64,000 nucleotides of DNA from Mesorhizobium shangrilense. Lineage in GTDB: Bacteria > Pseudomonadota > Alphaproteobacteria > Rhizobiales > Rhizobiaceae. The position numbers were made by a program, and so were the translations under genes. The stretch is taken from NCBI RefSeq assembly GCF_028826155.1, contig NZ_JAQGPN010000001.1, positions 1,741,501 to 1,805,500 of the forward strand, read 5' to 3'. Shown here in pieces: positions 1-64,000 of the stretch; the stretch's first letter is position 1, and the number at the start of each line of letters is the position of its first letter. The notes beneath the pieces are model-generated. The model made no database searches and had not been told where the DNA came from. It was given only the letters and a program-made list of their open reading frames with translations.

Positions 1-386
1 AGCAGCAGGCGGACTTCACCCTGACCTTCCGTGCGCTGGGGGATGACCTTGATGCTGTCCCCGGAGAGGGGACGGCCCGGGCCCAGTTCGCTTGGCCGCC
101 GCTGTTCGACGAGTGGGCGCGTCGATGGCGCGAGCGCCTTTCCCGCGAGGCCGGCCGCGACGAGGAACGGCGACAGGTCATGCGGTCGAACAACCCGAAA
201 TACATCCCGCGCAACCACCGCATCGAAGCGCTGATCCAGGCGGCGGTCGAGCGAGCGGATTTCCGCCCGTTCGAGGAACTTTTGACTGTGTTGGCGCGCC
301 CCTTCGACGAGCAGCCGGAGATGGCGCACTATGCCGAGCCGCCGAAGGAGCACGAGCGCGTCCTGCAGACTTTCTGCGGGACATAG
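1..386 (+). CDS. selO: Protein adenylyltransferase SelO (YdiU/UPF0061), C-terminal part
   Basis: Only the last 127 or so residues are inside the window; the frame is open to the left edge. The fragment carries the typical SelO tail: a WPPLFDEWARRWRERL-like segment, then VMRSNNPKYIPRNHRIEAL, then a short acidic end. SelO is a pseudokinase-fold enzyme that transfers AMP from ATP to Ser, Thr or Tyr of proteins, linked in the family to redox stress. The kinase-like nucleotide-binding core lies upstream of the window and cannot be checked. The gene converges on the TauE-like permease with 22 bases between the stops. The family call is firm because the NPKYIPRNHR block is diagnostic. Confidence 0.9.
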   Translation, partial: QQADFTLTFRALGDDLDAVPGEGTARAQFAWPPLFDEWARRWRERLSREAGRDEERRQVMRSNNPKYIPRNHRIEALIQAAVERADFRPFEELLTVLARPFDEQPEMAHYAEPPKEHERVLQTFCGT

Positions 387-408
387 GCCGGGCGCGCTGC
401 GGTTCTCG

Positions 409-1155
409 TCAAGCGATCAACCGCCAGAAGAAGATCGCGCTCATGGTTGCGCCAACCACGATGACGATAGCCCTGACGACCCCCGCCGGCAGCGCTCGCG
501 CGACGGGTGCTCCGGCGTATCCGCCAATCGTCGCCGCCACCATCATGAGTATTGCCTGGGGCCAGGCGACGATCCCGGCAGCGGCGAAGGTCGCGACCGA
601 GATCGCCGACAGCACGAATGAGAGCCCGTTCTTCAGCCCGTTCATGAGGTTGAGGTCGCGCATCCCCCAGAGCGAGAACAGCGCCAGGAGCACGATGCCG
701 AGCCCGCCGTTGAAGTAGCCGCCGAAGAGCGCCACCAGCAGGGTTCCGAACGGTCCGTGCGGCTTCCCCAAACTGTGCCGCTGCGCCCATCCCTGAAGCT
801 GCTCGCGGAACGCGAAGGCCAGGGTGGCGAGCGCCAGGAGGAACGGTACAACGGCGGAGAACGCCTCGTTGGACGAGACCAGGAGCAGGAGCGAGCCCGC
901 CAGCCCGCCCACCGCCGTCGCCGCGACGGTCTTCAGGAGCTGCTTGCGATCCAGCGCGGCGATCTCGCTGCGGAAGCCGAGCGCGCCGCCGAGATAGCCC
1001 GGAAAGACGGCGACCGCGCTCGTCGCGTTCGCCGCCACGCTGGGGACACCCGTATAGACCAGCGCGGGGAAGGTCAGGAACGTGCCTCCGCCCGCTACCG
1101 TGTTCAGCATCCCGGCAAAGAACGCCGCTGCGGCCAGGATCAGATATTCGGTCAT
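409..1155 (-). CDS. TauE/SafE family membrane permease (sulfite/sulfonate exporter type)
   Basis: A 248-residue polytopic membrane protein with about eight hydrophobic segments. It opens with AAAFFAGMLNTVAGGGTFLTF, the N-terminal repeat typical of TauE/SafE (old DUF81), and the second repeat contains GGYFNGGLGI. Members export sulfite, sulfoacetate or related organosulfur anions, but the substrate here cannot be read from sequence. I start it at 1155 because GGAAGGA lies 6 bases before that ATG; the longer upstream frame has no ribosome site. It is transcribed alone: convergent with selO, with about 400 gene-free bases upstream. No sulfur-metabolism gene is adjacent. Confidence 0.85.
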   Translation of the reverse strand: MTEYLILAAAAFFAGMLNTVAGGGTFLTFPALVYTGVPSVAANATSAVAVFPGYLGGALGFRSEIAALDRKQLLKTVAATAVGGLAGSLLLLVSSNEAFSAVVPFLLALATLAFAFREQLQGWAQRHSLGKPHGPFGTLLVALFGGYFNGGLGIVLLALFSLWGMRDLNLMNGLKNGLSFVLSAISVATFAAAGIVAWPQAILMMVAATIGGYAGAPVARALPAGVVRAIVIVVGATMSAIFFWRLIA

Positions 1156-1553
1156 GCTATTCCTTCCATTCGCGGAGGCTGCGGCAGTCACGCCGCGGAC
1201 GGAGCTGGCTGATTGCCGATCGGCAGGCGCCGCACAGCTGAGGTCGCAAGGTGCGATTGTCGTTCAGGGATCGTTGTCGCGTTTCCGGCCTGGTCCCCGC
1301 ATCGCGGAAAGCCCGCCTCTGCCCCGCGGCCGGGGCGCGACGCAGCCTGGCCGGGGGTCAGACGCCCGCGATGGGGCGTACCCCGCAGGACAAGAGTAGA
1401 TGGCGCTCGGTCGCGTTCATGTGGAGGGCGTGGCCCTCGGCGGCAGGAAAGTCAACCTTGGGACCTCGACTAGACCAGCGGCAGGGCAGAGCAGAACTGA
1501 AGGACGTTTTCGCGGAACGGCCCTGCGTACCAAAGGACTGCACGATCGGCGGT
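1156..1553. other. Gene-free stretch between the permease and the cbb3 operon
   Basis: About 400 bases with no reading frame I can defend: the open frames here have biased Arg/Ser/Pro composition and no ribosome site. It should hold the permease promoter and the end of the respiratory operon. I see no clear terminator hairpin with a T-tract. Confidence 0.5.
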
Positions 1554-1688
1554 TCAAAGGATTGTCGCGACGACTGCACCCAGCGCGATCGCAAGAGCAA
1601 CAAGACTGACCACGATCACCGCAGCGCCAGACCAGAAGGCCAGCGCAGCCACCCAGTCGTATTTCCTGTCCGCGAGTTCGTCCATCAT
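1554..1688 (-). CDS. 44-residue single-span membrane protein at the end of the cbb3 operon
   Basis: Begins 8 bases after the ccoS stop. Its GGAG lies 3 and 6 bases before two consecutive ATG codons (1688 and 1685), so the second is the better start. The product starts MMDELADRKYDWVAALAFW and continues as one hydrophobic span to the C-terminus. I do not recognise a family. The tight spacing and the ribosome site argue that it is translated with the oxidase assembly genes, and its size is like other small cbb3 accessory subunits such as CcoQ, CcoS and CcoM. A role in assembly or stability of the oxidase is inference only. Confidence 0.6.
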   Translation of the reverse strand: MMDELADRKYDWVAALAFWSGAAVIVVSLVALAIALGAVVATIL

Positions 1689-1696
1689 TCACTCCG

Positions 1697-1891
1697 TCAA
1701 CTGTCAATGCCGCCTGGCTGGCGGCGGTTCCCGTCCTGCAGGGGAGCATCGTCCTCTTCGTGCAGGAGCACTCTCTCGGCCGCGCCGTCCAGATCCTCCA
1801 GCTGTCCACTTTTCATGGACCACAGGAAGGCGATCAGGCCGACCAGACCCATACCCAGCGCAACCGGCACCAGCCAGGAGAGAAGGCTCAT
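1697..1891 (-). CDS. ccoS: cbb3-type cytochrome oxidase assembly protein CcoS/FixS
   Basis: A 64-residue protein starting [20 protein letters not shown], one N-terminal membrane span, then [21 protein letters not shown]. The W-x-x-x-GQ-(F/L)-(E/D)DLDG-A-x-R-(I/V)L block is the CcoS signature. In other bacteria CcoS is needed for inserting haem and copper cofactors into the catalytic subunit of cbb3 oxidase. The start ATG overlaps the stop of fixI by four bases (ATGA), the usual translational coupling of these two genes. The tail is somewhat longer than average, with an acidic HEEDDAP patch. Confidence 0.9.
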
Positions 1892-4143
1892 GCGGCCTCC
1901 ACAAGGCTGCCTGACGCCCATCTGCCGCCCCCATTCGGGGTCCGGTCGCCAGGGAGCGCCAGCCGCAGCGCGTTGGCGACGACGAGTATGGACGAGGTCG
2001 ACATGGCGACAGCGGCAAGCAGGGGCGTGACGTGCCCGGTCAGCGCCAGGGGAAATGCGAGCGAATTGTAGCCGATCGAGAGGGCAATGTTCTGAGTGAC
2101 GAGCCGACGCGCCTTTTGCGCGACGAGGACCGCCTCCGGAACGCTCTCGAGACTGGAACCGAGGAACACCAGATCCGCCGCGTTCCGACCCACGTCCGCG
2201 GCTGACGAAGGGGCCATGGAAACGTAGGCTGCCTCCAGCGCAGGCGCGTCGTTCAGGCCGTCCCCCACCATCAGCACCTTTCGGCCCTGCGCGGCGAGGG
2301 CCTCCAATCTCGCAACCTTGTCGCCGGGGAGCATGCCTCCAGCGGCCGAGTGCACGCCGACCGAAGCAGCCGCCTCGCGGACTGCAGCGTCGGCGTCGCC
2401 TGAGAGGATTTCGATCCCGAGCCCGATTTCACGCAGCTGCCGAACGGCAGCCGCCGCACCGGGCCGGAGGCTGTCGGAGATCCGGAACGCGCCCAGAATG
2501 CGGCCGTCGACAGAGAGCCACGCTTCGGATGCGAACGTGTCCCCGGCCGCGCGCTGGTCGACCCAGCGCTTCCGTCCAAGCCTGTAGGTCTTTCCGTCGA
2601 TCCTGCCTTCGATGCCGTCTCCGGGCAGCTCGCGCACATCGTCCACGGCCAGCGAAGCCGGCGGGCGCAAGGCAGCCACCGCCCGCGACGCGGGATGTCG
2701 TGACAGCCGCGCGAGCGCGGCGGCGTCGTCGATGTCGTGGTCCGGCACGGTGTGGGACGCGACCGCGGTGATTCCCGAAGTGAGGGTTCCCGTCTTGTCT
2801 AGGGCGGCGTGGTCGATCTCCGCGAGCCTTTCCAGCGCGGCCCCGTCCTTGAGGGTCACGCCGCGCGAGAACAGTCGACGCGCAGCCACTGCCTGAACCA
2901 TGGGAACGGCGAGGCCAAGCGCGCAGGGGCAGGTGATGATGAGGACGGTGATGGTGACCGTCAGCGATCGGTGGAAGTCGCCCGTTGCCCACATCCAGCC
3001 GGCAAAGGTCGCCAGCGCCACGAGATGCACGACGGGAGAATACAGCCCGGCTGCCCGGTCGGCGATGCGGCGGTAGCGGGCGCGGCCTCCCTCGGCGGCT
3101 TCCATCAGCCTCATCATGTCGGCCAGGAACGAGTCCTTCTGCGGCCGGTCGACCCGAACGGTCAGCGGGCCATTGAGGTTGAGGGAGCCCGAGAGCACCT
3201 GCGAGCCCGGTCCAACCTGCTCCGGAGCGGATTCGCCGGTCACGACCGAAAGGTCCAGCAAGGCGTTCCCGGAGAGCACCGTTCCGTCAACGGGCATGCG
3301 CTCCCCGGCGAGCACGACAACGCTATCGCCCGCCGCGATCGCGACGGCTTCCCGGTACTCGCGTCCTCCGTCCGGCGCCAGCACGGTTGCTCCGCGCGGC
3401 ATCATCCGTGCGAGAGAGCGGACGGCCTCGCGCGCGCGGCCGCGCATCGCCTGGTCTGCGGCCCGGCCGGCCAGCAGGAAGAACAGCAGGGAGGTCACGG
3501 CGTCGAAATAGGCATGCGGCCCGCCGGTGGCCGTGTCATACGCGCTGAGCAGGAACGCCAGCAGCACGCCGACGCTGATCGGCACGTCCATGTTGGTGCG
3601 TCCCGCGCGAAGGGCGCTCCATGCGGACAGGAAGAAGATGCGCCCGGAATAGGCCAGTGCAGGCAGCGCCAGCGCCGCCGAGATCAGGTGGAAAGCATGC
3701 CTCGTCTCAGTATCCGCCCCCGACCAGACCGAAACCGATAGAAGCATGATGTTCATGGCGGCGAAGCCAGCCACGGCGGTGGCGCGCAGCAGCCGGGCCA
3801 TCTCCGGATTGCCACGCTCGTCGCCGGACTCCGCGAGGCTTGCTTCATGTCCCGCGCGGCGCAACGCATCGAAAAACGGGGGCATTTCGGCGTCAAGTCG
3901 CCATTTGACGGCGACCCTCCTTGCCGTCAGGTTGACCCGCGCCGCGACGACGCCGTCGAGCGCGCCAAGCGCCCCTTCGATCGATCGGATGCATCCTGCG
4001 CAATGGGCGTGCGGAACGGACAGGTCCGTCTGCAGAACGCCGTTCCCGAGGTCCCGGCTTGCCAGCACGATCTCGCGGGCAGCCACTTCGCGCCCCGGCC
4101 CGAGATCGAGGGCCGCTTCGGTTCCGGGCGCGCAGCAGCTCAC
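1888..4143 (-). CDS. fixI: Copper-exporting P1B-type ATPase FixI/CcoI for cbb3 oxidase assembly
   Basis: 751 residues. A heavy-metal-associated domain with AHCAGC (Cys48, Cys51) follows a Cys-containing start (MSCCAP). The membrane metal site is CPC at 405-407, the actuator has TGES near 302, the phosphorylated Asp lies in DKTGT at 449, and the hinge is [11 protein letters not shown]. This is the CcoI/FixI class of slow Cu+ exporters, which supplies copper to the CuB centre of cbb3 oxidase at the inner membrane. It sits in the cbb3 operon between a DUF2189 gene and ccoS, which separates it from general copper-detoxifying CopA proteins. The canonical partners fixG and fixH are not next to it. 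Confidence 0.93.
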
Positions 4144-4146
4144 CGG

Positions 4147-4968
4147 TCAGGCCTCCGGTCGCGCCAGGGCCTTGTAGGCATGCCAGGTGGCGTGCCCCAG
4201 CAGCGGAAAGATGACGATCATGCCGAGCAGCCCTGTCGCCACGCAGAGGCCGAAGAGCACGAGCACCATGGCGCCCCAGGCGATCATCGGCTGCGGGTTG
4301 TTCCACACCAGCCTCATGCTGGTGGCCATCGCGGTCAGCGCATCGACACGCTGGTCGAGGAGCATGGGGACGGAAAAGACGCTGATCGCGAAGGCGAAGG
4401 AAGCGAACAGGCCGCCTGTCGCCGTCCCGACCACGAGCATCGCCCAGCCGTAGGGCGTGCCCAGCAGGATGCCGACGACGTGATCGAGGCCGGGAAATTC
4501 GGTCACCCCGAAGAACAGCGCCCAGAGGAGCACCGCGGCGCGCATCCACAGAAGCATGAGGAGGCTGAGCAGCAAGCCCGTGAAGAACACCTGGGCGCCT
4601 GCCCTAGGCTGCGCGCGCAACATCGAGCCGAGCGTGAAATCCCTGCCTTCGCCGATCGCCCGGCTCTTCTCGCAGAGGCCGATCGCCAGGAATGGCGCCA
4701 CGATGAGGAAACCCGCCAAGGCGGGGAACAGGATGTAGTCGCGGCCAAAGCCCACCAGCGTCCACACGAACGCAACCGACAGGACGAACACGCCGATGCC
4801 GTAAGCCAGGCTGGAAGCAGGCCGCGTCCAGAAATCGCGCCATCCGGCCGCCAGCCAGTGCTGGCCTTCCAGCACGGGCAGGCTGCGCTGAAGCCTCGGA
4901 TCGCGGGTCTCCCCGATCCCGGAGGTCTCGCTCAGAAGCCAGTAGGACTTGTCGGCCTCGCCCATCAT
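4147..4968 (-). CDS. DUF2189 domain integral membrane protein in the cbb3 operon
   Basis: 273 residues from 4968, or 272 from the adjacent ATG at 4965; GGAG is better placed for the second. A charged N-terminus of about 40 residues precedes five or six hydrophobic segments, including GWRDFWTRPASSLAYGIGVFVL and a late WNNPQPMIAWGAMVLVLFGLC. The W-x-D pattern and the NPxPMxxW segment are typical of DUF2189. Such genes recur near respiratory oxidases and nitrate or NO metabolism in alphaproteobacteria, but the biochemical role is unknown. It lies 3 bases before fixI and 8 bases after the preceding small gene, so it is clearly part of the oxidase operon, in the place where fixG and fixH are normally found. 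Confidence 0.75.
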   Translation of the reverse strand: MMGEADKSYWLLSETSGIGETRDPRLQRSLPVLEGQHWLAAGWRDFWTRPASSLAYGIGVFVLSVAFVWTLVGFGRDYILFPALAGFLIVAPFLAIGLCEKSRAIGEGRDFTLGSMLRAQPRAGAQVFFTGLLLSLLMLLWMRAAVLLWALFFGVTEFPGLDHVVGILLGTPYGWAMLVVGTATGGLFASFAFAISVFSVPMLLDQRVDALTAMATSMRLVWNNPQPMIAWGAMVLVLFGLCVATGLLGMIVIFPLLGHATWHAYKALARPEA

Positions 4969-4976
4969 CCTCTCCT

Positions 4977-5165
4977 TCAGCACGCTGACTTGGCGGCGCG
5001 GAATCCGCCGCCTTTGTCCGCGACCTTCAAATGGTCCACGCACTCCGGCTGCGACTTGAACGCGATATAGACGAGGTGCGCATTCGCTCCGGCGAACACA
5101 ACCAGCCCCACCGGGACCAGTATCCAGGCCAGCCGTCCCCCGGGCAAACGGGCGCGCATGTTCAT
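4977..5165 (-). CDS. 62-residue single-span membrane protein after fixP
   Basis: Starts in an ATGA overlap with the fixP stop, so it is probably translated by coupling. It has a basic N-terminus (MNMRARLPGGR), one hydrophobic span at about residues 13-33, and a short periplasmic or cytoplasmic tail with two Cys (PECVDHL and a C-terminal SAC). I do not recognise the family. It is far too short to be FixH (about 150 residues), but the position between fixP and fixI is where fixGH would stand. The terminal Cys and the mid-tail Cys are notable in a copper- and haem-handling operon; metal binding is only a possibility. Confidence 0.65.
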   Translation of the reverse strand: MNMRARLPGGRLAWILVPVGLVVFAGANAHLVYIAFKSQPECVDHLKVADKGGGFRAAKSAC

Positions 5166-6043
5166 GGCTGCCGCGTCCCCAGGTCATGCACGTAGAGCGC
5201 CAGCGTGCGGATCTCGGCCGGCGTCAGCCGCTCGTCCCAGGTTGGCATGTGACCCTGGCGGCCCCCGTGCACGGAGGCGATGATGGTGTCCATGGTGCCG
5301 CCGTAGACCCAATGGGCGTCGGTCAGGTTCGGAGCGCCTAGCTCCGGATTGCCCTGCGCGTTCTCGCCATGACAGGCTGCACAGGTCGTCACGAATACCT
5401 CACGACCGGCGTCGATGCGGTCGATGTTTTCCGGAGTCGAATAATCGGGGTGGGTGAGCGAATAGACGTAGGCCGCGACGTTGCGGACCTGCTCGCGGTC
5501 GAGCATCTCGTCGCGACCGAAGGCCGGCATCTGGCCGACCCTGGTTTCCGGGTGCGCGGTGTTGATGCCGACGCGCAGCGTCTGCTCGATCATTTCCGGG
5601 CCGCCGCCCCACAGCCAGTCGTCGTCGGTCAGGTCGGGGTAGTTCGCGCCGCCCCTCCCGTCGCGACCGTGGCAGGCGGCGCAATTGTCGCCGAACAGCT
5701 GCCGTCCGACATCGCGCACCGTCTTCATCAAGGCCTCGTCGGCGAGGATCGTGTCGTAGGGTTCGCTCTCCAGTCGCGCCATCCACGCGGCGCGTTCCTG
5801 CTGACCCTCCACGACCCGAGCCTCGACGGTTCTGTGCTGGTCGACGCCGAGGAGACCCTTTGTGTAGGTATGGCCGAGAGGCCAGGATGGCACCAGAAAC
5901 CACCAGGCGATCGCCCAGAGGTGCGTCACGATCAGGAACATGAGCACGCCGCGCGGGATCGGCGTGTCGAGTTCCTTGATGCCGTTCCACTCGTGTCCGG
6001 TCGTTTCGCGGCCGGTGATGGAATCGCGCTCTACTTCGTCCAT
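5162..6043 (-). CDS. fixP: cbb3-type cytochrome c oxidase subunit III, di-haem FixP/CcoP
   Basis: 293 residues with a cytoplasmic N-terminus carrying GHEWNGIKELDTPIPRG (the CcoP signature), one membrane anchor at about 33-51, and two cytochrome c domains with CAACH at 121-125 and 221-225. Axial Met candidates lie in GQMPAFG (about 172) and GHMPTWD near the end. FixP passes electrons from FixO or soluble cytochromes to the FixN catalytic subunit. Its ATG lies inside fixQ (13-base overlap), and its stop overlaps the next small gene. Length is normal for the family. Confidence 0.95.
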   Translation of the reverse strand: MDEVERDSITGRETTGHEWNGIKELDTPIPRGVLMFLIVTHLWAIAWWFLVPSWPLGHTYTKGLLGVDQHRTVEARVVEGQQERAAWMARLESEPYDTILADEALMKTVRDVGRQLFGDNCAACHGRDGRGGANYPDLTDDDWLWGGGPEMIEQTLRVGINTAHPETRVGQMPAFGRDEMLDREQVRNVAAYVYSLTHPDYSTPENIDRIDAGREVFVTTCAACHGENAQGNPELGAPNLTDAHWVYGGTMDTIIASVHGGRQGHMPTWDERLTPAEIRTLALYVHDLGTRQP

Positions 6044-6204
6044 GGCCTGTCGTCCCGATCGAGAATGCTATGCTTGGCGCGGTCGAAGCGCTTGCGGTTC
6101 CGGGGCCAGAACGCGTAGACGCAGACGCCGATGAAGAAGGCCATCATGTAGAACAGGCCCCAGCTCTTCGAAAATGCGACGAGCGTATCGTGGCTGAAGT
6201 CCAT
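6031..6204 (-). CDS. fixQ: cbb3-type cytochrome oxidase subunit FixQ/CcoQ
   Basis: 57 residues, starting MDFSHDTLVAFSKSWGLFYM. One membrane span follows (to about residue 32), then the typical tail with WPRNRKRFDRAKHSIL. CcoQ is the small stabilising subunit of the cbb3 complex and helps keep FixP attached. It starts 10 bases after the fixO stop, and its last 13 bases overlap the fixP start. Its place between fixO and fixP is the standard rhizobial fixNOQP order. Confidence 0.92.
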   Translation of the reverse strand: MDFSHDTLVAFSKSWGLFYMMAFFIGVCVYAFWPRNRKRFDRAKHSILDRDDRPWTK

Positions 6205-6214
6205 CTCCTGCTCC

Positions 6215-6967
6215 TCAGTCCGCCCCGTTCGCGGGCTGTTCGGTCGCGGCGGTGTTGCGGAAGGCCGCGTCGGTCAGCCGTCCAAGCACCTGGAGGTAGG
6301 CCACCAACGCGTCCATTTCGGTGAGCTGCGTCGTGACGCCGTCGAAGGCGCTGACCTGCGTCGCCTCGCCGTAGCGTTCGGTCACGCCGGCTGCGAAGCC
6401 GGTGTCCGGCGTGGCCTGGCCATATGCGTCGCGCGCCGCGTTCTCCACCATCTCTTCGGTATAGGAGACGCCGAGCGCGCGCTGGGCTTCGAGATGCAGC
6501 GGAAGGTCGTCGGTTCGCAACGGAGTGCGGGCCAGCCACCGATAGGCGGGCATGTTGGATTCCGGTACGACGTCGCGGGGGTTGGTCAGGTGCGCCACGT
6601 GCCAGAAGTCGGAGTACTTGCCGCCGACGCGCGCGAGGTCAGGGCCGGTCCGCTTGGAGCCCCACAGCATGGGTCGGTCATACTTCGACTCCACGGCCAG
6701 CGAGTAGGGGCCATAGCGTTCGACCTCGTCGCGCAGGGTCCGGATCATCTGGCTGTGGCAGGCGTAGCAGCCTTCGCGGATGTAGATGTTGCGGCCCGCC
6801 AGCTCCAGCGGCGTGTACAGCCGCATGTCGGGCGCTTCCTCGACGGTCTCGTCGATGGTGAAGAGCGGCGCGATCTCGACGATGCCGCCGACGCTCGCCG
6901 CGGCGATGATCGCGATGACGAAGCCGATGGCCGAGCGCTCGAGCTTGCGGTGCAGCAGTTCAGACAT
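6215..6967 (-). CDS. fixO: cbb3-type cytochrome c oxidase subunit II, mono-haem FixO/CcoO
   Basis: 250 residues. One N-terminal span (about 13-33) is followed by a periplasmic cytochrome c domain with CYACH at 67-71 and the family blocks YTPLELAGRNIYIREGCYAC, RYGPYSLA, LWGSKRTGPDLARVGGKYS and the NPRDVVPESNMPAY stretch that supplies the axial Met. FixO carries electrons toward FixN. It starts 3 bases after the fixN stop. A short variable C-terminal tail rich in Ala, Thr and Pro ends the protein. Confidence 0.95.
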   Translation of the reverse strand: MSELLHRKLERSAIGFVIAIIAAASVGGIVEIAPLFTIDETVEEAPDMRLYTPLELAGRNIYIREGCYACHSQMIRTLRDEVERYGPYSLAVESKYDRPMLWGSKRTGPDLARVGGKYSDFWHVAHLTNPRDVVPESNMPAYRWLARTPLRTDDLPLHLEAQRALGVSYTEEMVENAARDAYGQATPDTGFAAGVTERYGEATQVSAFDGVTTQLTEMDALVAYLQVLGRLTDAAFRNTAATEQPANGAD

Positions 6968-6970
6968 CCG

Positions 6971-8611
6971 TCATTCTCCAGGCACGGCTGCGGGAAGGAC
7001 GGGTGTGTCCGCCCCGCGGGCTGCAGCGAGCGGCACCGCCCGCACCGTCATCCACATGTTGTAGCAGCCGACCAGCGCCCCGATCAGGAAGAGCAGGCCG
7101 CCGAAGGCGCGGGCGATGTAGTAGGGATACATCGCGACCAGGGAGTCGACGAACGAGTAGGCCAGCGCGCCTTCCTCGGTGTAGGTCCGCCACATCAGGC
7201 CCTGGATGATGCCGGAGTTCCACATCGCGAAGACGTAGATCAGCGTTCCCGCGATCGCGAGCCAGAAGTGGACCTCCACCAGCGTCGCGGAATACATGCG
7301 CTCGCGTTTCCAGAGGCTGGGCACCAGCGTGTAGAGCGATCCAAAGGTTATCAGTGCCACCCATCCGAGAGCGCCGGCGTGAACGTGGCCGACGGTCCAG
7401 TCGGTGTAGTGGCTGAGCGCGTTGACGGGCCGGATCGCCATGAACGATCCCTCGAAGGTTGAAAGGCCGTAAAAGACGGCCGCCGCCATCATGAAGCGCA
7501 GCGTCGCGTCGTCCCGCACGCGGTGCCAGGCGCCATTGAGCGTGAGCAGCGCGTTGCCGGCCGACGCCCAGGACGGAACCAGCAGCATCACCGAAAAGGT
7601 CATGCCCAGCGTTTGCACCCAGTGAGGCAGGGCCGTGTAGTGCAGGTGATGCGAACCCGCCCACATGTAGAAGAAGGTGATCCCCCAAAAACTCAGGATC
7701 GACAGCCGGTAGGAGAAGATCGGCCGCTGCGCCCGCACCGGCAGGTAGTAGTAGAGCATGCCGAGAAAGCCGGCAGTCAAGAAGAAGGCGACGGCGTTGT
7801 GGCCGTACCACCATTGCACCATCGCGTCCTGAACTCCCGGCCAGATCGTGTAGCTCTTGGCGAGACCCCACGAGACGGGAAGGGCGAGGTTGTTCACGAT
7901 GTGCAGGATCGCCACGACCAGGATGAAGGCCATGAAGTACCAGTTGGCCACGTAGATGTGGGGTTCCTTACGCCGGGCGATGGTGGCGATGTAGAGGATG
8001 AAGTAGGTCACCCAGACGATCACCAGCCAGAGGTCCGCGTACCACTCGGCTTCGGCGTACTCCTTCGACTGGGTGACGCCCATGAGGTAGCCGGAGACAG
8101 CCAGCACACAGAAGAGATTGAAGCCGAGCAGCACAAACCACGGGCTGATCTGGCCCGCCAGGCGCGCCCGCGAGGTGCGCTGGACGACATGGAAGGAGGT
8201 CGCGATCAGCGCGTTGCCGCCGAAGCCGAAGATCACGCCGCTGGTATGGGTCGGACGAAGCCGTCCGAACGACGACCAAGCGGCGTCGAACGCGAGGTCC
8301 GGCCAGGCAAGCTGCGCGGCGACCCACACCCCCATGAACATGCCGAACACCGCCCAGACCATCGAGAGGACGATGCCCGCCTTGATGGGATCGTCGTAGT
8401 AGGACGCGGCGCGGTCCTCCGCGGGTTCGGGTCCGTAGAAGGAGGACATCACCAGAAAGGCGACGATGCCGCCGAAGAGCATGACGATAACGCCGTGCAC
8501 CCCGAGGACGTCGGAACGCCCGATGACGGCCATAGCTGCGCCGACAAACGCGACCGCCGTCGCGATGGTAAGGGCGCCCTGCCGTTCCGCAGAGGTGAGG
8601 TTCCCGAGCAT
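6971..8611 (-). CDS. fixN: cbb3-type cytochrome c oxidase catalytic subunit I, FixN/CcoN
   Basis: 546 residues with about twelve to thirteen membrane spans. Ligand regions are visible: HTSGVIFGFGGNALIATSFH, WWYGHNAVAFFLTAGFLGML (CuB/Tyr helix), SHHLHYTALPHW (CuB histidines) and DWTVGHVHAGALGW (haem histidines). The complex reduces O2 with very high affinity, allowing respiration at micro-oxic tension. The ATG directly follows the nsrR stop. An FNR/FixK-like half-perfect box lies about 55 bases upstream, inside nsrR. The N-terminus is longer than minimal versions and carries two extra spans before the core. Confidence 0.96.
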   Translation of the reverse strand: MLGNLTSAERQGALTIATAVAFVGAAMAVIGRSDVLGVHGVIVMLFGGIVAFLVMSSFYGPEPAEDRAASYYDDPIKAGIVLSMVWAVFGMFMGVWVAAQLAWPDLAFDAAWSSFGRLRPTHTSGVIFGFGGNALIATSFHVVQRTSRARLAGQISPWFVLLGFNLFCVLAVSGYLMGVTQSKEYAEAEWYADLWLVIVWVTYFILYIATIARRKEPHIYVANWYFMAFILVVAILHIVNNLALPVSWGLAKSYTIWPGVQDAMVQWWYGHNAVAFFLTAGFLGMLYYYLPVRAQRPIFSYRLSILSFWGITFFYMWAGSHHLHYTALPHWVQTLGMTFSVMLLVPSWASAGNALLTLNGAWHRVRDDATLRFMMAAAVFYGLSTFEGSFMAIRPVNALSHYTDWTVGHVHAGALGWVALITFGSLYTLVPSLWKRERMYSATLVEVHFWLAIAGTLIYVFAMWNSGIIQGLMWRTYTEEGALAYSFVDSLVAMYPYYIARAFGGLLFLIGALVGCYNMWMTVRAVPLAAARGADTPVLPAAVPGE

Positions 8612-9091
8612 TCATTCCCCTCCTGGCGCAGGTTCCGCAACGTCACCTTTGCCGGATATGCGATCCAGATCAAGTAACCCGAGCAACTCTGTCTTGTTCC
8701 ATGTCAAATCGGCGAGCGTGAAGTCGTCGAACACGGCAAGAAAGGCCTCGAGCGCGCGAGCGACGACGCCCTTGAGTCGGCAGGCCGGCGTGATCGCGCA
8801 GTGTCCGCCAGAGCGCATGCACTCTGTCAGGGAGAAGTCGTCTTCCATGTGCCGCACGACCTCACCCAGGTTAACGTCTTCCGGCCGCCGGGCCAGCGCG
8901 ATGCCCCCCGCACGCCCTCGTGCCGTGGTCACGTAACCCAGCTTTCCCAGCTTCAGGGCGACCTTCAGCAGGTGGTTGTGCGAGATCCCGTAGTCGGCGG
9001 CGACATCGGTGACCCGGCAGGGCCGGTCGCGATGGATCGCCAGGTACATCAGCATCCTGAGCGCGTAGTCGGTCTGGAGCGTGAGGCGCAT
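8612..9091 (-). CDS. nsrR: Rrf2-family [Fe-S] regulator, NsrR-type nitric oxide sensor
   Basis: 159 residues starting MRLTLQTDYALRMLMYLA, the classic Rrf2 opening. The winged helix-turn-helix recognition segment is AADYGISHNHLLKVALKLGK. Three cysteines at 91, 98 and 104 (ECMRSGGHCAITPACRLK) match the cluster-ligand region of NsrR, including the CxITPACRLK stretch, though the first gap is 6 rather than 4-5 residues. NsrR holds an NO-sensitive iron-sulfur cluster and usually represses NO-detoxifying genes. The start at 9091 fits the family; the upstream frame extension lacks homology. The gene abuts fixN, so the regulator and the oxidase share an operon. The haemoglobin next door carries a palindrome that suits this protein. 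Confidence 0.85.
   Translation of the reverse strand: MRLTLQTDYALRMLMYLAIHRDRPCRVTDVAADYGISHNHLLKVALKLGKLGYVTTARGRAGGIALARRPEDVNLGEVVRHMEDDFSLTECMRSGGHCAITPACRLKGVVARALEAFLAVFDDFTLADLTWNKTELLGLLDLDRISGKGDVAEPAPGGE
8660..8673. promoter_or_regulatory. FNR/FixK-like box before fixN, inside nsrR
   Basis: Reads gcGATCCAGATCAA on the plus strand, 12 of 14 matches to the FNR/FixK type TTGAT-N4-ATCAA. Its centre is about 55 bases before the fixN ATG, which would put a class II (-41.5) start site about 14 bases before the codon. It lies within the last codons of nsrR, so the match may partly reflect coding. Confidence 0.45.
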
Positions 9092-9221
9092 GCAGCTGCG
9101 TCCTGTTTCCGGAGACGTTGAGCATCGAACCTGGGCGATGACGTCGCCCGCCAGCATTCCCCCCAAACCGTCATAACGACCGCGGTGGCTGCTGTGGGAG
9201 CGGACCGGGTCGGCGGCCCTG

Positions 9222-9665
9222 TTACCCTGCCGTTCCGGTTGCGGGCCGCTCCAGCCGGAAGAACATCGCGAGCTTCAGGCTGCGGGCGATCCGTTCGGCG
9301 CGGTCAACGAAAACCGCGGCGACTTCCGGCGGGCAGCGCTCGGCGGCGACCGTCCTGAAGTGGCTGAGCCAGAGGTCGAAGTCTTCTTCCTTCACCTGCT
9401 TGAGCTTGAGATGGGCGGGAACGGGTCGGCCGCTATAGGCGCCGTTCTTGAGGATCACCGAGCACCAGAAATCGGTCATCTTCTCAAGATGCGGCTCCCA
9501 GTCCCCCTGGATCTCCGAGGCGAAGATCGGACCGAGGCGAGGATCGGACCTGACGCGCGTATAGAAGTGGCGGACAAGCGCTCCGATGAAGGCTCGGTCC
9601 ACCAATGGGTGGGCGAGCGGCATTTCCGCCTCGGTGCGGGCGGCGTCTGGCACGGCAGGAAACAT
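9222..9665 (-). CDS. Group III truncated haemoglobin
   Basis: 147 residues. LVDRAFIGALVRHFYTRVRSDPRLGPIF, EPHLEKMTDFWCSVIL and YSGRPVPAHLKL followed by DFDLWLSHF mark a truncated haemoglobin of group III (Ctb/YjbI-like). The His in PVPAHLKL is the probable proximal haem ligand. Group III globins are tied to NO detoxification or O2 handling at low oxygen. I start at 9665, where AGGTGA stands 5 bases upstream; the longer frame runs through the operator. An 11-1-11 palindrome touches this ribosome site, and the NsrR gene is just downstream on the same strand, about 130 bases away. Confidence 0.88.
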   Translation of the reverse strand: MFPAVPDAARTEAEMPLAHPLVDRAFIGALVRHFYTRVRSDPRLGPIFASEIQGDWEPHLEKMTDFWCSVILKNGAYSGRPVPAHLKLKQVKEEDFDLWLSHFRTVAAERCPPEVAAVFVDRAERIARSLKLAMFFRLERPATGTAG

Positions 9666-9675
9666 GCGGTCACCT

Positions 9676-9698
9676 AAGTGGTATGTTGTATGCCACTT
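9676..9698. promoter_or_regulatory. Candidate NsrR operator before the truncated haemoglobin
   Basis: A 23-base 11-1-11 inverted repeat with outer arms AAGTGGTAT and ATGCCACTT (8 of 11 positions paired). Geometry and the leading AAG/CTT match NsrR sites known from other proteobacteria (AAGATGC-type arms). It ends 11 bases before the haemoglobin ATG and so could block initiation. Confidence 0.6.
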
Positions 9699-9773
9699 TA
9701 GGCGATGGGTCTTGCCACCGCAAGCGCGCCGTTGTCGCGGAGGTCTCGCGACATCCCGTTCTTCCGCCAGTTG

Positions 9774-9789
9774 TTTGCGCCGGCGCAAA
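9774..9789. promoter_or_regulatory. Perfect 16-bp palindrome before the DUF1858 gene (Crp/Fnr-type operator candidate)
   Basis: TTTGCGCCGGCGCAAA, perfectly symmetric, centred about 50-58 bases before the DUF1858 start. The same core recurs with one change before the neighbouring Crp/Fnr regulator (10924-10945). It is not the canonical FNR TTGAT-N4-ATCAA sequence. Confidence 0.6.
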
Positions 9790-9830
9790 GTTCCGGGTGC
9801 GGCAGGTGGTTTAGATGGCGTCATTTGGAG

Positions 9831-10118
9831 ATGCCCGACGTGAGCCGACCATCAAGCATCGATCCGGACATGACGGTCGACGAAATCATGCGGCGGTGGC
9901 CGGCGACCATAAAGGTCATGATCCGCAACCGGATGCTGTGCATCGGTTGTCCGATCGGGATCTTCCACACGGTGGCAGACGCGTGCGAGGCGCACCGGGT
10001 GGACCTTGAATCCTTCTCCGAGGAACTCCTGGCGGCGATGAGAAGCGATCCTGTCGCAAACGCACCATCGGCGTTCGGCGAATCAGTCCTCCAGGAGCAG
10101 GGGCATGGGGCGGAGTAG
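9831..10118 (+). CDS. DUF1858 (hybrid-cluster-protein-associated redox disulfide) domain protein
   Basis: 95 residues from the ATG at 9831, or 92 from the in-frame GTG at 9840. GGAG abuts the ATG but is 9 bases from the GTG, so the GTG is the likelier start. The core is DMTVDEIMRRWPATIKVMIRNR, then MLCIGCPIG with a CxxC, then HTVADACEAHRVD: the DUF1858 fold with a redox-active or metal-binding CxxC pair. The family is often found with hybrid cluster proteins and anaerobic NO or nitrite metabolism; no hcp gene is present here. It is divergent from the truncated haemoglobin and convergent with the Crp/Fnr gene, with a palindromic operator upstream. Confidence 0.8.
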   Translation: MPDVSRPSSIDPDMTVDEIMRRWPATIKVMIRNRMLCIGCPIGIFHTVADACEAHRVDLESFSEELLAAMRSDPVANAPSAFGESVLQEQGHGAE

Positions 10119-10167
10119 CGAGCGACGCCCTCCGTCGTTCAGCGAACGGCCGTCGACGTCACAGGCG

Positions 10168-10875
10168 CTACGAAGAGGCTCCCTTGCGCCGGTTCTCCGC
10201 GACGAGCATGAGCGCGTGAGGGTCGGTGACGGTCACCTTCTGCCGTCCACCCCGCACGATTCCTCGGTCTTCCCATGAGCTGAGCAGCCTGCTCACCGTG
10301 TGGAGCGTCGTGCCCGTCATTTCGGCGATGTCCTGGCGGGTGATCGGGAAATCGATCTCAATGCCGTCCGGCGTCTTGCGCCCGGATTGGCTGACGAGGC
10401 GCAAAAGCGCATGGGCGATACGCTGCTCGACCTGCTGCGTCGACATCTCCATGACCTGTGCCTGGGTTTCCTGCAGGCGGGCGCCGATCGCCTGGTAGGC
10501 GCTGGCGCCGAATGCCGGCGCGTGGGACTGCAGCTCGGGCCAGGCCGAATTGGGCCAGGCGAGCACCACGCAGTCTACCGCCGCGACCGCGGACGCCGGA
10601 TAGGTGGTCCTGCCCATGGCGACGGCGATCCCGAAAAGCTCGCCCTCGTTGATGTAGCGCGCAATCACCTGATGCCCGTCCGGCGAGGTGCGGACGACCC
10701 GGATGTGGCCGGCCAGCAGAAGGAAGAAGGAGGTTGCCTCCTCGCCCTGCGAGAACACCTCCGCATCCTTCGCAAAGCGGGACGACCGCGCCCGCAACAG
10801 GATGGCGTCGAGCGCAGCTCCGTCGAGGCCCGCGAAGGCGGGCAGCGCCGAGATCAGGGTCCGGTCCAGAGCCAT
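10168..10875 (-). CDS. Crp/Fnr family transcriptional regulator without an FNR iron-sulfur motif
   Basis: 235 residues. A cyclic-nucleotide-binding-like beta-roll spans about 10-120 (EVFSQGEEATSFFLLLAGHIRV and YINEGELFGIAVAMG), followed by a dimer helix and a helix-turn-helix, DIAEMTGTTLHTVSRLLSSWEDRGIV. Only one Cys (VDCVVLAW) is present, so it cannot carry an FNR-type 4Fe-4S cluster and is closer to DNR/NnrR/FixK-like sensors that use haem, NO or no ligand. I start at 10875 because the upstream frame overlaps the palindrome at 10924-10945, which probably serves autoregulation. The recognition helix (TLHTVSRLL) differs from the E-SVSR of FNR, consistent with the unusual operator. Confidence 0.85.
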   Translation of the reverse strand: MALDRTLISALPAFAGLDGAALDAILLRARSSRFAKDAEVFSQGEEATSFFLLLAGHIRVVRTSPDGHQVIARYINEGELFGIAVAMGRTTYPASAVAAVDCVVLAWPNSAWPELQSHAPAFGASAYQAIGARLQETQAQVMEMSTQQVEQRIAHALLRLVSQSGRKTPDGIEIDFPITRQDIAEMTGTTLHTVSRLLSSWEDRGIVRGGRQKVTVTDPHALMLVAENRRKGASS

Positions 10876-10923
10876 CTTGCTTCGCGTCTCCCTCCGCGCC
10901 TGCGTCGCCGGGTTTTCTACCCG

Positions 10924-10945
10924 CAGTTTGTGCCGGCGCAAACTG
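10924..10945. promoter_or_regulatory. 22-bp near-perfect palindrome before the Crp/Fnr gene
   Basis: Core TTTGTGCCGGCGCAAA with CAG and CTG outside it, one mismatch over 22 bases. It lies about 50 bases upstream of the regulator start codon and shares its 16-base core with the site at 9774-9789. Confidence 0.65.
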
Positions 10946-11078
10946 TTTCGGAAGCCAAGGGACTATCACGAACACATCGGCCGTTGGTGCCGTAATGCGA
11001 AAAGCACAACCGTCGCGGCCAAGTAGGCCGCCAGTGGAAAAAAACGCCCGGACGTCAAGGGTCCGGGCCAGAATGCGG

Positions 11079-11306
11079 ATGGTGAGCGAAAAGGATGGAC
11101 AGTCGGCCCGGGTGCGCGGCGGCGGCGCGCAGGCGCCGGATCCCGGGATCTGGGAGGAAACGGCGCGGCGATACGAAAGCTGCCATCCCGACGACACCTT
11201 TTCCGAGCTCGTCCGCCGGTCTTCCTTCTCAAAGGAGGACCGGCGGCTTCTCGAAGACTGGATTGCTGTGACAAGGGCGGCGATGCGCCCGGCGCATTCT
11301 GGTTGA
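11079..11306 (+). CDS. Small hypothetical protein, 75 residues
   Basis: A charged, mostly helical protein. Its second half, WEETARRYESCHPDDTFSEL, then VRRSSFSKEDRRLLEDWIA, looks like a conserved small-protein motif. Start candidates are ATG at 11073 and 11079 and GTG at 11082; no strong ribosome site separates them. It is divergent from the Crp/Fnr regulator, and the shared palindrome lies about 130 bases upstream, so it could belong to the same regulon. I cannot name a function. The upstream part of the same frame is compositionally biased and not included. Confidence 0.5.
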   Translation: MVSEKDGQSARVRGGGAQAPDPGIWEETARRYESCHPDDTFSELVRRSSFSKEDRRLLEDWIAVTRAAMRPAHSG

Positions 11307-11437
11307 CGGCCGACGCGCTACCTGGTGCCCGACCGGATATCAACGCTTCGCCGAAATCCCGGGCAGCCAGAATGAGGCAGGCACTCACAGCCGCTGCGTC
11401 CCGCCCCGGAAAATCAATCTGAACCAGGGAGTTCGAA

Positions 11438-11512
<75 letters not shown>

Positions 11513-11525
11513 ATTCGATGCGGCG

Positions 11526-11554
11526 CATACATCACATGTGCTGCGGCGCGTCAA
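11526..11554 (-). promoter_or_regulatory. Candidate sigma-70 type promoter of tRNA-Val
   Basis: On the minus strand TTGACG (11554-11549) and TGTATG (11531-11526) are separated by 17 bases, with the tRNA 5' end 13 bases after the second element. Confidence 0.5.
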
Positions 11555-11747
11555 TCCGGTAATTTCGTTCCGCTGCGGAACTTGGTCCGCAGCCTTTTGG
11601 CGCATGCGCCGCGGGCCGCCGGCCGGACCTTTTTTCGGGCCGAACGGGCAGCCCGAAAGACCTGACGCAGATCGCCTGAGTGACGATTCGCGTGTCCGGC
11701 GCTTCGTGATTTGTCTGTGGATGCCTTCGCCCTGGAGCCGTTAGGCG

Positions 11748-12110
11748 TCAGGCTGCCTGCAGCATCTTCTCGACCTCGTTGACGAGATCGCGCAGGTGGA
11801 ACGGTTTTGACAGCACCTTGGCGTCGCGCGGGGCCTTCGAATCAGGGTTCAGCGCCACCGCCGCGAATCCGGTGATGAACATCACCTTCAGGTCCGGGTC
11901 GATCTCGGTGGCGCGCCGCGCCAGCTCGATGCCGTCCATCTCGGGCATGACGATGTCGGTCAGGAGCAGCGAGAACGGCTCCTCGCGCAGCCGCTCGTAG
12001 GCGCTCGCGCCATTGTCGAAGTCGGTGACGTCATATCCCGCCCGCTGCAGCGCCTTGACCAGAAAGCGGCGCATATCTTCATCATCTTCAGCCAGCAGTA
12101 TGCGTGCCAT
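11748..12110 (-). CDS. cpdR: Single-domain response regulator CpdR (cell-cycle protease adaptor)
   Basis: 120 residues forming only a receiver domain: acidic pocket EDD at 8-10, phospho-acceptor Asp52 in LLTDIVMPEMDG, Thr in MFITGFAAVAL, and Lys in VLSKPFHLRDL. The MARILLAEDDEDMRRFLVKALQRAGYDV opening and the RDAKVLSKPF stretch are typical of alphaproteobacterial CpdR. In its unphosphorylated form CpdR primes ClpXP to degrade cell-cycle regulators such as CtrA via RcdA/PopA; it is phosphorylated by the CckA-ChpT relay. The start at 12110 matches the family length. A TTAACCAT CtrA-type half-site lies upstream, as expected for a CtrA-regulated gene. Confidence 0.9.
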   Translation of the reverse strand: MARILLAEDDEDMRRFLVKALQRAGYDVTDFDNGASAYERLREEPFSLLLTDIVMPEMDGIELARRATEIDPDLKVMFITGFAAVALNPDSKAPRDAKVLSKPFHLRDLVNEVEKMLQAA

Positions 12111-12154
12111 AAATCCCGTCCGAATCGACTGCGCGCGCCGTCTCGGCCGTCGCG

Positions 12155-12162
12155 TTAACCAT
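12155..12162. promoter_or_regulatory. TTAACCAT CtrA-type site before cpdR
   Basis: The 8-mer TTAACCAT, the extended CtrA half-site, lies 45 bases upstream of the cpdR ATG and about 150 bases upstream of the divergent hutG-like gene. A GANTC site (GAATC, 12122-12126) is also between them. Short motifs, so chance is possible. Confidence 0.35.
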
Positions 12163-12310
12163 GCTGTATATGAAGGCGGGACGGTAAACATCAAGTGAAT
12201 GCGGCAGGCTGGACCATCGCAATTGCGGTCCGCGCCCGGCTGGACAGGGCCGCGCCGGGGTGGCAACTTCGAGCCATGCAGCAGAGGCTTTCCGGCGCGA
12301 GGCGCGAGAT

Positions 12311-13201
12311 ATGACGGTCGCAGAGGACTTCTCGGCCGTGGTTCCCTTCGAAATCCGCTCCAGCGCCGAACAGCGCGTGCCGTTCGTCTTCAGCTCGCCG
12401 CACAGCGGACGCCACTATCCCCAACGCTTCCTCCAGATGACGCGCCTGGACAGCCACGCCATCCGCCGCTCCGAAGACTGCTTCGTGGACGAACTGTTCA
12501 GCGGCGCCGCATCGCTTGGCGCGCCGCTGCTGCTGGCGCATTTCCCGCGCGCCTATCTCGACGTGAACAGGGAGCCTTGGGAACTCGATCCGCGGATGTT
12601 CGCCGAACCGCTGCCATCCTTCGCCAATACGAGGTCGCCTCGGGTGGCCGGGGGGCTTGGAACCATTCCCAAGCTGGTGGGGGAGGGGCTCGACATCTAT
12701 GCCGCGAAGATCAGGCTCGCCGAGGCGATCGAGCGCATCGAGGGCGTCTACAGGCCTTTTCACGAGTGCCTGCGAAAGCTGGTGACGCACACGCATGCGC
12801 GCTTCGGCGTGGCGGTGCTGATCGACTGTCACTCGATGCCCGCAAGCATCCGAATCGGCGAGAACAATTTGCGGCCGGATTTCATCGTTGGCGATCGCTT
12901 CGGCACCTCCGCGTCGTCCGCGCTGAGCGAACACGCGATCAGCCTTCTGACCGGCATGGGGTACACCGTCGCGCACAACAAGCCATATGCCGGCGGCTAC
13001 ATTACCGAGCACTACGGACGACCGGCCCGCGGATTGCACGCGCTGCAGATCGAGGTGAACCGCGGGCTCTACATGCACGAGCGCACGCTGCAGAAGTCGG
13101 CGGGCTTCACGGCGCTTGCCGACGATCTGCTCCGTTTCACGGCGGACCTGCTGGCAATGCCGGAGGAGGAGCTGGCGGCCCCGCGGCTCGCTGCCGAATA
13201 G
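12311..13201 (+). CDS. N-formylglutamate amidohydrolase family protein
   Basis: 296 residues. The family blocks are FVFSSPHSGRHYPQRF (metal-binding His), RRSEDCFVDELF, LIDCHSMP (catalytic and metal site) and GGYITEHYGRP followed by ALQIEVNRGLYM. Enzymes of this family split N-formyl-L-glutamate into formate and glutamate, the last step of one histidine-degradation route, but many rhizobial paralogues are unassigned and not in hut operons. No hut gene is adjacent, so I give no symbol. I start at 12311; an upstream GTG at 12260 would add 17 residues without a ribosome site. Confidence 0.85.
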   Translation: MTVAEDFSAVVPFEIRSSAEQRVPFVFSSPHSGRHYPQRFLQMTRLDSHAIRRSEDCFVDELFSGAASLGAPLLLAHFPRAYLDVNREPWELDPRMFAEPLPSFANTRSPRVAGGLGTIPKLVGEGLDIYAAKIRLAEAIERIEGVYRPFHECLRKLVTHTHARFGVAVLIDCHSMPASIRIGENNLRPDFIVGDRFGTSASSALSEHAISLLTGMGYTVAHNKPYAGGYITEHYGRPARGLHALQIEVNRGLYMHERTLQKSAGFTALADDLLRFTADLLAMPEEELAAPRLAAE

Positions 13202-13214
13202 CCCGGCGCCGACC

Positions 13215-13300
13215 AAAAAAAAAGACCGCATCGCTGCCGACACGGTCGAGTCTAGGGAGGAAACGCCCAAGAAGGGCATGAACAGGCGAACCTGTTCATG
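13215..13300 (-). ncRNA. mmgR: MmgR / suhB-type small RNA (alpha-r14 family)
   Basis: Read on the minus strand. A perfect 11-bp hairpin with arms GCATGAACAGG and CCTGTTCATGC closes on a UUCG tetraloop (13301-13276). Then come a small GCCC/GGGC hairpin, a single-stranded UUUCCUCCCU segment (anti-Shine-Dalgarno), and a terminator: GACCG/CGGTC stem plus nine U (13247-13215). The UUUCCUCCCU seed, the size of about 85 bases and the position beside an inositol-monophosphatase-family gene fit the Rhizobiales suhB RNA (MmgR in Sinorhizobium, an Hfq-bound sRNA linked to polyhydroxybutyrate control). The exact 5' end is estimated from the promoter. Confidence 0.85.
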
Positions 13301-13304
13301 CGCG

Positions 13305-13332
13305 AGATTATGTTGCACCGCACAAATGTCAA
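13305..13332 (-). promoter_or_regulatory. Promoter of the MmgR-type sRNA
   Basis: On the minus strand TTGACA (13332-13327) and TAATCT (13310-13305) are 16 bases apart, just before the first sRNA hairpin. This is the strongest consensus-like promoter in the window. Confidence 0.7.
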
Positions 13333-13420
13333 GCCGAAATCGGACTTTTGCCGTCCACAATGATGGACCAATGTGTCAGCCCGGACTATTCCAGCCGCGC
13401 AATCGAGAGCGAGAGTTGAA

Positions 13421-14194
13421 ATGAGAACAAGTGCGGAGTTCATGCGCCGCATCGCCGCGGCGGCAGCGGCCGAGACGCTTCCACGATTCAGGCAGGCGGG
13501 AGCCGTCGCCAACAAGCTGGAATCCGGATTCGATCCGGTCACCGAGGCGGATCGCCAGGCTGAGCGGGCGATCAAGGAGGTCATCCTTTCGGAGTTCCCG
13601 CATCACGGCATCCTGGGTGAGGAGCACGGCATCGAGAATCCCGGCTCCGATCATGTCTGGGTTATCGACCCCATTGACGGCACGCGCGCCTTCATTTCCG
13701 GCCTGCCCGTGTGGGGGACGCTTGTCGGCTTGACCGTAGGCGGCGAGGCGGTGAGCGGAATGATGTCGCAGCCCTTCACGGGCGAGCTGTTCTACGCCGA
13801 CGGCGAGGCGGCGCGCTACGAGGGGCCAGGCGGCCCGCGCGTGCTTTCGACCCGCAAGACGACCAAGCTGGCTGAGGCAACGCTCTTCACCACGACCCCT
13901 GCGCTCTTCAAGGGCCCGGCCCGGGCGACCTACGACCGGCTGGAGGGAATGGTGCGCCTGCCGCGCTACGGCACCGACTGCTACGCCTTCGCCATGCTGG
14001 CGGCCGGCCACGCCGACATCGTCACCGATCCGGGACTGCAGCCTTACGACATCGTCGCGCTGATTCCGATCATCGAGCAGGCCGGCGGCGTGGTCACCAC
14101 CTTCGACGGCGGCCCGGCCGAGAACGGCGGCGACATCCTGGCCGCGGCGACGCCCGAGCTTCACGCCGCCGCGATGGCCGCGCTGAAGGGCTGA
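13421..14194 (+). CDS. hisN: Inositol monophosphatase family phosphatase, likely histidinol-phosphatase HisN
   Basis: 257 residues. FDPVTEADRQAE, GILGEEHGIE (metal-binding Glu), VWVIDPIDGTRAFISGLPVWG (Asp-x-Ile-Asp-Gly-Thr metal site) and DCYAFAMLAAGHADIVTDPGLQPYD are the FIG-superfamily motifs. The TRAFISGLP and LQPYDIVALIPI variants are those of HisN-type histidinol-phosphate phosphatase rather than SuhB/IMPase, so histidine biosynthesis is the likely role: dephosphorylating L-histidinol phosphate. Related inositol phosphatases remain possible. GAGAG lies 6 bases before the ATG. Stops of this gene and the convergent hydrolase are 4 bases apart. Confidence 0.8.
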   Translation: MRTSAEFMRRIAAAAAAETLPRFRQAGAVANKLESGFDPVTEADRQAERAIKEVILSEFPHHGILGEEHGIENPGSDHVWVIDPIDGTRAFISGLPVWGTLVGLTVGGEAVSGMMSQPFTGELFYADGEAARYEGPGGPRVLSTRKTTKLAEATLFTTTPALFKGPARATYDRLEGMVRLPRYGTDCYAFAMLAAGHADIVTDPGLQPYDIVALIPIIEQAGGVVTTFDGGPAENGGDILAAATPELHAAAMAALKG

Positions 14195-14198
14195 GCCG

Positions 14199-15188
14199 TC
14201 AGGACGGTTCGACGCTGCCCGGTTCCTCGGCGTGGGCGTCGGCCGGCTCCCCACCCGGTACAAAAGCGTCAAACGCGGCAAGCAACTGCTCGCGATAGAT
14301 GTCGGCCTCCTGCAGGATCTCGTGGCGCGCGCCGTCGATGGTGACGACTGCGCCCGAGCGCAGGCCGCGCGCAAACTTTTCGATCGTCGGAGTGGAGACG
14401 ACCGTGTCAGCGCCGGCGGCGACGAACAGGATCGGGATCTGGATCCGCGCCATGTAGTCCGGCTCGATCACCCTGTCGGCGGCCTCGCACAGCCGGCTCA
14501 CCCAGGCGACGGTCGGCCCGCCCATCCCGAGGTCCGGAAAGGCGTCGATCAGCGCATTGTTGCGCGCCAGCCGGCGCTCGTCGCTGGTCAGCGGGTTGCC
14601 GGGAAAGGGCACCGGGCGGCGAGGGCCGCCGGAGGCGTAAAGGCGTCCGAAGCCCGTCAGCCGCATCGCCGTCGTGATGCGTCGGATGGTGCGCATGGAC
14701 ATCGGCAAGCCTTGCAGGGCGAGAAGCGGCGCCGACAGCACCATACGCCTGATGCGATGGGTGAGCGAGGGCGCGGCGAGAAGGGCGACGAGACCGCCCG
14801 TCGAGTGGGCGAGCATGTAATAGGGCCCACGGCAGTCCGGCAGTACGAACTCCTGGAAGAACTGCTCGAGATCGCGCGCATAGTCGAAGAACGTGCGCAC
14901 ATAACCGCGCGCCGGATTGCCGAGGAGCCGCTCGGAGCCGCCTTGGCCGCGCCAGTCCATCATGGCGACGCCGAAGCCGCGGCTGGTCAGGTCGCCGACG
15001 GTCTCGAAATATTTCTCGATGCACTCGTTGCGGCCCGACAGCACAACCACCGTGCCTTTGAACGGTTTTGTCGAGGAAGGGAATCGGGCGTAGCGCAGCC
15101 GCCTGCCATCCTTCGCGGCAAAATAGCCGGCGTCGCCGTCACGAGGCATCGGGTTTTCCGGCAGGTCGAAGAGGACGTCGGCGATCAT
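14199..15188 (-). CDS. Alpha/beta hydrolase, lysophospholipase (PldB-like, serine aminopeptidase S33 fold)
   Basis: 329 residues. VVVLSGRNECIEKYFETVGDL and GFGVAMMDWRGQGGSERLL are typical of bacterial PldB-like monoacylglycerol or lysophospholipid lipases. The nucleophile is Ser in LAHSTGG, the acid is probably Asp in FVAAGADTVVS, and the His is in IDGARHEILQE. No signal peptide is visible, so it probably acts in the cytoplasm or on the inner membrane. The Pro/Glu-rich tail (about 20 residues) is not part of the fold. Substrate is inferred from the family only. Confidence 0.82.
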   Translation of the reverse strand: MIADVLFDLPENPMPRDGDAGYFAAKDGRRLRYARFPSSTKPFKGTVVVLSGRNECIEKYFETVGDLTSRGFGVAMMDWRGQGGSERLLGNPARGYVRTFFDYARDLEQFFQEFVLPDCRGPYYMLAHSTGGLVALLAAPSLTHRIRRMVLSAPLLALQGLPMSMRTIRRITTAMRLTGFGRLYASGGPRRPVPFPGNPLTSDERRLARNNALIDAFPDLGMGGPTVAWVSRLCEAADRVIEPDYMARIQIPILFVAAGADTVVSTPTIEKFARGLRSGAVVTIDGARHEILQEADIYREQLLAAFDAFVPGGEPADAHAEEPGSVEPS

Positions 15189-15546
15189 CTTCCGTCACGC
15201 TCTGTTGGCGGCAAGGCAGCGCTCCCCGTCGAGGGATAGAGGCTTGCTCGGAAAAAGCAAAGGGACAAGGTGTGCCGATCGCGCCGGACTGCCGGTCGCG
15301 CGCATGGCGCTGCCGACGAACGAAGGCCGGAACCGCAGTTCGCGCGGTTTCCGGCCCCCTGTCGTACCGGGCGGAAGGGACGTTAGCGCCCGGCCGGCAT
15401 CCGCGCGGCGCTTCCCGCTGCGCCGCTGTCCACGTTCGGGTGGAAGGTAGTGGCAGCCCCCTGAACGTTTCCGGAAGGGCGCGTTCATCCGGCGTTCATG
15501 TTGAGCGGCGGCGTCGGGTCTTTGGCGGGACCGTGAAAAAACGGGT
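15189..15546. other. Gene-free stretch upstream of the heat-shock gene
   Basis: About 360 bases with no credible coding region. A short CTCCCCGTCGAGGG segment near 15230 resembles the palindromic repeat at 38075-38095 but lacks a full second arm here. Confidence 0.4.
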
Positions 15547-15575
15547 CTTGAAAAGCCGAAATCGCGAACCCAAAT
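15547..15575 (+). promoter_or_regulatory. Candidate RpoH (heat-shock sigma) promoter of hsp20
   Basis: CTTGAA at 15547-15552 and CCCAAAT at 15569-15575, 16 bases apart, resemble the alphaproteobacterial sigma-32 consensus (CTTG and CCCCAT-type). A start near 15582 would leave a leader of about 100 bases. Confidence 0.5.
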
Positions 15576-15580
15576 CACCA

Positions 15581-15680
15581 GTGCGGCCGCCCAAGCGGGG
15601 CCGCTGACCGCCATGGAACGCCAAACGGGTTCCCCTGCGGTCACAACGCAAACACTTGTTGCTCAATGGAGAACAGACCC
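15581..15680 (+). promoter_or_regulatory. ROSE-type RNA thermometer in the hsp20 leader
   Basis: Three hairpins fold in the leader: a GCGGCC/GGCCGC stem (about 15583-15604), a long GACCGC/GCGGTC stem with an inner GGAAC/GTTCC (15606-15642), and a last hairpin (about 15656-15676) in which TTGTT-G-CTC pairs with GAG-AAC-AG, leaving one bulged G opposite the GGAG ribosome site. A UUGCU strand with a bulged G facing the Shine-Dalgarno sequence is the ROSE hallmark in rhizobial small heat-shock genes. Confidence 0.75.
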
Positions 15681-16154
15681 ATGCGTCACGTTGATTTTTC
15701 CCCTCTCTATCGCTCCACCGTCGGTTTCGACCGGCTGTTCACGATGCTGGACTCCCTCGGCCAGCCTGAAGGCAGCCAGACGACGTATCCGCCCTACAAC
15801 ATCGAGCGCACGGGCGAAGACGCCTATCGCATCTCGATGGCGGTTGCCGGCTTCTCGGAAGACGAGATTTCGATCGAGGCCCATCGCAATGTGCTGACCG
15901 TCAAGGGCGAGCGCAGCGAAGAGAACAAGGGCGAGGGCTCCGAACTGCTCTATCGCGGGATCGCCTCCCGCTCGTTCGAGCGACGCTTCCAGCTCGCCGA
16001 CCATGTCGAGGCGGTAGGCGCCAACCTCAAGAACGGCCTGCTTCACATCGAGCTGAAGCGGACCATTCCGGAAGAGCACAAGCCCCGCAAGATCGCGATC
16101 GCGGCCGCGTCCGGTAGCGCTGCGAAGCAGATCGAGGGCCAGTCGGTCAACTAA
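15681..16154 (+). CDS. Small heat-shock protein, Hsp20/IbpA type
   Basis: 157 residues. It begins MRHVDFSPLYRSTVGFDRLF, typical of IbpA-class proteins of rhizobia. The alpha-crystallin domain follows (about 35-130: YPPYNIERTGEDAYRISMAVAG, then EDEISIEAHRNVLTVKGER), with GLLHIELKRTIPEE near its end and a short tail without a clear IxI motif beyond KIAIAA. It holds unfolding proteins in a refoldable state during heat stress. GGAG lies 9 bases before the ATG at 15681 inside the ROSE hairpin; an ATG at 15666 overlaps that hairpin and is not used. A strong terminator follows. Confidence 0.93.
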   Translation: MRHVDFSPLYRSTVGFDRLFTMLDSLGQPEGSQTTYPPYNIERTGEDAYRISMAVAGFSEDEISIEAHRNVLTVKGERSEENKGEGSELLYRGIASRSFERRFQLADHVEAVGANLKNGLLHIELKRTIPEEHKPRKIAIAAASGSAAKQIEGQSVN

Positions 16155-16186
16155 GCCGGATCTCCTCCCCCGGACTTGACCAGGAA

Positions 16187-16212
16187 GGCGGCGCCGCAGG
16201 GCGCCGCCTTTT
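16187..16212 (+). terminator. Rho-independent terminator of hsp20
   Basis: GGCGGCGCC and GGCGCCGCC form a perfect 9-bp stem around GCAG, followed by TTTTCC. Confidence 0.88.
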
Positions 16213-16214
16213 CC

Positions 16215-17267
16215 TTATGCGCGGATCAGTTGCGCAAAGCGGGCGACGTCTTCGGTCGTCGTCGCGAAGCTGGTCACGAACCGGCACAGTTCCTCGTCTT
16301 CACCGATCCTGCCATCGAAGTGTTCCGGGACGTTCCACTCGTAGAACACTGCCCCCGCACTCCTGGCCGCAGCGATCGCCGGCTTCGACAGGATGGCGAA
16401 CACCTCATTGGCCTGCGGCTCCCAGGCGAGGCGGGCAGCGTTGGATGAGCGGAAGACGCCGGCAAGCTGCACGGCCATGGCGTTCGCGTGGCGCGCCGTC
16501 TGCAACCACAGCCCGTCGCGAAAGTAGGCGTCGAACTGCGCGGCGATGAAGCGCGACTTCGAGAAAAGCTGCGCCGCGCGCTTGCGCACGAATGCGAGAT
16601 CCTTCGCCTTTGAGGGATCGAAGAGCACGATTGCCTCCGCGCACCAGCAGCCGTTCTTGGTGCCGCCGAAGGAAAGAAGGTCGACGCCGCGCTTCCAGGT
16701 CATCTCGGCCGGCGTGCAGCCGAGCGACACGAGCGCATTGGCAAAGCGCGCCCCGTCCATGTGAACGGGCAGGCCGAACTCCTTCGCGATCGCGGAGAGG
16801 GCGGCGATCTCGTCCAGTGCGTAGACGCTTCCAGCTTCGGTGGCCTGGGTCAAAGAGACCGCGTTCGGCCGGCCCGCGTGGACGAATTCGTCGGCGAAGC
16901 GGCCGATTGCGTGGCGCAACGCAGCCGGCGTCATCTTGCCCACGCCGCCCTCGACCGGAGATATGCGCAGTCCTCCCGAAAGATATTCTGGCGCGCCGCA
17001 TTCGTCGTCGATGACGTGGGCGTGCGCGTGCGCGAACACGATGCCGCCCGGTTTCGCGACCGACGTCAGCGCCAGCGAGTTGGCCGCCGTGCCGGTTCCG
17101 ACGAACAGCACGGCGACCTCCCGTTCGAAGAGTTCGCTGAATTTCGCGTCGACGACCTTGTCGAGCTCCCCGGCGCCGTAGCCGGCCGAGTATCCCGTGG
17201 CGTGTTCGGCAAGGCTGGCGGCGATGGCCGGGTGCGCGCCGGCCCAATTGTCAGAAGCAAAGATCAT
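16215..17267 (-). CDS. ltaE: Low-specificity L-threonine aldolase
   Basis: 350 residues, PLP-dependent fold type I. The opening MIFASDNWAGAHPAIAASL, the GYGAGELDKVV segment, VHMDGARFANAL (Asp contacting PLP) and LLSFGGTKNGCWCAEAI (Lys of the Schiff base) are characteristic of LtaE in alphaproteobacteria. The enzyme splits L-threonine or L-allo-threonine into glycine and acetaldehyde. It is transcribed alone, facing the hsp20 terminator. Length is normal. Confidence 0.88.
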   Translation of the reverse strand: MIFASDNWAGAHPAIAASLAEHATGYSAGYGAGELDKVVDAKFSELFEREVAVLFVGTGTAANSLALTSVAKPGGIVFAHAHAHVIDDECGAPEYLSGGLRISPVEGGVGKMTPAALRHAIGRFADEFVHAGRPNAVSLTQATEAGSVYALDEIAALSAIAKEFGLPVHMDGARFANALVSLGCTPAEMTWKRGVDLLSFGGTKNGCWCAEAIVLFDPSKAKDLAFVRKRAAQLFSKSRFIAAQFDAYFRDGLWLQTARHANAMAVQLAGVFRSSNAARLAWEPQANEVFAILSKPAIAAARSAGAVFYEWNVPEHFDGRIGEDEELCRFVTSFATTTEDVARFAQLIRA

Positions 17268-17634
17268 CGGAGATCCAAAATGTTTGAAGCGGACTCCCCG
17301 CTTTTACCCGCCTACACCTCCGCGTGCATCGAAAATCTGAGCCCAACCTGCTCGCGGAGCTCTTTGCACGGTGAGTCATAAAGTTTCGTGATGAGTGCAT
17401 TCAGCGACATTATCGGTCGCAAAAATGCTAAAAAGTTGCCTTTTCGGTCTTGTGCGCTGCATTTGTTTCTGCCATAGAAAATATAGGACAGCAATGCTGT
17501 CTTATTTATCCGCGCAGGGACGCGGGAATTGGCGTATGATTTTCGCCTTTCCGGGTGTCGCGCGGTAGTGAGCGCGCAGCTGCGCTTATCCATAATCTGA
17601 CGATGCCCGCAGGGCATTCATGGAGGACAGGAAG
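17268..17634. promoter_or_regulatory. Divergent ltaE-gltB intergenic region with a palindrome
   Basis: About 370 bases, notably more A+T-rich than the flanks from 17380 to 17540. It contains GACAGC-AAT-GCTGTC (17487-17501), a 6-bp inverted repeat near A/T-rich promoter-like sequence, about 135 bases before gltB. This suits an operator, but the regulator is unknown. Reading frames here (one of about 100 codons on the minus strand) have no homology I recognise. Confidence 0.45.
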
Positions 17635-22365
<4,731 letters not shown>

Positions 22366-22490
22366 GAACACGTGCCGCCGGTCACGGTGGCGCCATCATC
22401 AACAACGGGCCCGGCTAGAAGGTCGCCAAAAGCTGCCTCGTCGGGTCCAAAAGGGGCGATAGACGCCCTCCATCCAGATCAGGAATGCAA

Positions 22491-23945
22491 ATGGGCAAGG
22501 TAACAGGTTTTCTCGAGATCGACCGGCAGGTGCACAAGTACCAGCCTGCCTCCGATCGCATCCGGCATTTCCGCGAGTTCACGCTGCCGATGTCGGACAA
22601 AGAGGTGGAGAAGCAGGCCGCGCGCTGCATGGACTGCGGCGTGCCCTACTGCCATGGGCCGACGGGCTGTCCGATCCACAACCAGATCCCGGACTGGAAC
22701 GACCTCGTCTATAATGGCGACTGGGCGAACGCGATCCGCAACCTCCACTCGACCAACAATTTTCCGGAATGGACGGGCCGCATCTGCCCGGCGCCCTGTG
22801 AGGAGGCCTGCACGCTGAACCTCGAGGACATCCCCGTCGCGATCAAGACCATCGAGCAGGCGATTGCCGACAAGGCCTATGAGACAGGCTACATGCGGCC
22901 GCAGCCGCCGGAGAAGAAGACCGGCAAGTCGGTCGGCATCATCGGGTCGGGCCCGGCGGGCCTGGCGGCCGCGCAGCAGCTCGCGCGCGCGGGCCATGAC
23001 GTCCATGTCTACGAGCGGGAGTCGAAGCCCGGCGGCCTGCTGCGCTTCGGCATCCCTGACTTCAAGATGGAGAAGTACACCATCGACGCTAGAGTCGAGC
23101 AGATGCGGGGCGAGGGGGTGACCTTCCACTGCAACGTCAATGTCGGTGTCGACCGAAAGGTCGAGGAGCTGCTCGCCGAGCATGATGCGGTGCTCTATTG
23201 CGGCGGCTCAGAGACGCCGCGGCCGGCCGGCATCCCGGGCGCCGATCTCGAAGGCGTGCATGACGCGATGCCGTATCTTGTCCAGCAGAACAAGCGTGTC
23301 GGCAACGAGGACATCCAGTCCGTCGCCTGGCCGTCCGAGCCGATCGTGTCGACCGGACTGCACGTGGTGGTCGTCGGCGGCGGCGACACGGCCTCCGACT
23401 GCGTGGGCACTGCGTTCAGGCAGGGTGCTGTGCGCGTCACCCAGCTCGACATCCGCCCGCAGCCGCCCGAGAAGGAAGACAAGCTGACGGTCTGGCCCTA
23501 CTGGGCGACCAAGATGCGGACCTCCTCCAGCCAGGCCGAAGGCGCCGAGCGCGAGTTCCAGGTGGCGACTCTGGAGTTCATCGGCGAGGAAGGCCAACTC
23601 ACCGGCGTGAAGTGCTGCGAGGTCGACGAGAAGCGCAAGCCGATCGAGGGCACCGAGTTCGTCATCCGCGCCGATCTCGCTTTCATCGCCATCGGCTTTG
23701 CCGGGCCGCTGAAGAGCGGCGTGCTGGCGGAGTTCGGGGACGGCCTGAAGACCATCACCGACACCCGCCGCTCCATCAATGTCGCGGCCAATGACCGCGA
23801 CTACCTGACCAACGTCGATCGTCTCTACGCGGCCGGCGACATCAGGCGCGGCCAGTCGCTCGTCGTCTGGGCGATCCGCGAGGGTCGGCAGGCCGCCCAT
23901 GCCATCGACAAGGCGCTGATGGGCTCGACGGTCCTGCCGCGATAG
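22491..23945 (+). CDS. gltD: Glutamate synthase (NADPH) small subunit
   Basis: 484 residues. N-terminal cysteine clusters for two 4Fe-4S centres (AARCMDCGVPYCHGPTGCP and CPAPCEEACTLN) precede an FAD-binding GxGxxG (VGIIGSGPAGLAAAQQL) and an NADPH-binding VVVVGGGDTASDCVGTA. It passes electrons from NADPH to the large subunit. The start at 22491 (MGKVTGFLEIDRQ) has AGGA 8 bases upstream; an ATG two codons earlier is also possible. It lies 125 bases after gltB, slightly further than usual, and that gap carries no obvious terminator. Confidence 0.95.
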   Translation: MGKVTGFLEIDRQVHKYQPASDRIRHFREFTLPMSDKEVEKQAARCMDCGVPYCHGPTGCPIHNQIPDWNDLVYNGDWANAIRNLHSTNNFPEWTGRICPAPCEEACTLNLEDIPVAIKTIEQAIADKAYETGYMRPQPPEKKTGKSVGIIGSGPAGLAAAQQLARAGHDVHVYERESKPGGLLRFGIPDFKMEKYTIDARVEQMRGEGVTFHCNVNVGVDRKVEELLAEHDAVLYCGGSETPRPAGIPGADLEGVHDAMPYLVQQNKRVGNEDIQSVAWPSEPIVSTGLHVVVVGGGDTASDCVGTAFRQGAVRVTQLDIRPQPPEKEDKLTVWPYWATKMRTSSSQAEGAEREFQVATLEFIGEEGQLTGVKCCEVDEKRKPIEGTEFVIRADLAFIAIGFAGPLKSGVLAEFGDGLKTITDTRRSINVAANDRDYLTNVDRLYAAGDIRRGQSLVVWAIREGRQAAHAIDKALMGSTVLPR

Positions 23946-23948
23946 GGT

Positions 23949-25271
23949 TCAACGTGTCGCCGGCCCCGACGTCCCGCTCGGGCCGCTGGCGGCGGTTTCC
24001 TGGTCTTCCGCGACAGGCTGCGCGGCGGCCGCGGTTGGGGCAGGCGGCGACACCGCCTGCGGCGGCCATGAGAATGCATCGGCCCGCCCCGGCGTGGGCT
24101 TGTCCGACATTCCGCTGAGCGTCGCGGCCTCGTCCGCTGCCTTCGACCGGGCCGAGGCCGGCAGCGCGCCCAGCAACTCGGTGCCGCCGTCAAGCTCGGG
24201 GTCGTCCAACGAGATCGGCACGGTGCGGTCGACAGGCATGGGCGCGAGTGGATCGATCGCCGCGTCGGGCAGGGCAGGGCCTCCCGGCAGGGCGCCGGTG
24301 GGCGACAGGCCGAGGATCTTCGCGATCGGCTTCTCGGCGTAGAAGGCGAGCTTGCGCTTGCCGGCCTGCGTGAAGTTGATGCCGTCGTTGGCACGCAGCC
24401 GCACGGGCTGGCCGTTGATGTCGGGGCCCGTCGAGGCGTAGGCGCCGCTCTCGTCGACGAAACCGTCCCAGATGTCGACGAACTGCCCCTTCACCGATGT
24501 GACGGCGGCCCGATAGACCTCGTTGAAGACGAGTATGTCGTCGGACATCTTGCTCGACTTGAAGGCCGGCAATCCCAGCCAGACGAACGGCGTCTTGCCC
24601 TCGGAAAGCTTGCTGGCGAGCGCGGTGGCGCGCCGGTCATATTCCTTCGTCCACGCCTCGGAGCCGAGCGGCTCGCGGGCCTCGCCGATCCGCATCTGCT
24701 GGCGGTCGTTGGAGCCGAGCATGACCACGACGACAGCAGGCTTTTCCGCCGCAACGACCCCGGCGATCTCGGCCGGCCAGTCGTAGACGTCCTGGCGTAC
24801 GAAGCCCGAAGATCCCCGGGTCCTGTCGATGACGGTCACGTTCTCGTTTTCGGAATACGCCTGACTCAGCCCTTCGGCGAGGCCGCTGCCGAGGAAGTCG
24901 CCGATCACCAAGACAATCTTGGCGTCGGGGGCCTTCTCCTTGACCAGCACTTCAGGCTCACGCGGGGCGGTGCGCTGCTTCTTGGGCTGCTGCTGTTGCT
25001 GCGATTTGGTCTTGCGCACCCGCGGCCGCTCTGCTTCGCGCTGCCTGACCGGCCGTTGGGGCGCATAGTAATAGCGTCGCGGGACGAACAGCTCGCGCAA
25101 CTGGCGCAGCGGCTGGAACCAGCGCCGCTGCTGCCTCTCCTGCGCGAAGGCCTCGGAAACGAATGCGGCGGAAAGGGTGACCAGCGCGAAGGCGGCTGCA
25201 AACGCGAGCGCGGCCAGTCGGGCCGGCGCGCGTCCAGCTTTCGAGCACCGCTGCTCACACCCTACCGCCAT
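23949..25271 (-). CDS. DUF459 (SGNH/GDSL-like) secreted hydrolase
   Basis: 440 residues with a signal peptide (about 1-43, ending AFA-QE), a basic Arg/Gln-rich linker (QQQQQPKKQR), and an SGNH-like domain: IVLVIGDFLGSGLAEGL (block I, with Ser in FLGSG), VVVMLGSNDRQQM (block III GxND) and DGINFTQAGKRKLA (catalytic Asp and His replaced by DGINFT). The C-terminal 100 residues are Ala/Pro-rich. DUF459 proteins of Rhizobiales are periplasmic and related to O-acyl esterases that act on sugars or peptidoglycan; the substrate here is unknown. The next upstream gene is a lytic transglycosylase on the same strand 12 bases away, so a shared envelope role is likely. Confidence 0.75.
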   Translation of the reverse strand: MAVGCEQRCSKAGRAPARLAALAFAAAFALVTLSAAFVSEAFAQERQQRRWFQPLRQLRELFVPRRYYYAPQRPVRQREAERPRVRKTKSQQQQQPKKQRTAPREPEVLVKEKAPDAKIVLVIGDFLGSGLAEGLSQAYSENENVTVIDRTRGSSGFVRQDVYDWPAEIAGVVAAEKPAVVVVMLGSNDRQQMRIGEAREPLGSEAWTKEYDRRATALASKLSEGKTPFVWLGLPAFKSSKMSDDILVFNEVYRAAVTSVKGQFVDIWDGFVDESGAYASTGPDINGQPVRLRANDGINFTQAGKRKLAFYAEKPIAKILGLSPTGALPGGPALPDAAIDPLAPMPVDRTVPISLDDPELDGGTELLGALPASARSKAADEAATLSGMSDKPTPGRADAFSWPPQAVSPPAPTAAAAQPVAEDQETAASGPSGTSGPATR

Positions 25272-25283
25272 GCCTCCCCATCC

Positions 25284-26507
25284 TTACCTGCGACGCAGCG
25301 ATTTCAGCACTTCCATGCTCGGGTGCCCGTCGGGCGCCAGCCCCGCCTGGGTCTGGAACGCCTTGATCGCGTTGCGCGATCCCTCGCCGATCTTGCCGTC
25401 GAACTTGCCGTCGTAATAGCCGCTTTCGAACAGGCGTTTCTGCAATTCCTGCTTTTCCTCAAAGGTCAGCTTGGTGAAGGGCCGCTGCCAATCCTGAACG
25501 AGGCCGCCATAGCCGGCGAGTTCGTCGGCAAGAAGGCCGACGGCGAGCGCGTACTTGTCGGCGTTGTTGTAGCGCTTCAGCACCGAGAAGTTGTGCGTGA
25601 CGAGGAAGGCGGGACCGTTGCGCCCGTCAGGCACCTTCAAAGTCGCCTTGTCGCCGCCGTTCCTGAAGGGCTTGCCCCGCGCCCGCTCGATGCCGAGCGA
25701 CTGCCATTTGGAAATCGACATCGAGCCGCTCGGGAACTTGCCGGCCGGCAGCCTTACCTCGTACCCCCAGGTGCGGCCTGACGACCAGCCGTTCTTGTGC
25801 AGGAGGTTGGCCGCGGTCGCCAGCGCATCCGGGATGGAGTTCCAGATATCCCGCTTGCCGTTGCCGTCCATATCAACCGCATAAGCCTGATAGCTCGTCG
25901 GGATGAACTGGGTGTGGCCCATGGCGCCGGCCCACGAGCCCATCAGGTGGCTCTCGTCGATATCGCCGGTCTGCAGGATCTTGAGTGCGGCGATCAGCTG
26001 GGTGCGGGCGAACTTCGCACGCTTCTTGTCGGCATAGGCCAGCGTTGCCAGGGAGCGGACCACACTGCGCATCACCTTCTCGTTCTTGAGAATCTCGCCA
26101 TAGTTCGATTCCATCGACCAGATGGCGAGCAGGACGTGGCGGTCGACCCCGTACCGCCTCTCGATTTTGTCGAGCCACGGCTTCCACTTGCGGAGCATCG
26201 CGCGGCCGACCTCGATCGACTGCTCGTGGACGCGATTGTCGAAATAGTCCCAGACGGGCGCCGTGAACTCCGGCTGAAAGCGCGCTTTCTCGAGCACTTC
26301 AGGATCGACGGAGTTGATGCCCCGGAAGGCGCGGTCGTATGTCGCGCGCGACACGCCGCTGTCGGCCGCGACCGACCGGAAGCTTTCGACCCAGCCGCGG
26401 AAGCCGGCATCGGCCCGAGCCGGGACCGAGGAAAAGACCAGAGCAAACGACATCCCGGCGACTGCGCAGGCGCCGCCAAATCGCTTGAGAGTTTCGCGAA
26501 CGAGCAT
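25284..26507 (-). CDS. Membrane-bound lytic murein transglycosylase, MltB family
   Basis: 407 residues. A signal peptide (ends about ARA-DA) is followed by an SLT_2 domain with the catalytic Glu in AIWSMESNYGEIL and the MltB-type blocks SLATLAYADKKRAKFARTQL and SWAGAMGHTQFIPTSY, plus the YAVDMDGNGKRDIW loop. A C-terminal PG_binding_1 domain (about 345-405: LQKRLFESGYYDGKFDGKIG) ends the protein. It cleaves glycan strands to 1,6-anhydro-muropeptides. No lipobox is seen, so it is probably soluble periplasmic. AGGAGG lies 5 bases before the ATG. It shares orientation and close spacing with the DUF459 gene. Confidence 0.88.
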   Translation of the reverse strand: MLVRETLKRFGGACAVAGMSFALVFSSVPARADAGFRGWVESFRSVAADSGVSRATYDRAFRGINSVDPEVLEKARFQPEFTAPVWDYFDNRVHEQSIEVGRAMLRKWKPWLDKIERRYGVDRHVLLAIWSMESNYGEILKNEKVMRSVVRSLATLAYADKKRAKFARTQLIAALKILQTGDIDESHLMGSWAGAMGHTQFIPTSYQAYAVDMDGNGKRDIWNSIPDALATAANLLHKNGWSSGRTWGYEVRLPAGKFPSGSMSISKWQSLGIERARGKPFRNGGDKATLKVPDGRNGPAFLVTHNFSVLKRYNNADKYALAVGLLADELAGYGGLVQDWQRPFTKLTFEEKQELQKRLFESGYYDGKFDGKIGEGSRNAIKAFQTQAGLAPDGHPSMEVLKSLRRR

Positions 26508-26708
26508 CCATGCCTCCTAGATCGCTTCGGAAAACCCCAATTGAACTCGAACGCGGTTAGCAATTAGTTTACCATGGAACCTTCGGGATACGAGAACGCA
26601 CTCGCTCGACCCCGTAGGACGACCCTGGAGGCCGGTCGTTCAATATTCCTCAATTTGGACATGAGAGTGTCGATTCCAGTCCCCGGGGGCAGCATCAAGA
26701 GAGTCGGA

Positions 26709-27608
26709 ATGAGAAAGTTACGCAAAGCGGTTTTCCCGGTTGCCGGGCTTGGCACGCGGTTCCTGCCGGCGACGAAGGCGATTCCGAAGGAAATGCTGAC
26801 GGTCGTCGACCGCCCGGTGATCCAGTACGTGGTGGACGAGGCGCGGGACGCCGGCATCGAACATTTCATCTTCGTCACGGGTCGTAACAAGGCCGTGATC
26901 GAGGATCATTTCGACGTTCAGTTCGAACTTTACAACACGCTGGCCGAGCGCGGGAAGGACGATCAGCTGGCGCGGCTGCAGCAGCTGCAGCCGCTGCCGG
27001 GACAGACCAGCTTCACCCGCCAGCAAGTGCCGCTCGGCCTCGGACATGCGGTGTGGTGCGCGCGCGACCTGGTCGGCGACGAGCCGTTCGCGCTGCTGTT
27101 GCCCGACATGATCATGCAGTCGGAGAAGGGCTGCCTGAAGGAGATGGTCGAGCTTTACGAGGAGACCGGCAACAACATCGTCGCGGTGCAGGAGTGCGAT
27201 CCGGCGGAGACGCACAAATACGGCATCGTCGGCCGCGGCGAGAGCGTCGCCAACGGCTTCCGCATCACCGGCATGGTGGAAAAACCGAAGCCGGGAACGG
27301 CGCCGTCCAACCTCTACATCAACGGTCGCTACATCCTGCAGCCGGAGATCTTCGAGGTGCTCAGCCGCCAGGAGAAGGGCGCCGGCAACGAGATCCAGCT
27401 GACCGACGCCATGCTGAAGCTGGAGCAACCCTTCTACGGCTACCACTACCGCGGCCGCACCTTCGACTGCGGCTCTCCGGAAGGTTTTATCGAGGCCAAC
27501 GTCGCCTTCGCGCTGTGGCGTCCGGACATCAACCGGAGCATGGCCGACACCATCGAGGGCCTGCTGCGCGACATCCGCCCGGTGGAGCGCCGCGCCGTCT
27601 CGCGCTGA
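26709..27608 (+). CDS. galU: UTP-glucose-1-phosphate uridylyltransferase
   Basis: 299 residues. [24 protein letters not shown] is the nucleotide-binding signature; [23 protein letters not shown] (substrate Asp), [14 protein letters not shown] and [20 protein letters not shown] complete the GalU pattern. It makes UDP-glucose for exopolysaccharide, lipopolysaccharide and cyclic glucans. I use the ATG at 26709; the open frame extends upstream but without homology. It is divergent from the transglycosylase, with about 200 bases between. Confidence 0.94.
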
Positions 27609-27621
27609 GGCGCGTCGCCAA

Positions 27622-29343
27622 TCAGTGTTGCAGCCTGAGGCCCAGAAACACGCTGTCCGTCGTGGTGTCGCGGCCTTCTAGATTGCTCTCGACCTGCTCG
27701 TGGCGGGCCCGGCCGGAAATGCCGACATTGCGGTTCAGCCACCAGGTGAGACCCGCTTCGGCCATGAGCGTCAACTCGCGGCCGTCGGATCCGACATAGT
27801 CGCGCCACTGCGCCCCGAGCAGGGCGTTGCCGGTCAGGTTGGCTCTGATCTCGCGGTCGACGCCCAGCGTTGCGGTGTAGAGCAGCGAGCCTGTTTCGCC
27901 GGGCGTGGTCGTGCCTTCCACGGTGGTCGAGCCGTAGAGCAACACGTTCGTTCCGCGATGCGGCGACCAGATCAGGTTGGCGTCGAGCGTCGGGCTGGAG
28001 ATGGTTTCCAGGCGATCGTCGTCAGGCGTTTCCTGCAGCCAGCCGGCTGCCACTTCTCCGCGCAGCTTCTCGCCGAGATCGAGCGCCAGGCCGGCGCGCG
28101 CGCCAAGCCGGGTCGCCGAGCGCTCGAAGCCTGCCGTATCCACCGGGGTGTCATACTCGCGCCGGCCGGCCTCGACTTCGACGAAGGGGGTGACGGCCGG
28201 CGAGATCTCGTAGCCTGTCCTCAGCGTTACCGTTCCGAGGAGCGAATTGCGCTCATCCTGGGAAAGCACCTCGCCATTGGCAAGGTCCGCGTCGCCATAG
28301 GCATCGTAGAGTAGGCCGCCGGTCGCAGCCAGCCGCAGCTTGCCAATGTCCTTTTCGATGCCTGCCGTGGTCTCGAATGTCTGGCGCAGGGGGCGTGACA
28401 CCGCGTCCTCGATCACGACCGGCGACGAGGCCGATTCCGGCCGCATCAGGTAGCGCACTGTGCCCAAGGCGCGCAGCTCGTCGCTGAGATCGAGCTGCAG
28501 CGCGCCATTGAGGCCGGCTTCGTTGTCGTCGACTTCGGGGCCATCGAGCGACTCGCGCAAGACGCCATAGGCCTCGAGGCTGGCCGAATGCTCCGCCCAG
28601 TCGGACAGGGCGCGCAGGCGCAATGTCGTCTCCGACTGGAGAGCTGCCTCGGGGTCGGGTGACGAGTTGACGTTGGACGTCCAGGTCAGTCCCTGCTCCA
28701 GGGATGTGTAGACGTTGAAGGAACCCAGGCGCAGCCCGAGCGGCGCGTAGGGGTTGTCCTCCGCCACGCGATCCAGCCCCTCGATCGCCCCGACGCGCTC
28801 GGGCGCCTCGTCCATCTCCAGCCGACCCTCGCGTTCCAGGCGCGCGACCGGCTCGATGCCTGATGTGGTGTCCGGCTCTTCCTCCTCCTCCGTGGCCATG
28901 CTCGGAGCCGACTGACCGGTTGGTCGCCCTGTTGCGGAGGTTTGCGAGGCGCGACGTATCGCCGTGGACGGTGTCCTGCCGGATGCAGGCGGCGTCCGCA
29001 GGAAACCGGCCTCGGCGTCGTCGTCGGAAAAGATGCTGCCGGCTGACGTAGCGTCCGCCCCCTCGACCTCGTCGGGTATCGCCCCTGCGCTTGCCGGTTG
29101 ATACTGGGGGGCGCTGGGCGCGGCGCCCGCCGCCGGCTGAGAGCCGCGACGCGCATTCTCGCGCTGCTGGAGGCGCAGAAGTTCCCCGGTGACTGCATCC
29201 TCCGGAACCTGTCCGCGCAGCTGGTCGCGGTCCTGCGCCGCTGCATTCCAGTTCGAGGCAAGTGCAATGACGGCCGCCGCGCAGGAAATGCGCAACTTGC
29301 ATCGTACGGCTCTCGGTCTGGCTTGCGGCCGGGCCTGGGGCAT
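27622..29343 (-). CDS. Outer membrane beta-barrel protein (BBP2-like)
   Basis: 573 residues with a signal peptide (ending NAAA-QDRD), a low-complexity acidic/Ser/Pro region to about 190, and then a C-terminal barrel of alternating amphipathic strands (e.g. LRLGSFNVYTSLEQGLTW, ATLGVDREIRANLTGNALLG) ending in FLGLRLQH. The layout fits the BBP2-type outer membrane barrels common in Rhizobiales. Roles proposed for this group include polysaccharide export or outer-membrane integrity, none proven here. AGGTG is 5 bases before the ATG at 29343. It converges on galU with 13 bases between stops. Confidence 0.75.
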   Translation of the reverse strand: MPQARPQARPRAVRCKLRISCAAAVIALASNWNAAAQDRDQLRGQVPEDAVTGELLRLQQRENARRGSQPAAGAAPSAPQYQPASAGAIPDEVEGADATSAGSIFSDDDAEAGFLRTPPASGRTPSTAIRRASQTSATGRPTGQSAPSMATEEEEEPDTTSGIEPVARLEREGRLEMDEAPERVGAIEGLDRVAEDNPYAPLGLRLGSFNVYTSLEQGLTWTSNVNSSPDPEAALQSETTLRLRALSDWAEHSASLEAYGVLRESLDGPEVDDNEAGLNGALQLDLSDELRALGTVRYLMRPESASSPVVIEDAVSRPLRQTFETTAGIEKDIGKLRLAATGGLLYDAYGDADLANGEVLSQDERNSLLGTVTLRTGYEISPAVTPFVEVEAGRREYDTPVDTAGFERSATRLGARAGLALDLGEKLRGEVAAGWLQETPDDDRLETISSPTLDANLIWSPHRGTNVLLYGSTTVEGTTTPGETGSLLYTATLGVDREIRANLTGNALLGAQWRDYVGSDGRELTLMAEAGLTWWLNRNVGISGRARHEQVESNLEGRDTTTDSVFLGLRLQH

Positions 29344-29484
29344 TGTCACCTGACTGTCTCGGGCGGCGCGGGCGCGCCAGCGTTACCGAACCGTAAATGT
29401 GGATGGTTAACCAAGGGTTGAGGGCCACCCGAAGTTGGCGAGGCGGCCGGATTCTGTGTTAGACATGTCGCGGCCAAACGGAGT

Positions 29485-30495
29485 ATGCGCAGCCGCATGA
29501 AAGCGCGATTGGTCCCCAGCACCGCAAGCCCCGAAGCCGCGATCGAGTCGGCGATGCGTACCGTAGCCACAGAGCAGGCGGGCGTCGCAGCGCTCGCCGA
29601 GGCGCTCAACAACGGCCTTGCGGCTCCCTTCGCCCAGGCGGTCGAGATTCTGGGCGGGATCACCGGGCGCGTCATTGTCACCGGCGTCGGCAAGAGCGGC
29701 CATATCGGCTCGAAGATCGCCGCCACCCTGGCATCGACCGGAACGCCGGCGTTCTTCGTGCACCCCGCCGAGGCGAATCATGGCGACCTCGGCATGATCG
29801 CGCGGGATGACGCCATCATCGCCATATCGTGGTCGGGGGAGACCTCCGAGCTCAAGGGAATCGTCGCCTATGCGCGGCGCTTCTCCATCCCGCTGATCGC
29901 CCTCACGTCGGGCGACACATCGGCGCTCGCCCGCGAATCGACTGTGGTGCTGGCGCTGCCCCGCGTCCAGGAAGCCTGCCCGCACGGACTTGCGCCCACC
30001 ACGTCGACGCTGACGCAACTGGTGATGGGCGACGCGCTGGCCGTGGCGCTGCTCGAGGCCCGCGGTTTCACGCCCGACCATTTCCGCACCTTCCATCCCG
30101 GCGGACAGCTCGGCGCAAATCTTACCCATATCTCGGAAATCATGCGCACGGGCGACCAGATCCCGCTTGTTGCGCGGGGCACGAAGATGCCGGAAGCGGT
30201 GATGACGCTCACCAAGAAGAAGGTCGGCTGCGTCTGCATCGTCGAGGCGGACGGGACGCTCGCCGGCATCATCACGGACGGCGACGTCGCGCGCCATCTC
30301 GACCGCGACATTCGCGACGTGGTCGTTGACGAGATCATGACGGCGTCGCCGAAGACCGTGCCGCCCCAGACGCTCGCCGGCAAGGCGATGGCGATGCTCA
30401 ACGATCACAGCATCAGCGCTCTAGTGGTGACCGAGAACGACCGGCCCGTCGGCGTGGTGCATTTCCACGACCTGTTGCGCCTGGGCGTCGCGTAG
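29485..30495 (+). CDS. kdsD: D-arabinose-5-phosphate isomerase (KdsD/KpsF/GutQ family)
   Basis: 336 residues. A SIS domain (about 45-190: VIVTGVGKSGHIGSKIAATLASTG, HPAEANHGDLGM, ISWSGETSEL) is followed by LPRVQEACPHGLAPTTSTLTQLVMGDALA and two CBS domains to the end. The enzyme interconverts ribulose-5-phosphate and arabinose-5-phosphate, the first step toward KDO for lipopolysaccharide. Start is either 29485 or the ATG four codons later; GGAG is very near the first. It is divergent from the beta-barrel gene. Confidence 0.92.
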   Translation: MRSRMKARLVPSTASPEAAIESAMRTVATEQAGVAALAEALNNGLAAPFAQAVEILGGITGRVIVTGVGKSGHIGSKIAATLASTGTPAFFVHPAEANHGDLGMIARDDAIIAISWSGETSELKGIVAYARRFSIPLIALTSGDTSALARESTVVLALPRVQEACPHGLAPTTSTLTQLVMGDALAVALLEARGFTPDHFRTFHPGGQLGANLTHISEIMRTGDQIPLVARGTKMPEAVMTLTKKKVGCVCIVEADGTLAGIITDGDVARHLDRDIRDVVVDEIMTASPKTVPPQTLAGKAMAMLNDHSISALVVTENDRPVGVVHFHDLLRLGVA

Positions 30496-30564
30496 CCTGA
30501 TCGGGCTATGCCCTATCGGCGGCGTCAGACTCTTTCCTGACAATCGGATGGAGTTTGAGCGCGG

Positions 30565-31029
30565 CTAAACCTGCTCGACCACCAGTTCCAGGTCGCTGTC
30601 CGCGACCTTGACCACTCTCACCCGTGCCCCGACCGGCAGATCGGGACCCGACACGCGCCACAGCGTGTCGCCAAGCTGGATGCGGCCGCGGCCTTCCGTG
30701 ATCGGCTCGGCCAGCGTGGCGGTGCGGCCGAGTAACTGTTCGCTGCGACGGTTGAGCAGCGGCTGGTCGGATAGCGCGTCCTTCGAGCTGGAGATGCGCT
30801 TTCCGACATAGGCCGACACCAGGGCGAGCAGGAGGAAGACCAGAACCTGGACGTGCCAGGTCCATGAAGCCCAGTCCCAAAGCTGCAGGGACAGCGTGCC
30901 GGTCAGCAGGGCGGCAATGCCGATCCACAGCAGGAAGACGCCGGGGACGACGATTTCCAGTGCGAGCAGCACGAAGCCGAGGACCATCCAGCTCCAGGGG
31001 CCGAGTTCGAGGAAGATGCGCTCAAGCAT
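30565..31029 (-). CDS. NfeD family membrane protein (short NfeD1b type)
   Basis: 154 residues. Two to three hydrophobic segments at 12-60 are followed by a soluble OB-fold domain (LLGRTATLAEPITEGRGRIQLGDTLWRVSGPDLP, then GARVRVVKV). It has no protease domain. Short NfeD proteins pair with SPFH/stomatin proteins; the SPFH gene starts the same operon 23 bases upstream, so the two probably form a membrane-microdomain pair. The reading GDTLWRVSG is typical of the family. Confidence 0.88.
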   Translation of the reverse strand: MLERIFLELGPWSWMVLGFVLLALEIVVPGVFLLWIGIAALLTGTLSLQLWDWASWTWHVQVLVFLLLALVSAYVGKRISSSKDALSDQPLLNRRSEQLLGRTATLAEPITEGRGRIQLGDTLWRVSGPDLPVGARVRVVKVADSDLELVVEQV

Positions 31030-31052
31030 GGCGGCGCTCCTTCATCCCTGCC

Positions 31053-32000
31053 TCAGCCTTCGGAGGTGATGCGCGGCGGCCGTGACGGGCTGCGCGGCGG
31101 CGTCGACGTATCGCCGAACACCTCCCGCGCGATGGCGCCGATGCCGCCGAGCGAACCGACCAGCGAGGACGCCTCCATCGGCATCAATACGACCTTGCTG
31201 TTGTTGGCCGAGCCAATCTTGGCCATGGCTTCGGTGTATTTCTGCGCGACGAAGTAATTGATCGCCTGGACGTCGCCCTTGGCGATCGCCTCCGACACGA
31301 CCTGTGTGGCGCGGGCCTCTGCCTCGGCGGCGCGCTCGCGCGCCTCGGCGTCTCGGAAGGCAGCCTCGCGGCGACCCTCGGCCTCCAGCACCTGCGCCTG
31401 CTTCAGGCCCTCGGCCTCCAGGATCTGGGCGCGCTTGTTGCGCTCTGCCATCATCTGGCGGGCCATGGATTCGACCAGGTTGGCCGGCGGGTTGATGTCC
31501 TTGATCTCGACGCGGGTGACCTTGATGCCCCAGACATGGGCCGCCTCGTCGACGATCTTCAGCAGCCGCTCGTTGATGGCGTCGCGGTTCGACAGCAGTT
31601 CGTCCAGGTCCATCGAGCCCATCACCGAACGGATATTGGTCATGGTGAGGTTGAGGATGGCGTTCTGCAGGCCGGCGACCTGATAGGCGGCCTGCGGCGC
31701 GTTGAGGACCTGGTAGAAGGCGACGCCATCGACCGAGACGATGGCGTTGTCCTTGGTGATGACTTCCTGGGTGGGGACGTCGAGCACCTGCTCCATCATG
31801 TTCATCTTGGCGCCGATGCGGTCGATGAACGGAATGATGATGTTGAGGCCGGGGGTCAGGGTCTTCGTGTATCTGCCGAAGCGTTCGACCGTGTAGTTGT
31901 ATCCCTGCGGCACCGTCCTGACGCCCATGAAGATGACGAGCAGGACGAGCAGGACGAGAATCGGAATGATTATGTCGAAGCCGGTGAATGCCATGCGCAT
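31053..32000 (-). CDS. SPFH domain (stomatin/prohibitin) protein, QmcA-like
   Basis: 315 residues. An N-terminal anchor (about 7-27) is followed by [24 protein letters not shown], an SPFH domain ([29 protein letters not shown], then VDGVAFYQV) and the helical region rich in Glu/Ala ([33 protein letters not shown]) with a [19 protein letters not shown] tail. It is one of the QmcA/stomatin scaffolds that organise membrane microdomains and modulate FtsH-like proteases. AGGGAG lies 5 bases before the ATG at 32000. The NfeD partner follows on the same strand. Confidence 0.9.
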
Positions 32001-32120
32001 CTTCTCCCTCAACCAGTGCCGGACCCAACGGGCGCGCCCGGCGCACTGATAAGCCCGGACAAGATTTATGTGTGTTCGCGGCATCCTGCAATCGCCGCGA
32101 ACCGTTTCGCCGGCGGGCCG

Positions 32121-33323
32121 CTAGAAGGCGAACAGATCGGCGTCGGGCGCTTCGTTCCCGGTTGCCCAGGCACGAACCATCTCGGAGGCGATCTGCGAAT
32201 AGGCGATCCCATTGCCGCCATAGCCCATGACGGCGAAGATGCGCGGCCGCCGCGGCAGCGCGCCGACATAGGGCAAGCCGGTGGTGGTCGTGCCGAAAGA
32301 ACCCGTCCACGCGAATTGCGGCCGTGAGTCGATGCCAGGCCGCAGCGCGCCGAGTTTGTCCGCGATGGACGCGGCCTTTTCCTCGATCAGCGCGTCACGC
32401 GCCTCCTCGTCGGCGAAATCCTCGTCCTCGCCGCCGCAGACGATGCGGCCGTCCGAGGTCGCCCGCAGGTAGAGATAGGGATCGGAAGCCTCCCACATCA
32501 TCGCGCGGTCCGGCCAGAGCTTCCTCGGCTGGGGGCCTGTGGCGATCGCCCAGGTGGAAATGATGCGGTGCTTCGCAGCCGGTACGACGTCGATGAGTTC
32601 GTAGCCGGTGGCCAGCACCACGCGGTCGGCTCTGATGACCGGGCCTGCCGCGGTGGCGACCTCCACGACGCCGGCGTGGTGCACGAGCGCCGTCGCCTCG
32701 ACCGGCGCAAAGGCGCGGGCTCCGCGCTGCAGAGCCTTCCGGAGGAGCCCGGCCGTGAGCTTGCGCAGATCGACGGCGAGGTTGTCGTGGCTGCGGATTG
32801 CGGCGCGGTCGACGCCGTATTCTTCCAGGACTCGCCCACGGGAAAGGAACGCCGCTGCAAGGCCCGCCGCCTGCCTGGCCTCGGCCTCGATCTCCAGCGC
32901 CTCGGCGCCGAGCACGTCACCCTGCAGGTAGAGGGACGGCCGCAGCGCGAGGTCGCAGGGAATGCCGAGCTCGCTGATGCGCGCGTTCAGGTTGGCGACG
33001 GCAAGGCGGGCTCGTCGCCAGGCCCTGCCGGCGCGATCGCGTCCGATCCTCTTCGCCAGCATCGTCAGCGGCTGGTCGATCTCGTACTGCACCAGCGAAG
33101 TGGAGGCGGCAGTGGACCCGCGCACCGGTCCGCGACGGTCGATCATGACGAGGCGGCAGCCTGCGGCGGTGAGCGCTTCGGCGGCCATCGCGCCGCTGAT
33201 GCCCATGCCGATGACGAGGACGTCGGTCTTCAGGTCTCGGCGCAGGCTATGGAACGGGACGGACGGCGCGCGATATGCCGCCCAGACGGGCTTTCCCGTC
33301 CTCAGATCGAGTTTGCGCTGCAT
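32121..33323 (-). CDS. FAD-dependent oxidoreductase, DAO/glycine-oxidase-like
   Basis: 400 residues. An FAD-binding Rossmann motif, DVLVIGMGISGAMAAEAL, begins about 34. RGSTAASTSLVQYEIDQPL, FAPVEATALVHHAG, RADRVVLATGYE and the end block FAWTGSFGTTTTGLPYVG followed by VMGYGGNGIAYSQ belong to the D-amino-acid oxidase superfamily. Members oxidise secondary or tertiary amines of amino acids or opines; no substrate can be set from sequence. The N-terminus (MQRKLDLRTGKPVW) is long and resembles the gamma-glutamylputrescine oxidase/PuuB-like group, so amine degradation is a possibility. It stands alone between the SPFH operon and hemH. Confidence 0.8.
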   Translation of the reverse strand: MQRKLDLRTGKPVWAAYRAPSVPFHSLRRDLKTDVLVIGMGISGAMAAEALTAAGCRLVMIDRRGPVRGSTAASTSLVQYEIDQPLTMLAKRIGRDRAGRAWRRARLAVANLNARISELGIPCDLALRPSLYLQGDVLGAEALEIEAEARQAAGLAAAFLSRGRVLEEYGVDRAAIRSHDNLAVDLRKLTAGLLRKALQRGARAFAPVEATALVHHAGVVEVATAAGPVIRADRVVLATGYELIDVVPAAKHRIISTWAIATGPQPRKLWPDRAMMWEASDPYLYLRATSDGRIVCGGEDEDFADEEARDALIEEKAASIADKLGALRPGIDSRPQFAWTGSFGTTTTGLPYVGALPRRPRIFAVMGYGGNGIAYSQIASEMVRAWATGNEAPDADLFAF

Positions 33324-33396
33324 GGTTGCCCCGTTCAGACGTCGGGACCTGAACGCGGCTAGCGCGGCCGGGTTCCGCGAAGGGCTGCGGGTCCGG

Positions 33397-34470
33397 CTAC
33401 GCCCAGCCGAACAGTTCCCGCCGCACCAGTGCCTCGATCACGGCCATGCCCTCTGGGCTGTCGTTCAGGCAGGGGATGTGGGCGAAGTTCTTGCCGCCGG
33501 CGTGGAGAAAAATCTCGCGCACCTCGCCGTCGATCTCCTCCAGCGTCTCGATGCAGTCGGCCGAGAAACCGGGATTGATGATGGCGATCGACTTGACACC
33601 TTCCTTCGCCAGTCTTTCCACCGTCTTGTCGGTGTAGGGCTGCAGCCATTCCTGCGCGCCGAAGCGCGACTGGAAGGTTGAGATCAGTCGCGTCTCGTCC
33701 CAGCCGAGACGCTCCCGCAGCAGGCGCGTCGTTTTCAGGCAATGGCAGTGATAGGGGTCGCCCTTCTCGAAATAGGCTTTTGGAATGCCGTGGTAGGAGG
33801 CGAGCACCACCTCGGGCTCGAAATCGAGCGTCTTGAGGTGCCTTTCCATCGAGGCTGCCAGCGCGTCGATGTAGACCGGCTCGTCGTAGTAGGCGGGGAT
33901 GCTGCGGATCGACGGCTGGTCGCGCATCGTCATCAGCTTGCGGAAAAACTGGTCGTTGGCCGTCGCCGTCGTGGTCGCCGAATATTGCGGATAGAGCGGC
34001 AGCACGACGATGCGGCTGCATCCCTGGGCGGTCAAGGCGTCCACCGCGCTCGCCGTCGACGGGTTGCCGTAGCGCATCCCCCACTCGACGACGACGTTGG
34101 GCAGGTCGGCGAGAGCCGCCGCCAGCTTCTCGCTCTGGCCCCGGGTGTAGGTGCGCAGCGGCGACTCGTCCTTCTCGCGGTTCCAGATCAGCTGGTAGTT
34201 CTTGCCGGTCTTCTGCGGCCGCGTGGTGAGCACCATGCCGTAGAGGATCGGGTACCAGGCGACGCGCGGCATCTCGATGACGCGCGGATCGGACAGGAAC
34301 TCGCGCAGGTAGCGCCACATCGACTTGTAGTCGGTGCCGTCGGGCGTGCCGAGATTGATCAGCAGGACGCCGACCTTGGGCTGTTTCAGGACCGGGTGGC
34401 CGGCCGGCAGCGGGCCAGGGGCCTTTGAGCCAAGGGCTTTTGCATCTTGCGTCAGTGTGGGCGCGTTCAT
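33397..34470 (-). CDS. hemH: Ferrochelatase
   Basis: 357 residues. After an alphaproteobacterial N-terminal extension, VGVLLINLGTPDGTDYKSMWRYLREFLSDPRV, MRYGNPS, PLYPQYSATTTA, ASYHGIPKAYFEKGDPYHCHC (catalytic His) and INPGFSADCIETLEEI (Glu) give the family pattern. It inserts Fe2+ into protoporphyrin IX, the last step of haem synthesis, which fits the cytochromes encoded elsewhere in the window. I use the ATG at 34470 (MNAPTLTQDAKALG); upstream sequence in frame lacks homology. It is downstream of the 5'-nucleotidase on the same strand but separated by a terminator. Confidence 0.94.
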   Translation of the reverse strand: MNAPTLTQDAKALGSKAPGPLPAGHPVLKQPKVGVLLINLGTPDGTDYKSMWRYLREFLSDPRVIEMPRVAWYPILYGMVLTTRPQKTGKNYQLIWNREKDESPLRTYTRGQSEKLAAALADLPNVVVEWGMRYGNPSTASAVDALTAQGCSRIVVLPLYPQYSATTTATANDQFFRKLMTMRDQPSIRSIPAYYDEPVYIDALAASMERHLKTLDFEPEVVLASYHGIPKAYFEKGDPYHCHCLKTTRLLRERLGWDETRLISTFQSRFGAQEWLQPYTDKTVERLAKEGVKSIAIINPGFSADCIETLEEIDGEVREIFLHAGGKNFAHIPCLNDSPEGMAVIEALVRRELFGWA

Positions 34471-34550
34471 TCGAAAAACTCCGGATCGCGCTTTACCTAG
34501 AGGCTGCGGCAGCTGTTGCAATGCCGCGTCTGGCCGCACCTCGCAGGTGC

Positions 34551-34588
34551 CGGGAAAACGAAACGCCCGCCCGACAGTGCGGGCGGGC
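34551..34588 (-). terminator. Rho-independent terminator of the 5'-nucleotidase gene
   Basis: On the minus strand GCCCGCCCG and CGGGCGGGC form a 9-bp stem around a 6-base loop (34588-34565), followed by GTTTCGTTTTCC. Confidence 0.8.
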
Positions 34589-34611
34589 GCGTGTAACGAA
34601 GGGCCGAAAGC

Positions 34612-36552
34612 CTAATGCACGGCGGCCGGGATCTTCAGGGTCGCGCCGACCGGCAGGGCCTTCGGCTCATGGCCGTTGGCCTCCTTGATCAGCATCCACT
34701 TCTCGCCATCGTGGTAGTAGGTTTCGGCGAGGTTCCAGTAGTTGTCGCCGATGACGACCACGTGGGTCTTTTCCGCATCGGCCGGCTGCGTCTGGGCGGT
34801 CTCTGCCGGAGCGGCCGCTGCGGGTGTCTCGACCGTCGGCGGCGTGTTGGCGATGTCGCCGGAGGCTGCCGGCAGGTCCGGGGTCGCGGGCGTCGTGGCC
34901 GTGTCAGCGGTAGGCGCTGCCGGGGCAGGGGCAGGCTCGGCCTGCGCCAATTCGGTGATGCGGCCCTCGATCTTTGGCGTGTAGGGGCGATTCTTGCCCA
35001 GGTAGTCGGCGACCACCTGCTCCAGCCCCGGGCCGAAGTCATAGGCGTTCTGCGCTTTCTCGGCAAAGATCTTGTAGCCGTCGCCGCCGCCGCGCACGTA
35101 GTTGTTGGTCGCGACCGTGTAGAGTTTTGCCGGATCGATCGGCGCCCAGTTGCCGCCGTCCATCACCTGCACGTCCTTGATGCGGCCTTCGTCTGGCTTG
35201 ACCGACTTGTCGAAGGAGTATTTCAGCCCGGCCACCTGAGGGAAGCGGCCGGCCCCGTCCTCGAGCTGGCTCAAGCCCCCTTCGAGCGCGGCGACCAGGT
35301 CCTCGCCCTTGATCTGGAAGGTGGCGATGGTGTTCTGGAACGGCAGCACCGTCAGCACCTCGCCCATCGTCACGACGCCCTGGTCGATCGAGGCGCGAAG
35401 CCCGCCGCCATTGGAGATGGCGATGGTCACGCCCTGAGCCTTTGTGCGGTCGAGCACCGCGTCGGAGACCAGGTTGCCCATCTCGCATTCCCGCGCACGA
35501 CAGCTCTCGCGGCTGCCGTCGATCGGCCCGGTCGTCTCGCCGACCTCCTGCTTCTTCAGATCCTCGATCGGCGCGCCGAGTTCGGCGATGCGCTTCAGAA
35601 CGTTTTCGTCCGCCTTCACCGTGCTGTCGAGCGGGATCGGGTCGCCCTTGGCTTCCTTGACGATGCCGATGTCGCTGAAGGTGACCTGCAGTTCGCCAAG
35701 CACCTTCGAATAGGACGCGGCCTGCACCACCGGCACCTTATAGCCCAGCGGGTTGTCCACCATCGTCGGATACGGTCCCGTCGCCTTGGGATCGGTGTTG
35801 GAGAGCAGCGTGTGGGTGTGCCCACCCACCACGACGTCGACGCCCGGGATCTTGGCGATCATCTCCATCTCGCGCGGGTAGCCGATGTGGGTCAGCGCGA
35901 TGATCTTGTCGACGCCCTCGCCGGCGAGCTTCTTCACCTCAGCCGCGATGTTGGCGACGTCGTCCTCGATCTGGATGTTGGGGCCCGGCGCTGCGATTTC
36001 GGGCGTTTCTGTCGTCACCGCGCCGACGATGCCGATCTTCTGGCCGCCGACCTCCAGCACGACGGACGGCTTGATCTTCCCGTTCGCCTTCGACTGGTTG
36101 TTCGGCTTGATGTTGACGCCGAGGATCGGGAACTGCGCCTGTTCGATGAACGGCACCAGCGCTTCCTCGCCGTCGTCAAACTCGTGGTTGCCGAGCGCCA
36201 TGGCGTCGAACTTCATCTGGTTGAGGAACTCGCCCTCGGCCTTGCCCTTGTATGTCGTGTAGAACAGCGAGCCCTGGAAGTTGTCGCCGGCATTCAGAAG
36301 GATGACGTTCTGGTCCTTCAGCTTCTCGCGCTCCTGGTTGATCGCGGTGATGAGCCGGGCTGCGCCGCCGATGCATTCGCCCTTGCCTTCTTCTTCGGCA
36401 GAGCAGGTCGACTCGTATTTGTTGTTGGATTCGATCCGGCTGTGCCAGTCGTTGATGTGAAGAATGGTCAACGTGTAGTCGGCAAAGGATACCCCCGCCG
36501 AAAGGCCGACAGCCGAGGCCGACAAGGCGGCAATGGCGGCGAGCTTCTTCAT
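34612..36552 (-). CDS. Secreted 5'-nucleotidase/metallophosphatase with a C-terminal LysM domain
   Basis: 646 residues. A signal peptide (ends SFA-DYT) precedes a calcineurin-like metallophosphatase domain (LTILHINDWHSR, NAGDNFQGSLFYT, ALGNHEFDDGEE, VVGGHTHTLL) and a 5'-nucleotidase C-terminal domain (GNLVSDAVLD, ISNGGGLRASI, NNYVRGGGDGYKIF). After an Ala/Pro/Thr linker (about 535-590) comes a LysM-like segment: THVVVIGDNYWNLAETYYHDG, then LKIPAAVH. It should hydrolyse periplasmic nucleotides to nucleosides and phosphate. The LysM tail, which would hold it to peptidoglycan, is unusual for UshA-type enzymes. GGGAG is well placed before the ATG at 36552. Confidence 0.88.
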   Translation of the reverse strand: MKKLAAIAALSASAVGLSAGVSFADYTLTILHINDWHSRIESNNKYESTCSAEEEGKGECIGGAARLITAINQEREKLKDQNVILLNAGDNFQGSLFYTTYKGKAEGEFLNQMKFDAMALGNHEFDDGEEALVPFIEQAQFPILGVNIKPNNQSKANGKIKPSVVLEVGGQKIGIVGAVTTETPEIAAPGPNIQIEDDVANIAAEVKKLAGEGVDKIIALTHIGYPREMEMIAKIPGVDVVVGGHTHTLLSNTDPKATGPYPTMVDNPLGYKVPVVQAASYSKVLGELQVTFSDIGIVKEAKGDPIPLDSTVKADENVLKRIAELGAPIEDLKKQEVGETTGPIDGSRESCRARECEMGNLVSDAVLDRTKAQGVTIAISNGGGLRASIDQGVVTMGEVLTVLPFQNTIATFQIKGEDLVAALEGGLSQLEDGAGRFPQVAGLKYSFDKSVKPDEGRIKDVQVMDGGNWAPIDPAKLYTVATNNYVRGGGDGYKIFAEKAQNAYDFGPGLEQVVADYLGKNRPYTPKIEGRITELAQAEPAPAPAAPTADTATTPATPDLPAASGDIANTPPTVETPAAAAPAETAQTQPADAEKTHVVVIGDNYWNLAETYYHDGEKWMLIKEANGHEPKALPVGATLKIPAAVH

Positions 36553-36702
36553 CTTGATCTCCCGGGTGTATTTTGTTCCCAAAGCTTTGAATGCGACCGC
36601 TACTGCCTCTGTTCGTCAGTTTTGTTTCAAGCGGTTGTGCATTCATGTTTCCATCGCGCACGGCGCGATGCAAGCGGAATCAGGAGGCGCGTTCCGGATG
36701 GT

Positions 36703-37956
36703 TCAGGACTGGTAGTCGCGCTCGTCGGAGATGATCTTGCCGTCGTTGGGAAGCGCGCCGCCCGCCGCGATCTCGACGCTGCCGCCAAGCTTGGTGACAT
36801 CGCGCAGCGTGGCGGCGATCGCCTTGGCGTCCGGCGAGGCTCCGCCTGCCGCCTCCACGTGCAGGGTCATGGCGTCGCTGTCGCCGTGGCGGCGCACCAC
36901 CAGCCGCGCCCTCGCGATCTCGGGATGCCGCCGCAGCACCTCGGCGACCTGCTTCGGGTCCACGAACATGCCCTTGATCTTGGTCCGCTGGTCGGCCCGC
37001 CCCATCCAGCCCTTGATGCGCATGTTGGTGCGTCCGCAGGGGGATGCACCCGGGAGCACGGCCGAAAGATCGCCGGTGCCGAGGCGAACCAGCGGGTAGG
37101 CGGGATTGAAGCTGGTCACCACGACCTCGCCGACCTCACCGTCGGGCACCGGGTCGCCGGTGCCTGGCCGCACGATCTCGACGATCAGGTTCTCGTTGAC
37201 GATCATGCCTGGGTTGGGCGTGCCGTCCGCTGCGGCGCTTTCATAGGCGATGACGCCGAATTCCGCCGTCGCGTAGCATTGGAACACGTCGACCCCCCGC
37301 GCGCGATAGTCGTCGCGCATGGAAGGAAACAGGGCGCCGCCCGAGACCAGGCCCAGCCGGAAGGACGACAGGTCCTTGCCGGCGTCATTTGCCCGTTCCA
37401 GCAGCACCTTCAGGAAATCGGGGGTGCCGCAATAGACGCGCGGCCGGAGCGTGGCGGCGGCATCCACCTGCATGTCGGTATTGCCGATGCCGGCGGCAAA
37501 CACCGTGCAGCCGAGCGCGCGGGCGCCCTGGTCGATCATGAAGCCGCCGGGCGTCATGTGATAGGCGAAGGCGTTGTGCACGATGTCGCCGGCGCGGACG
37601 CCGGCCGCGAACAGGGCGCGTGCGCCGAGCCACGCATCGGGTTCCGGAGCGTGGGGCTCCCACAGCGGGCCGGGCGAAAGGTGGATGCGGTTGCCGCGCA
37701 GGGCCGCCGGATCGGCAAAGCCGCCGAAGGGGGGCTCCGCCGCCTGGAACTCCATGAGTTCCGCCTTGCGCAGGACGGGGAGTTTCGCCAGTTGCGCGCG
37801 GTCGGTGACCTTGTCCGTGTCGACATCCGCCAACCAGCGGGCGAGGCCGGGCGCGTTCTGCTTTGCGGCTTTCAGGAAGGCGGGCAGGGCGGAGAACAGA
37901 GCCGCCTCCCGGGCATCCGGTGCGCGCGTCTCCAGCGGGTCGAAATGGTCGGCCAT
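36703..37956 (-). CDS. AMP-binding enzyme, phenylacetate-CoA ligase (PaaK)-like
   Basis: 417 residues. The motifs RIHLSPGPLWEPHAPE, AYHMTPGGFMIDQG, YCGTPDFLKVLLERA, LGLVSGGALFPSMRDDY, CYATAEFGVIAYE and the C-terminal DQRTKIKGMFVDPKQV give a PaaK-type adenylating enzyme lacking the classic P-loop seen in the larger acyl-CoA synthetases. Such proteins activate aromatic or other carboxylic acids to CoA esters. No phenylacetate-pathway gene is near, so the substrate is open. It stands alone with a palindromic repeat upstream. Length is near the PaaK norm (about 430). Confidence 0.8.
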   Translation of the reverse strand: MADHFDPLETRAPDAREAALFSALPAFLKAAKQNAPGLARWLADVDTDKVTDRAQLAKLPVLRKAELMEFQAAEPPFGGFADPAALRGNRIHLSPGPLWEPHAPEPDAWLGARALFAAGVRAGDIVHNAFAYHMTPGGFMIDQGARALGCTVFAAGIGNTDMQVDAAATLRPRVYCGTPDFLKVLLERANDAGKDLSSFRLGLVSGGALFPSMRDDYRARGVDVFQCYATAEFGVIAYESAAADGTPNPGMIVNENLIVEIVRPGTGDPVPDGEVGEVVVTSFNPAYPLVRLGTGDLSAVLPGASPCGRTNMRIKGWMGRADQRTKIKGMFVDPKQVAEVLRRHPEIARARLVVRRHGDSDAMTLHVEAAGGASPDAKAIAATLRDVTKLGGSVEIAAGGALPNDGKIISDERDYQS

Positions 37957-38074
37957 GTATCCTCCTCAGGCTCCGGACGTTATGGCGACCGCAATGTCGG
38001 CGCGCAAGCGGCGAGGGGACGTCGTCACCGCGGGTTTCGGCGTTAGCGTGACGTCAAGGTCGCAGGCGGCGGCT

Positions 38075-38095
38075 CTCTCCCCGTCGAGGGGAGAG
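38075..38095. repeat. REP-like palindrome
   Basis: CTCTCCCC and GGGGAGAG form an 8-bp inverted repeat around GTCGA. The CTCCCCGTCGAGGGG type of palindrome is common as a dispersed intergenic repeat in Rhizobiales genomes; a partial copy lies near 15230. Function unknown; it could act as a bidirectional hairpin. Confidence 0.5.
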
Positions 38096-38171
38096 TGTCC
38101 GGCAATGAAGTGAGGAAGGGCGCGAAACTACGCCGGAGAGCAGAGGCGCTGGAGACTGCGAGCTGGCCGGC

Positions 38172-38555
38172 TCAGGCCAGCTTGCGCGTCAGCACGAACT
38201 GCGTGCCCGTTGCGAGCGTGCAGTTCATCTGGTTGAGATCGACGAGGATGCAAGTGGCCCGCGTGCTCTGCTGGCTCTTCACCGAGAAGAAGTCGAGGTC
38301 GATCGTGCGCTGGTCGCGGAAGGTGTAGCTTCCCGTGGTCAGCGTCTCGCCCGTCGCCATCGAGCGCGACGCGAACTGGCCCTGGTTCAGCGAGGAAATG
38401 GCGACGCCATCGGTGCCGACCCAATCGCCGTCTACGCCGCTCGTCTGGGCGCCCGTCGGGGGACGGCCGGAAGGAGTGCCGCTCATGCAGCCTGCGAGAA
38501 GCACAGCAAGAAGCGCCGTTGCGCCGGCTGAAACGAGCTTGCGTTTCATCGTCAT
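38172..38555 (-). CDS. Outer membrane lipoprotein, Omp10-like
   Basis: 127 residues. A lipoprotein signal ends in LLAVLLAGC (lipidated Cys23 or so), followed by a Ser/Gly/Pro linker and a small beta domain: DGDWVGTDGVAISSLNQGQFASR, YTFRDQRTIDLDF, RATCILVDLNQMNCTLATGTQF. This matches Omp10 of Brucella and its rhizobial homologues, anchored in the outer membrane; its role is structural or unknown. The two Cys of the mature domain may form a disulfide. GAGAGGAC stands 6-7 bases before the ATG at 38555, so I keep that start rather than the second ATG two codons on. Confidence 0.85.
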   Translation of the reverse strand: MTMKRKLVSAGATALLAVLLAGCMSGTPSGRPPTGAQTSGVDGDWVGTDGVAISSLNQGQFASRSMATGETLTTGSYTFRDQRTIDLDFFSVKSQQSTRATCILVDLNQMNCTLATGTQFVLTRKLA

Positions 38556-38647
38556 GAAAAAGTCCTCTCCAAGGTCCGCGCCTTCGTCATTGCCGCATTT
38601 TGAACGGATTGCAAGGCGCGAGCCGCGCCAGCTGCGGCGCTGGCGAA

Positions 38648-40093
38648 TTATCTGACCAGGATGTTGCGGAACTGCCAGGGGTCCTTCTTGTCGATGTCCT
38701 CCGGGAACAGCCCGGGCCGCCCGTCGAGCGGGGTCCAGTCCGTGTAATAGCCGTTGACGGGACCGAGATACGGAAGCTGAACCTCGAGGCAGCGGCGATA
38801 GTCGACCTCGTCAGCCTCGACGATGCCCGCTTCGGGGTTCTCCAGCGCCCAGACCATGCCGGCGAGCACGGCCGACGTGACCTGCAGGCCGGTCGCGTTC
38901 TGGTAGGGCGCCAGCTTGCGCGCTTCCTCCAGCGACAGTTGCGAACCGTACCAGTATGCGTTCTTGTCGTGCCCGTAGAGCAGCACGCCGAGCTCGTCGA
39001 CACCATCCACCAACTCGTTCTCGTCCAGCACATGCTGCACCGGCTGTGCCTTGCCGGCCTGGCCGAACATCTCGTGCATCGACAGAACCGCGTCGTTGCA
39101 GGGGTGGTAGGCGTAGTTGCAGGTCGGGCGGTAGCTCACCTTGCCCTTCTTGTCGCGCAGCGTGAAGAAATCGGCGATGGAGATCGACTCGTTGTGGGTG
39201 ACCAGGAACCCGTACTGCGCGCCCGGCGTCGGGCACCAGGAGCGCACGCGGGTGTTGGCGCCGGGCTGCTCCAGGAAGATGCCGGCCTTCGAGCCCTTCT
39301 TGTGCTTGCGCGCATTCTTCGGCATCCACTTCTCGTGGGTGCCCCAGCCGAGTTCTGCGGGCTGCAGGCCCTCAGAAATGAAGCCCTCTACCGACCAGGT
39401 GTTCCAGAAGACGTTCAGCGGCTTCGGCTTCTTGGTGCGCTGGGTGTCGCGCTCGGCGATGTGGATGCCCTTGACGCCGGCCTTCTTCATCAGCTTCGCC
39501 CAGCCCTCGCGGTCGCCGTTCACGGGCTCCTCGAAGTCGATCTTGAGGTCCCTGGCGAGGTTGACCAGAGCCTGCTTGACGAACCAGGACACCATGCCCG
39601 GATTGGCGCCGCAGGTGGAGACCGCGGTCGTGCCGCCCGGGTGCGCGCGCTTTTCTTCCAGAAGCGATTCGCGCAGCGCATAGTTGGTCCGGCTGGCATT
39701 GTCGGCCTTGGCGTCGAAGTAGAATCCCAGCCAGGGCTCGATCACCGTGTCGACATAGAGGGCGCCCAGCTTGCGGGTGAGCCGCATCAGGTCGACCGAG
39801 CCGGTGTCGACGGAGAGGTTGACGCAGAAGGCCTGACCGCCACCCTTGGTGAGCAGCGGCGTCAGGAGCTTCTTGTAATTCTTCTTGGTGACCGCCTCGT
39901 GAACGAACTTGATACCGCGCTCGTCGAGCAGCTTGCGGTCGTCGTCGCGAGGATCGATGACCACCATGCGCGACTTGTCGAACTTGAAATGGCGCTCGAT
40001 GAGCGGCAGCGCCCCGCGTCCGATCGAGCCGAAGCCGATGATCACGATTGGACCGGTGATCTCGCCGTAGACGGGCCATTTGCCGTTCGCCAT
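38648..40093 (-). CDS. hss: Homospermidine synthase
   Basis: 481 residues. An NAD-binding site lies at GPIVIIGFGSIGRGALPLIERHF. DPRDDDRKLLDERGIKF, STCGANPGMVSWFVKQAL, FWNTWSVEGFISEGLQPAELGWG and THEKWMPKNA are typical of bacterial HSS. It joins two putrescines (or putrescine and spermidine) into sym-homospermidine, a major polyamine in rhizobia. AAGGAG is 5 bases before the ATG at 40093, which fixes the start. Length matches the family. No other polyamine gene is adjacent. Confidence 0.94.
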   Translation of the reverse strand: MANGKWPVYGEITGPIVIIGFGSIGRGALPLIERHFKFDKSRMVVIDPRDDDRKLLDERGIKFVHEAVTKKNYKKLLTPLLTKGGGQAFCVNLSVDTGSVDLMRLTRKLGALYVDTVIEPWLGFYFDAKADNASRTNYALRESLLEEKRAHPGGTTAVSTCGANPGMVSWFVKQALVNLARDLKIDFEEPVNGDREGWAKLMKKAGVKGIHIAERDTQRTKKPKPLNVFWNTWSVEGFISEGLQPAELGWGTHEKWMPKNARKHKKGSKAGIFLEQPGANTRVRSWCPTPGAQYGFLVTHNESISIADFFTLRDKKGKVSYRPTCNYAYHPCNDAVLSMHEMFGQAGKAQPVQHVLDENELVDGVDELGVLLYGHDKNAYWYGSQLSLEEARKLAPYQNATGLQVTSAVLAGMVWALENPEAGIVEADEVDYRRCLEVQLPYLGPVNGYYTDWTPLDGRPGLFPEDIDKKDPWQFRNILVR

Positions 40094-40181
40094 TTCAACT
40101 CCTTCGTGCAGATGACGGGTATAGGAAGCCGCCTGAAACCACAGTTTCCTGTCACAATAAAGCTGAAAGCCGGATGCCGGT

Positions 40182-41114
40182 CTAGGCCAGGGGCTCGGCC
40201 GCAAAACCGTGCAGCGCCTCTATGAGCCGGTCGCGGTCGGCGGTCAGGCCCTTGTAATCGAGCTGCTTGTCATCCATCGCCGCGAGCTGCGAGGCGAAGG
40301 CGCGCGACAGTTCTGCCCCGTCTGGATGCCGCCGCAGCGCCTCGAACGGGTCGAGGAAGATTCTGATCGTGAACAGGATGTCGCCGGAGGCTGGCAGCTT
40401 GCGCAGCGTCTGCCGCTCGACGCGGATGAAGCCCCGGGCGACTGCCGCAAGGTCCGCGAATTTGGCGGGCCGCGTCGTGGCGCGCTCGTCCCGCTGGTCG
40501 TTGGACAGCGGGTAATAGAGGTCGGGCACGGCCTGCAGCGACCAGTTCATGCGTTCGACCGGCTGTTCGACCTTCAGATTGTCGAACATGCGGTGGATGA
40601 GGTCGGCGATACGCGTGCCGGGCCCGAAACCGGGAACGGGGACATGGATCTGCTGCAGCGGCTTGCCGAATTTTTCGCGCAGCGACCAGGAGGAGGGGAA
40701 GCAGAGCACGCCGGCGGCCAGCCGCCAGCCGTCCTCGCCCCGGCGCATCAGGATCAGATCCTCCTGCACCAGATGGGCGGCGGCCTGCAGCGGCGGCAGC
40801 GTCTCCATCTGCGCGGTCGTCAGCGCCGGATGGCCGGCGATCGCGAGGCCTTTGCAGCCCGGCTGGTAGCGATCCGGAAAGGTCGCGGCGACATGGGTGC
40901 GGATCATGTCCAGCACTTCGCGCTGTGCGGCCCGCGTATCCGGCTCCTCGACGAACACCTCTTCGGGGATCGAGGCGAGCAGGCGCCGCTTCTCGCGCAT
41001 CTGGACGTCGAACGTGCCGTCGATCTCGATCCACGTCGCCGGGTCGAGCGGTTTCAGGCCGATCGTGAACGGCTTCGACGAGCCGTCATAGGGGGTGTGG
41101 GCGGGGAGGGTCAC
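40182..41114 (-). CDS. DUF3445 (haem-dependent oxidative N-demethylase-like) protein
   Basis: 310 residues from a GTG at 41114. TPYDGSSKPFTIGLKPLDPATWIEID, EKRRLLA, LVQEDLILMRRGEDGWRLAAGVLCFPSSWSLREKFGKPLQQIHVPVPGF and NWSLQAVPDLYYP are DUF3445 signatures; the family includes dimethylamine monooxygenase/oxidative demethylase alpha subunits that bind haem. The role here is unproven. The GTG shares four bases with the stop of the parE-like gene (GTGA), and no other start gives the full domain, so translation seems coupled to the toxin gene. This may be an accident of a toxin-antitoxin module standing just upstream. Confidence 0.75.
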   Translation of the reverse strand: MTLPAHTPYDGSSKPFTIGLKPLDPATWIEIDGTFDVQMREKRRLLASIPEEVFVEEPDTRAAQREVLDMIRTHVAATFPDRYQPGCKGLAIAGHPALTTAQMETLPPLQAAAHLVQEDLILMRRGEDGWRLAAGVLCFPSSWSLREKFGKPLQQIHVPVPGFGPGTRIADLIHRMFDNLKVEQPVERMNWSLQAVPDLYYPLSNDQRDERATTRPAKFADLAAVARGFIRVERQTLRKLPASGDILFTIRIFLDPFEALRRHPDGAELSRAFASQLAAMDDKQLDYKGLTADRDRLIEALHGFAAEPLA

Positions 41115-41398
41115 TGCCAATTGGGCGGTCTCAGGCGGCGGGTGTGGTAGATGCGCAGGATATAAAGGACGCCGGATCGTACCTTGTAAGGTATGACGTA
41201 TGGAAGTCCCGGCACCGACCACTCGCGGGTCGATCCAGACTCGCTCGGGCGACCGATCTCGGGATTTGCGCGTATAAGGAGAAACACCTTGACGATGCGT
41301 CCCGCGACCTCGTCAGCGGCACCCGGATTGTCTGCGCCTATGTACGCGCGGATTTCACGAAGATCGCGTTCGGCAGAGCTGGAGATCTCGATCCTCAC
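41111..41398 (-). CDS. RelE/ParE family toxin
   Basis: 95 residues from a GTG start. MRIEISSSAERDLREIRAYI, then NPGAADEVAGRI, IRANPEIGRPS and VIPYKVRSGVLYILRIYHTRRL show the ParE-like fold, with the C-terminal Tyr/Arg/His cluster (YHTRR) typical of the family. ParE toxins poison DNA gyrase and RelE toxins cut mRNA; the NPxxA and YHxxR pattern favours ParE. The GTG overlaps the antitoxin stop by one base (TAGTG), as in operons of this type. Its own stop overlaps the DUF3445 start. Confidence 0.85.
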   Translation of the reverse strand: MRIEISSSAERDLREIRAYIGADNPGAADEVAGRIVKVFLLIRANPEIGRPSESGSTREWSVPGLPYVIPYKVRSGVLYILRIYHTRRLRPPNWQ

Positions 41399-41682
41399 TA
41401 CGCGACTTTGGATCTGCGCGCGCTTGGAGCCGGCAGTTCGTCAGGCCTGCCCCACGAGCGGAGCCAATCGATGACTTCGTCTCCCGGGATCGTTTCGCCC
41501 CGCTCAACTTCACGCTCGGCCTCCTCCACTGCCGCGAGGTAGGCGCGTCGTTCGGACAGGTGGGCTTCGACGGCCTCCTTCACGATGAAGGCGCTGGAGC
41601 GTTTTGTGGCCCGCGCATACTCCTCCAGTTCCCGCTTTGTCTCCGGGGAAAGGCGTACAGAAAATGTCTCGCTTGCGGTCAT
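41398..41682 (-). CDS. Ribbon-helix-helix antitoxin, ParD/CopG type
   Basis: 94 residues. The N-terminal ribbon-helix-helix is SETFSVRLSPETKRELEEYA and RATKRSSAFIVKEAVEAHL; the acidic C-terminus (VEEAEREVERGETIPGDEVIDWL) would clamp the toxin. The start at 41682 matches CopG/ParD proteins that open with MTASETFSVRLS. It precedes the toxin with a one-base overlap. A near-perfect 21-base palindrome 20 bases upstream is the likely autorepression operator. Confidence 0.85.
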   Translation of the reverse strand: MTASETFSVRLSPETKRELEEYARATKRSSAFIVKEAVEAHLSERRAYLAAVEEAEREVERGETIPGDEVIDWLRSWGRPDELPAPSARRSKVA

Positions 41683-41701
41683 CGACCACCCTCCGAATAC
41701 A

Positions 41702-41722
41702 GGCGAACACAGTGTATTCGCC
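41702..41722. promoter_or_regulatory. Operator-like palindrome of the toxin-antitoxin operon
   Basis: A 21-base inverted repeat, arms GGCGAACACA and TGTATTCGCC around a central G (one mismatch), beginning 20 bases upstream of the antitoxin ATG. A second CGAATACA half precedes it at 41694. Confidence 0.65.
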
Positions 41723-41735
41723 CCGAACATACCGG

Positions 41736-42413
41736 TCAATCTACCGGCGCGAATGCAAGCTGCGCAGGGATCAGCCCGCGCAGCGAGTTGCCGACGAACA
41801 GCGCCTTCGCCGCGCGGAGCTGCTCCAGCGTCAGCACCGCCTCGCGCGCCTTGCCCTGGTCGAGCAGTTCGGCGCGCAGGACGCCCGGCAGCAGCCCGCA
41901 GTCGAGGCGGGGCGTCAAAAGCACGCCGTCGCCGAAATCGGCAAAGACGTTTGCAATGGTGCCCTCGCAGATTTCGCCCCGTTCATTTGCCATCAGCACC
42001 TCGTCCGCCTGATGGATCAGGTGTTCTGCTCGGGCCTGCGTGTATATCTGCCGCCGCGTCGTCTTGTGGCGCAGGAGCACGTCCGTCGACGAGAGACGGG
42101 TTCGTGCGATCTGGACCCTCCAGACCTTACCGGCCGACACAGGCTCGAAGGGGTGCGCCGACGTGCTGGCGTCGCCGCCCTGCGACAGCGCGAGGCGCAC
42201 GCGCATGGGGCCTGCAGCGCCATTGAGCGCGGTGGAGAGCGACTTGCCGACCTTCTCGGCTTCGAAGGCGAAGCCGAGTTCGGCGGCCGAGGCGTAGAGC
42301 CTGCGCAGATGCCGCTCCAGGCGCACGAAGCCGAAGCCGGGCTCCCACCGCAGCGTTTCAATCAGCTCGAAGCCGGCAGGCTCCCCGTCGCGAAGCGCGC
42401 TTTCAGCAGGCAT
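41736..42413 (-). CDS. pabC: Aminotransferase class IV, aminodeoxychorismate lyase-like
   Basis: 225 residues. FELIETLRWEPGFGFVRLERHLRRL, VRLALSQGG, HKTTRRQIYTQARAEH (PLP Lys), ADEVLMANERGEICEGTIANVFADF and LDCGLLPGVLRAELL show a class IV PLP enzyme. Next to pabB it most likely releases pyruvate and p-aminobenzoate from aminodeoxychorismate, supplying folate; a D-amino-acid aminotransferase paralogue is the alternative. It starts inside pabB (52-base overlap) at 42413; the longer frame upstream is pabB in another frame. It ends 53 bases from the antitoxin start. Confidence 0.8.
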   Translation of the reverse strand: MPAESALRDGEPAGFELIETLRWEPGFGFVRLERHLRRLYASAAELGFAFEAEKVGKSLSTALNGAAGPMRVRLALSQGGDASTSAHPFEPVSAGKVWRVQIARTRLSSTDVLLRHKTTRRQIYTQARAEHLIHQADEVLMANERGEICEGTIANVFADFGDGVLLTPRLDCGLLPGVLRAELLDQGKAREAVLTLEQLRAAKALFVGNSLRGLIPAQLAFAPVD

Positions 42414-43507
42414 TCGGCATACTCCTCCTCGGCCGTGGAATCGAAAACCACGCCGCCGCCCACATTGTAGACTGCCTTGCCTTCTGGAAAGAGCGTGATG
42501 GTGCGGATGGCCACCGAAAACCGCATCGGGCCGCCCGGCGCGATCCAGCCGATGGCGCCGCAATAGGCGTCGCGTGGCGTGTCTTCCAGCTCGCGCAGGA
42601 TCTCCATCGCCCGCATCTTCGGCGCGCCGGTGATCGAGCCGCAGGGGAACAGCGCGCGAAAAATGTCCGCGATCGTCGTTCCGGGCGTCAGCCGGGCGCG
42701 AACCCTGCTTACCATCTGGTGGACGGTCGGATAGCTTTCGATGCGAAACAGCTCGGGCACGTCGAGCGTGCCGACCTCGGTGATGCGCGAGATGTCGTTG
42801 CGCAGCAGGTCGACGATCATGCGGTTCTCGGCCTGGTTCTTCGGATCGTTGCGCAAGAACTCCTTCAGGCGCTCGTCCTCCACCGCTGTCTCGCCGCGCG
42901 GCGCCGTGCCCTTCATCGGATGCGTTTCGATCCAGCCTTCCTGGTCCACCTGGAAGAACAGTTCAGGCGAGCGCGACAGCACCACCGGGCCGCCGAGCGC
43001 GGCCAGCGCCCCGTAGCGCACCGGCTGGCGGGCCGTCAGGGCGTCGAAATCGGCAAGCGGATCGCCCGACCATTCCGCATCGATGGGGAAGGTCAGGTTG
43101 CCCTGGTAACAGTCGCCCAGGCGGATGTGCCGGTGAAGCCGCTCGAAGCGTTCGCGGTAGTCATCGAAGGTCCAGCGCGCCCGAGCTTCGAAGATCGGGC
43201 CGTTGGTGGGCTGCGCCGCCTGTTGCTGGCTGCCGCGGTCCGCGGGCGCATCGAACACGCCCAGCGTCAGGAGCGGGACGCGCCGTCCCTCGGGCATGAT
43301 CGCCGCAAGCTTCGGCTCGAACAGAAACCCGGCCTCGTAGGAAAAATAGCCGGCGAGCCATCTGCCCGCCGCGCGCGCGGCCTCGGCTCGCTCCAGGGCG
43401 GCGAAGAAGTCGGCCGGCGTATCGGCGACGATCAGCTCCCGCGGCGCCTCGAACAGCAGCTCGCGCCCGGCAAGGTCGTCCCGGAAGAGAATGAAGGGCG
43501 GGGCCAT
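42362..43507 (-). CDS. pabB: Aminodeoxychorismate synthase component I
   Basis: 381 residues with the chorismate-binding fold. RHIRLGDCYQGNLTFPI, LSRSPELFFQVD, THPMKGTAPRG, KNQAENRMIVDLLRNDISRI, PTVHQMVSRVRA, FPCGSITGAPKMRAMEIL and MRFSVAIRTIT followed by YNVGGGVVFDS are all PabB/TrpE motifs; KNxAEN and the missing glutaminase point to PabB. With a separate PabA it makes 4-amino-4-deoxychorismate. The pabC-like gene overlaps its 3' end. Shorter than E. coli PabB (453) because of a reduced N-terminal part, which is common in alphaproteobacteria. Confidence 0.9.
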   Translation of the reverse strand: MAPPFILFRDDLAGRELLFEAPRELIVADTPADFFAALERAEAARAAGRWLAGYFSYEAGFLFEPKLAAIMPEGRRVPLLTLGVFDAPADRGSQQQAAQPTNGPIFEARARWTFDDYRERFERLHRHIRLGDCYQGNLTFPIDAEWSGDPLADFDALTARQPVRYGALAALGGPVVLSRSPELFFQVDQEGWIETHPMKGTAPRGETAVEDERLKEFLRNDPKNQAENRMIVDLLRNDISRITEVGTLDVPELFRIESYPTVHQMVSRVRARLTPGTTIADIFRALFPCGSITGAPKMRAMEILRELEDTPRDAYCGAIGWIAPGGPMRFSVAIRTITLFPEGKAVYNVGGGVVFDSTAEEEYAECLLKARFATGSLPASS

Positions 43508-43551
43508 GGCGGCCGGTTCCTACCGTTCGCGCATGGGGCGGGCCGTGCGGC

Positions 43552-45405
43552 TCAATCCAGTCGTTCCAGTTCGTCGATCAGGTCCGAGATCAGGGCCAGC
43601 CCCTTGCTCCAGAAGTTCGGGTCCGTCGCATCGAGCCCGAACGGCTTCAAAAGCTCGGAATGATGCTTGGTGCCGCCGGCCCTCAGCATCTCGAAATACT
43701 TCTCCTGAAACCCCTGCTCGGCGTTCTGGTAGACCGCATAGAGCGAGTTCACCAGGCAGTCCCCGAATGCGTAGGCATAGACGTAGAAGGGCGAGTGGAT
43801 GAAGTGCGGGATGTAGGTCCAGAAGGTCTCGTATCCCTCGCGCAGCTTGATCGCCGGGCCGAGGCTTTCCGCCTGTACCTCCAGCCAGAACTCGCCCAGC
43901 TTGTCGGCGGTCAGTTCGCCGTTCTTGCGCTCGGTGTGCACCTTGCGCTCGAACTCGTAGAAGGCGATCTGGCGCACGACAGTGTTGATCATGTCCTCGA
44001 CCTTCTGAGCGAGCATCGCCTTGCGCTCGCGGCGGTCCGTCGTGCGGTCGAGCAGCGAGCGGAAGGTCAGCATCTCGCCGAAGACCGAGGCGGTTTCGGC
44101 CAGCGTCAGGGGGGTAGGGGCCATCAGGGCGCCCTGTCCGGCAGCGAGCACCTGGTGCACGCCGTGGCCCAGTTCGTGGGCGAGCGTCATCACGTCGCGC
44201 GGCTTGCCCATGTAGTTCAGCAGCACGTAGGGATGCGCCGACGGCACCGTCGGATGCGCGAAGGCGCCCGGCGCCTTGCCCGGTCGGGCGGGCGCATCGA
44301 TCCAGTTGCGGTCGAAGAAGTTTTTGGCGATCCCGGCCATCTGCGGGGAGAAGTCGTGATAGGCCGACAGCACCGTGTCCCTGGCATCGTCCCATGCGAT
44401 CGTCGCCTGCGGCGTTTCGGGCAGCGGCGCGTTGCGGTCCCAGTGGTTCATCTCCGCCAGGCCGAGCCATCGCGCCTTCATGCGATAGTAGCGATGCGAC
44501 AGGCGCGGATATGCCTCGCGGACGGCGCTGGCCAGCGCGTCCACGACGCCGCGCTCGACCCGGTTGGCGAGGTGGCGCGAGTCGGCGATGTCGGCGAAGC
44601 CGCGCCAGCGGTCGGAGATCTCCTTGTCCTTGGCAAGCGTGTTCGTGATCAGCGTGAAGGTGCGCAGGTTCGCCTTGAAGGTCCGCGCCAGCGCCTCGGC
44701 CGCCTCGCGCCGCACCGCGCCGTCGGGCTCCTGCAGGCGGTGGAGCGTCTGCTCGAGGATCAGCTCCTCGCCGCCGACCTCGAAGCGCAGGTCGGTGATC
44801 GTCTCGTCGAACAGCCGGTTCCAGGCGGCGCGGCCCGTGAGCGACTTCTCGTGGAACAGTTGCTCGATGCGGTCCTCAAGCTGGTGCGGCTTGTCCATCC
44901 TGAGATCGAGGACCCACGGACGGTAGTGGCCGAACAGCGGGTCGGCGTCGAGCGCAGCAAGGACGAGATTGTCGTCGATCTGGTTCAGTTCGAGCGCGAA
45001 GAAGAGCAGGTGCGCGCTGGCGTCCGTCATCTTCTGCTGCACATCGCCATAAAGCTTGGCCCGCTTGGGGTCCGACGTGTCGCCGGCATAGACGAGGCCG
45101 GCGAAGGAACCGATGCGGCCGACCAGTTCGTCGATCGCTTCATAGGCCTTGACGGCCTCGCCGAGCCGGCCGGCGGCGCCCTTCTCCGCCTCCGCGGAAA
45201 GCTTGCCGCGCCAGGCGCTTTCGAACTCCGTCGCCGCCTCCAGCGCGCGCGCCATGTCGGCGGCGAGTTCCGGCGCATCCATGGAGGGGTAAAGATCGGC
45301 TAAGTTCCACTCAGGCAGCCCGGCTGAAGCCGGGGCAGCGGCCGGTCCGGCGGCGGCAGTCCTGGCAGCCGCGGCGGTGCCTTCGCGATCAGATGGATAG
45401 CGCAT
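43552..45405 (-). CDS. pepF: Oligoendopeptidase F (M3 metallopeptidase)
   Basis: 617 residues. After an Ala/Pro-rich start, GLPEWNLADLYPSMDAPEL opens the PepF N-terminal domain. The zinc site is TLAHELGHGVHQVLA (HExxH as HELGH). YDFSPQMAGIAKNFFDRNWIDAP and FGDCLVNSLYAVYQ are also typical. It degrades oligopeptides of about 7-20 residues in the cytoplasm. GGAAGG is 7 bases before the ATG at 45405. It lies 44 bases downstream of pabB on the minus strand, transcribed toward it from upstream. Confidence 0.92.
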   Translation of the reverse strand: MRYPSDREGTAAAARTAAAGPAAAPASAGLPEWNLADLYPSMDAPELAADMARALEAATEFESAWRGKLSAEAEKGAAGRLGEAVKAYEAIDELVGRIGSFAGLVYAGDTSDPKRAKLYGDVQQKMTDASAHLLFFALELNQIDDNLVLAALDADPLFGHYRPWVLDLRMDKPHQLEDRIEQLFHEKSLTGRAAWNRLFDETITDLRFEVGGEELILEQTLHRLQEPDGAVRREAAEALARTFKANLRTFTLITNTLAKDKEISDRWRGFADIADSRHLANRVERGVVDALASAVREAYPRLSHRYYRMKARWLGLAEMNHWDRNAPLPETPQATIAWDDARDTVLSAYHDFSPQMAGIAKNFFDRNWIDAPARPGKAPGAFAHPTVPSAHPYVLLNYMGKPRDVMTLAHELGHGVHQVLAAGQGALMAPTPLTLAETASVFGEMLTFRSLLDRTTDRRERKAMLAQKVEDMINTVVRQIAFYEFERKVHTERKNGELTADKLGEFWLEVQAESLGPAIKLREGYETFWTYIPHFIHSPFYVYAYAFGDCLVNSLYAVYQNAEQGFQEKYFEMLRAGGTKHHSELLKPFGLDATDPNFWSKGLALISDLIDELERLD

Positions 45406-45608
45406 CAAACAACCTTCCAATGTCCGGTGGAGTTATTGCGGCCGGCGCGGGCGGAGGATCAGGACAATCCGGCATTACCTGAGTCTCGTCACCTCGCGAA
45501 TGCGGCCAACGATCCTAATGTTTCGTTCACCTGCTTTCTTGGGCGGTTATTTAGGACCGTGTGCCAGTATGGTCCAGCCTGGAATCTGTGAGCGACCCGA
45601 CCGAGTTC

Positions 45609-47129
<1,521 letters not shown>

Positions 47130-47244
47130 CCCTGGATCCCGCAAAAACGGTTGAGAAAGGAACTGTTTACCACGTCACCACTCGCAAAGGTTTTGCCAAA
47201 TCGTCGCCACGGTGTTACCTCATTTCCCCGTCAATAAGCAGTGA

Positions 47245-47252
47245 TTAACCAT
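47245..47252. promoter_or_regulatory. TTAACCAT CtrA-type site before the DUF882 gene
   Basis: TTAACCAT lies about 85 bases upstream of the DUF882 gene, within a relatively A/T-rich segment. A short motif, so chance cannot be excluded. Confidence 0.3.
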
Positions 47253-47333
47253 TAGGATCGATATTCGGACCGGTGTAACGACCGTCCGGGCGTCAAATCC
47301 GGGGACAAACGGCACCTAACAAGGCCTGTTGAT

Positions 47334-49079
47334 TTGATCTGTATCGAGCGACCCATCGCCGGCGGGCACTCCTTTGCGACCGCTTGGCTGAAGCTGCTGG
47401 CGACCTTTGTTCTCGCACTGGGGTTGTCGCCCTTGGCGACACAGGCTTCGCAGGCCGAAACCCGGTCGTTGAAGCTGCACTTCATTCATACCGGCGAGAA
47501 GGCCGAAATCGTCTACAAGCGCAACGGCCGCTACGATTCCGCCGGGCTGGCGAAGATCAATCGCTTCCTGCGCGACTGGCGCCGCAACGAGCCGACCAAG
47601 ATGAACCCCCGTCTGCTCGATCTCGTGTGGTCGGTTTACGAAGGGTCCGGCTCTAACGGCTATATCAATGTCGTCTCCGCCTATCGCTCGCCGGCGACCA
47701 ACTCGATGCTGCGCAGCCGTTCGAAGGGCGTCGCCAAGAAGAGCCAGCACATGCTCGGCAACGCCATGGATTTCTTCATCCCCGGCGTGCCTTTGAAGAA
47801 GGTGCGGGACCTCGCCCTCAAGGCGCAGGGCGGCGGCGTCGGCTACTATCCTCGCTCCGGCTCGCCCTTCATCCATATGGACGTCGGCAATGTTCGCCAC
47901 TGGCCGCGCATGAGCCGCAAGGAACTCGTCGCCGTCTTCCCGAAGGGCAATACGCTGCACGTGCCGAGCGACGGCAAGCCGCTGCCCGGTTTCGACCAGG
48001 CGCTGGCCTCCTATGAATCGCGCAAGAAGTCTGGCGGAACCGCGCTCGCCATGGTCGGCAACGACAGCGGCCGCAAGTCCAAGGGATTGCTGGCGGCCCT
48101 GTTCGGCCGCAGCGCGGACGAGGAAGAGGAAAGCGGCGGCGTCGCCGATGCCGAAGAGACGCCGGCCCGCCGCGAGCCGCAGAAGCCGGCCGAGGTTGCG
48201 CGTCCCACCCCGATGCCAGCCATAGAGCCGAGGGCTCCCGTCCCGGCCGAAGAGGTTCCGGAAACCATCGTCGCCGCGCTGCCGCAGCGTTCGGTGCCGC
48301 TGCCTGAAATCGCGCCGCGGCCGAGCGCCGAGGTCGGCCCCGCGCCGGCGGCCGAACTGCCGATCGACATGAACGATCCGGTCGTCGCTGCAATCGGCGC
48401 GGCTCCCGCCGACAGCCTGAATGCGACCGTGGCCGAAGCGTCGTTCAAGGTTCCGCTCCCGACCTGGCGTCCGGACTATGCTCCGGCGAACCCGGAGGCC
48501 GACGACCCGATCCTCCTGGCGCTGGCCAACGCGGATGCAGGCGTGCCGATGCCGACGCAACGGCCGGCCGTCGCCGAGGCGATCGAAGCTTTCGCCGCCG
48601 TCCCCGAGGCGCGCCCCGAGCCGGCCGTCATGGCGGTCGCGGACCAGACCGGCATGGGCATGGACGACGAGGAAGAAGAGGAAGACAGCTTCCAGATCGC
48701 CGCTCTCATCGAAGCCTCTGCGCCGCGTGATCTCGCTGCCGAGCGCGCCCTGGAGAACGAACCGGTCACCATCGTCCGGACTGAGACCAAGTCCACCCAG
48801 AAGGCGGGCCGCGCCACGCCGCGGGACAGCAAGCCTCGCCCTGCCTCGGTGGTGGTGCCGGCGCAACCCGCGGATGCGCGGTGGGCGCTCGACACGGACT
48901 ACGTCGCCAAGGGCAAGGGCGGCAACTCCGCGCCTTCCTTCGCCTACAACATCGTGCGCACGGCGCCGATCGAAGTCTACGCCGACGGCTTCCAGCCGGG
49001 CGGCAAGGAACTCGACACCGGCAGCTTCTCGGGCAAGGCCGTCGCCTTCCTGCCGGTGGCGCGCTTCGAGACGAACTGA
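47334..49079 (+). CDS. DUF882 (peptidase M15-like) protein with a long disordered tail
   Basis: 581 residues from a TTG start (AAGG 9 bases upstream; no ATG or GTG gives a full protein). A signal peptide or signal anchor (about 15-42) precedes the DUF882/M15 domain: VSAYRSPATNSMLRSRSKGVA, SQHMLGNAMDFFIPG and PFIHMDVGNVRHW, with the metal-binding His/Asp/His of D-Ala-D-Ala-type carboxypeptidases. From about 240 onward the protein is a Pro/Ala/Glu-rich disordered region of roughly 300 residues with a few VPLPTWRPDYAPANPEAD-like and VPMPTQRP repeats, ending in a short conserved segment (IVRTAPIEVYADGF). It is probably a periplasmic peptidoglycan-modifying enzyme. Confidence 0.8.
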   Translation: MICIERPIAGGHSFATAWLKLLATFVLALGLSPLATQASQAETRSLKLHFIHTGEKAEIVYKRNGRYDSAGLAKINRFLRDWRRNEPTKMNPRLLDLVWSVYEGSGSNGYINVVSAYRSPATNSMLRSRSKGVAKKSQHMLGNAMDFFIPGVPLKKVRDLALKAQGGGVGYYPRSGSPFIHMDVGNVRHWPRMSRKELVAVFPKGNTLHVPSDGKPLPGFDQALASYESRKKSGGTALAMVGNDSGRKSKGLLAALFGRSADEEEESGGVADAEETPARREPQKPAEVARPTPMPAIEPRAPVPAEEVPETIVAALPQRSVPLPEIAPRPSAEVGPAPAAELPIDMNDPVVAAIGAAPADSLNATVAEASFKVPLPTWRPDYAPANPEADDPILLALANADAGVPMPTQRPAVAEAIEAFAAVPEARPEPAVMAVADQTGMGMDDEEEEEDSFQIAALIEASAPRDLAAERALENEPVTIVRTETKSTQKAGRATPRDSKPRPASVVVPAQPADARWALDTDYVAKGKGGNSAPSFAYNIVRTAPIEVYADGFQPGGKELDTGSFSGKAVAFLPVARFETN

Positions 49080-49124
49080 GCCAGCGGCAGCCGGCTTCAC
49101 CGACCAGGCTTCCAATAATGCGCG

Positions 49125-49152
49125 AAGCGGCCCGAATGGGCCGCTTTCGTTT
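49125..49152 (+). terminator. Rho-independent terminator of the DUF882 gene
   Basis: AAGCGGCCC and GGGCCGCTT form a 9-bp stem around GAAT, followed by TCGTTT. Confidence 0.82.
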
Positions 49153-49237
49153 GATGAACGGGCTCCCGTCCGATCGCGACGGTCGCTTCTGCCTTCTTGG
49201 TTCAGCGAGAACCGATCCCTGCTTTCGGGATCGACCG

Positions 49238-49882
49238 TCAGCCGGGCTTCCTCAGGCCGCTCGCCTCGCGCGCCAGCGCCTCGACCTCGGCCCACTTTCC
49301 GGCCTTGACCATCGCGTCGGGCGCCACCCAGGAGCCGCCGACGCAGATGACGTTGGGCAGGCCGAGGTAGTCGCGCGCGTTGGCCGCACTGATGCCGCCC
49401 GTCGGGCAGAAGCGCAGGCCCTGGAAAGGCGACGCCAGAGATTTCAGGAAGGCAGCGCCACCCGCCTGCTCGGCCGGGAAGAATTTCACGAAGTCGATCC
49501 CGGCCTCCAGCGCCATCATCATCTCGCCGGGCGTGATCGTGCCCGGCAGAAGAGGCGCTTCGCTGCCGGCTGCGGCCTCGATCACCTGTCGGGTGATGCC
49601 CGGGCTGACGATGAAGCGGGAGCCGGCCTTCGCGGCCTCCTCGAACTGCCTGGCGTTCAGGATGGTGCCGGCGCCGACGATGGCCTCCTCGACCTCGCCT
49701 GCGACGCGGCGGATCGCTTCCAGCGCATCCGGCGTCCGCAGGGTGATCTCGATGGCCGGCAGGCCGCCTTTCGCCAATGCGCGCGCCAGCGGAACGGCAT
49801 CGTTTGCATCGTCGATCTTCAGCACCGGAATCACCGGCTGTCCGGCGAGAAGGGCGAGGAAGGCATCGGTCTTGGCGGACAT
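49238..49882 (-). CDS. eda: KDPG/KHG aldolase
   Basis: 214 residues. VIPVLKIDDANDAVPLARALAKGGLPAIEITLRTP (catalytic Glu in EITLRT), GAGTILNARQFEEA, FIVSPGI, DFVKFFPAEQAGG (Schiff-base Lys) and FCPTGGISAAN define the Entner-Doudoroff aldolase, which splits 2-keto-3-deoxy-6-phosphogluconate into pyruvate and glyceraldehyde-3-phosphate. AAGGAG lies 7 bases before the ATG at 49882. It stands alone here, not with edd or zwf. Confidence 0.93.
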   Translation of the reverse strand: MSAKTDAFLALLAGQPVIPVLKIDDANDAVPLARALAKGGLPAIEITLRTPDALEAIRRVAGEVEEAIVGAGTILNARQFEEAAKAGSRFIVSPGITRQVIEAAAGSEAPLLPGTITPGEMMMALEAGIDFVKFFPAEQAGGAAFLKSLASPFQGLRFCPTGGISAANARDYLGLPNVICVGGSWVAPDAMVKAGKWAEVEALAREASGLRKPG

Positions 49883-49945
49883 CCGGGAACTCCTTTGAAG
49901 TTCAACCGATTTAGGACATCGATGCATAGGTGTCCATTCGCATCA

Positions 49946-50854
49946 TCAGCTCGTAGCCGATCCGAACAGACCCCTGACGAGGCGCATGAAGCGCCGCCAG
50001 GCACCCACCCCGCCATCGCCAAGCGGCGCCGCGTCGCGCAAGGCCGCGAGCGTTTCCGGCCCGGCGACGCCGTCGACGGTAAGGCCGTTGTCGGCCTGGA
50101 AGCGCCGGATCGCCTTTTTCGTCGCCGGCCCGATGACGCCATCTGGCTTCAGAGGATAACCTGTGGCGGAAAGCATGCGTTGCAGGTCGGCAACGCCTTC
50201 GGCGGTGGTAGCCTTTTCGGGATTGGGCCGATCTTCCTGTGCGCGGACCGGGCGGGATGCCGCTGCCTCTTCGATGCGATACCGCTCATATGCGGCGGCG
50301 ATCCGGGAATGGTATCGGCTTCGCGCGTAGGCGGGGCCATTGTAGGCACGGGCAAACGCCTCCCAGTCGCGCCTGCGGATTTCGTCGACCAGCCCGGCCT
50401 TCTCGATGTAGCGCGCCATGAGCCGGATCTGGCCATCCAGCCCGCTGCGGGCTTCCTCCACGAGCCTGTCGACGGAATCGAAGCCAAGCCATTTCCAATG
50501 GGCGCCCATGACTTGGCCGAGGCCCCACGAGACGGACTCGTGCGCCGCGCGACGGTCGATCTCCGACGCTTGCGCCAGCAGCTGCCAGCGCCCGGCCTGC
50601 GGTGCCGGATTCCTGACTGCACCGGCCGTCGGCGAGGACAGCCCGGATGCTCGGGCTCGCCTGCGCTCCTCGCCGGTCAGGCGCTGGTCGAAGTAGTGGC
50701 CTTCGAAACGGATCAGCGGTTCGGCGCGGCCGTCGACCATGGCGAACGCCCTGCCGCCGCTCTCGACCTCCGCGATGGCGAGCAGGGCTGCGGGGTCGAC
50801 CTGCAGCGCATTCGCCACCTGCCGGACTGCACTCTTCACTTTCTCATCGAACAT
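49946..50854 (-). CDS. N-acetylmuramidase with C-terminal peptidoglycan-binding domain
   Basis: 302 residues. An N-acetylmuramidase (DUF3380) catalytic domain carries AIAEVESGGRAFAMVDGRAEPLIRFEGHYF (catalytic Glu), SWGLGQVMGAHWKWLGF and AFARAYNGPAYARSRYHSRIAAAY. After a polar linker, a PG_binding_1 domain (about 215-275: LQRMLSATGYPLKPDGVIGPATKKAIRRFQADNGL) follows. No signal peptide. This architecture is shared with phage endolysins and T6SS or secretion-linked muramidases, but no phage or secretion gene is nearby. GGAG is 7 bases before the ATG at 50854. Confidence 0.87.
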   Translation of the reverse strand: MFDEKVKSAVRQVANALQVDPAALLAIAEVESGGRAFAMVDGRAEPLIRFEGHYFDQRLTGEERRRARASGLSSPTAGAVRNPAPQAGRWQLLAQASEIDRRAAHESVSWGLGQVMGAHWKWLGFDSVDRLVEEARSGLDGQIRLMARYIEKAGLVDEIRRRDWEAFARAYNGPAYARSRYHSRIAAAYERYRIEEAAASRPVRAQEDRPNPEKATTAEGVADLQRMLSATGYPLKPDGVIGPATKKAIRRFQADNGLTVDGVAGPETLAALRDAAPLGDGGVGAWRRFMRLVRGLFGSATS

Positions 50855-51023
50855 GCAGCATCTCCATGAAACGCGGCATTGTCGCCCGAGATTGGCCGGC
50901 GGGGACAAAATTCCTGTCGAATTGCGGAGGGGCGTCTCCTCCGCGATCCGGCAAGTCATTGGAAACACGCCCGAAAACACGCCGCCTTGAATGTGCCGCG
51001 ACCGCGCGATATTGGCGCTCGCC

Positions 51024-51953
51024 ATGAATTTATCCCCCAATGACGCCTCATTTCTGGTCGCAGCGCTCTACCGGTTCCATCCGCTCGAGGGGCATGCGGA
51101 ACTGCGCGCCCCGCTTGCAGACTTCTGCAGCCGGCGCGACATCAAGGGTACGCTGCTGCTCGCCCCTGAGGGGATCAACGGAACCGTCGCCGGCAGCGAC
51201 GAGGCGCTCGGCGAACTCGTTGCGCATCTGGAGACAGTCCGCGGGCTGAAGGGACTGGAGATCAAGTACAGCCGCGCAGCGGAAATGCCCTTCCACCGCA
51301 TGAAGGTGCGGCTGAAGAAGGAGATCGTGACCATGGGCGTCCCCGGAATCGATCCGCTCGCCAGCGTCGGCGCCTATGTCCCGCCGGCCGACTGGAACGC
51401 GCTGATCGCCGATCCGGGCACGATCGTTATCGACACCCGCAACGACTATGAGGTCGCGCTCGGGACCTTTCGCGGGGCGGTCGATCCGAAGACCCAGAGC
51501 TTTGCCGAATTCCCGGCCTGGGCGGAGCGCAACCGCGGCGACCTCGAGGGGCGCAAGGTGGCGATGTTCTGCACCGGCGGCATACGCTGCGAGAAGGCCA
51601 CGGCCTACATGAAGTCGATCGGGGTCGAGGACGTCTTCCATCTCAAGGGCGGCATCCTCAAATATCTGGAGGAGGTGCCGGCGGGTGAAAGCCTCTGGGA
51701 CGGCGAGTGCTTCGTGTTCGACGAGCGCGTGTCGGTTACCCACGGCCTGGCCGAGGGCGGGGCGGAGCTCTGTCGCGCCTGCCGCTGGCCGCTCACCGAG
51801 GCGGACATGCGCTCCGAGCACTATGTCGAAGGCGTCTCGTGCGCACGTTGCCATGACCAGCGCACGGACGAAGACCGCAGCCGCTATGCCGAGCGGCATC
51901 GGCAGGTGGAGCTGGCGGCGAAGCGTGGCGGCAAGCCGCATGTGGGGAGCTGA
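51024..51953 (+). CDS. trhO: tRNA uridine(34) hydroxylase TrhO (rhodanese domain)
   Basis: 309 residues. [26 protein letters not shown] opens the N-terminal acylphosphatase-like part; [16 protein letters not shown] and [16 protein letters not shown] follow. The rhodanese domain has [21 protein letters not shown] and the active Cys in [16 protein letters not shown]. TrhO (YceA) makes 5-hydroxyuridine at position 34 of tRNAs in a prephenate-independent way. The C-terminal zinc-type Cys pairs (CRACRWPL and CARCHDQ) are visible. I use the ATG at 51024; the upstream part of the frame is not conserved. Confidence 0.92.
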
Positions 51954-52064
51954 CGCCGAAACGTGAGATGGCGCGGCGTCATTGCATTGTCGCATCGGCC
52001 TGCCTATCTCGCCCCGGAGTAACGCCACCGCCGCCAAGCGGCGGCCCAACCTGCGGAGGACCCA

Positions 52065-52817
52065 ATGTTCGATCCCAAGAAGCTGCTCGACGATCTCCTC
52101 GGCACGCAGGTTCCCGGGACGGGATCCACGGTGCGGGACAAGGTCTCCCAAGCCGGTCAGATGGCGAAGGACAACCCGCTGGCCGCCGGCGCGTTGGTCG
52201 CGGTCCTGCTCGGGACGAAGGCCGGCCGCGACATGACCGGGACCGCGGTGAAGCTCGGCGGCCTGGCTGCGATCGGCGGGGTCGCCTACAAGGCCTGGCA
52301 GAACTACAAGAACGGCGGCAATCCGGCCGAGGCGGCGCAGAAGGATCCCGAACTGTTGCCGCCGCCGGAGGACACTAGCTTCCATCCGTCGCAAGCCCCG
52401 CAGGGCGAGGCCGAGTTCACGCTGACGCTGGTGCGCGCCATGATCGCGGCCGCCAACGCCGACGGTCATATCGACGAGGCAGAGCGCAAGAACATCGCCG
52501 ACAAGCTCAGCCTGTCGGGCATCGGCTCGGACGCAGAAGCGTTCCTGCTCAAGGAGATCGAGAGCCCAATGAGCATCGATCAGCTGGTCGCCGCGGCTCA
52601 GACCGACGCCCAAAAGGTCGAGCTCTATACGGCCTCGCGCCTGACCATTGCGCCGGACACGCGCACCGAGCGCGGCTATCTCGACCTGCTGGCGGGCCGG
52701 CTGAAGCTGCCGGACGCGCTGATCGACCACGTCGAGGCGACCATCGCCGCCAGCGTTCCGCCGCAGCCCGCGGGCGGAGCCGGCGCGCCGGGCTCGGCGC
52801 CAAATTCGCGCTGGTAA
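52065..52817 (+). CDS. DUF533/TerB-like tellurite-resistance-family protein (YebE-like)
   Basis: 250 residues. MFDPKKLLDDLLGTQVPG, a central Gly/Ala-rich hydrophobic segment (NPLAAGALVAVLLGTKAGR, then KLGGLAAIGGVAYKAWQNY) and a TerB-like C-terminal helical domain (LTLVRAMIAAANADGHIDEAERKNIA, with DGHID as the metal site type) define the DUF533 family. GGAGGAC is 6 bases before the ATG. Function is unknown: an inner-membrane protein with a cytoplasmic TerB domain. A candidate sRNA lies just downstream. Confidence 0.85.
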   Translation: MFDPKKLLDDLLGTQVPGTGSTVRDKVSQAGQMAKDNPLAAGALVAVLLGTKAGRDMTGTAVKLGGLAAIGGVAYKAWQNYKNGGNPAEAAQKDPELLPPPEDTSFHPSQAPQGEAEFTLTLVRAMIAAANADGHIDEAERKNIADKLSLSGIGSDAEAFLLKEIESPMSIDQLVAAAQTDAQKVELYTASRLTIAPDTRTERGYLDLLAGRLKLPDALIDHVEATIAASVPPQPAGGAGAPGSAPNSRW

Positions 52818-52842
52818 AGCGGCTGGGGACGGCTTTGGCGTG

Positions 52843-52881
52843 TTAACCTTTCGTTAACTTTCGAAGCGCATGATTCGAATC
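52843..52881 (+). promoter_or_regulatory. Perfect CtrA box and double GANTC methylation sites
   Basis: TTAA-CCTTTCG-TTAA (52843-52857) is an exact TTAA-N7-TTAA CtrA recognition site. GATTC (52872-52876) and GAATC (52877-52881), two abutting CcrM sites that together form TGATTCGAATCA, follow 14 bases later. Such pairing marks cell-cycle-regulated promoters in alphaproteobacteria. The next transcript start would be near 52879. Confidence 0.65.
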
Positions 52882-52953
52882 AGTCGGACCGGCTTTCCTC
52901 CTCCCAAGCGGTTCTGATCAGGGCGGCCCAACCATCGGACCGCCCTATTTGTT
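52879..52953 (+). ncRNA. Candidate trans-acting sRNA with an anti-Shine-Dalgarno loop
   Basis: Hairpin: ATCAG-(TCG)-GACC-(G)-GCTT pairs with AAGC-GGTT-CTGAT (52879-52918, one G-U pair), leaving TCCTCCTCCC (52896-52905) as the loop. A terminator follows at once: GGGCGG pairs with CCGCCC (52921-52945, extendable by two pairs across a mismatch), then TATTTGTT. CCUCCUCCC in a hairpin loop plus a terminator matches the organisation of several alphaproteobacterial sRNA families (cuckoo-like and alpha-r types). No coding frame fits the segment. The 5' end is inferred. Confidence 0.6.
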
Positions 52954-53016
52954 GGCAGCTTGCCATCCCTCTTCTCATCTGCGATGCCATGTCCTCCACG
53001 AAGAGGATGTGTATCC

Positions 53017-53772
53017 ATGGCAGATGGCAAGACAGCGATCGTGACCGGCGCGGGCACGGGCATCGGCAAGGCGGTCGCGACCACGCTACTCCTGAACGGC
53101 TGGAACATCGTTTTCGTCGGCCGTCGTCAGAACCTGCTGGACGAGGCGATCGCCGCGGCCGGCACGACCGGGGCGAGGGCGCTGGGGATCTCCTGCGACA
53201 TCACCAAGCCGGCGGAAGTGGACGCCATGTTCGACCGCGCCGTGGACGAATTCGGCCGCGTCGACCTGCTGTTCAACAATGCCGGGATGGGCTTCAAGCC
53301 GGCGACCGTGGACGAAATCCCGGTCGAGGCCTGGGTGGATATCGTCAACGTCAACCTGACCGGCTCGTTCCTGTGCGCCCGCGCCGCCTTCCGGGTGATG
53401 AGGGCGCAGTCGCCGCAGGGCGGCCGCATCATCAACAACGGCTCCATCTCGGCGCATGCGCCGCGCCCGGGCTCGGCGCCCTACACGGCCACCAAGCACG
53501 CCATTACCGGACTGACCAAGTCTCTGGCGCTGGACGGGCGGCCGTTCGACATCGCCTGTGGCCAGATCGACATCGGCAATGCGCTGACCGACATGGCGCG
53601 GGCGATGACGGTGGGCGTGCCGCAGGCGGACGGCTCGATCAAGGCCGAGCCAACCATGGACCCGCAGCAGGTGGCAGATGCGGTTCTCCACATGGCAAGC
53701 CTGCCGCCGGAAGCGAACGTGCTGTTCATGACCGTGATGGCGACAAAGATGCCGTTCGTCGGACGGGGGTAG
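53017..53772 (+). CDS. Short-chain dehydrogenase/reductase
   Basis: 251 residues, classic SDR. The cofactor site is [16 protein letters not shown], then CDIT for the adenine ring, NNAGMGF, catalytic Ser in [12 protein letters not shown], and [10 protein letters not shown] (Tyr and Lys). The C-terminus [14 protein letters not shown] replaces the usual substrate loop; a substrate is not deducible. The GRR after the first strand favours NADPH. I start at 53017 ([13 protein letters not shown]) with GAGG 10 bases upstream. The IS630 element begins 18 bases after its stop. Confidence 0.88.
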
Positions 53773-53792
53773 GGCGCTGGCCGGGTCCCCTA

Positions 53793-54829
53793 GAGCGGCG
53801 TGCATTCAGGCATACCCGGCGGCCTTGAAGTAGTTCTGGCATTCGGTTGATGGGTAGAGGGTGCAGATGTCGCCGATGGCCTGCCAGAGGCGGTCGATGG
53901 TTCGGATGGCGCGCGTCCTGAGGTGAGCCTTCAGCTTTGAGAAGGCCATCTCGATGGGGTTGAGATCGGGGCTGTAGGGCGGCAGGAACAGCATCCATGC
54001 GCCACGCGCCCGGATGGCGGCCTGCGCCTTTGGGCTCTTGTGGGCGGCGAGGTTGTCGAGGATGACGACGTCGCCTTTGGACAGCGTCGGTGCGAGTTGG
54101 GTCTCGACATAGGTTTCGAAGATGCAGCGGTTCATCGGCCTGTCGACGACGAAGGGCGCAGTCAGGCCGAAGCATCTCAGCCCGGCAATGAAGGTCTGGG
54201 TCTTCCAGTGCCCGAACGGCGCCTTCGAGCGCAGCCGCTGGCCTTTTGGACATCGGCCGCGCAGGCGCGTCATCTTTGTGGTGGTTCCGGTCTCGTCGAT
54301 GAACACCAGGCGATGGGGTTCAAGCCGCATCCTCGGCTGGCGGGCGACCCACTCCTGGCGCGCGGCTGCGACGTCGGGCCGGTCCTGCTCGCTGGCGGAC
54401 AGCGTTTTTTTTGAAGCGGTAGCCGTTGCGGATCAGCCAGCGCGAGATCGAGGACGGCGCGACGACCGTGTCTCGCCCGGCCAGTTCGGAAGCCAGCTCC
54501 GGCATGGTGATGTCGTCTTGCTCGGCGATCCGGCGCACCAGGAAATCCCGGTGCGGATCGAGTTTCGAGTAGCGCCAGCCGCCCTCCGGCTTTGCCTTGA
54601 GGCTGCCGCTCGCACGATACGCCGCCATCAGCTTGACGACGAACGACACCGAAACGCTGAAATGGGCCGCAGCCGCATGGCACGTCCCGCCGCGCCCCAC
54701 AAAGCCCGCAACACGCTCACGAAGATCAAGCGAATAGGATCGGGTCATCGCAAATCACCTCCAACCGAAGTGAATCACGAAAACCCAGCTGCTAGAATCT
54801 CTTAGATTCAGTCAGAACGCCCGACGCTC
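53793..54829 (-). mobile_element. IS630-family insertion sequence, 1037 bp, flanked by TA duplications
   Basis: The ends are imperfect inverted repeats: GAGCGGCGTGCATTC on the left and, reversed, GAGCGTCGGGCGTTC on the right (12 of 15 positions equal). TA stands on both sides (53791-53792 and 54830-54831), the duplicated target of this Tc1/mariner-related family. It is inserted between the SDR and the cyclase gene without breaking either. Its two frames encode one transposase split by a slippery A8 run. Confidence 0.9.
53806..54748 (-). CDS. IS630-family transposase in two frames (frameshift at an A8 run)
   Basis: Frame A (54748 to about 54412) gives the N-terminal helix-turn-helix region: MTRSYSLDLRERVAGFVGRGG, SVSVSFVVKLMAAYRASGS and VAPSSISRWLIRNGYRFKK. 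The catalytic part is in a second frame ending at 53806: RLVFIDETGTTTKM (first Asp), VVILDNLAAHKS (second Asp) and LPPYSPDLNPIEMAFSKLK (Glu), the DDE triad. The frames meet at eight A residues (complement of 54405-54412); one base has to be skipped, or slippage must add or remove A, to join them. Programmed slippage is usual for IS630; otherwise the copy would be inactive. No other damage is visible. Confidence 0.88.
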
Positions 54830-54856
54830 TAGGGAGCCGGCCGCTCGCACTTCTTC

Positions 54857-57829
54857 TCACTGCGCGGAGTGCAGCGATGCCCGCGCTCGCGCCAGCAATG
54901 GCCGAAACTGGAACTCGCCGAAAGCGGTGATTCTCTCGTCGTGCCGGTCGAGCAATGCACGGGCCTCGGAGAGGCGACCGGCGGCGATGTAGAACTCGGA
55001 CAGCAGCGCCGCGAAGAAGGCCTGCCAGTTCTCGAAACCCGTCCTCGCCCAGAGCGCTGCGCCTTCCTCCATTTGCGGGATGCCAGCTTCGAGATCGCCC
55101 CGCCGGGCGCTCACCCAGCCAAGGCAGACCATCGACATTGCCATGAACTCGGGGAAGCCCTGTCGACGGGCGAACTCGATGCTCTCCTCGCCGAAACGCG
55201 CCGCGGCGGGCACGTCGTCGCGCATCATCGCTGTGAGAAAGTTGGCGAGCAGGCCAAAGCCGTAGGCGTGGGGACGCTTGACCAGCCTGGCGATCTCCAG
55301 CGCGGCGGCGGCGTGCCGGGCAGCTTCCGGCTCATTGCCCATCACCGCGTGGGTGAGACCGAGATAGAAGCGTCCGAACACGCCGAATTCCTTCAGGAAA
55401 CGCATGTAGAGCCCGCGATGGAGCGTCGGGTCATAGCGCTCCACCGTCGCGGTCAGGTGTTCGAGGGCGGTTTCGTTGTCGCCGCGGTGCCATGCCACCA
55501 GCCCGCGCATGGTGTGGGCGGCGAGATAGGCATCGTCCGAGGGCTCGGCCTCCAGGATCTCGAAGATCTCGTCGGTCGCCCGATCCGCATCCCCCAGCCT
55601 GCCGCACGCCCAGGCATGCAGCGCGGTGTTGTAGATGACGGGGATCAGGTTCTCCGGCATCTGCTGCGTGCGCAGCAACTCGAGCGCGCGCGCCTGCGCA
55701 GCGCCGAAAGCCGGACTGCCCGGGCCGCGCGTGACCATCAGGGTCGGGCCCTGTATCGCGCGCAATTGCAGTTCGAGGCTGTCGCGCTCGTCTCCCTCGG
55801 GCAGGCTCTCGATGGCGGCCAGTCCGTGCGTGATGTGCGCGAGCGCTTCCGCCGCGCCGCCGCCGCCGGCCGCTTCCATCGCCGCGGCGAGACGCCATCT
55901 CGCCGACTCCGCCTTGCGGTCGGCCGCGAGCAGATGCTCGGCCAGCACCTCCGGCACGATGCGCCGGCCTTCGTGCTTCGACAGCATGGCCTCGGCGACC
56001 ATGCCGTGGAGTCGACGCCTCTCGGCCGTGCCCAGCGATCCGTAGACCGCGTCGCGCACCAGCGCGTGCTTGAAACTCGCTTCATCGCTGGCGCCGAGTC
56101 CCGTGCCCCGGTGCGCGATGTCGGCGCTTTCCAGCACGTCGAGCGCCTTGTCGAAAGTTTCGTTGGCCAGCTGGGACAGGGCGCGGACCAGCTGCAGGTC
56201 GAAGACCCGGCCGACGGCCGCGCCGATCCTGGCGACTTCCTGCGCGCTGGGATTGAGACCGTCGAGCTTGTTCTGCACGAGCGCGCCAAGTGTCAGCGGG
56301 ATCGTGTGCAGTTCGCCTCCGCTGCCGATCCTGTGGCGCCCCCCGGCGCTTTCGGCGAGCATCGCCGCATATTCTTCGACGAACAGCGGAACGCCGTCGG
56401 ATTTTTCGATGATTGCCGCAAGCGTCCTGTCATCCAGTTCGACCGCGCGGCCTGCCGCCTTCGCCAACTGGACGGATTGCGCGTCGCTCAGCCGTTCCAG
56501 CCGTATCACCCTGCCGAGCGCGTCCAGACGATCGGCGAAGGGGCCTTCCGATCGGGTGGTCGCCAGGACGACGCAGGGATGCTCGGCGGCGTTCCTCACC
56601 AGGTTCTCGAGGAATTCGGCGGAGGTGGGATCGATCCAGTGCACGTCCTCGAAGACCAGGAACAGCGCCTTGCCCGGCACGCCGGTGCTGAACACCTTCT
56701 TCGACAGGATCTGGAACGCCATGAGGCGTTTCATGAGCATGCCGATGTCGGCATCCGCTTCCTGTTCGGGGCCGCGCGCCGCAATGACGTCCATCAGCAC
56801 GGCGGTCTGCTCTTCGTTGGTTTGCCAGGCGGACTGAAAGAGCCGGCGAAGCTTGTCGCGCCGGACCTCGCGGGGATCGTCGGTGTGCACGCCGGACACC
56901 CAGTCGAGATAGTCCTTCACCGGGTAAAGCGACGAATACTGGTGCGCTGGCGAGCATTGCAGGGCCAGATAGCGGACGCCCTCCTGCGCCTCGTCGTGCC
57001 GCAACGCGTCGACGAGCCTCGACTTGCCGATGCCGGGTTCGCCGACCAGGACGGCGGCCGATCCGGTACCCGCATAGGCGCGCTCCATCATGGCGCGCAA
57101 CGTCGCCAGCTCGTCGTCGCGCCCGATCAACGGCATCCGCCGTTCTCCGCGCAGCGCCTCGAAGCGGCTTAGCCCCTTCCTGCGGCGAGGCCTTACCTTG
57201 AAGACTGCCTCCTGCTGCTCGAACCCCTTCAGCGCCTGCAGGCCAAGGTCCTCGAACTCGAATGCCTTGCCGACCAGCTTGCGGGTGGCGGCGCAGACGA
57301 TCGCGGTGTTCGCGGTTGCGATCGTCTGCAGCCGCGCGGCCTTGTTGAGACAGGCGCCAACCACGTTCTCGCCGTAGTGGTCGTCGGGCTTCTGCTGGAT
57401 GATGACGTGACCGGTGGCAATGCCGATGCGTGCGGCGAGCGCAACTCTGCCGAGGCCGCCGCCGTTTGCCTGCATGAGGTTGTGCAGGATCGTCCAAGCC
57501 GCCTGGACGGCGCGCAACGGATCGTCCTCCATTCCCCGCGGGTAGCCGAAATAGCTTATGACGCCATCGCCGAGATAGTTGGCGACGGTGCCGTTCTGCT
57601 CGCGCGTCGCCTCGGTGCACAGATTATGGTAGGTGCGCAGGAGATCGCTGAACGTTTCCGGCCCATATTCCTCGAGCAGCGCCGTGGAGCCGACGAGGTC
57701 GGCGAACATGACGGTGAGTTGCCGATGCTGCGACGTCGCGGCCGGCATCTCCGCCGGGGCTCCCGTGCCCAGTGGGCCGGCATTAAGAAGTCCGGCCCTG
57801 CCGGACTGATCGCTAGTGAACGTCGACAT
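54857..57829 (-). CDS. Class III adenylate/guanylate cyclase with AAA ATPase and TPR region
   Basis: 990 residues. A class III cyclase domain (about 35-215) has QLTVMFADLVGSTALLEEYG (metal Asp), TVANYLGDGVISYFGYPR (second metal Asp) and GENVVGACLNKAARLQ. An AAA-type regulatory ATPase follows (about 235-560): PLIGRDDELATLR, Walker A VLVGEPGIGKSRLVDAL and FLVFEDVHWIDP as Walker B. From about 640 on, TPR-like helical repeats rich in Ala and Leu make up the rest. This cyclase-AAA-TPR layout is common in rhizobia. The start at 57829 overlaps the end of the secreted haem-protein gene by 17 bases, so they are probably made together. Signal and target are unknown. Confidence 0.87.
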   Translation of the reverse strand: MSTFTSDQSGRAGLLNAGPLGTGAPAEMPAATSQHRQLTVMFADLVGSTALLEEYGPETFSDLLRTYHNLCTEATREQNGTVANYLGDGVISYFGYPRGMEDDPLRAVQAAWTILHNLMQANGGGLGRVALAARIGIATGHVIIQQKPDDHYGENVVGACLNKAARLQTIATANTAIVCAATRKLVGKAFEFEDLGLQALKGFEQQEAVFKVRPRRRKGLSRFEALRGERRMPLIGRDDELATLRAMMERAYAGTGSAAVLVGEPGIGKSRLVDALRHDEAQEGVRYLALQCSPAHQYSSLYPVKDYLDWVSGVHTDDPREVRRDKLRRLFQSAWQTNEEQTAVLMDVIAARGPEQEADADIGMLMKRLMAFQILSKKVFSTGVPGKALFLVFEDVHWIDPTSAEFLENLVRNAAEHPCVVLATTRSEGPFADRLDALGRVIRLERLSDAQSVQLAKAAGRAVELDDRTLAAIIEKSDGVPLFVEEYAAMLAESAGGRHRIGSGGELHTIPLTLGALVQNKLDGLNPSAQEVARIGAAVGRVFDLQLVRALSQLANETFDKALDVLESADIAHRGTGLGASDEASFKHALVRDAVYGSLGTAERRRLHGMVAEAMLSKHEGRRIVPEVLAEHLLAADRKAESARWRLAAAMEAAGGGGAAEALAHITHGLAAIESLPEGDERDSLELQLRAIQGPTLMVTRGPGSPAFGAAQARALELLRTQQMPENLIPVIYNTALHAWACGRLGDADRATDEIFEILEAEPSDDAYLAAHTMRGLVAWHRGDNETALEHLTATVERYDPTLHRGLYMRFLKEFGVFGRFYLGLTHAVMGNEPEAARHAAAALEIARLVKRPHAYGFGLLANFLTAMMRDDVPAAARFGEESIEFARRQGFPEFMAMSMVCLGWVSARRGDLEAGIPQMEEGAALWARTGFENWQAFFAALLSEFYIAAGRLSEARALLDRHDERITAFGEFQFRPLLARARASLHSAQ

Positions 57830-59195
57830 GTTCCTGCACGTAGACGTCGTTTCCGGCCGCCGCGTCGAACGCGCTCAACGCGAACATGATGAGCATGTCG
57901 TAGTCGAGCGCGACCGCGCCGACATTGTTGTTCTGAGGCATCGAGCCCGGCCGGTTCTGGAACCAGCGCGCCCACATCTCGGAGCCCGGCGGGTACATCG
58001 GAAAGAGCGTGCCCTCCCGCGGGAACGCCCTGTTCGGCGACGGATAAAGGTTGGAAACGAACGGAAACTGGGCCGTGCCGTGGCAGCTGAGGCAGGACGA
58101 GGTCTTCATCACCGGAACGCGGACACCGTTGGTGAGAAGCACATTGTGGCGCTCGGCGACGTCGATCGGTCCCGACAGGCGCCCACCCCAGCCGAGCGAG
58201 GACTGCGCATAGGCCGGCGCCGCCGGGTTGATCCAGGTTTCCTGCAGCGGTCCGCCGGCAGGATCCGTGCCGGTCGGCTGGCGTGCGAATTCGGGATCGT
58301 TGCCCCACATGGCGCCCAGCGGCACGAGCTTGTCCCAGGTGGTTTGGCCCGGCGCATCCTTGTCATACACGTAGGTGACGAACACCCACCCGGTTTGCGG
58401 CGCGGCCGTCGTGTCCTTCACGATGATGTCGAACTGCAGCACGCGCAGCGGAACGACCGTCGCCTTCCCGTTGGTGAAAGGATTGTAGCTGGGGTTCTGG
58501 AGTTCCGCGACGGTAGGACGGTAGACGTTCCAAATCGACGAGCCCTCGACGACCGGCCACTGATCCGGCGTCGGGGTCACGGCCGCCGCCTTCACGACCA
58601 TGCCGCCTTCGGGGAAGGAGACGGCCGACCGATCCGGCTGGAACGGGTCGGCCCACAATTTGTCGAGCATCGTTGCAGACAAGGCGTCGTAGTAGATGAC
58701 GGTGTGGTTCTGCATGTCGACGGTGAGCCCGGATTCGGCGAAGGTTGCCTGGGTGATGATCTGGCCGGAGAACGATCCCAGGATCGCCTCCTGCCCACTG
58801 CCGGGATCGGTGACGCCGTTCGGCCCCCTGGCGCCGTCTCCCTGCCAGATCATGCCATACCAGTCATTGGCGGCGGGATCCCAGTTGTCCGGATCCTCGA
58901 TCATCCCCTGCATGGTCTGCTCGAGATATGCCTTCAGCTTAGCGACATACACGCCAGCATTGCCGATGCTGAGCGCGTCTCGCGGGGCGGTCGCGAACCA
59001 CTTGTTCTCCGTCGTCGCCGGGTACTCGTAGTTCAGGTTGCGATACGGCCCGTTCCACTCGTTGGCGCCTGGGTATAGTCCGTTGTTCGATGCAAAGGGA
59101 TCGGCCGCCAGAGCCGGCGCAGCCCATGCCGCACCCAGGACCACAACTGCAACAACTGTATTCGGAAAGGAACTTTTGCGAGCCTTGTGCGCCAT
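57813..59195 (-). CDS. Secreted protein with one c-type haem site (CxxCH), unknown family
   Basis: 460 residues with a signal peptide (ends about ALA-ADPF). A single haem motif, SSCLSCHGTAQFPF, lies near residue 367. The rest contains NGLYPGANEWNGPYRNLNYEYP, WDPAANDWYGMIWQGDG, SFSGQIITQATFAESGLTVD, WVFVTYVYDKDAPGQTTWDKLVPLG and IMFALSAFDAAAGND, a pattern I associate only loosely with periplasmic cytochrome-c-like proteins. It ends with VYVQEHVDVH. I do not assign a function. The next gene, a cyclase/AAA/TPR protein, overlaps its end by 17 bases. GGGGGA lies 7 bases before the ATG at 59195. Confidence 0.7.
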   Translation of the reverse strand: MAHKARKSSFPNTVVAVVVLGAAWAAPALAADPFASNNGLYPGANEWNGPYRNLNYEYPATTENKWFATAPRDALSIGNAGVYVAKLKAYLEQTMQGMIEDPDNWDPAANDWYGMIWQGDGARGPNGVTDPGSGQEAILGSFSGQIITQATFAESGLTVDMQNHTVIYYDALSATMLDKLWADPFQPDRSAVSFPEGGMVVKAAAVTPTPDQWPVVEGSSIWNVYRPTVAELQNPSYNPFTNGKATVVPLRVLQFDIIVKDTTAAPQTGWVFVTYVYDKDAPGQTTWDKLVPLGAMWGNDPEFARQPTGTDPAGGPLQETWINPAAPAYAQSSLGWGGRLSGPIDVAERHNVLLTNGVRVPVMKTSSCLSCHGTAQFPFVSNLYPSPNRAFPREGTLFPMYPPGSEMWARWFQNRPGSMPQNNNVGAVALDYDMLIMFALSAFDAAAGNDVYVQEHVDVH

Positions 59196-59332
59196 ACTTG
59201 CGTCCCCCGTGCTCCGTCGTCCGAACAGCAATGTATCATGGAAGAAGATTTGTAACAGCGCGTGTCGAGGTGTTTTTGAGCGCGAAGCAAATTGCACCGC
59301 AGTCGACGCGATCCCGTCGCCGGATGCTACAG

Positions 59333-60031
59333 TCAGCCCCCGAGCGCCATGGCGATGGCGACAAGCGCCGTGCCGACCAGGACCATCAGGATGCCGCTGC
59401 GCCACGGCCTGCCGACGTGACGCCCGAAGGCAAAGCCGGTCAGGAACAGCAGGCCGATGGCGACGGCATTCGAAACCCTGAGCGCCAGCCTGACATCGTC
59501 GAGGAAGAGAAACGGCAGGACCACGGGGAACAGCGACACGAAGACCAGGAGGAAGACGCCGAACGCGGCGATCAGGTCCGTCCTTCCGATCCCTTGCTGT
59601 CCAGTAGCTGCGGGCAGGATCTTGAGGTGCAGGCGGATGCGCTCGAGATCCTCCGTGCCCAACGCCGGCAGAATGGCCGAAGGGAGTTGATCGCGCACGA
59701 GATCGCGGCCAGCGGCGGGGTCTTCCTCGCGGCGGATTGCAGAAAGCGTCGAAGCCGCAAGTTCGCGTTCCCCGTGAGCTCCCATCAGGTACATGGCTGC
59801 GTCGATGATGCCCCAGGCGAGGTTGCAGCCTAGTGCGCCGACGAGGATCGTCCGTACGTCCTCCTGGCCGGCTCCGGTCGCGCCGAGGGAGAGGGTGAAC
59901 GTCATCACCATGATCAGCCCGAAAAGGATTTCGCTGGCCCGGTCGAGGGGATCGAGAATGCGATCGCGGGCGGGTCTCGCCTGCGCCGCAACCGAGCCGC
60001 CTACCGTCGCGGGAGACCTTTCCATCGTCAT
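59333..60031 (-). CDS. VIT-family-like membrane protein (VIT1/CCC1 superfamily)
   Basis: 232 residues. A cytoplasmic start is followed by hydrophobic segments: SEILFGLIMVMTFTLSLGATG, TILVGALGCNLAWGIIDAAMYLMGAHGE, then a charged cytoplasmic middle (RREEDPAAGRDLVRDQL), then LIAAFGVFLLVFVSLFPVVLPFLFL and three more spans. GCNLAWGIIDAAMYL is the VIT1/CCC1 pattern. Founding members carry Fe2+ or Mn2+; this bacterial type is not assigned. The ATG overlaps the stop of the Ca2+/H+ antiporter gene by four bases (ATGA), so the pair is translationally coupled. Confidence 0.75.
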   Translation of the reverse strand: MTMERSPATVGGSVAAQARPARDRILDPLDRASEILFGLIMVMTFTLSLGATGAGQEDVRTILVGALGCNLAWGIIDAAMYLMGAHGERELAASTLSAIRREEDPAAGRDLVRDQLPSAILPALGTEDLERIRLHLKILPAATGQQGIGRTDLIAAFGVFLLVFVSLFPVVLPFLFLDDVRLALRVSNAVAIGLLFLTGFAFGRHVGRPWRSGILMVLVGTALVAIAMALGG

Positions 60032-61173
60032 GCCACGGGCGGCAGCAGGAACAGGGCCAGGGCGAAGATCGCGTAGACCATCAGGATCATCACGCCGACG
60101 AACCATGCCGAACGGCCGCCGTTGGTCATCAGCGTCGCCGCCAGCGTGGCGATCAGCATCATCGCAATTGCGCCCGGCCAGAACTGCAGGTTCATCGGCG
60201 TCGGGCCGATGACGTAGCTCAGCAAGACCAGCAGCGGCGCCACGAACAGCGCAATCTGGGCGGCGCTTCCCAGCGCGATGCTGACGCTGAGGTCGAGCTG
60301 GTCCCTGGCGGCAGCCGAAAAGGCGGTCGTCATCTCCGCGGCCGCGCTGACCAGCGCGACAATCACGAAGCCGACGAAGGCGGGCGTCATGCCCAGCGTC
60401 TCGGCGGCGTGCTGGACCGAGGCGACGAACACCTCACTCACGAGCGCCACCAGCAGCGTCACGGTGGCGAGGACGGCAAGCGCCACCGGAATGGGCCATG
60501 GCGTCTCGGCGGACTCCGCGTGGCCGACGCTGGCGAGGGCCTCCTTGTGGGTTCCCAGCGCAAACAGCATCCCGAGGCCGTATGCCACGATGAGGAGCAC
60601 GGCGAGCCCGAGACTCAGAGGCTGCAGCATGGTCGATCGGCTTTCGGCTTCGGCCAGCAGCGAGGGAACCAGCAGGGCGACGGTGGCGAGGAAGAGCAGG
60701 CCGGCCTGGAGGCGGGCGCTCACCCGGTTGTACTGCTGCTCGTGATGTTTCAGCCCCCCGATCAGGAAAGCCCCGCCGAGCATGAAGAGCGTGTTGGTGA
60801 CGATGGCCCCGGCAATCGACGCCTTCACCAGCATGTACTGGCCGGCCTGCAGCGCCGTCAGCGCGATGACCAATTCGGTGAGATTGCCGAGCGTGGCATT
60901 GAGGAGGCCTCCCACCGCCTGCCCGGTCCGATCCGCCACCGACTCTGTCGCCCGGCTGAGCAGCGCCGCCAGCGGGACGATCGCGAGCACAGAGAGCACG
61001 AAGAGCAAGGTGTGCCGTTCCGGCCAGACGTGCTCGCCCACGAGGCAGAGTGGGACGAAGGCCAGCAGCAGGAGCAATGGGCTCGCCCGCGCTTCGCTGA
61101 CGATTTCGCTGATCCTGGCGTTCACGTCCGCTCCAGTCCGATCGCCGGTCTCGCGATTGCGCGTCAGTATCAC
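60028..61173 (-). CDS. Calcium/proton antiporter (Cax/ChaA family)
   Basis: 381 residues with ten or eleven membrane spans in two repeats. Each repeat carries an acidic site: GGLLNATLGNLTELVIALTAL in the first and FVGFVIVALVSAAAEMTTAFSAA, then SIALGSAAQIALFVAP, in the second. These are the alpha-repeats of the Ca2+:cation antiporter superfamily, CAX branch. It would expel Ca2+ (perhaps Na+ or other cations) in exchange for H+. Start at 61173 or a little later (several Met and Val are near); a strong ribosome site is not evident. Coupled with the downstream VIT-like gene. Confidence 0.88.
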   Translation of the reverse strand: MILTRNRETGDRTGADVNARISEIVSEARASPLLLLLAFVPLCLVGEHVWPERHTLLFVLSVLAIVPLAALLSRATESVADRTGQAVGGLLNATLGNLTELVIALTALQAGQYMLVKASIAGAIVTNTLFMLGGAFLIGGLKHHEQQYNRVSARLQAGLLFLATVALLVPSLLAEAESRSTMLQPLSLGLAVLLIVAYGLGMLFALGTHKEALASVGHAESAETPWPIPVALAVLATVTLLVALVSEVFVASVQHAAETLGMTPAFVGFVIVALVSAAAEMTTAFSAAARDQLDLSVSIALGSAAQIALFVAPLLVLLSYVIGPTPMNLQFWPGAIAMMLIATLAATLMTNGGRSAWFVGVMILMVYAIFALALFLLPPVA

Positions 61174-61349
61174 GGGCGCAACCCGCGGGCTGCAACGAGG
61201 CGGGTGTAACTACGTGTAAGGTGAGGGAGGCAGGCGCCCGCCGCTCATGTTTCCCCCGACTCCCGATGGGGCGGTGGTCGGCTCCCAGCGCGGCCTAGCG
61301 GTCGAAACGGCGCAGGCAGACGGCGCCTTGCGGCCGTTTCCTCTTGCCG

Positions 61350-62534
61350 TCACCTGCTCAGGAACGTCCCGATCCGCTCCAGCGCCCGCGAGATGTTTGC
61401 CTCCGAGTTGGCATAGGAGACGCGGATGTAGCCTTCGCCGAGGATACCGAAGTCGGGTCCGCCGATGAGCGCGACGCCGGCCTCGTCGAGCAGGGCGGAG
61501 GCGAGCTGCTTGGCCTTCCAGCCGGTCTCCTTGACGTTCGGGAACGCGTAGAAGGCGCCCTTCGGGGTAATGCAGGAGACGCCGTTGAGCTTGTTCAGGC
61601 CCTCGACGACCAGTTTTCGGCGGCGGTCGAAGGCGGCCATCATCATGGCGACGTCGTCCTGCGGACCGTCGATCGCGGCGATGCCGGCGAACTGGCTGGG
61701 GGCGTTGACGCAGGACCAGCAGTTGACGGCGAGCTTTCTGACCTTGTCATAAAGATGGTTGCTGGACGGCGAGTTCGGCCAGATCGACCAACCCATGCGC
61801 CAGCCGGTCATCGCCCAGGTCTTCGACCAGCCGTTCAGCACGATGAGCCGGTCGCGGATTTCGGGGAAGGTGAGCAGCGAGACGTGCTTTTCGCCGTCAT
61901 AGGTCATGATGTCGTAGATCTCGTCCGACATGATGGCGACGTTCGGATGCTTCTCGAGACCCTTCACCAGCTTCTCGATCTCGGCGCGTGGGGTGACGCC
62001 GCCGGTCGGGTTGGCAGGCGAGTTGAGGATGATGAGCCGCGTCTTCGGCGTGATCAGCGCCAGCGTCTCCTCCGCGGAGAAGGCAAAGCCGTTCTCCTCG
62101 CGGATCGGCACCGGCACCGGCGCAGCGCCAGTGAACTCGATCATGGAGCGGTAGATCGGGAAGCCGGGATCGGGATAGAGGATCTCGGCGCCGGGTTCGC
62201 CGAACATGACGATTGCCGCGTACATGGTCGGCTTGCCGCCGGGCAGGATCATGACGTTTTCGGGCGATACCTCGACGCCGGTGAGCGCCAGGGTGCGACG
62301 CACGACCGCCTCGCGGGTGGCGAGCAGGCCGGTGGCCGGCGTATAGCCGTGGTGGCCGTCGCGCAGCGCCTTGATGGCGGCCTCGACGATGTGGGGCGGC
62401 GTCTTGAAGTCGGGCTGGCCGATGCCGAGGTTGATGATGTCGCGGCCCTCGGCGGCGAGCGCGGTGGCGCGGGCCAGCACGGCGAAGGCGTTCTCCTCGC
62501 CGAGGCGATCAAAAGCCGGAACTGTTTGGAGCAT
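61350..62534 (-). CDS. Pyridoxal-phosphate aminotransferase, class I/II
   Basis: 394 residues. VLARATALAAEGRDIINLGIGQPDFKTPPHI is the class I opening. YTPATGLLATREAV, NSPANPTGG, SDEIYDIMTYDGE (Asp of PLP), NGWSKTWAMTGWRMGW (PLP Lys), and GYIRVSYANSEANISRALERI follow. The profile is that of aspartate/other branched or aromatic aminotransferases (AspC/PatA-like); the exact substrate cannot be fixed. AGGG is 5 bases before the ATG at 62534; earlier starts have no homology. It is divergent from the GNAT gene. Confidence 0.9.
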   Translation of the reverse strand: MLQTVPAFDRLGEENAFAVLARATALAAEGRDIINLGIGQPDFKTPPHIVEAAIKALRDGHHGYTPATGLLATREAVVRRTLALTGVEVSPENVMILPGGKPTMYAAIVMFGEPGAEILYPDPGFPIYRSMIEFTGAAPVPVPIREENGFAFSAEETLALITPKTRLIILNSPANPTGGVTPRAEIEKLVKGLEKHPNVAIMSDEIYDIMTYDGEKHVSLLTFPEIRDRLIVLNGWSKTWAMTGWRMGWSIWPNSPSSNHLYDKVRKLAVNCWSCVNAPSQFAGIAAIDGPQDDVAMMMAAFDRRRKLVVEGLNKLNGVSCITPKGAFYAFPNVKETGWKAKQLASALLDEAGVALIGGPDFGILGEGYIRVSYANSEANISRALERIGTFLSR

Positions 62535-62619
62535 TTTCCCTATCCATCTGGTTCTTTGGCGCAAAGTGCGTTTGTGCGAGCGTCCCGCGCGGTTTGTCAA
62601 AGGGTGAAAGCGATTTCGC

Positions 62620-63303
62620 ATGTCGGACGATCTGAAAAACTGGCAGCCTCGGCCCCGGCCGCAACGCGTGACGCTGGAAGGGCGCTACGTCCGGCTGGAA
62701 CCCCTCGACCCCGCCAGGCACGGCGACGGCCTTTTCGAAGCGTCGAGCGTGCCCGACGCGAATGAGCGCTTTCGCTGGCTGGCCGAGTACCCGCCGCAGG
62801 ACCGTGCCGCCTACCAGCCATGGCTGGAGAAGGCGGCGGCGAGCGAAGACCCGCTGTTCTTCGTGGTCATCGACAAGGTTTCGGGCAAGATTGCCGGGCG
62901 GCAGACCCTCATGCGCATCGAGCCGGCCTTCGGGGTCATCGAGATCGGCAACATCTACTGGGGTCCCCTGATCTCGCGCAAGCCGGCGGCGACCGAGGCG
63001 CAGTTCCTGTTCATGCAGTACGTTTTCGACCAGCTTGGCTACCGGCGCTACGAGTGGAAGTGCAACAACCGCAACGAACCCTCGAAGCGCGCGGCGGAGC
63101 GTTTCGGGTTCACCTTCGAGGGCATCTTCCGCCAGCATCTCGTCGTCAAGGGCGAGAACCGCGACACTGCCTGGTATTCGATCATCGACAAGGAGTGGCC
63201 TTCGCTCGCCCGAGCCTATATGGACTGGCTGGACCCGGCGAATTTCGACGCCGGGGGCAACCAGAAGCAACGGCTGGAAGAGTTTCGCGCCGCAGCGCGA
63301 TAG
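62620..63303 (+). CDS. GNAT family N-acetyltransferase (RimJ/RimL-like)
   Basis: 227 residues. VTLEGRYVRLEPLDPARHG, then FFVVIDKVSGKIAGRQTLMRIEPAFGVIEIGNIYWGP (beta-4 and the acetyl-CoA pyrophosphate loop) and YRRYEWKCNNRNEPSKRAAERFGFTFEGIFRQHLVVKGENRDTAWYSII, typical of the RimJ/RimL-type GNAT subgroup. Substrate is unknown: it could be a protein N-terminus, a small molecule or an antibiotic. No near gene suggests one. Stop is 12 bases before the CDF gene. Confidence 0.85.
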   Translation: MSDDLKNWQPRPRPQRVTLEGRYVRLEPLDPARHGDGLFEASSVPDANERFRWLAEYPPQDRAAYQPWLEKAAASEDPLFFVVIDKVSGKIAGRQTLMRIEPAFGVIEIGNIYWGPLISRKPAATEAQFLFMQYVFDQLGYRRYEWKCNNRNEPSKRAAERFGFTFEGIFRQHLVVKGENRDTAWYSIIDKEWPSLARAYMDWLDPANFDAGGNQKQRLEEFRAAAR

Positions 63304-63315
63304 AGCGGACAAACC

Positions 63316-64000
63316 ATGTCGCATTCGCATGGCGGGCATGACCACGGGCATGAGCATGGGCAAGACGAGGGCCATGCTCGCGGGAGAGGCCATGACCATT
63401 CCCATGCCGGGCACAGCCATGGCCCCGGCGTGCATGTTCATGAGAACACCGACAAGAAGCGCGTCCTGATCGCCGCCTGCCTGACCGGCGGGTTCATGAT
63501 CGTCGAGGCGGCAGGCGGCTGGATCACCGGCTCGCTGGCGCTCTTGGCGGACGCCGGCCACATGCTGACGGATTCGATCGCGCTCTGGCTCGCTTGGTAT
63601 GCGTTCCATCTCGGCGAGCGGCCGGCGACTATGCGCATGACCTACGGCTTCGGACGCGTGAAGACGCTGGTCGCCTACACCAACGGCGTCACCATCTTCG
63701 CCATCGCATTGTGGATCGTCTACGAAGCGATCGTGCGGTTCCTCGACCCGCCGCCGGTGCTGGGCGGCCCGATGCTTGTCGTGGCGGTCGTCGGGCTTCT
63801 GGTCAACATCGCCGGCTTCGTGGTCCTGCACGGCGGCGACCGGGAGAGCCTGAACATGCGCGGGGCGATACTGCATGTGATGGGCGACATGCTTGGCTCG
63901 GCTGCCGCGATCGTCGCCGCGATCATCATCCTGGCGACCGGCTGGACGCCGATCGATCCGATCCTCTCGGTGCTGGTCGCGGTGCTCATCCTGTCGACGG
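63316..64000 (+). CDS. Cation diffusion facilitator (CDF) metal exporter, 3' truncated by the window
   Basis: The first 228 residues are inside the window; no stop is reached. The first 45 residues are His-rich (SHSHGGHDHGHEHGQDEGH and HDHSHAGHSHGPGVHVHEN), a metal-binding N-terminus. Then come transmembrane segments with GSLALLADAGHMLTDSIALW, a variant of the CDF metal site (HxxxD), FGRVKTLVAYTNG (cytoplasmic loop) and ILHVMGDMLGSAAAI, carrying the second His/Asp site (HxxxD). It should export Zn2+, Co2+ or Cd2+ with proton exchange (CzcD/ZitB type). It follows the GNAT gene by 12 bases and may be cotranscribed. Confidence 0.9.
   Translation, partial: MSHSHGGHDHGHEHGQDEGHARGRGHDHSHAGHSHGPGVHVHENTDKKRVLIAACLTGGFMIVEAAGGWITGSLALLADAGHMLTDSIALWLAWYAFHLGERPATMRMTYGFGRVKTLVAYTNGVTIFAIALWIVYEAIVRFLDPPPVLGGPMLVVAVVGLLVNIAGFVVLHGGDRESLNMRGAILHVMGDMLGSAAAIVAAIIILATGWTPIDPILSVLVAVLILST

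Follow-up and report, generated by a model that had tools for sequence, protein, structure and literature searches.

In the Rhizobiales, the known roles of small RNAs presenting the motif CCUCCUCCC are in stress and nutrient regulation. What is known of CtrA comes mainly from the protein-coding genes that it controls. Cuckoo RNAs, as defined by Reinkensmeier and Giegerich in 2015, reportedly consist of two to four adjacent hairpins with variable stems, each carrying CCUCCUCCC. The ar14 family (RF02344; NfeR1/Smr14C2 of Sinorhizobium meliloti) is described as having three hairpins, each with the motif, and a model length of 123, with the NfeR1 promoter placed under LsrB and NtrC (PMC10746234). 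The CcsR RNAs (CcsR1-4/CcaF1, RF02791) of Rhodobacter sphaeroides are described as processing products of an operon that contains a DUF1127 gene and has an RpoHI/HII promoter (PMC10253847). For alpha-r8/mmgR (suhB, RF00519) and SisA-D, the seed is given as UUUCCUCCCU, in a single-stranded stretch that follows a weak hairpin (PMC12559287). Caulobacter crescentus CcnA is presented as having a CtrA box in its promoter and a C-rich loop that pairs with G-rich 5' UTRs (PMC8959179, PMC4287350), and the CtrA-bound cell-cycle start sites of Caulobacter are listed as including six ncRNAs (PMC4287350).

CtrA-driven ncRNAs of Caulobacter and CCUCCUCCC sRNAs such as ar14 and CcsR are each already known. 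Our literature search returned no report of a family joining a CtrA box to a CCUCCUCCC sRNA; the original description of cuckoo RNAs, which may list such loci, lay outside its coverage. From sequence comparison, we file the locus described here as a putative new family of single-seed anti-Shine-Dalgarno (anti-SD) sRNAs with a conserved CtrA-type promoter.

Locus layout and comparison with described RNAs

The locus lies in a 64,000-nucleotide stretch of Mesorhizobium shangrilense DNA, analysed as a whole and called the window below. Its features, in window positions, are:

52065..52817, + strand: upstream DUF533 gene (PF04391), by domain match
52843..52857, + strand: CtrA box TTAA-N7-TTAA, TTAACCTTTCGTTAA, exact and read directly
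52869..52874, + strand: -10-like element CATGAT; the A at column 27 and the T at column 31, counted from the box start, are each kept in 71/74 family members
52872..52881, unstranded: two abutting GANTC (CcrM) sites, GATTC GAATC, GATTCGAATC, 14 bases past the box
52881..52952, + strand: predicted sRNA of ~72 nt, its ends placed from the -10 element, conservation and the second hairpin
52883..52918, + strand: stem-loop 1 with the anti-SD seed, 36 nt, from fold and covariation
52897..52905, + strand: seed CCUCCUCCC (DNA CCTCCTCCC), unpaired in the fold and complementary to GGGAGGAGG (Shine-Dalgarno)
52920..52946, + strand: terminator-like GC-rich hairpin, then AUUUGUU (DNA ATTTGTT), from the fold; helix 3 of the covariation count
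52959..52984, + strand: promoter-like CTTGCC-N11-CATCTGCGA between sRNA and SDR gene, a pattern picked after looking
53017..53772, + strand: downstream SDR-family dehydrogenase gene (PF00106), by domain match

The exact TTAA-N7-TTAA, the two abutting GANTC sites 14 bases on and the hairpin with the anti-SD loop were all confirmed by direct reading, as claimed in the first-pass annotation. The 64-kb window contains a single box, a single copy of the 9-mer counting both strands, and a single abutting GANTC pair, and the three fall inside 65 bases. The GC-rich terminator with a T-rich tail proposed in that annotation held only in part: a second GC-rich hairpin is present, but its T tail is weak in M. 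shangrilense. Simple sigma-70 and terminator scans at the locus found nothing in this species. At least four T in a row were present near the RNA end in 52/74 family members. The only start-like codon inside the predicted sRNA is a TTG at 52949, near its very end. As sequence features, the locus thus combines conserved structure, its own promoter, a terminator (weak in this species) and the lack of an ORF, the anatomy of a trans-acting sRNA. Directly past the SDR gene lies a transposase (53806-54748, - strand) in two overlapping frames, a DDE_3 part and an HTH part, the latter matching IS630-type models with scores under the cut-offs; eight T in a row lie near the SDR/transposase junction.

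An Rfam search of the window at gathering cut-offs returned only a tRNA (11441-11512, - strand) and suhB/mmgR (RF00519; 13209-13284, - strand; 65.7 bits). The nearest Rfam family at the site was ar14, with 22.3 bits against a gathering cut-off of 58.8 bits, and CcsR1 (RF02791) gave no Rfam match there. Twenty related loci were also scanned: the 16 with a box reached at most 30.8 bits, and the four without one passed the ar14 cut-off. Membership of a named family, raised as a possibility in the earlier annotation, was accordingly dropped for ar14. The locus shares with ar14 the CCUCCUCCC hairpin loop and the class of intergenic trans-acting sRNA in the same part of the Alphaproteobacteria. It differs in having one motif hairpin in place of three, a terminator-like hairpin, a length of ~72 nt and a CtrA box.

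The loop motif and variable stems also recall the cuckoo RNAs. Unlike their reported definition, however, the motif occupies only one of the two hairpins (one distant relative, L161, excepted), and CCTCCTCCC occurs only once in the window. CcsR1-4/CcaF1 are likewise CCUCCUCCC hairpin RNAs, but the present locus neighbours DUF533 and SDR genes and has a promoter with a CtrA box. With alpha-r8/mmgR and SisA-D it has in common a short sRNA, an anti-SD stretch and a terminator; its seed, in contrast, lies in a hairpin loop, and an Rfam match to suhB is absent at the site. CcnA and other CtrA-bound ncRNAs resemble it in combining a CtrA box in the promoter with a C-rich loop, whereas CcnA is described as 182 nt long, located at the replication origin and bearing a CCCC loop. 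An sRNA list for Mesorhizobium huakuii includes the unannotated MH_s36, given as 73 nt and on the same strand as both neighbours (PMC5596092). MH_s36 is possibly an orthologue.

The M. shangrilense genome also holds seven true ar14 copies, none with an adjoining exact box. Six form a tandem array with 161-162 nt spacing (L001, G000:C1:3405216-3406146) behind small ORFs, the first of which encodes a DUF1127 protein (PF06568); this locus is CcsR/CcaF1-like. The seventh lies at C1:4301363-4301478.

Conservation and covariation of the predicted RNA

Relatives were collected as loci with a DUF533 gene from named genomes, among which 29 were close orthologues (L008-L035 and L043). The same layout of TTAA repeat or half-site, -10-like element, anti-SD hairpin and second hairpin was found in 22 of these 29, from Aminobacter, several Mesorhizobium, Oceaniradius stylonematis, Limoniibacter endophyticus and several MAGs. 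It was not seen in the other seven by a scan that required a TTAA half-site in flanks of up to 3 kb. A covariance model of the RNA alone (R1, box excluded) was built from 26 sequences chosen with TTAA upstream, a choice that could favour box-bearing lineages and counts against the box statistics below.

R1 found one strong copy in the M. shangrilense genome (74.2 bits, E 5.4e-17), the next match scoring 21.9 bits. Across 247 genomes of the same bacterial family, 144 had a match at E<=1e-3, and at least 76 (M. shangrilense included) matched at >=45 bits, a lower bound spanning 37 genera. The named DUF533 loci and these 247 genomes partly overlap and are not independent sets. A search of 297 genomes of the order at E<=1e-5 gave 15 with a match, eight of them from the same bacterial family (M. 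shangrilense included). The other seven scored 34-41 bits without an exact box adjoining the motif, and matches above 41 bits were confined to that bacterial family. Deeper ancestry was sought in 385 genomes of the class with a composite pattern in which the box is followed after 28-48 nt by CTCCTCCC, and was rejected as not shown: the pattern matched the M. shangrilense genome and six others, against 10 backwards-control matches. Taken as a sequence family, the locus belongs to a conserved set of predicted RNAs.

Folded alone, the M. shangrilense sequence is unremarkable (z -1.18; 26/200 shuffles were as good), so the structure rests on comparison. In the covariance-model alignment A5 of 76 sequences (73 distinct), 98.2% of pair cells were standard, compared to 24.5-56.5% paired in slid-structure controls. 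Changes on both sides were seen at 12 of 16 pairs (62 cells), and 0/500 shuffles reached any of the five measures, although these counts lean towards structure because A5 was fitted to the model and shuffling ignores relatedness. Helix 3, the second hairpin, was paired in 98.5% of cells. RNAalifold, run on a MAFFT alignment (A4) of 62 of 78 box-bearing sequences from which 16 look-alikes had been removed by hand, predicted only the second hairpin; A4 misses stem 1 because loop-length changes shift its columns. In all 73 distinct hairpins from the 78 box-bearing members, the seed was unpaired in the loop and enclosed by at least five pairs. The gain in stability of single hairpins over shuffled flanks was modest (mean z -1.5), a point against the sRNA reading.

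The full 9-mer seed was present in 61/74 members and its core, CCUCCC, in 74/74. The hairpin presenting an anti-SD sequence in its loop, as first annotated, is therefore conserved and covarying, and the second hairpin is kept with it. The sRNA proposal, which the first-pass annotation had staked in part on conservation in relatives, survived this comparison. In the distant relative L161 (G075:C2), which has a one-mismatch box, the terminator loop also carries CUCCUCCC, giving two seeds.

Position and conservation of the CtrA box

Although R1 does not contain the box, it was found with at most one mismatch in 76/76 family members of >=45 bits and was exact in 66, in agreement with the original CtrA box assignment. 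This count comprises 74 scripted matches (64 exact, 10 with one mismatch) and two members read by eye (L052 and L184, both exact). In all 74 scripted members the distance from the start of the box (<=1 mismatch) to the model start is 33-37 nt. For the 54/74 RNAs not identical to any model seed, the box was present in 54/54 and exact in 46. As a control, the region 80-380 nt further upstream in the scripted members yielded one mismatched box and none that was exact; L144 lacked such a flank. The eight TTAA columns were conserved in 70-74/74 members and the spacer columns in 37-59/74. A second conserved island past the box corresponds to the -10 element (71/74 at two columns), which reads, for example, TATAAT, TACAAT or CATCAT in relatives.

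Weaker matches carried the box (<=1 mismatch) less often: 2/4 at 38-45 bits and 2/15 at 30-38 bits, one of the latter mismatched. The four box-less weak matches compared to Rfam (L149, L150, L155 and L158) were all ar14, at 66-94 bits. Genome-wide, the exact box occurs at 22 places in 5.55 Mb and the same pattern backwards at 17; the motif is rare but hardly over-represented.

The box starts ~38 nt before the predicted start at ~52881, thus overlapping the -35 position. For one Caulobacter gene, a full CtrA motif at -39 has been read as activating one promoter and one at -14 as repressing another (PMC4287350). The layout at our locus agrees with that of a CtrA-activated promoter (box over -35, 5' base near -39), taking the predicted start and a reference position from this one Caulobacter gene. 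A CtrA gene is present in the M. shangrilense genome, with 97% identity to a CtrA sequence. Among the other boxes in this genome, 13 of 21 were looked at, in 11 stretches whose neighbouring ORFs were scanned in part. Fragments that follow four of them gave their best matches to RcdA, MinC, FtsE and plasmid RepA models; as the scan covered fragments only, the NCBIfam scores stay under the full-length cut-offs. The published S. meliloti account names minC, rcdA and ftsE as genes with CtrA motifs (PMC3616915). No CtrA-type gene was recognised behind the remaining nine of the 13 boxes, which counts against the CtrA reading. A CtrA-type promoter is nonetheless the best reading of the locus; the box position fits CtrA-activated promoters.

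The paired CcrM sites fared differently. First annotated as part of the promoter, the abutting pair was not seen in relatives' promoters. GANTC was found within 25 nt past the box in 19/74 members, at several positions, compared to 5.7-6.1 by column shuffling. By observed/expected ratio it ranked first of 16 palindromic patterns and by z second of 60 patterns, deviations of a kind that relatedness alone can cause. At the M. shangrilense locus both sites overlap the -10/start region. GANTC is possibly a lineage-dependent CcrM input rather than a defining part of the promoter.

Predicted action, candidate targets and alternative readings

We consider the locus likely to encode a stand-alone, CtrA-activated trans-acting anti-SD sRNA of ~72 nt, with one seed loop that blocks ribosome-binding sites. 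Phosphorylated CtrA would bind TTAA-N7-TTAA over -35 and activate transcription from ~52881, and the RNA would end at the second hairpin. The loop seed CCUCCUCCC would imitate the anti-Shine-Dalgarno tail of 16S rRNA and pair with GGGAGGA-type ribosome-binding sites. Through this pairing a set of mRNAs would be kept from initiating translation. Solute-uptake and catabolic genes are probably well represented among them, and we infer that the silencing would fall at the cell-cycle stage with active CtrA. The earlier proposal of an sRNA with cell-cycle control is thus retained for the covarying anti-SD hairpin behind a conserved CtrA box, and given up for the paired CcrM sites and ar14 membership.

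A pool of complementary ribosome-binding sites exists in the M. shangrilense genome, where GGGAGGA-N4-11-ATG has 148 matches compared to 19 for the backwards control. From 100 of these 148 places, 27 stretches with GGGAGGAG were hand-picked; they contained 23 ORFs of >=40 aa, 20 of which were scanned. Transport domains were found in 8/20: DctP (two), other solute-binding proteins (four), an ABC ATPase and an oligopeptide ABC ATPase tail. These transport-rich candidates resemble targets predicted for NfeR1 and AbcR in the published accounts (PMC10746234, PMC7143759). The share of transport domains may be a general property of strong SDs. Since GGGAGGA is a strong SD and the seed is common to the seven ar14 copies of the same genome, the candidates do not point to this RNA in particular; CtrA timing may set the RNA apart from those copies. 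The ctrA mRNA was considered as a target and rejected for weak SD pairing with the seed (-7.9 kcal/mol, compared to -16.8 kcal/mol for GGGAGGAG). In the ctrA leader of this genome (L183), an AAGGAGG that could pair with the CCUCC seed stands ~130 nt ahead of the ctrA start, well away from the SD.

The main rival is a leader (attenuator) of the SDR gene, because of the linkage between the two: CtrA would drive the SDR mRNA, and the two hairpins would act in cis on read-through or initiation. An SDR gene was found in the flank examined in 56/74 members, downstream and on the same strand in 56/56 and 54-181 nt from the model end. This is more often than DUF533, found in 41/74 (upstream and on the same strand in 41/41), in neighbour counts where 41/74 loci had short flanks; at least one of the two genes was found in 62/74. 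Against a leader, 18/74 members had no SDR homologue in the flank examined, four of them 3-kb loci with DUF533 (L087, L091, L094 and L103), and the second hairpin is followed by the T run in the 52 members noted above. Part of the family also has a promoter-like element of fixed spacing between this hairpin and the SDR gene. CTTG[ACT]Y occurs in 39/56 intergenic stretches (10.5 in shuffled ones) and YATYTGCRA in 23/56 (0.16), and the two occur together in 19 stretches, 18 of which space them by 17, for a pattern that was chosen after looking. The CTTGCC-N11-YATYTGCRA element is perhaps the SDR gene's own promoter, judging from its sequence. We regard a cis-acting leader as quite unlikely.

A CtrA-driven RNA that acts other than by pairing with ribosome-binding sites, for instance as a sponge for another RNA or through binding of a protein, is also unlikely. 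The 148 complementary sites single out no mRNA, and a Caulobacter RNA sponge is described as pairing with anti-SD sRNAs (PMC12559287). The invariant unpaired part is, however, precisely the anti-SD core, and the same 9-mer is reported as the tested seed of NfeR1 (PMC10746234). Very unlikely, in our judgement, is a reading in which the RNA belongs with ar14, cuckoo or CcsR as a degenerate or one-hairpin form, has no special cell-cycle control, and owes its TTAA repeat to nothing more than an AT-rich promoter. The shared loop motif, the weak ar14 score of 22.3 bits and the second seed of the box-bearing L161 would fit such an origin. The box is nevertheless kept base by base with its N7 spacing in 76/76 members; the Rfam scan of 20 loci separated those with a box from the box-less ones that pass the ar14 cut-off, and no ar14 copy in the M. 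shangrilense genome adjoins an exact box.

Returning to a CtrA-activated anti-SD sRNA, a broader role can be proposed tentatively, as possible though on the unlikely side: an RNA arm of CtrA. Once per cell cycle, the anti-SD RNA would shut the ribosome-binding sites of many uptake and catabolic mRNAs, coupling nutrient acquisition post-transcriptionally to division. GcrA/CcrM methylation would add replication timing in species with GANTC near -10. A family spread over 37 genera, its CtrA box kept base for base, would offer a clean and directly testable example of translation placed under cell-cycle control by an sRNA outside Caulobacter.
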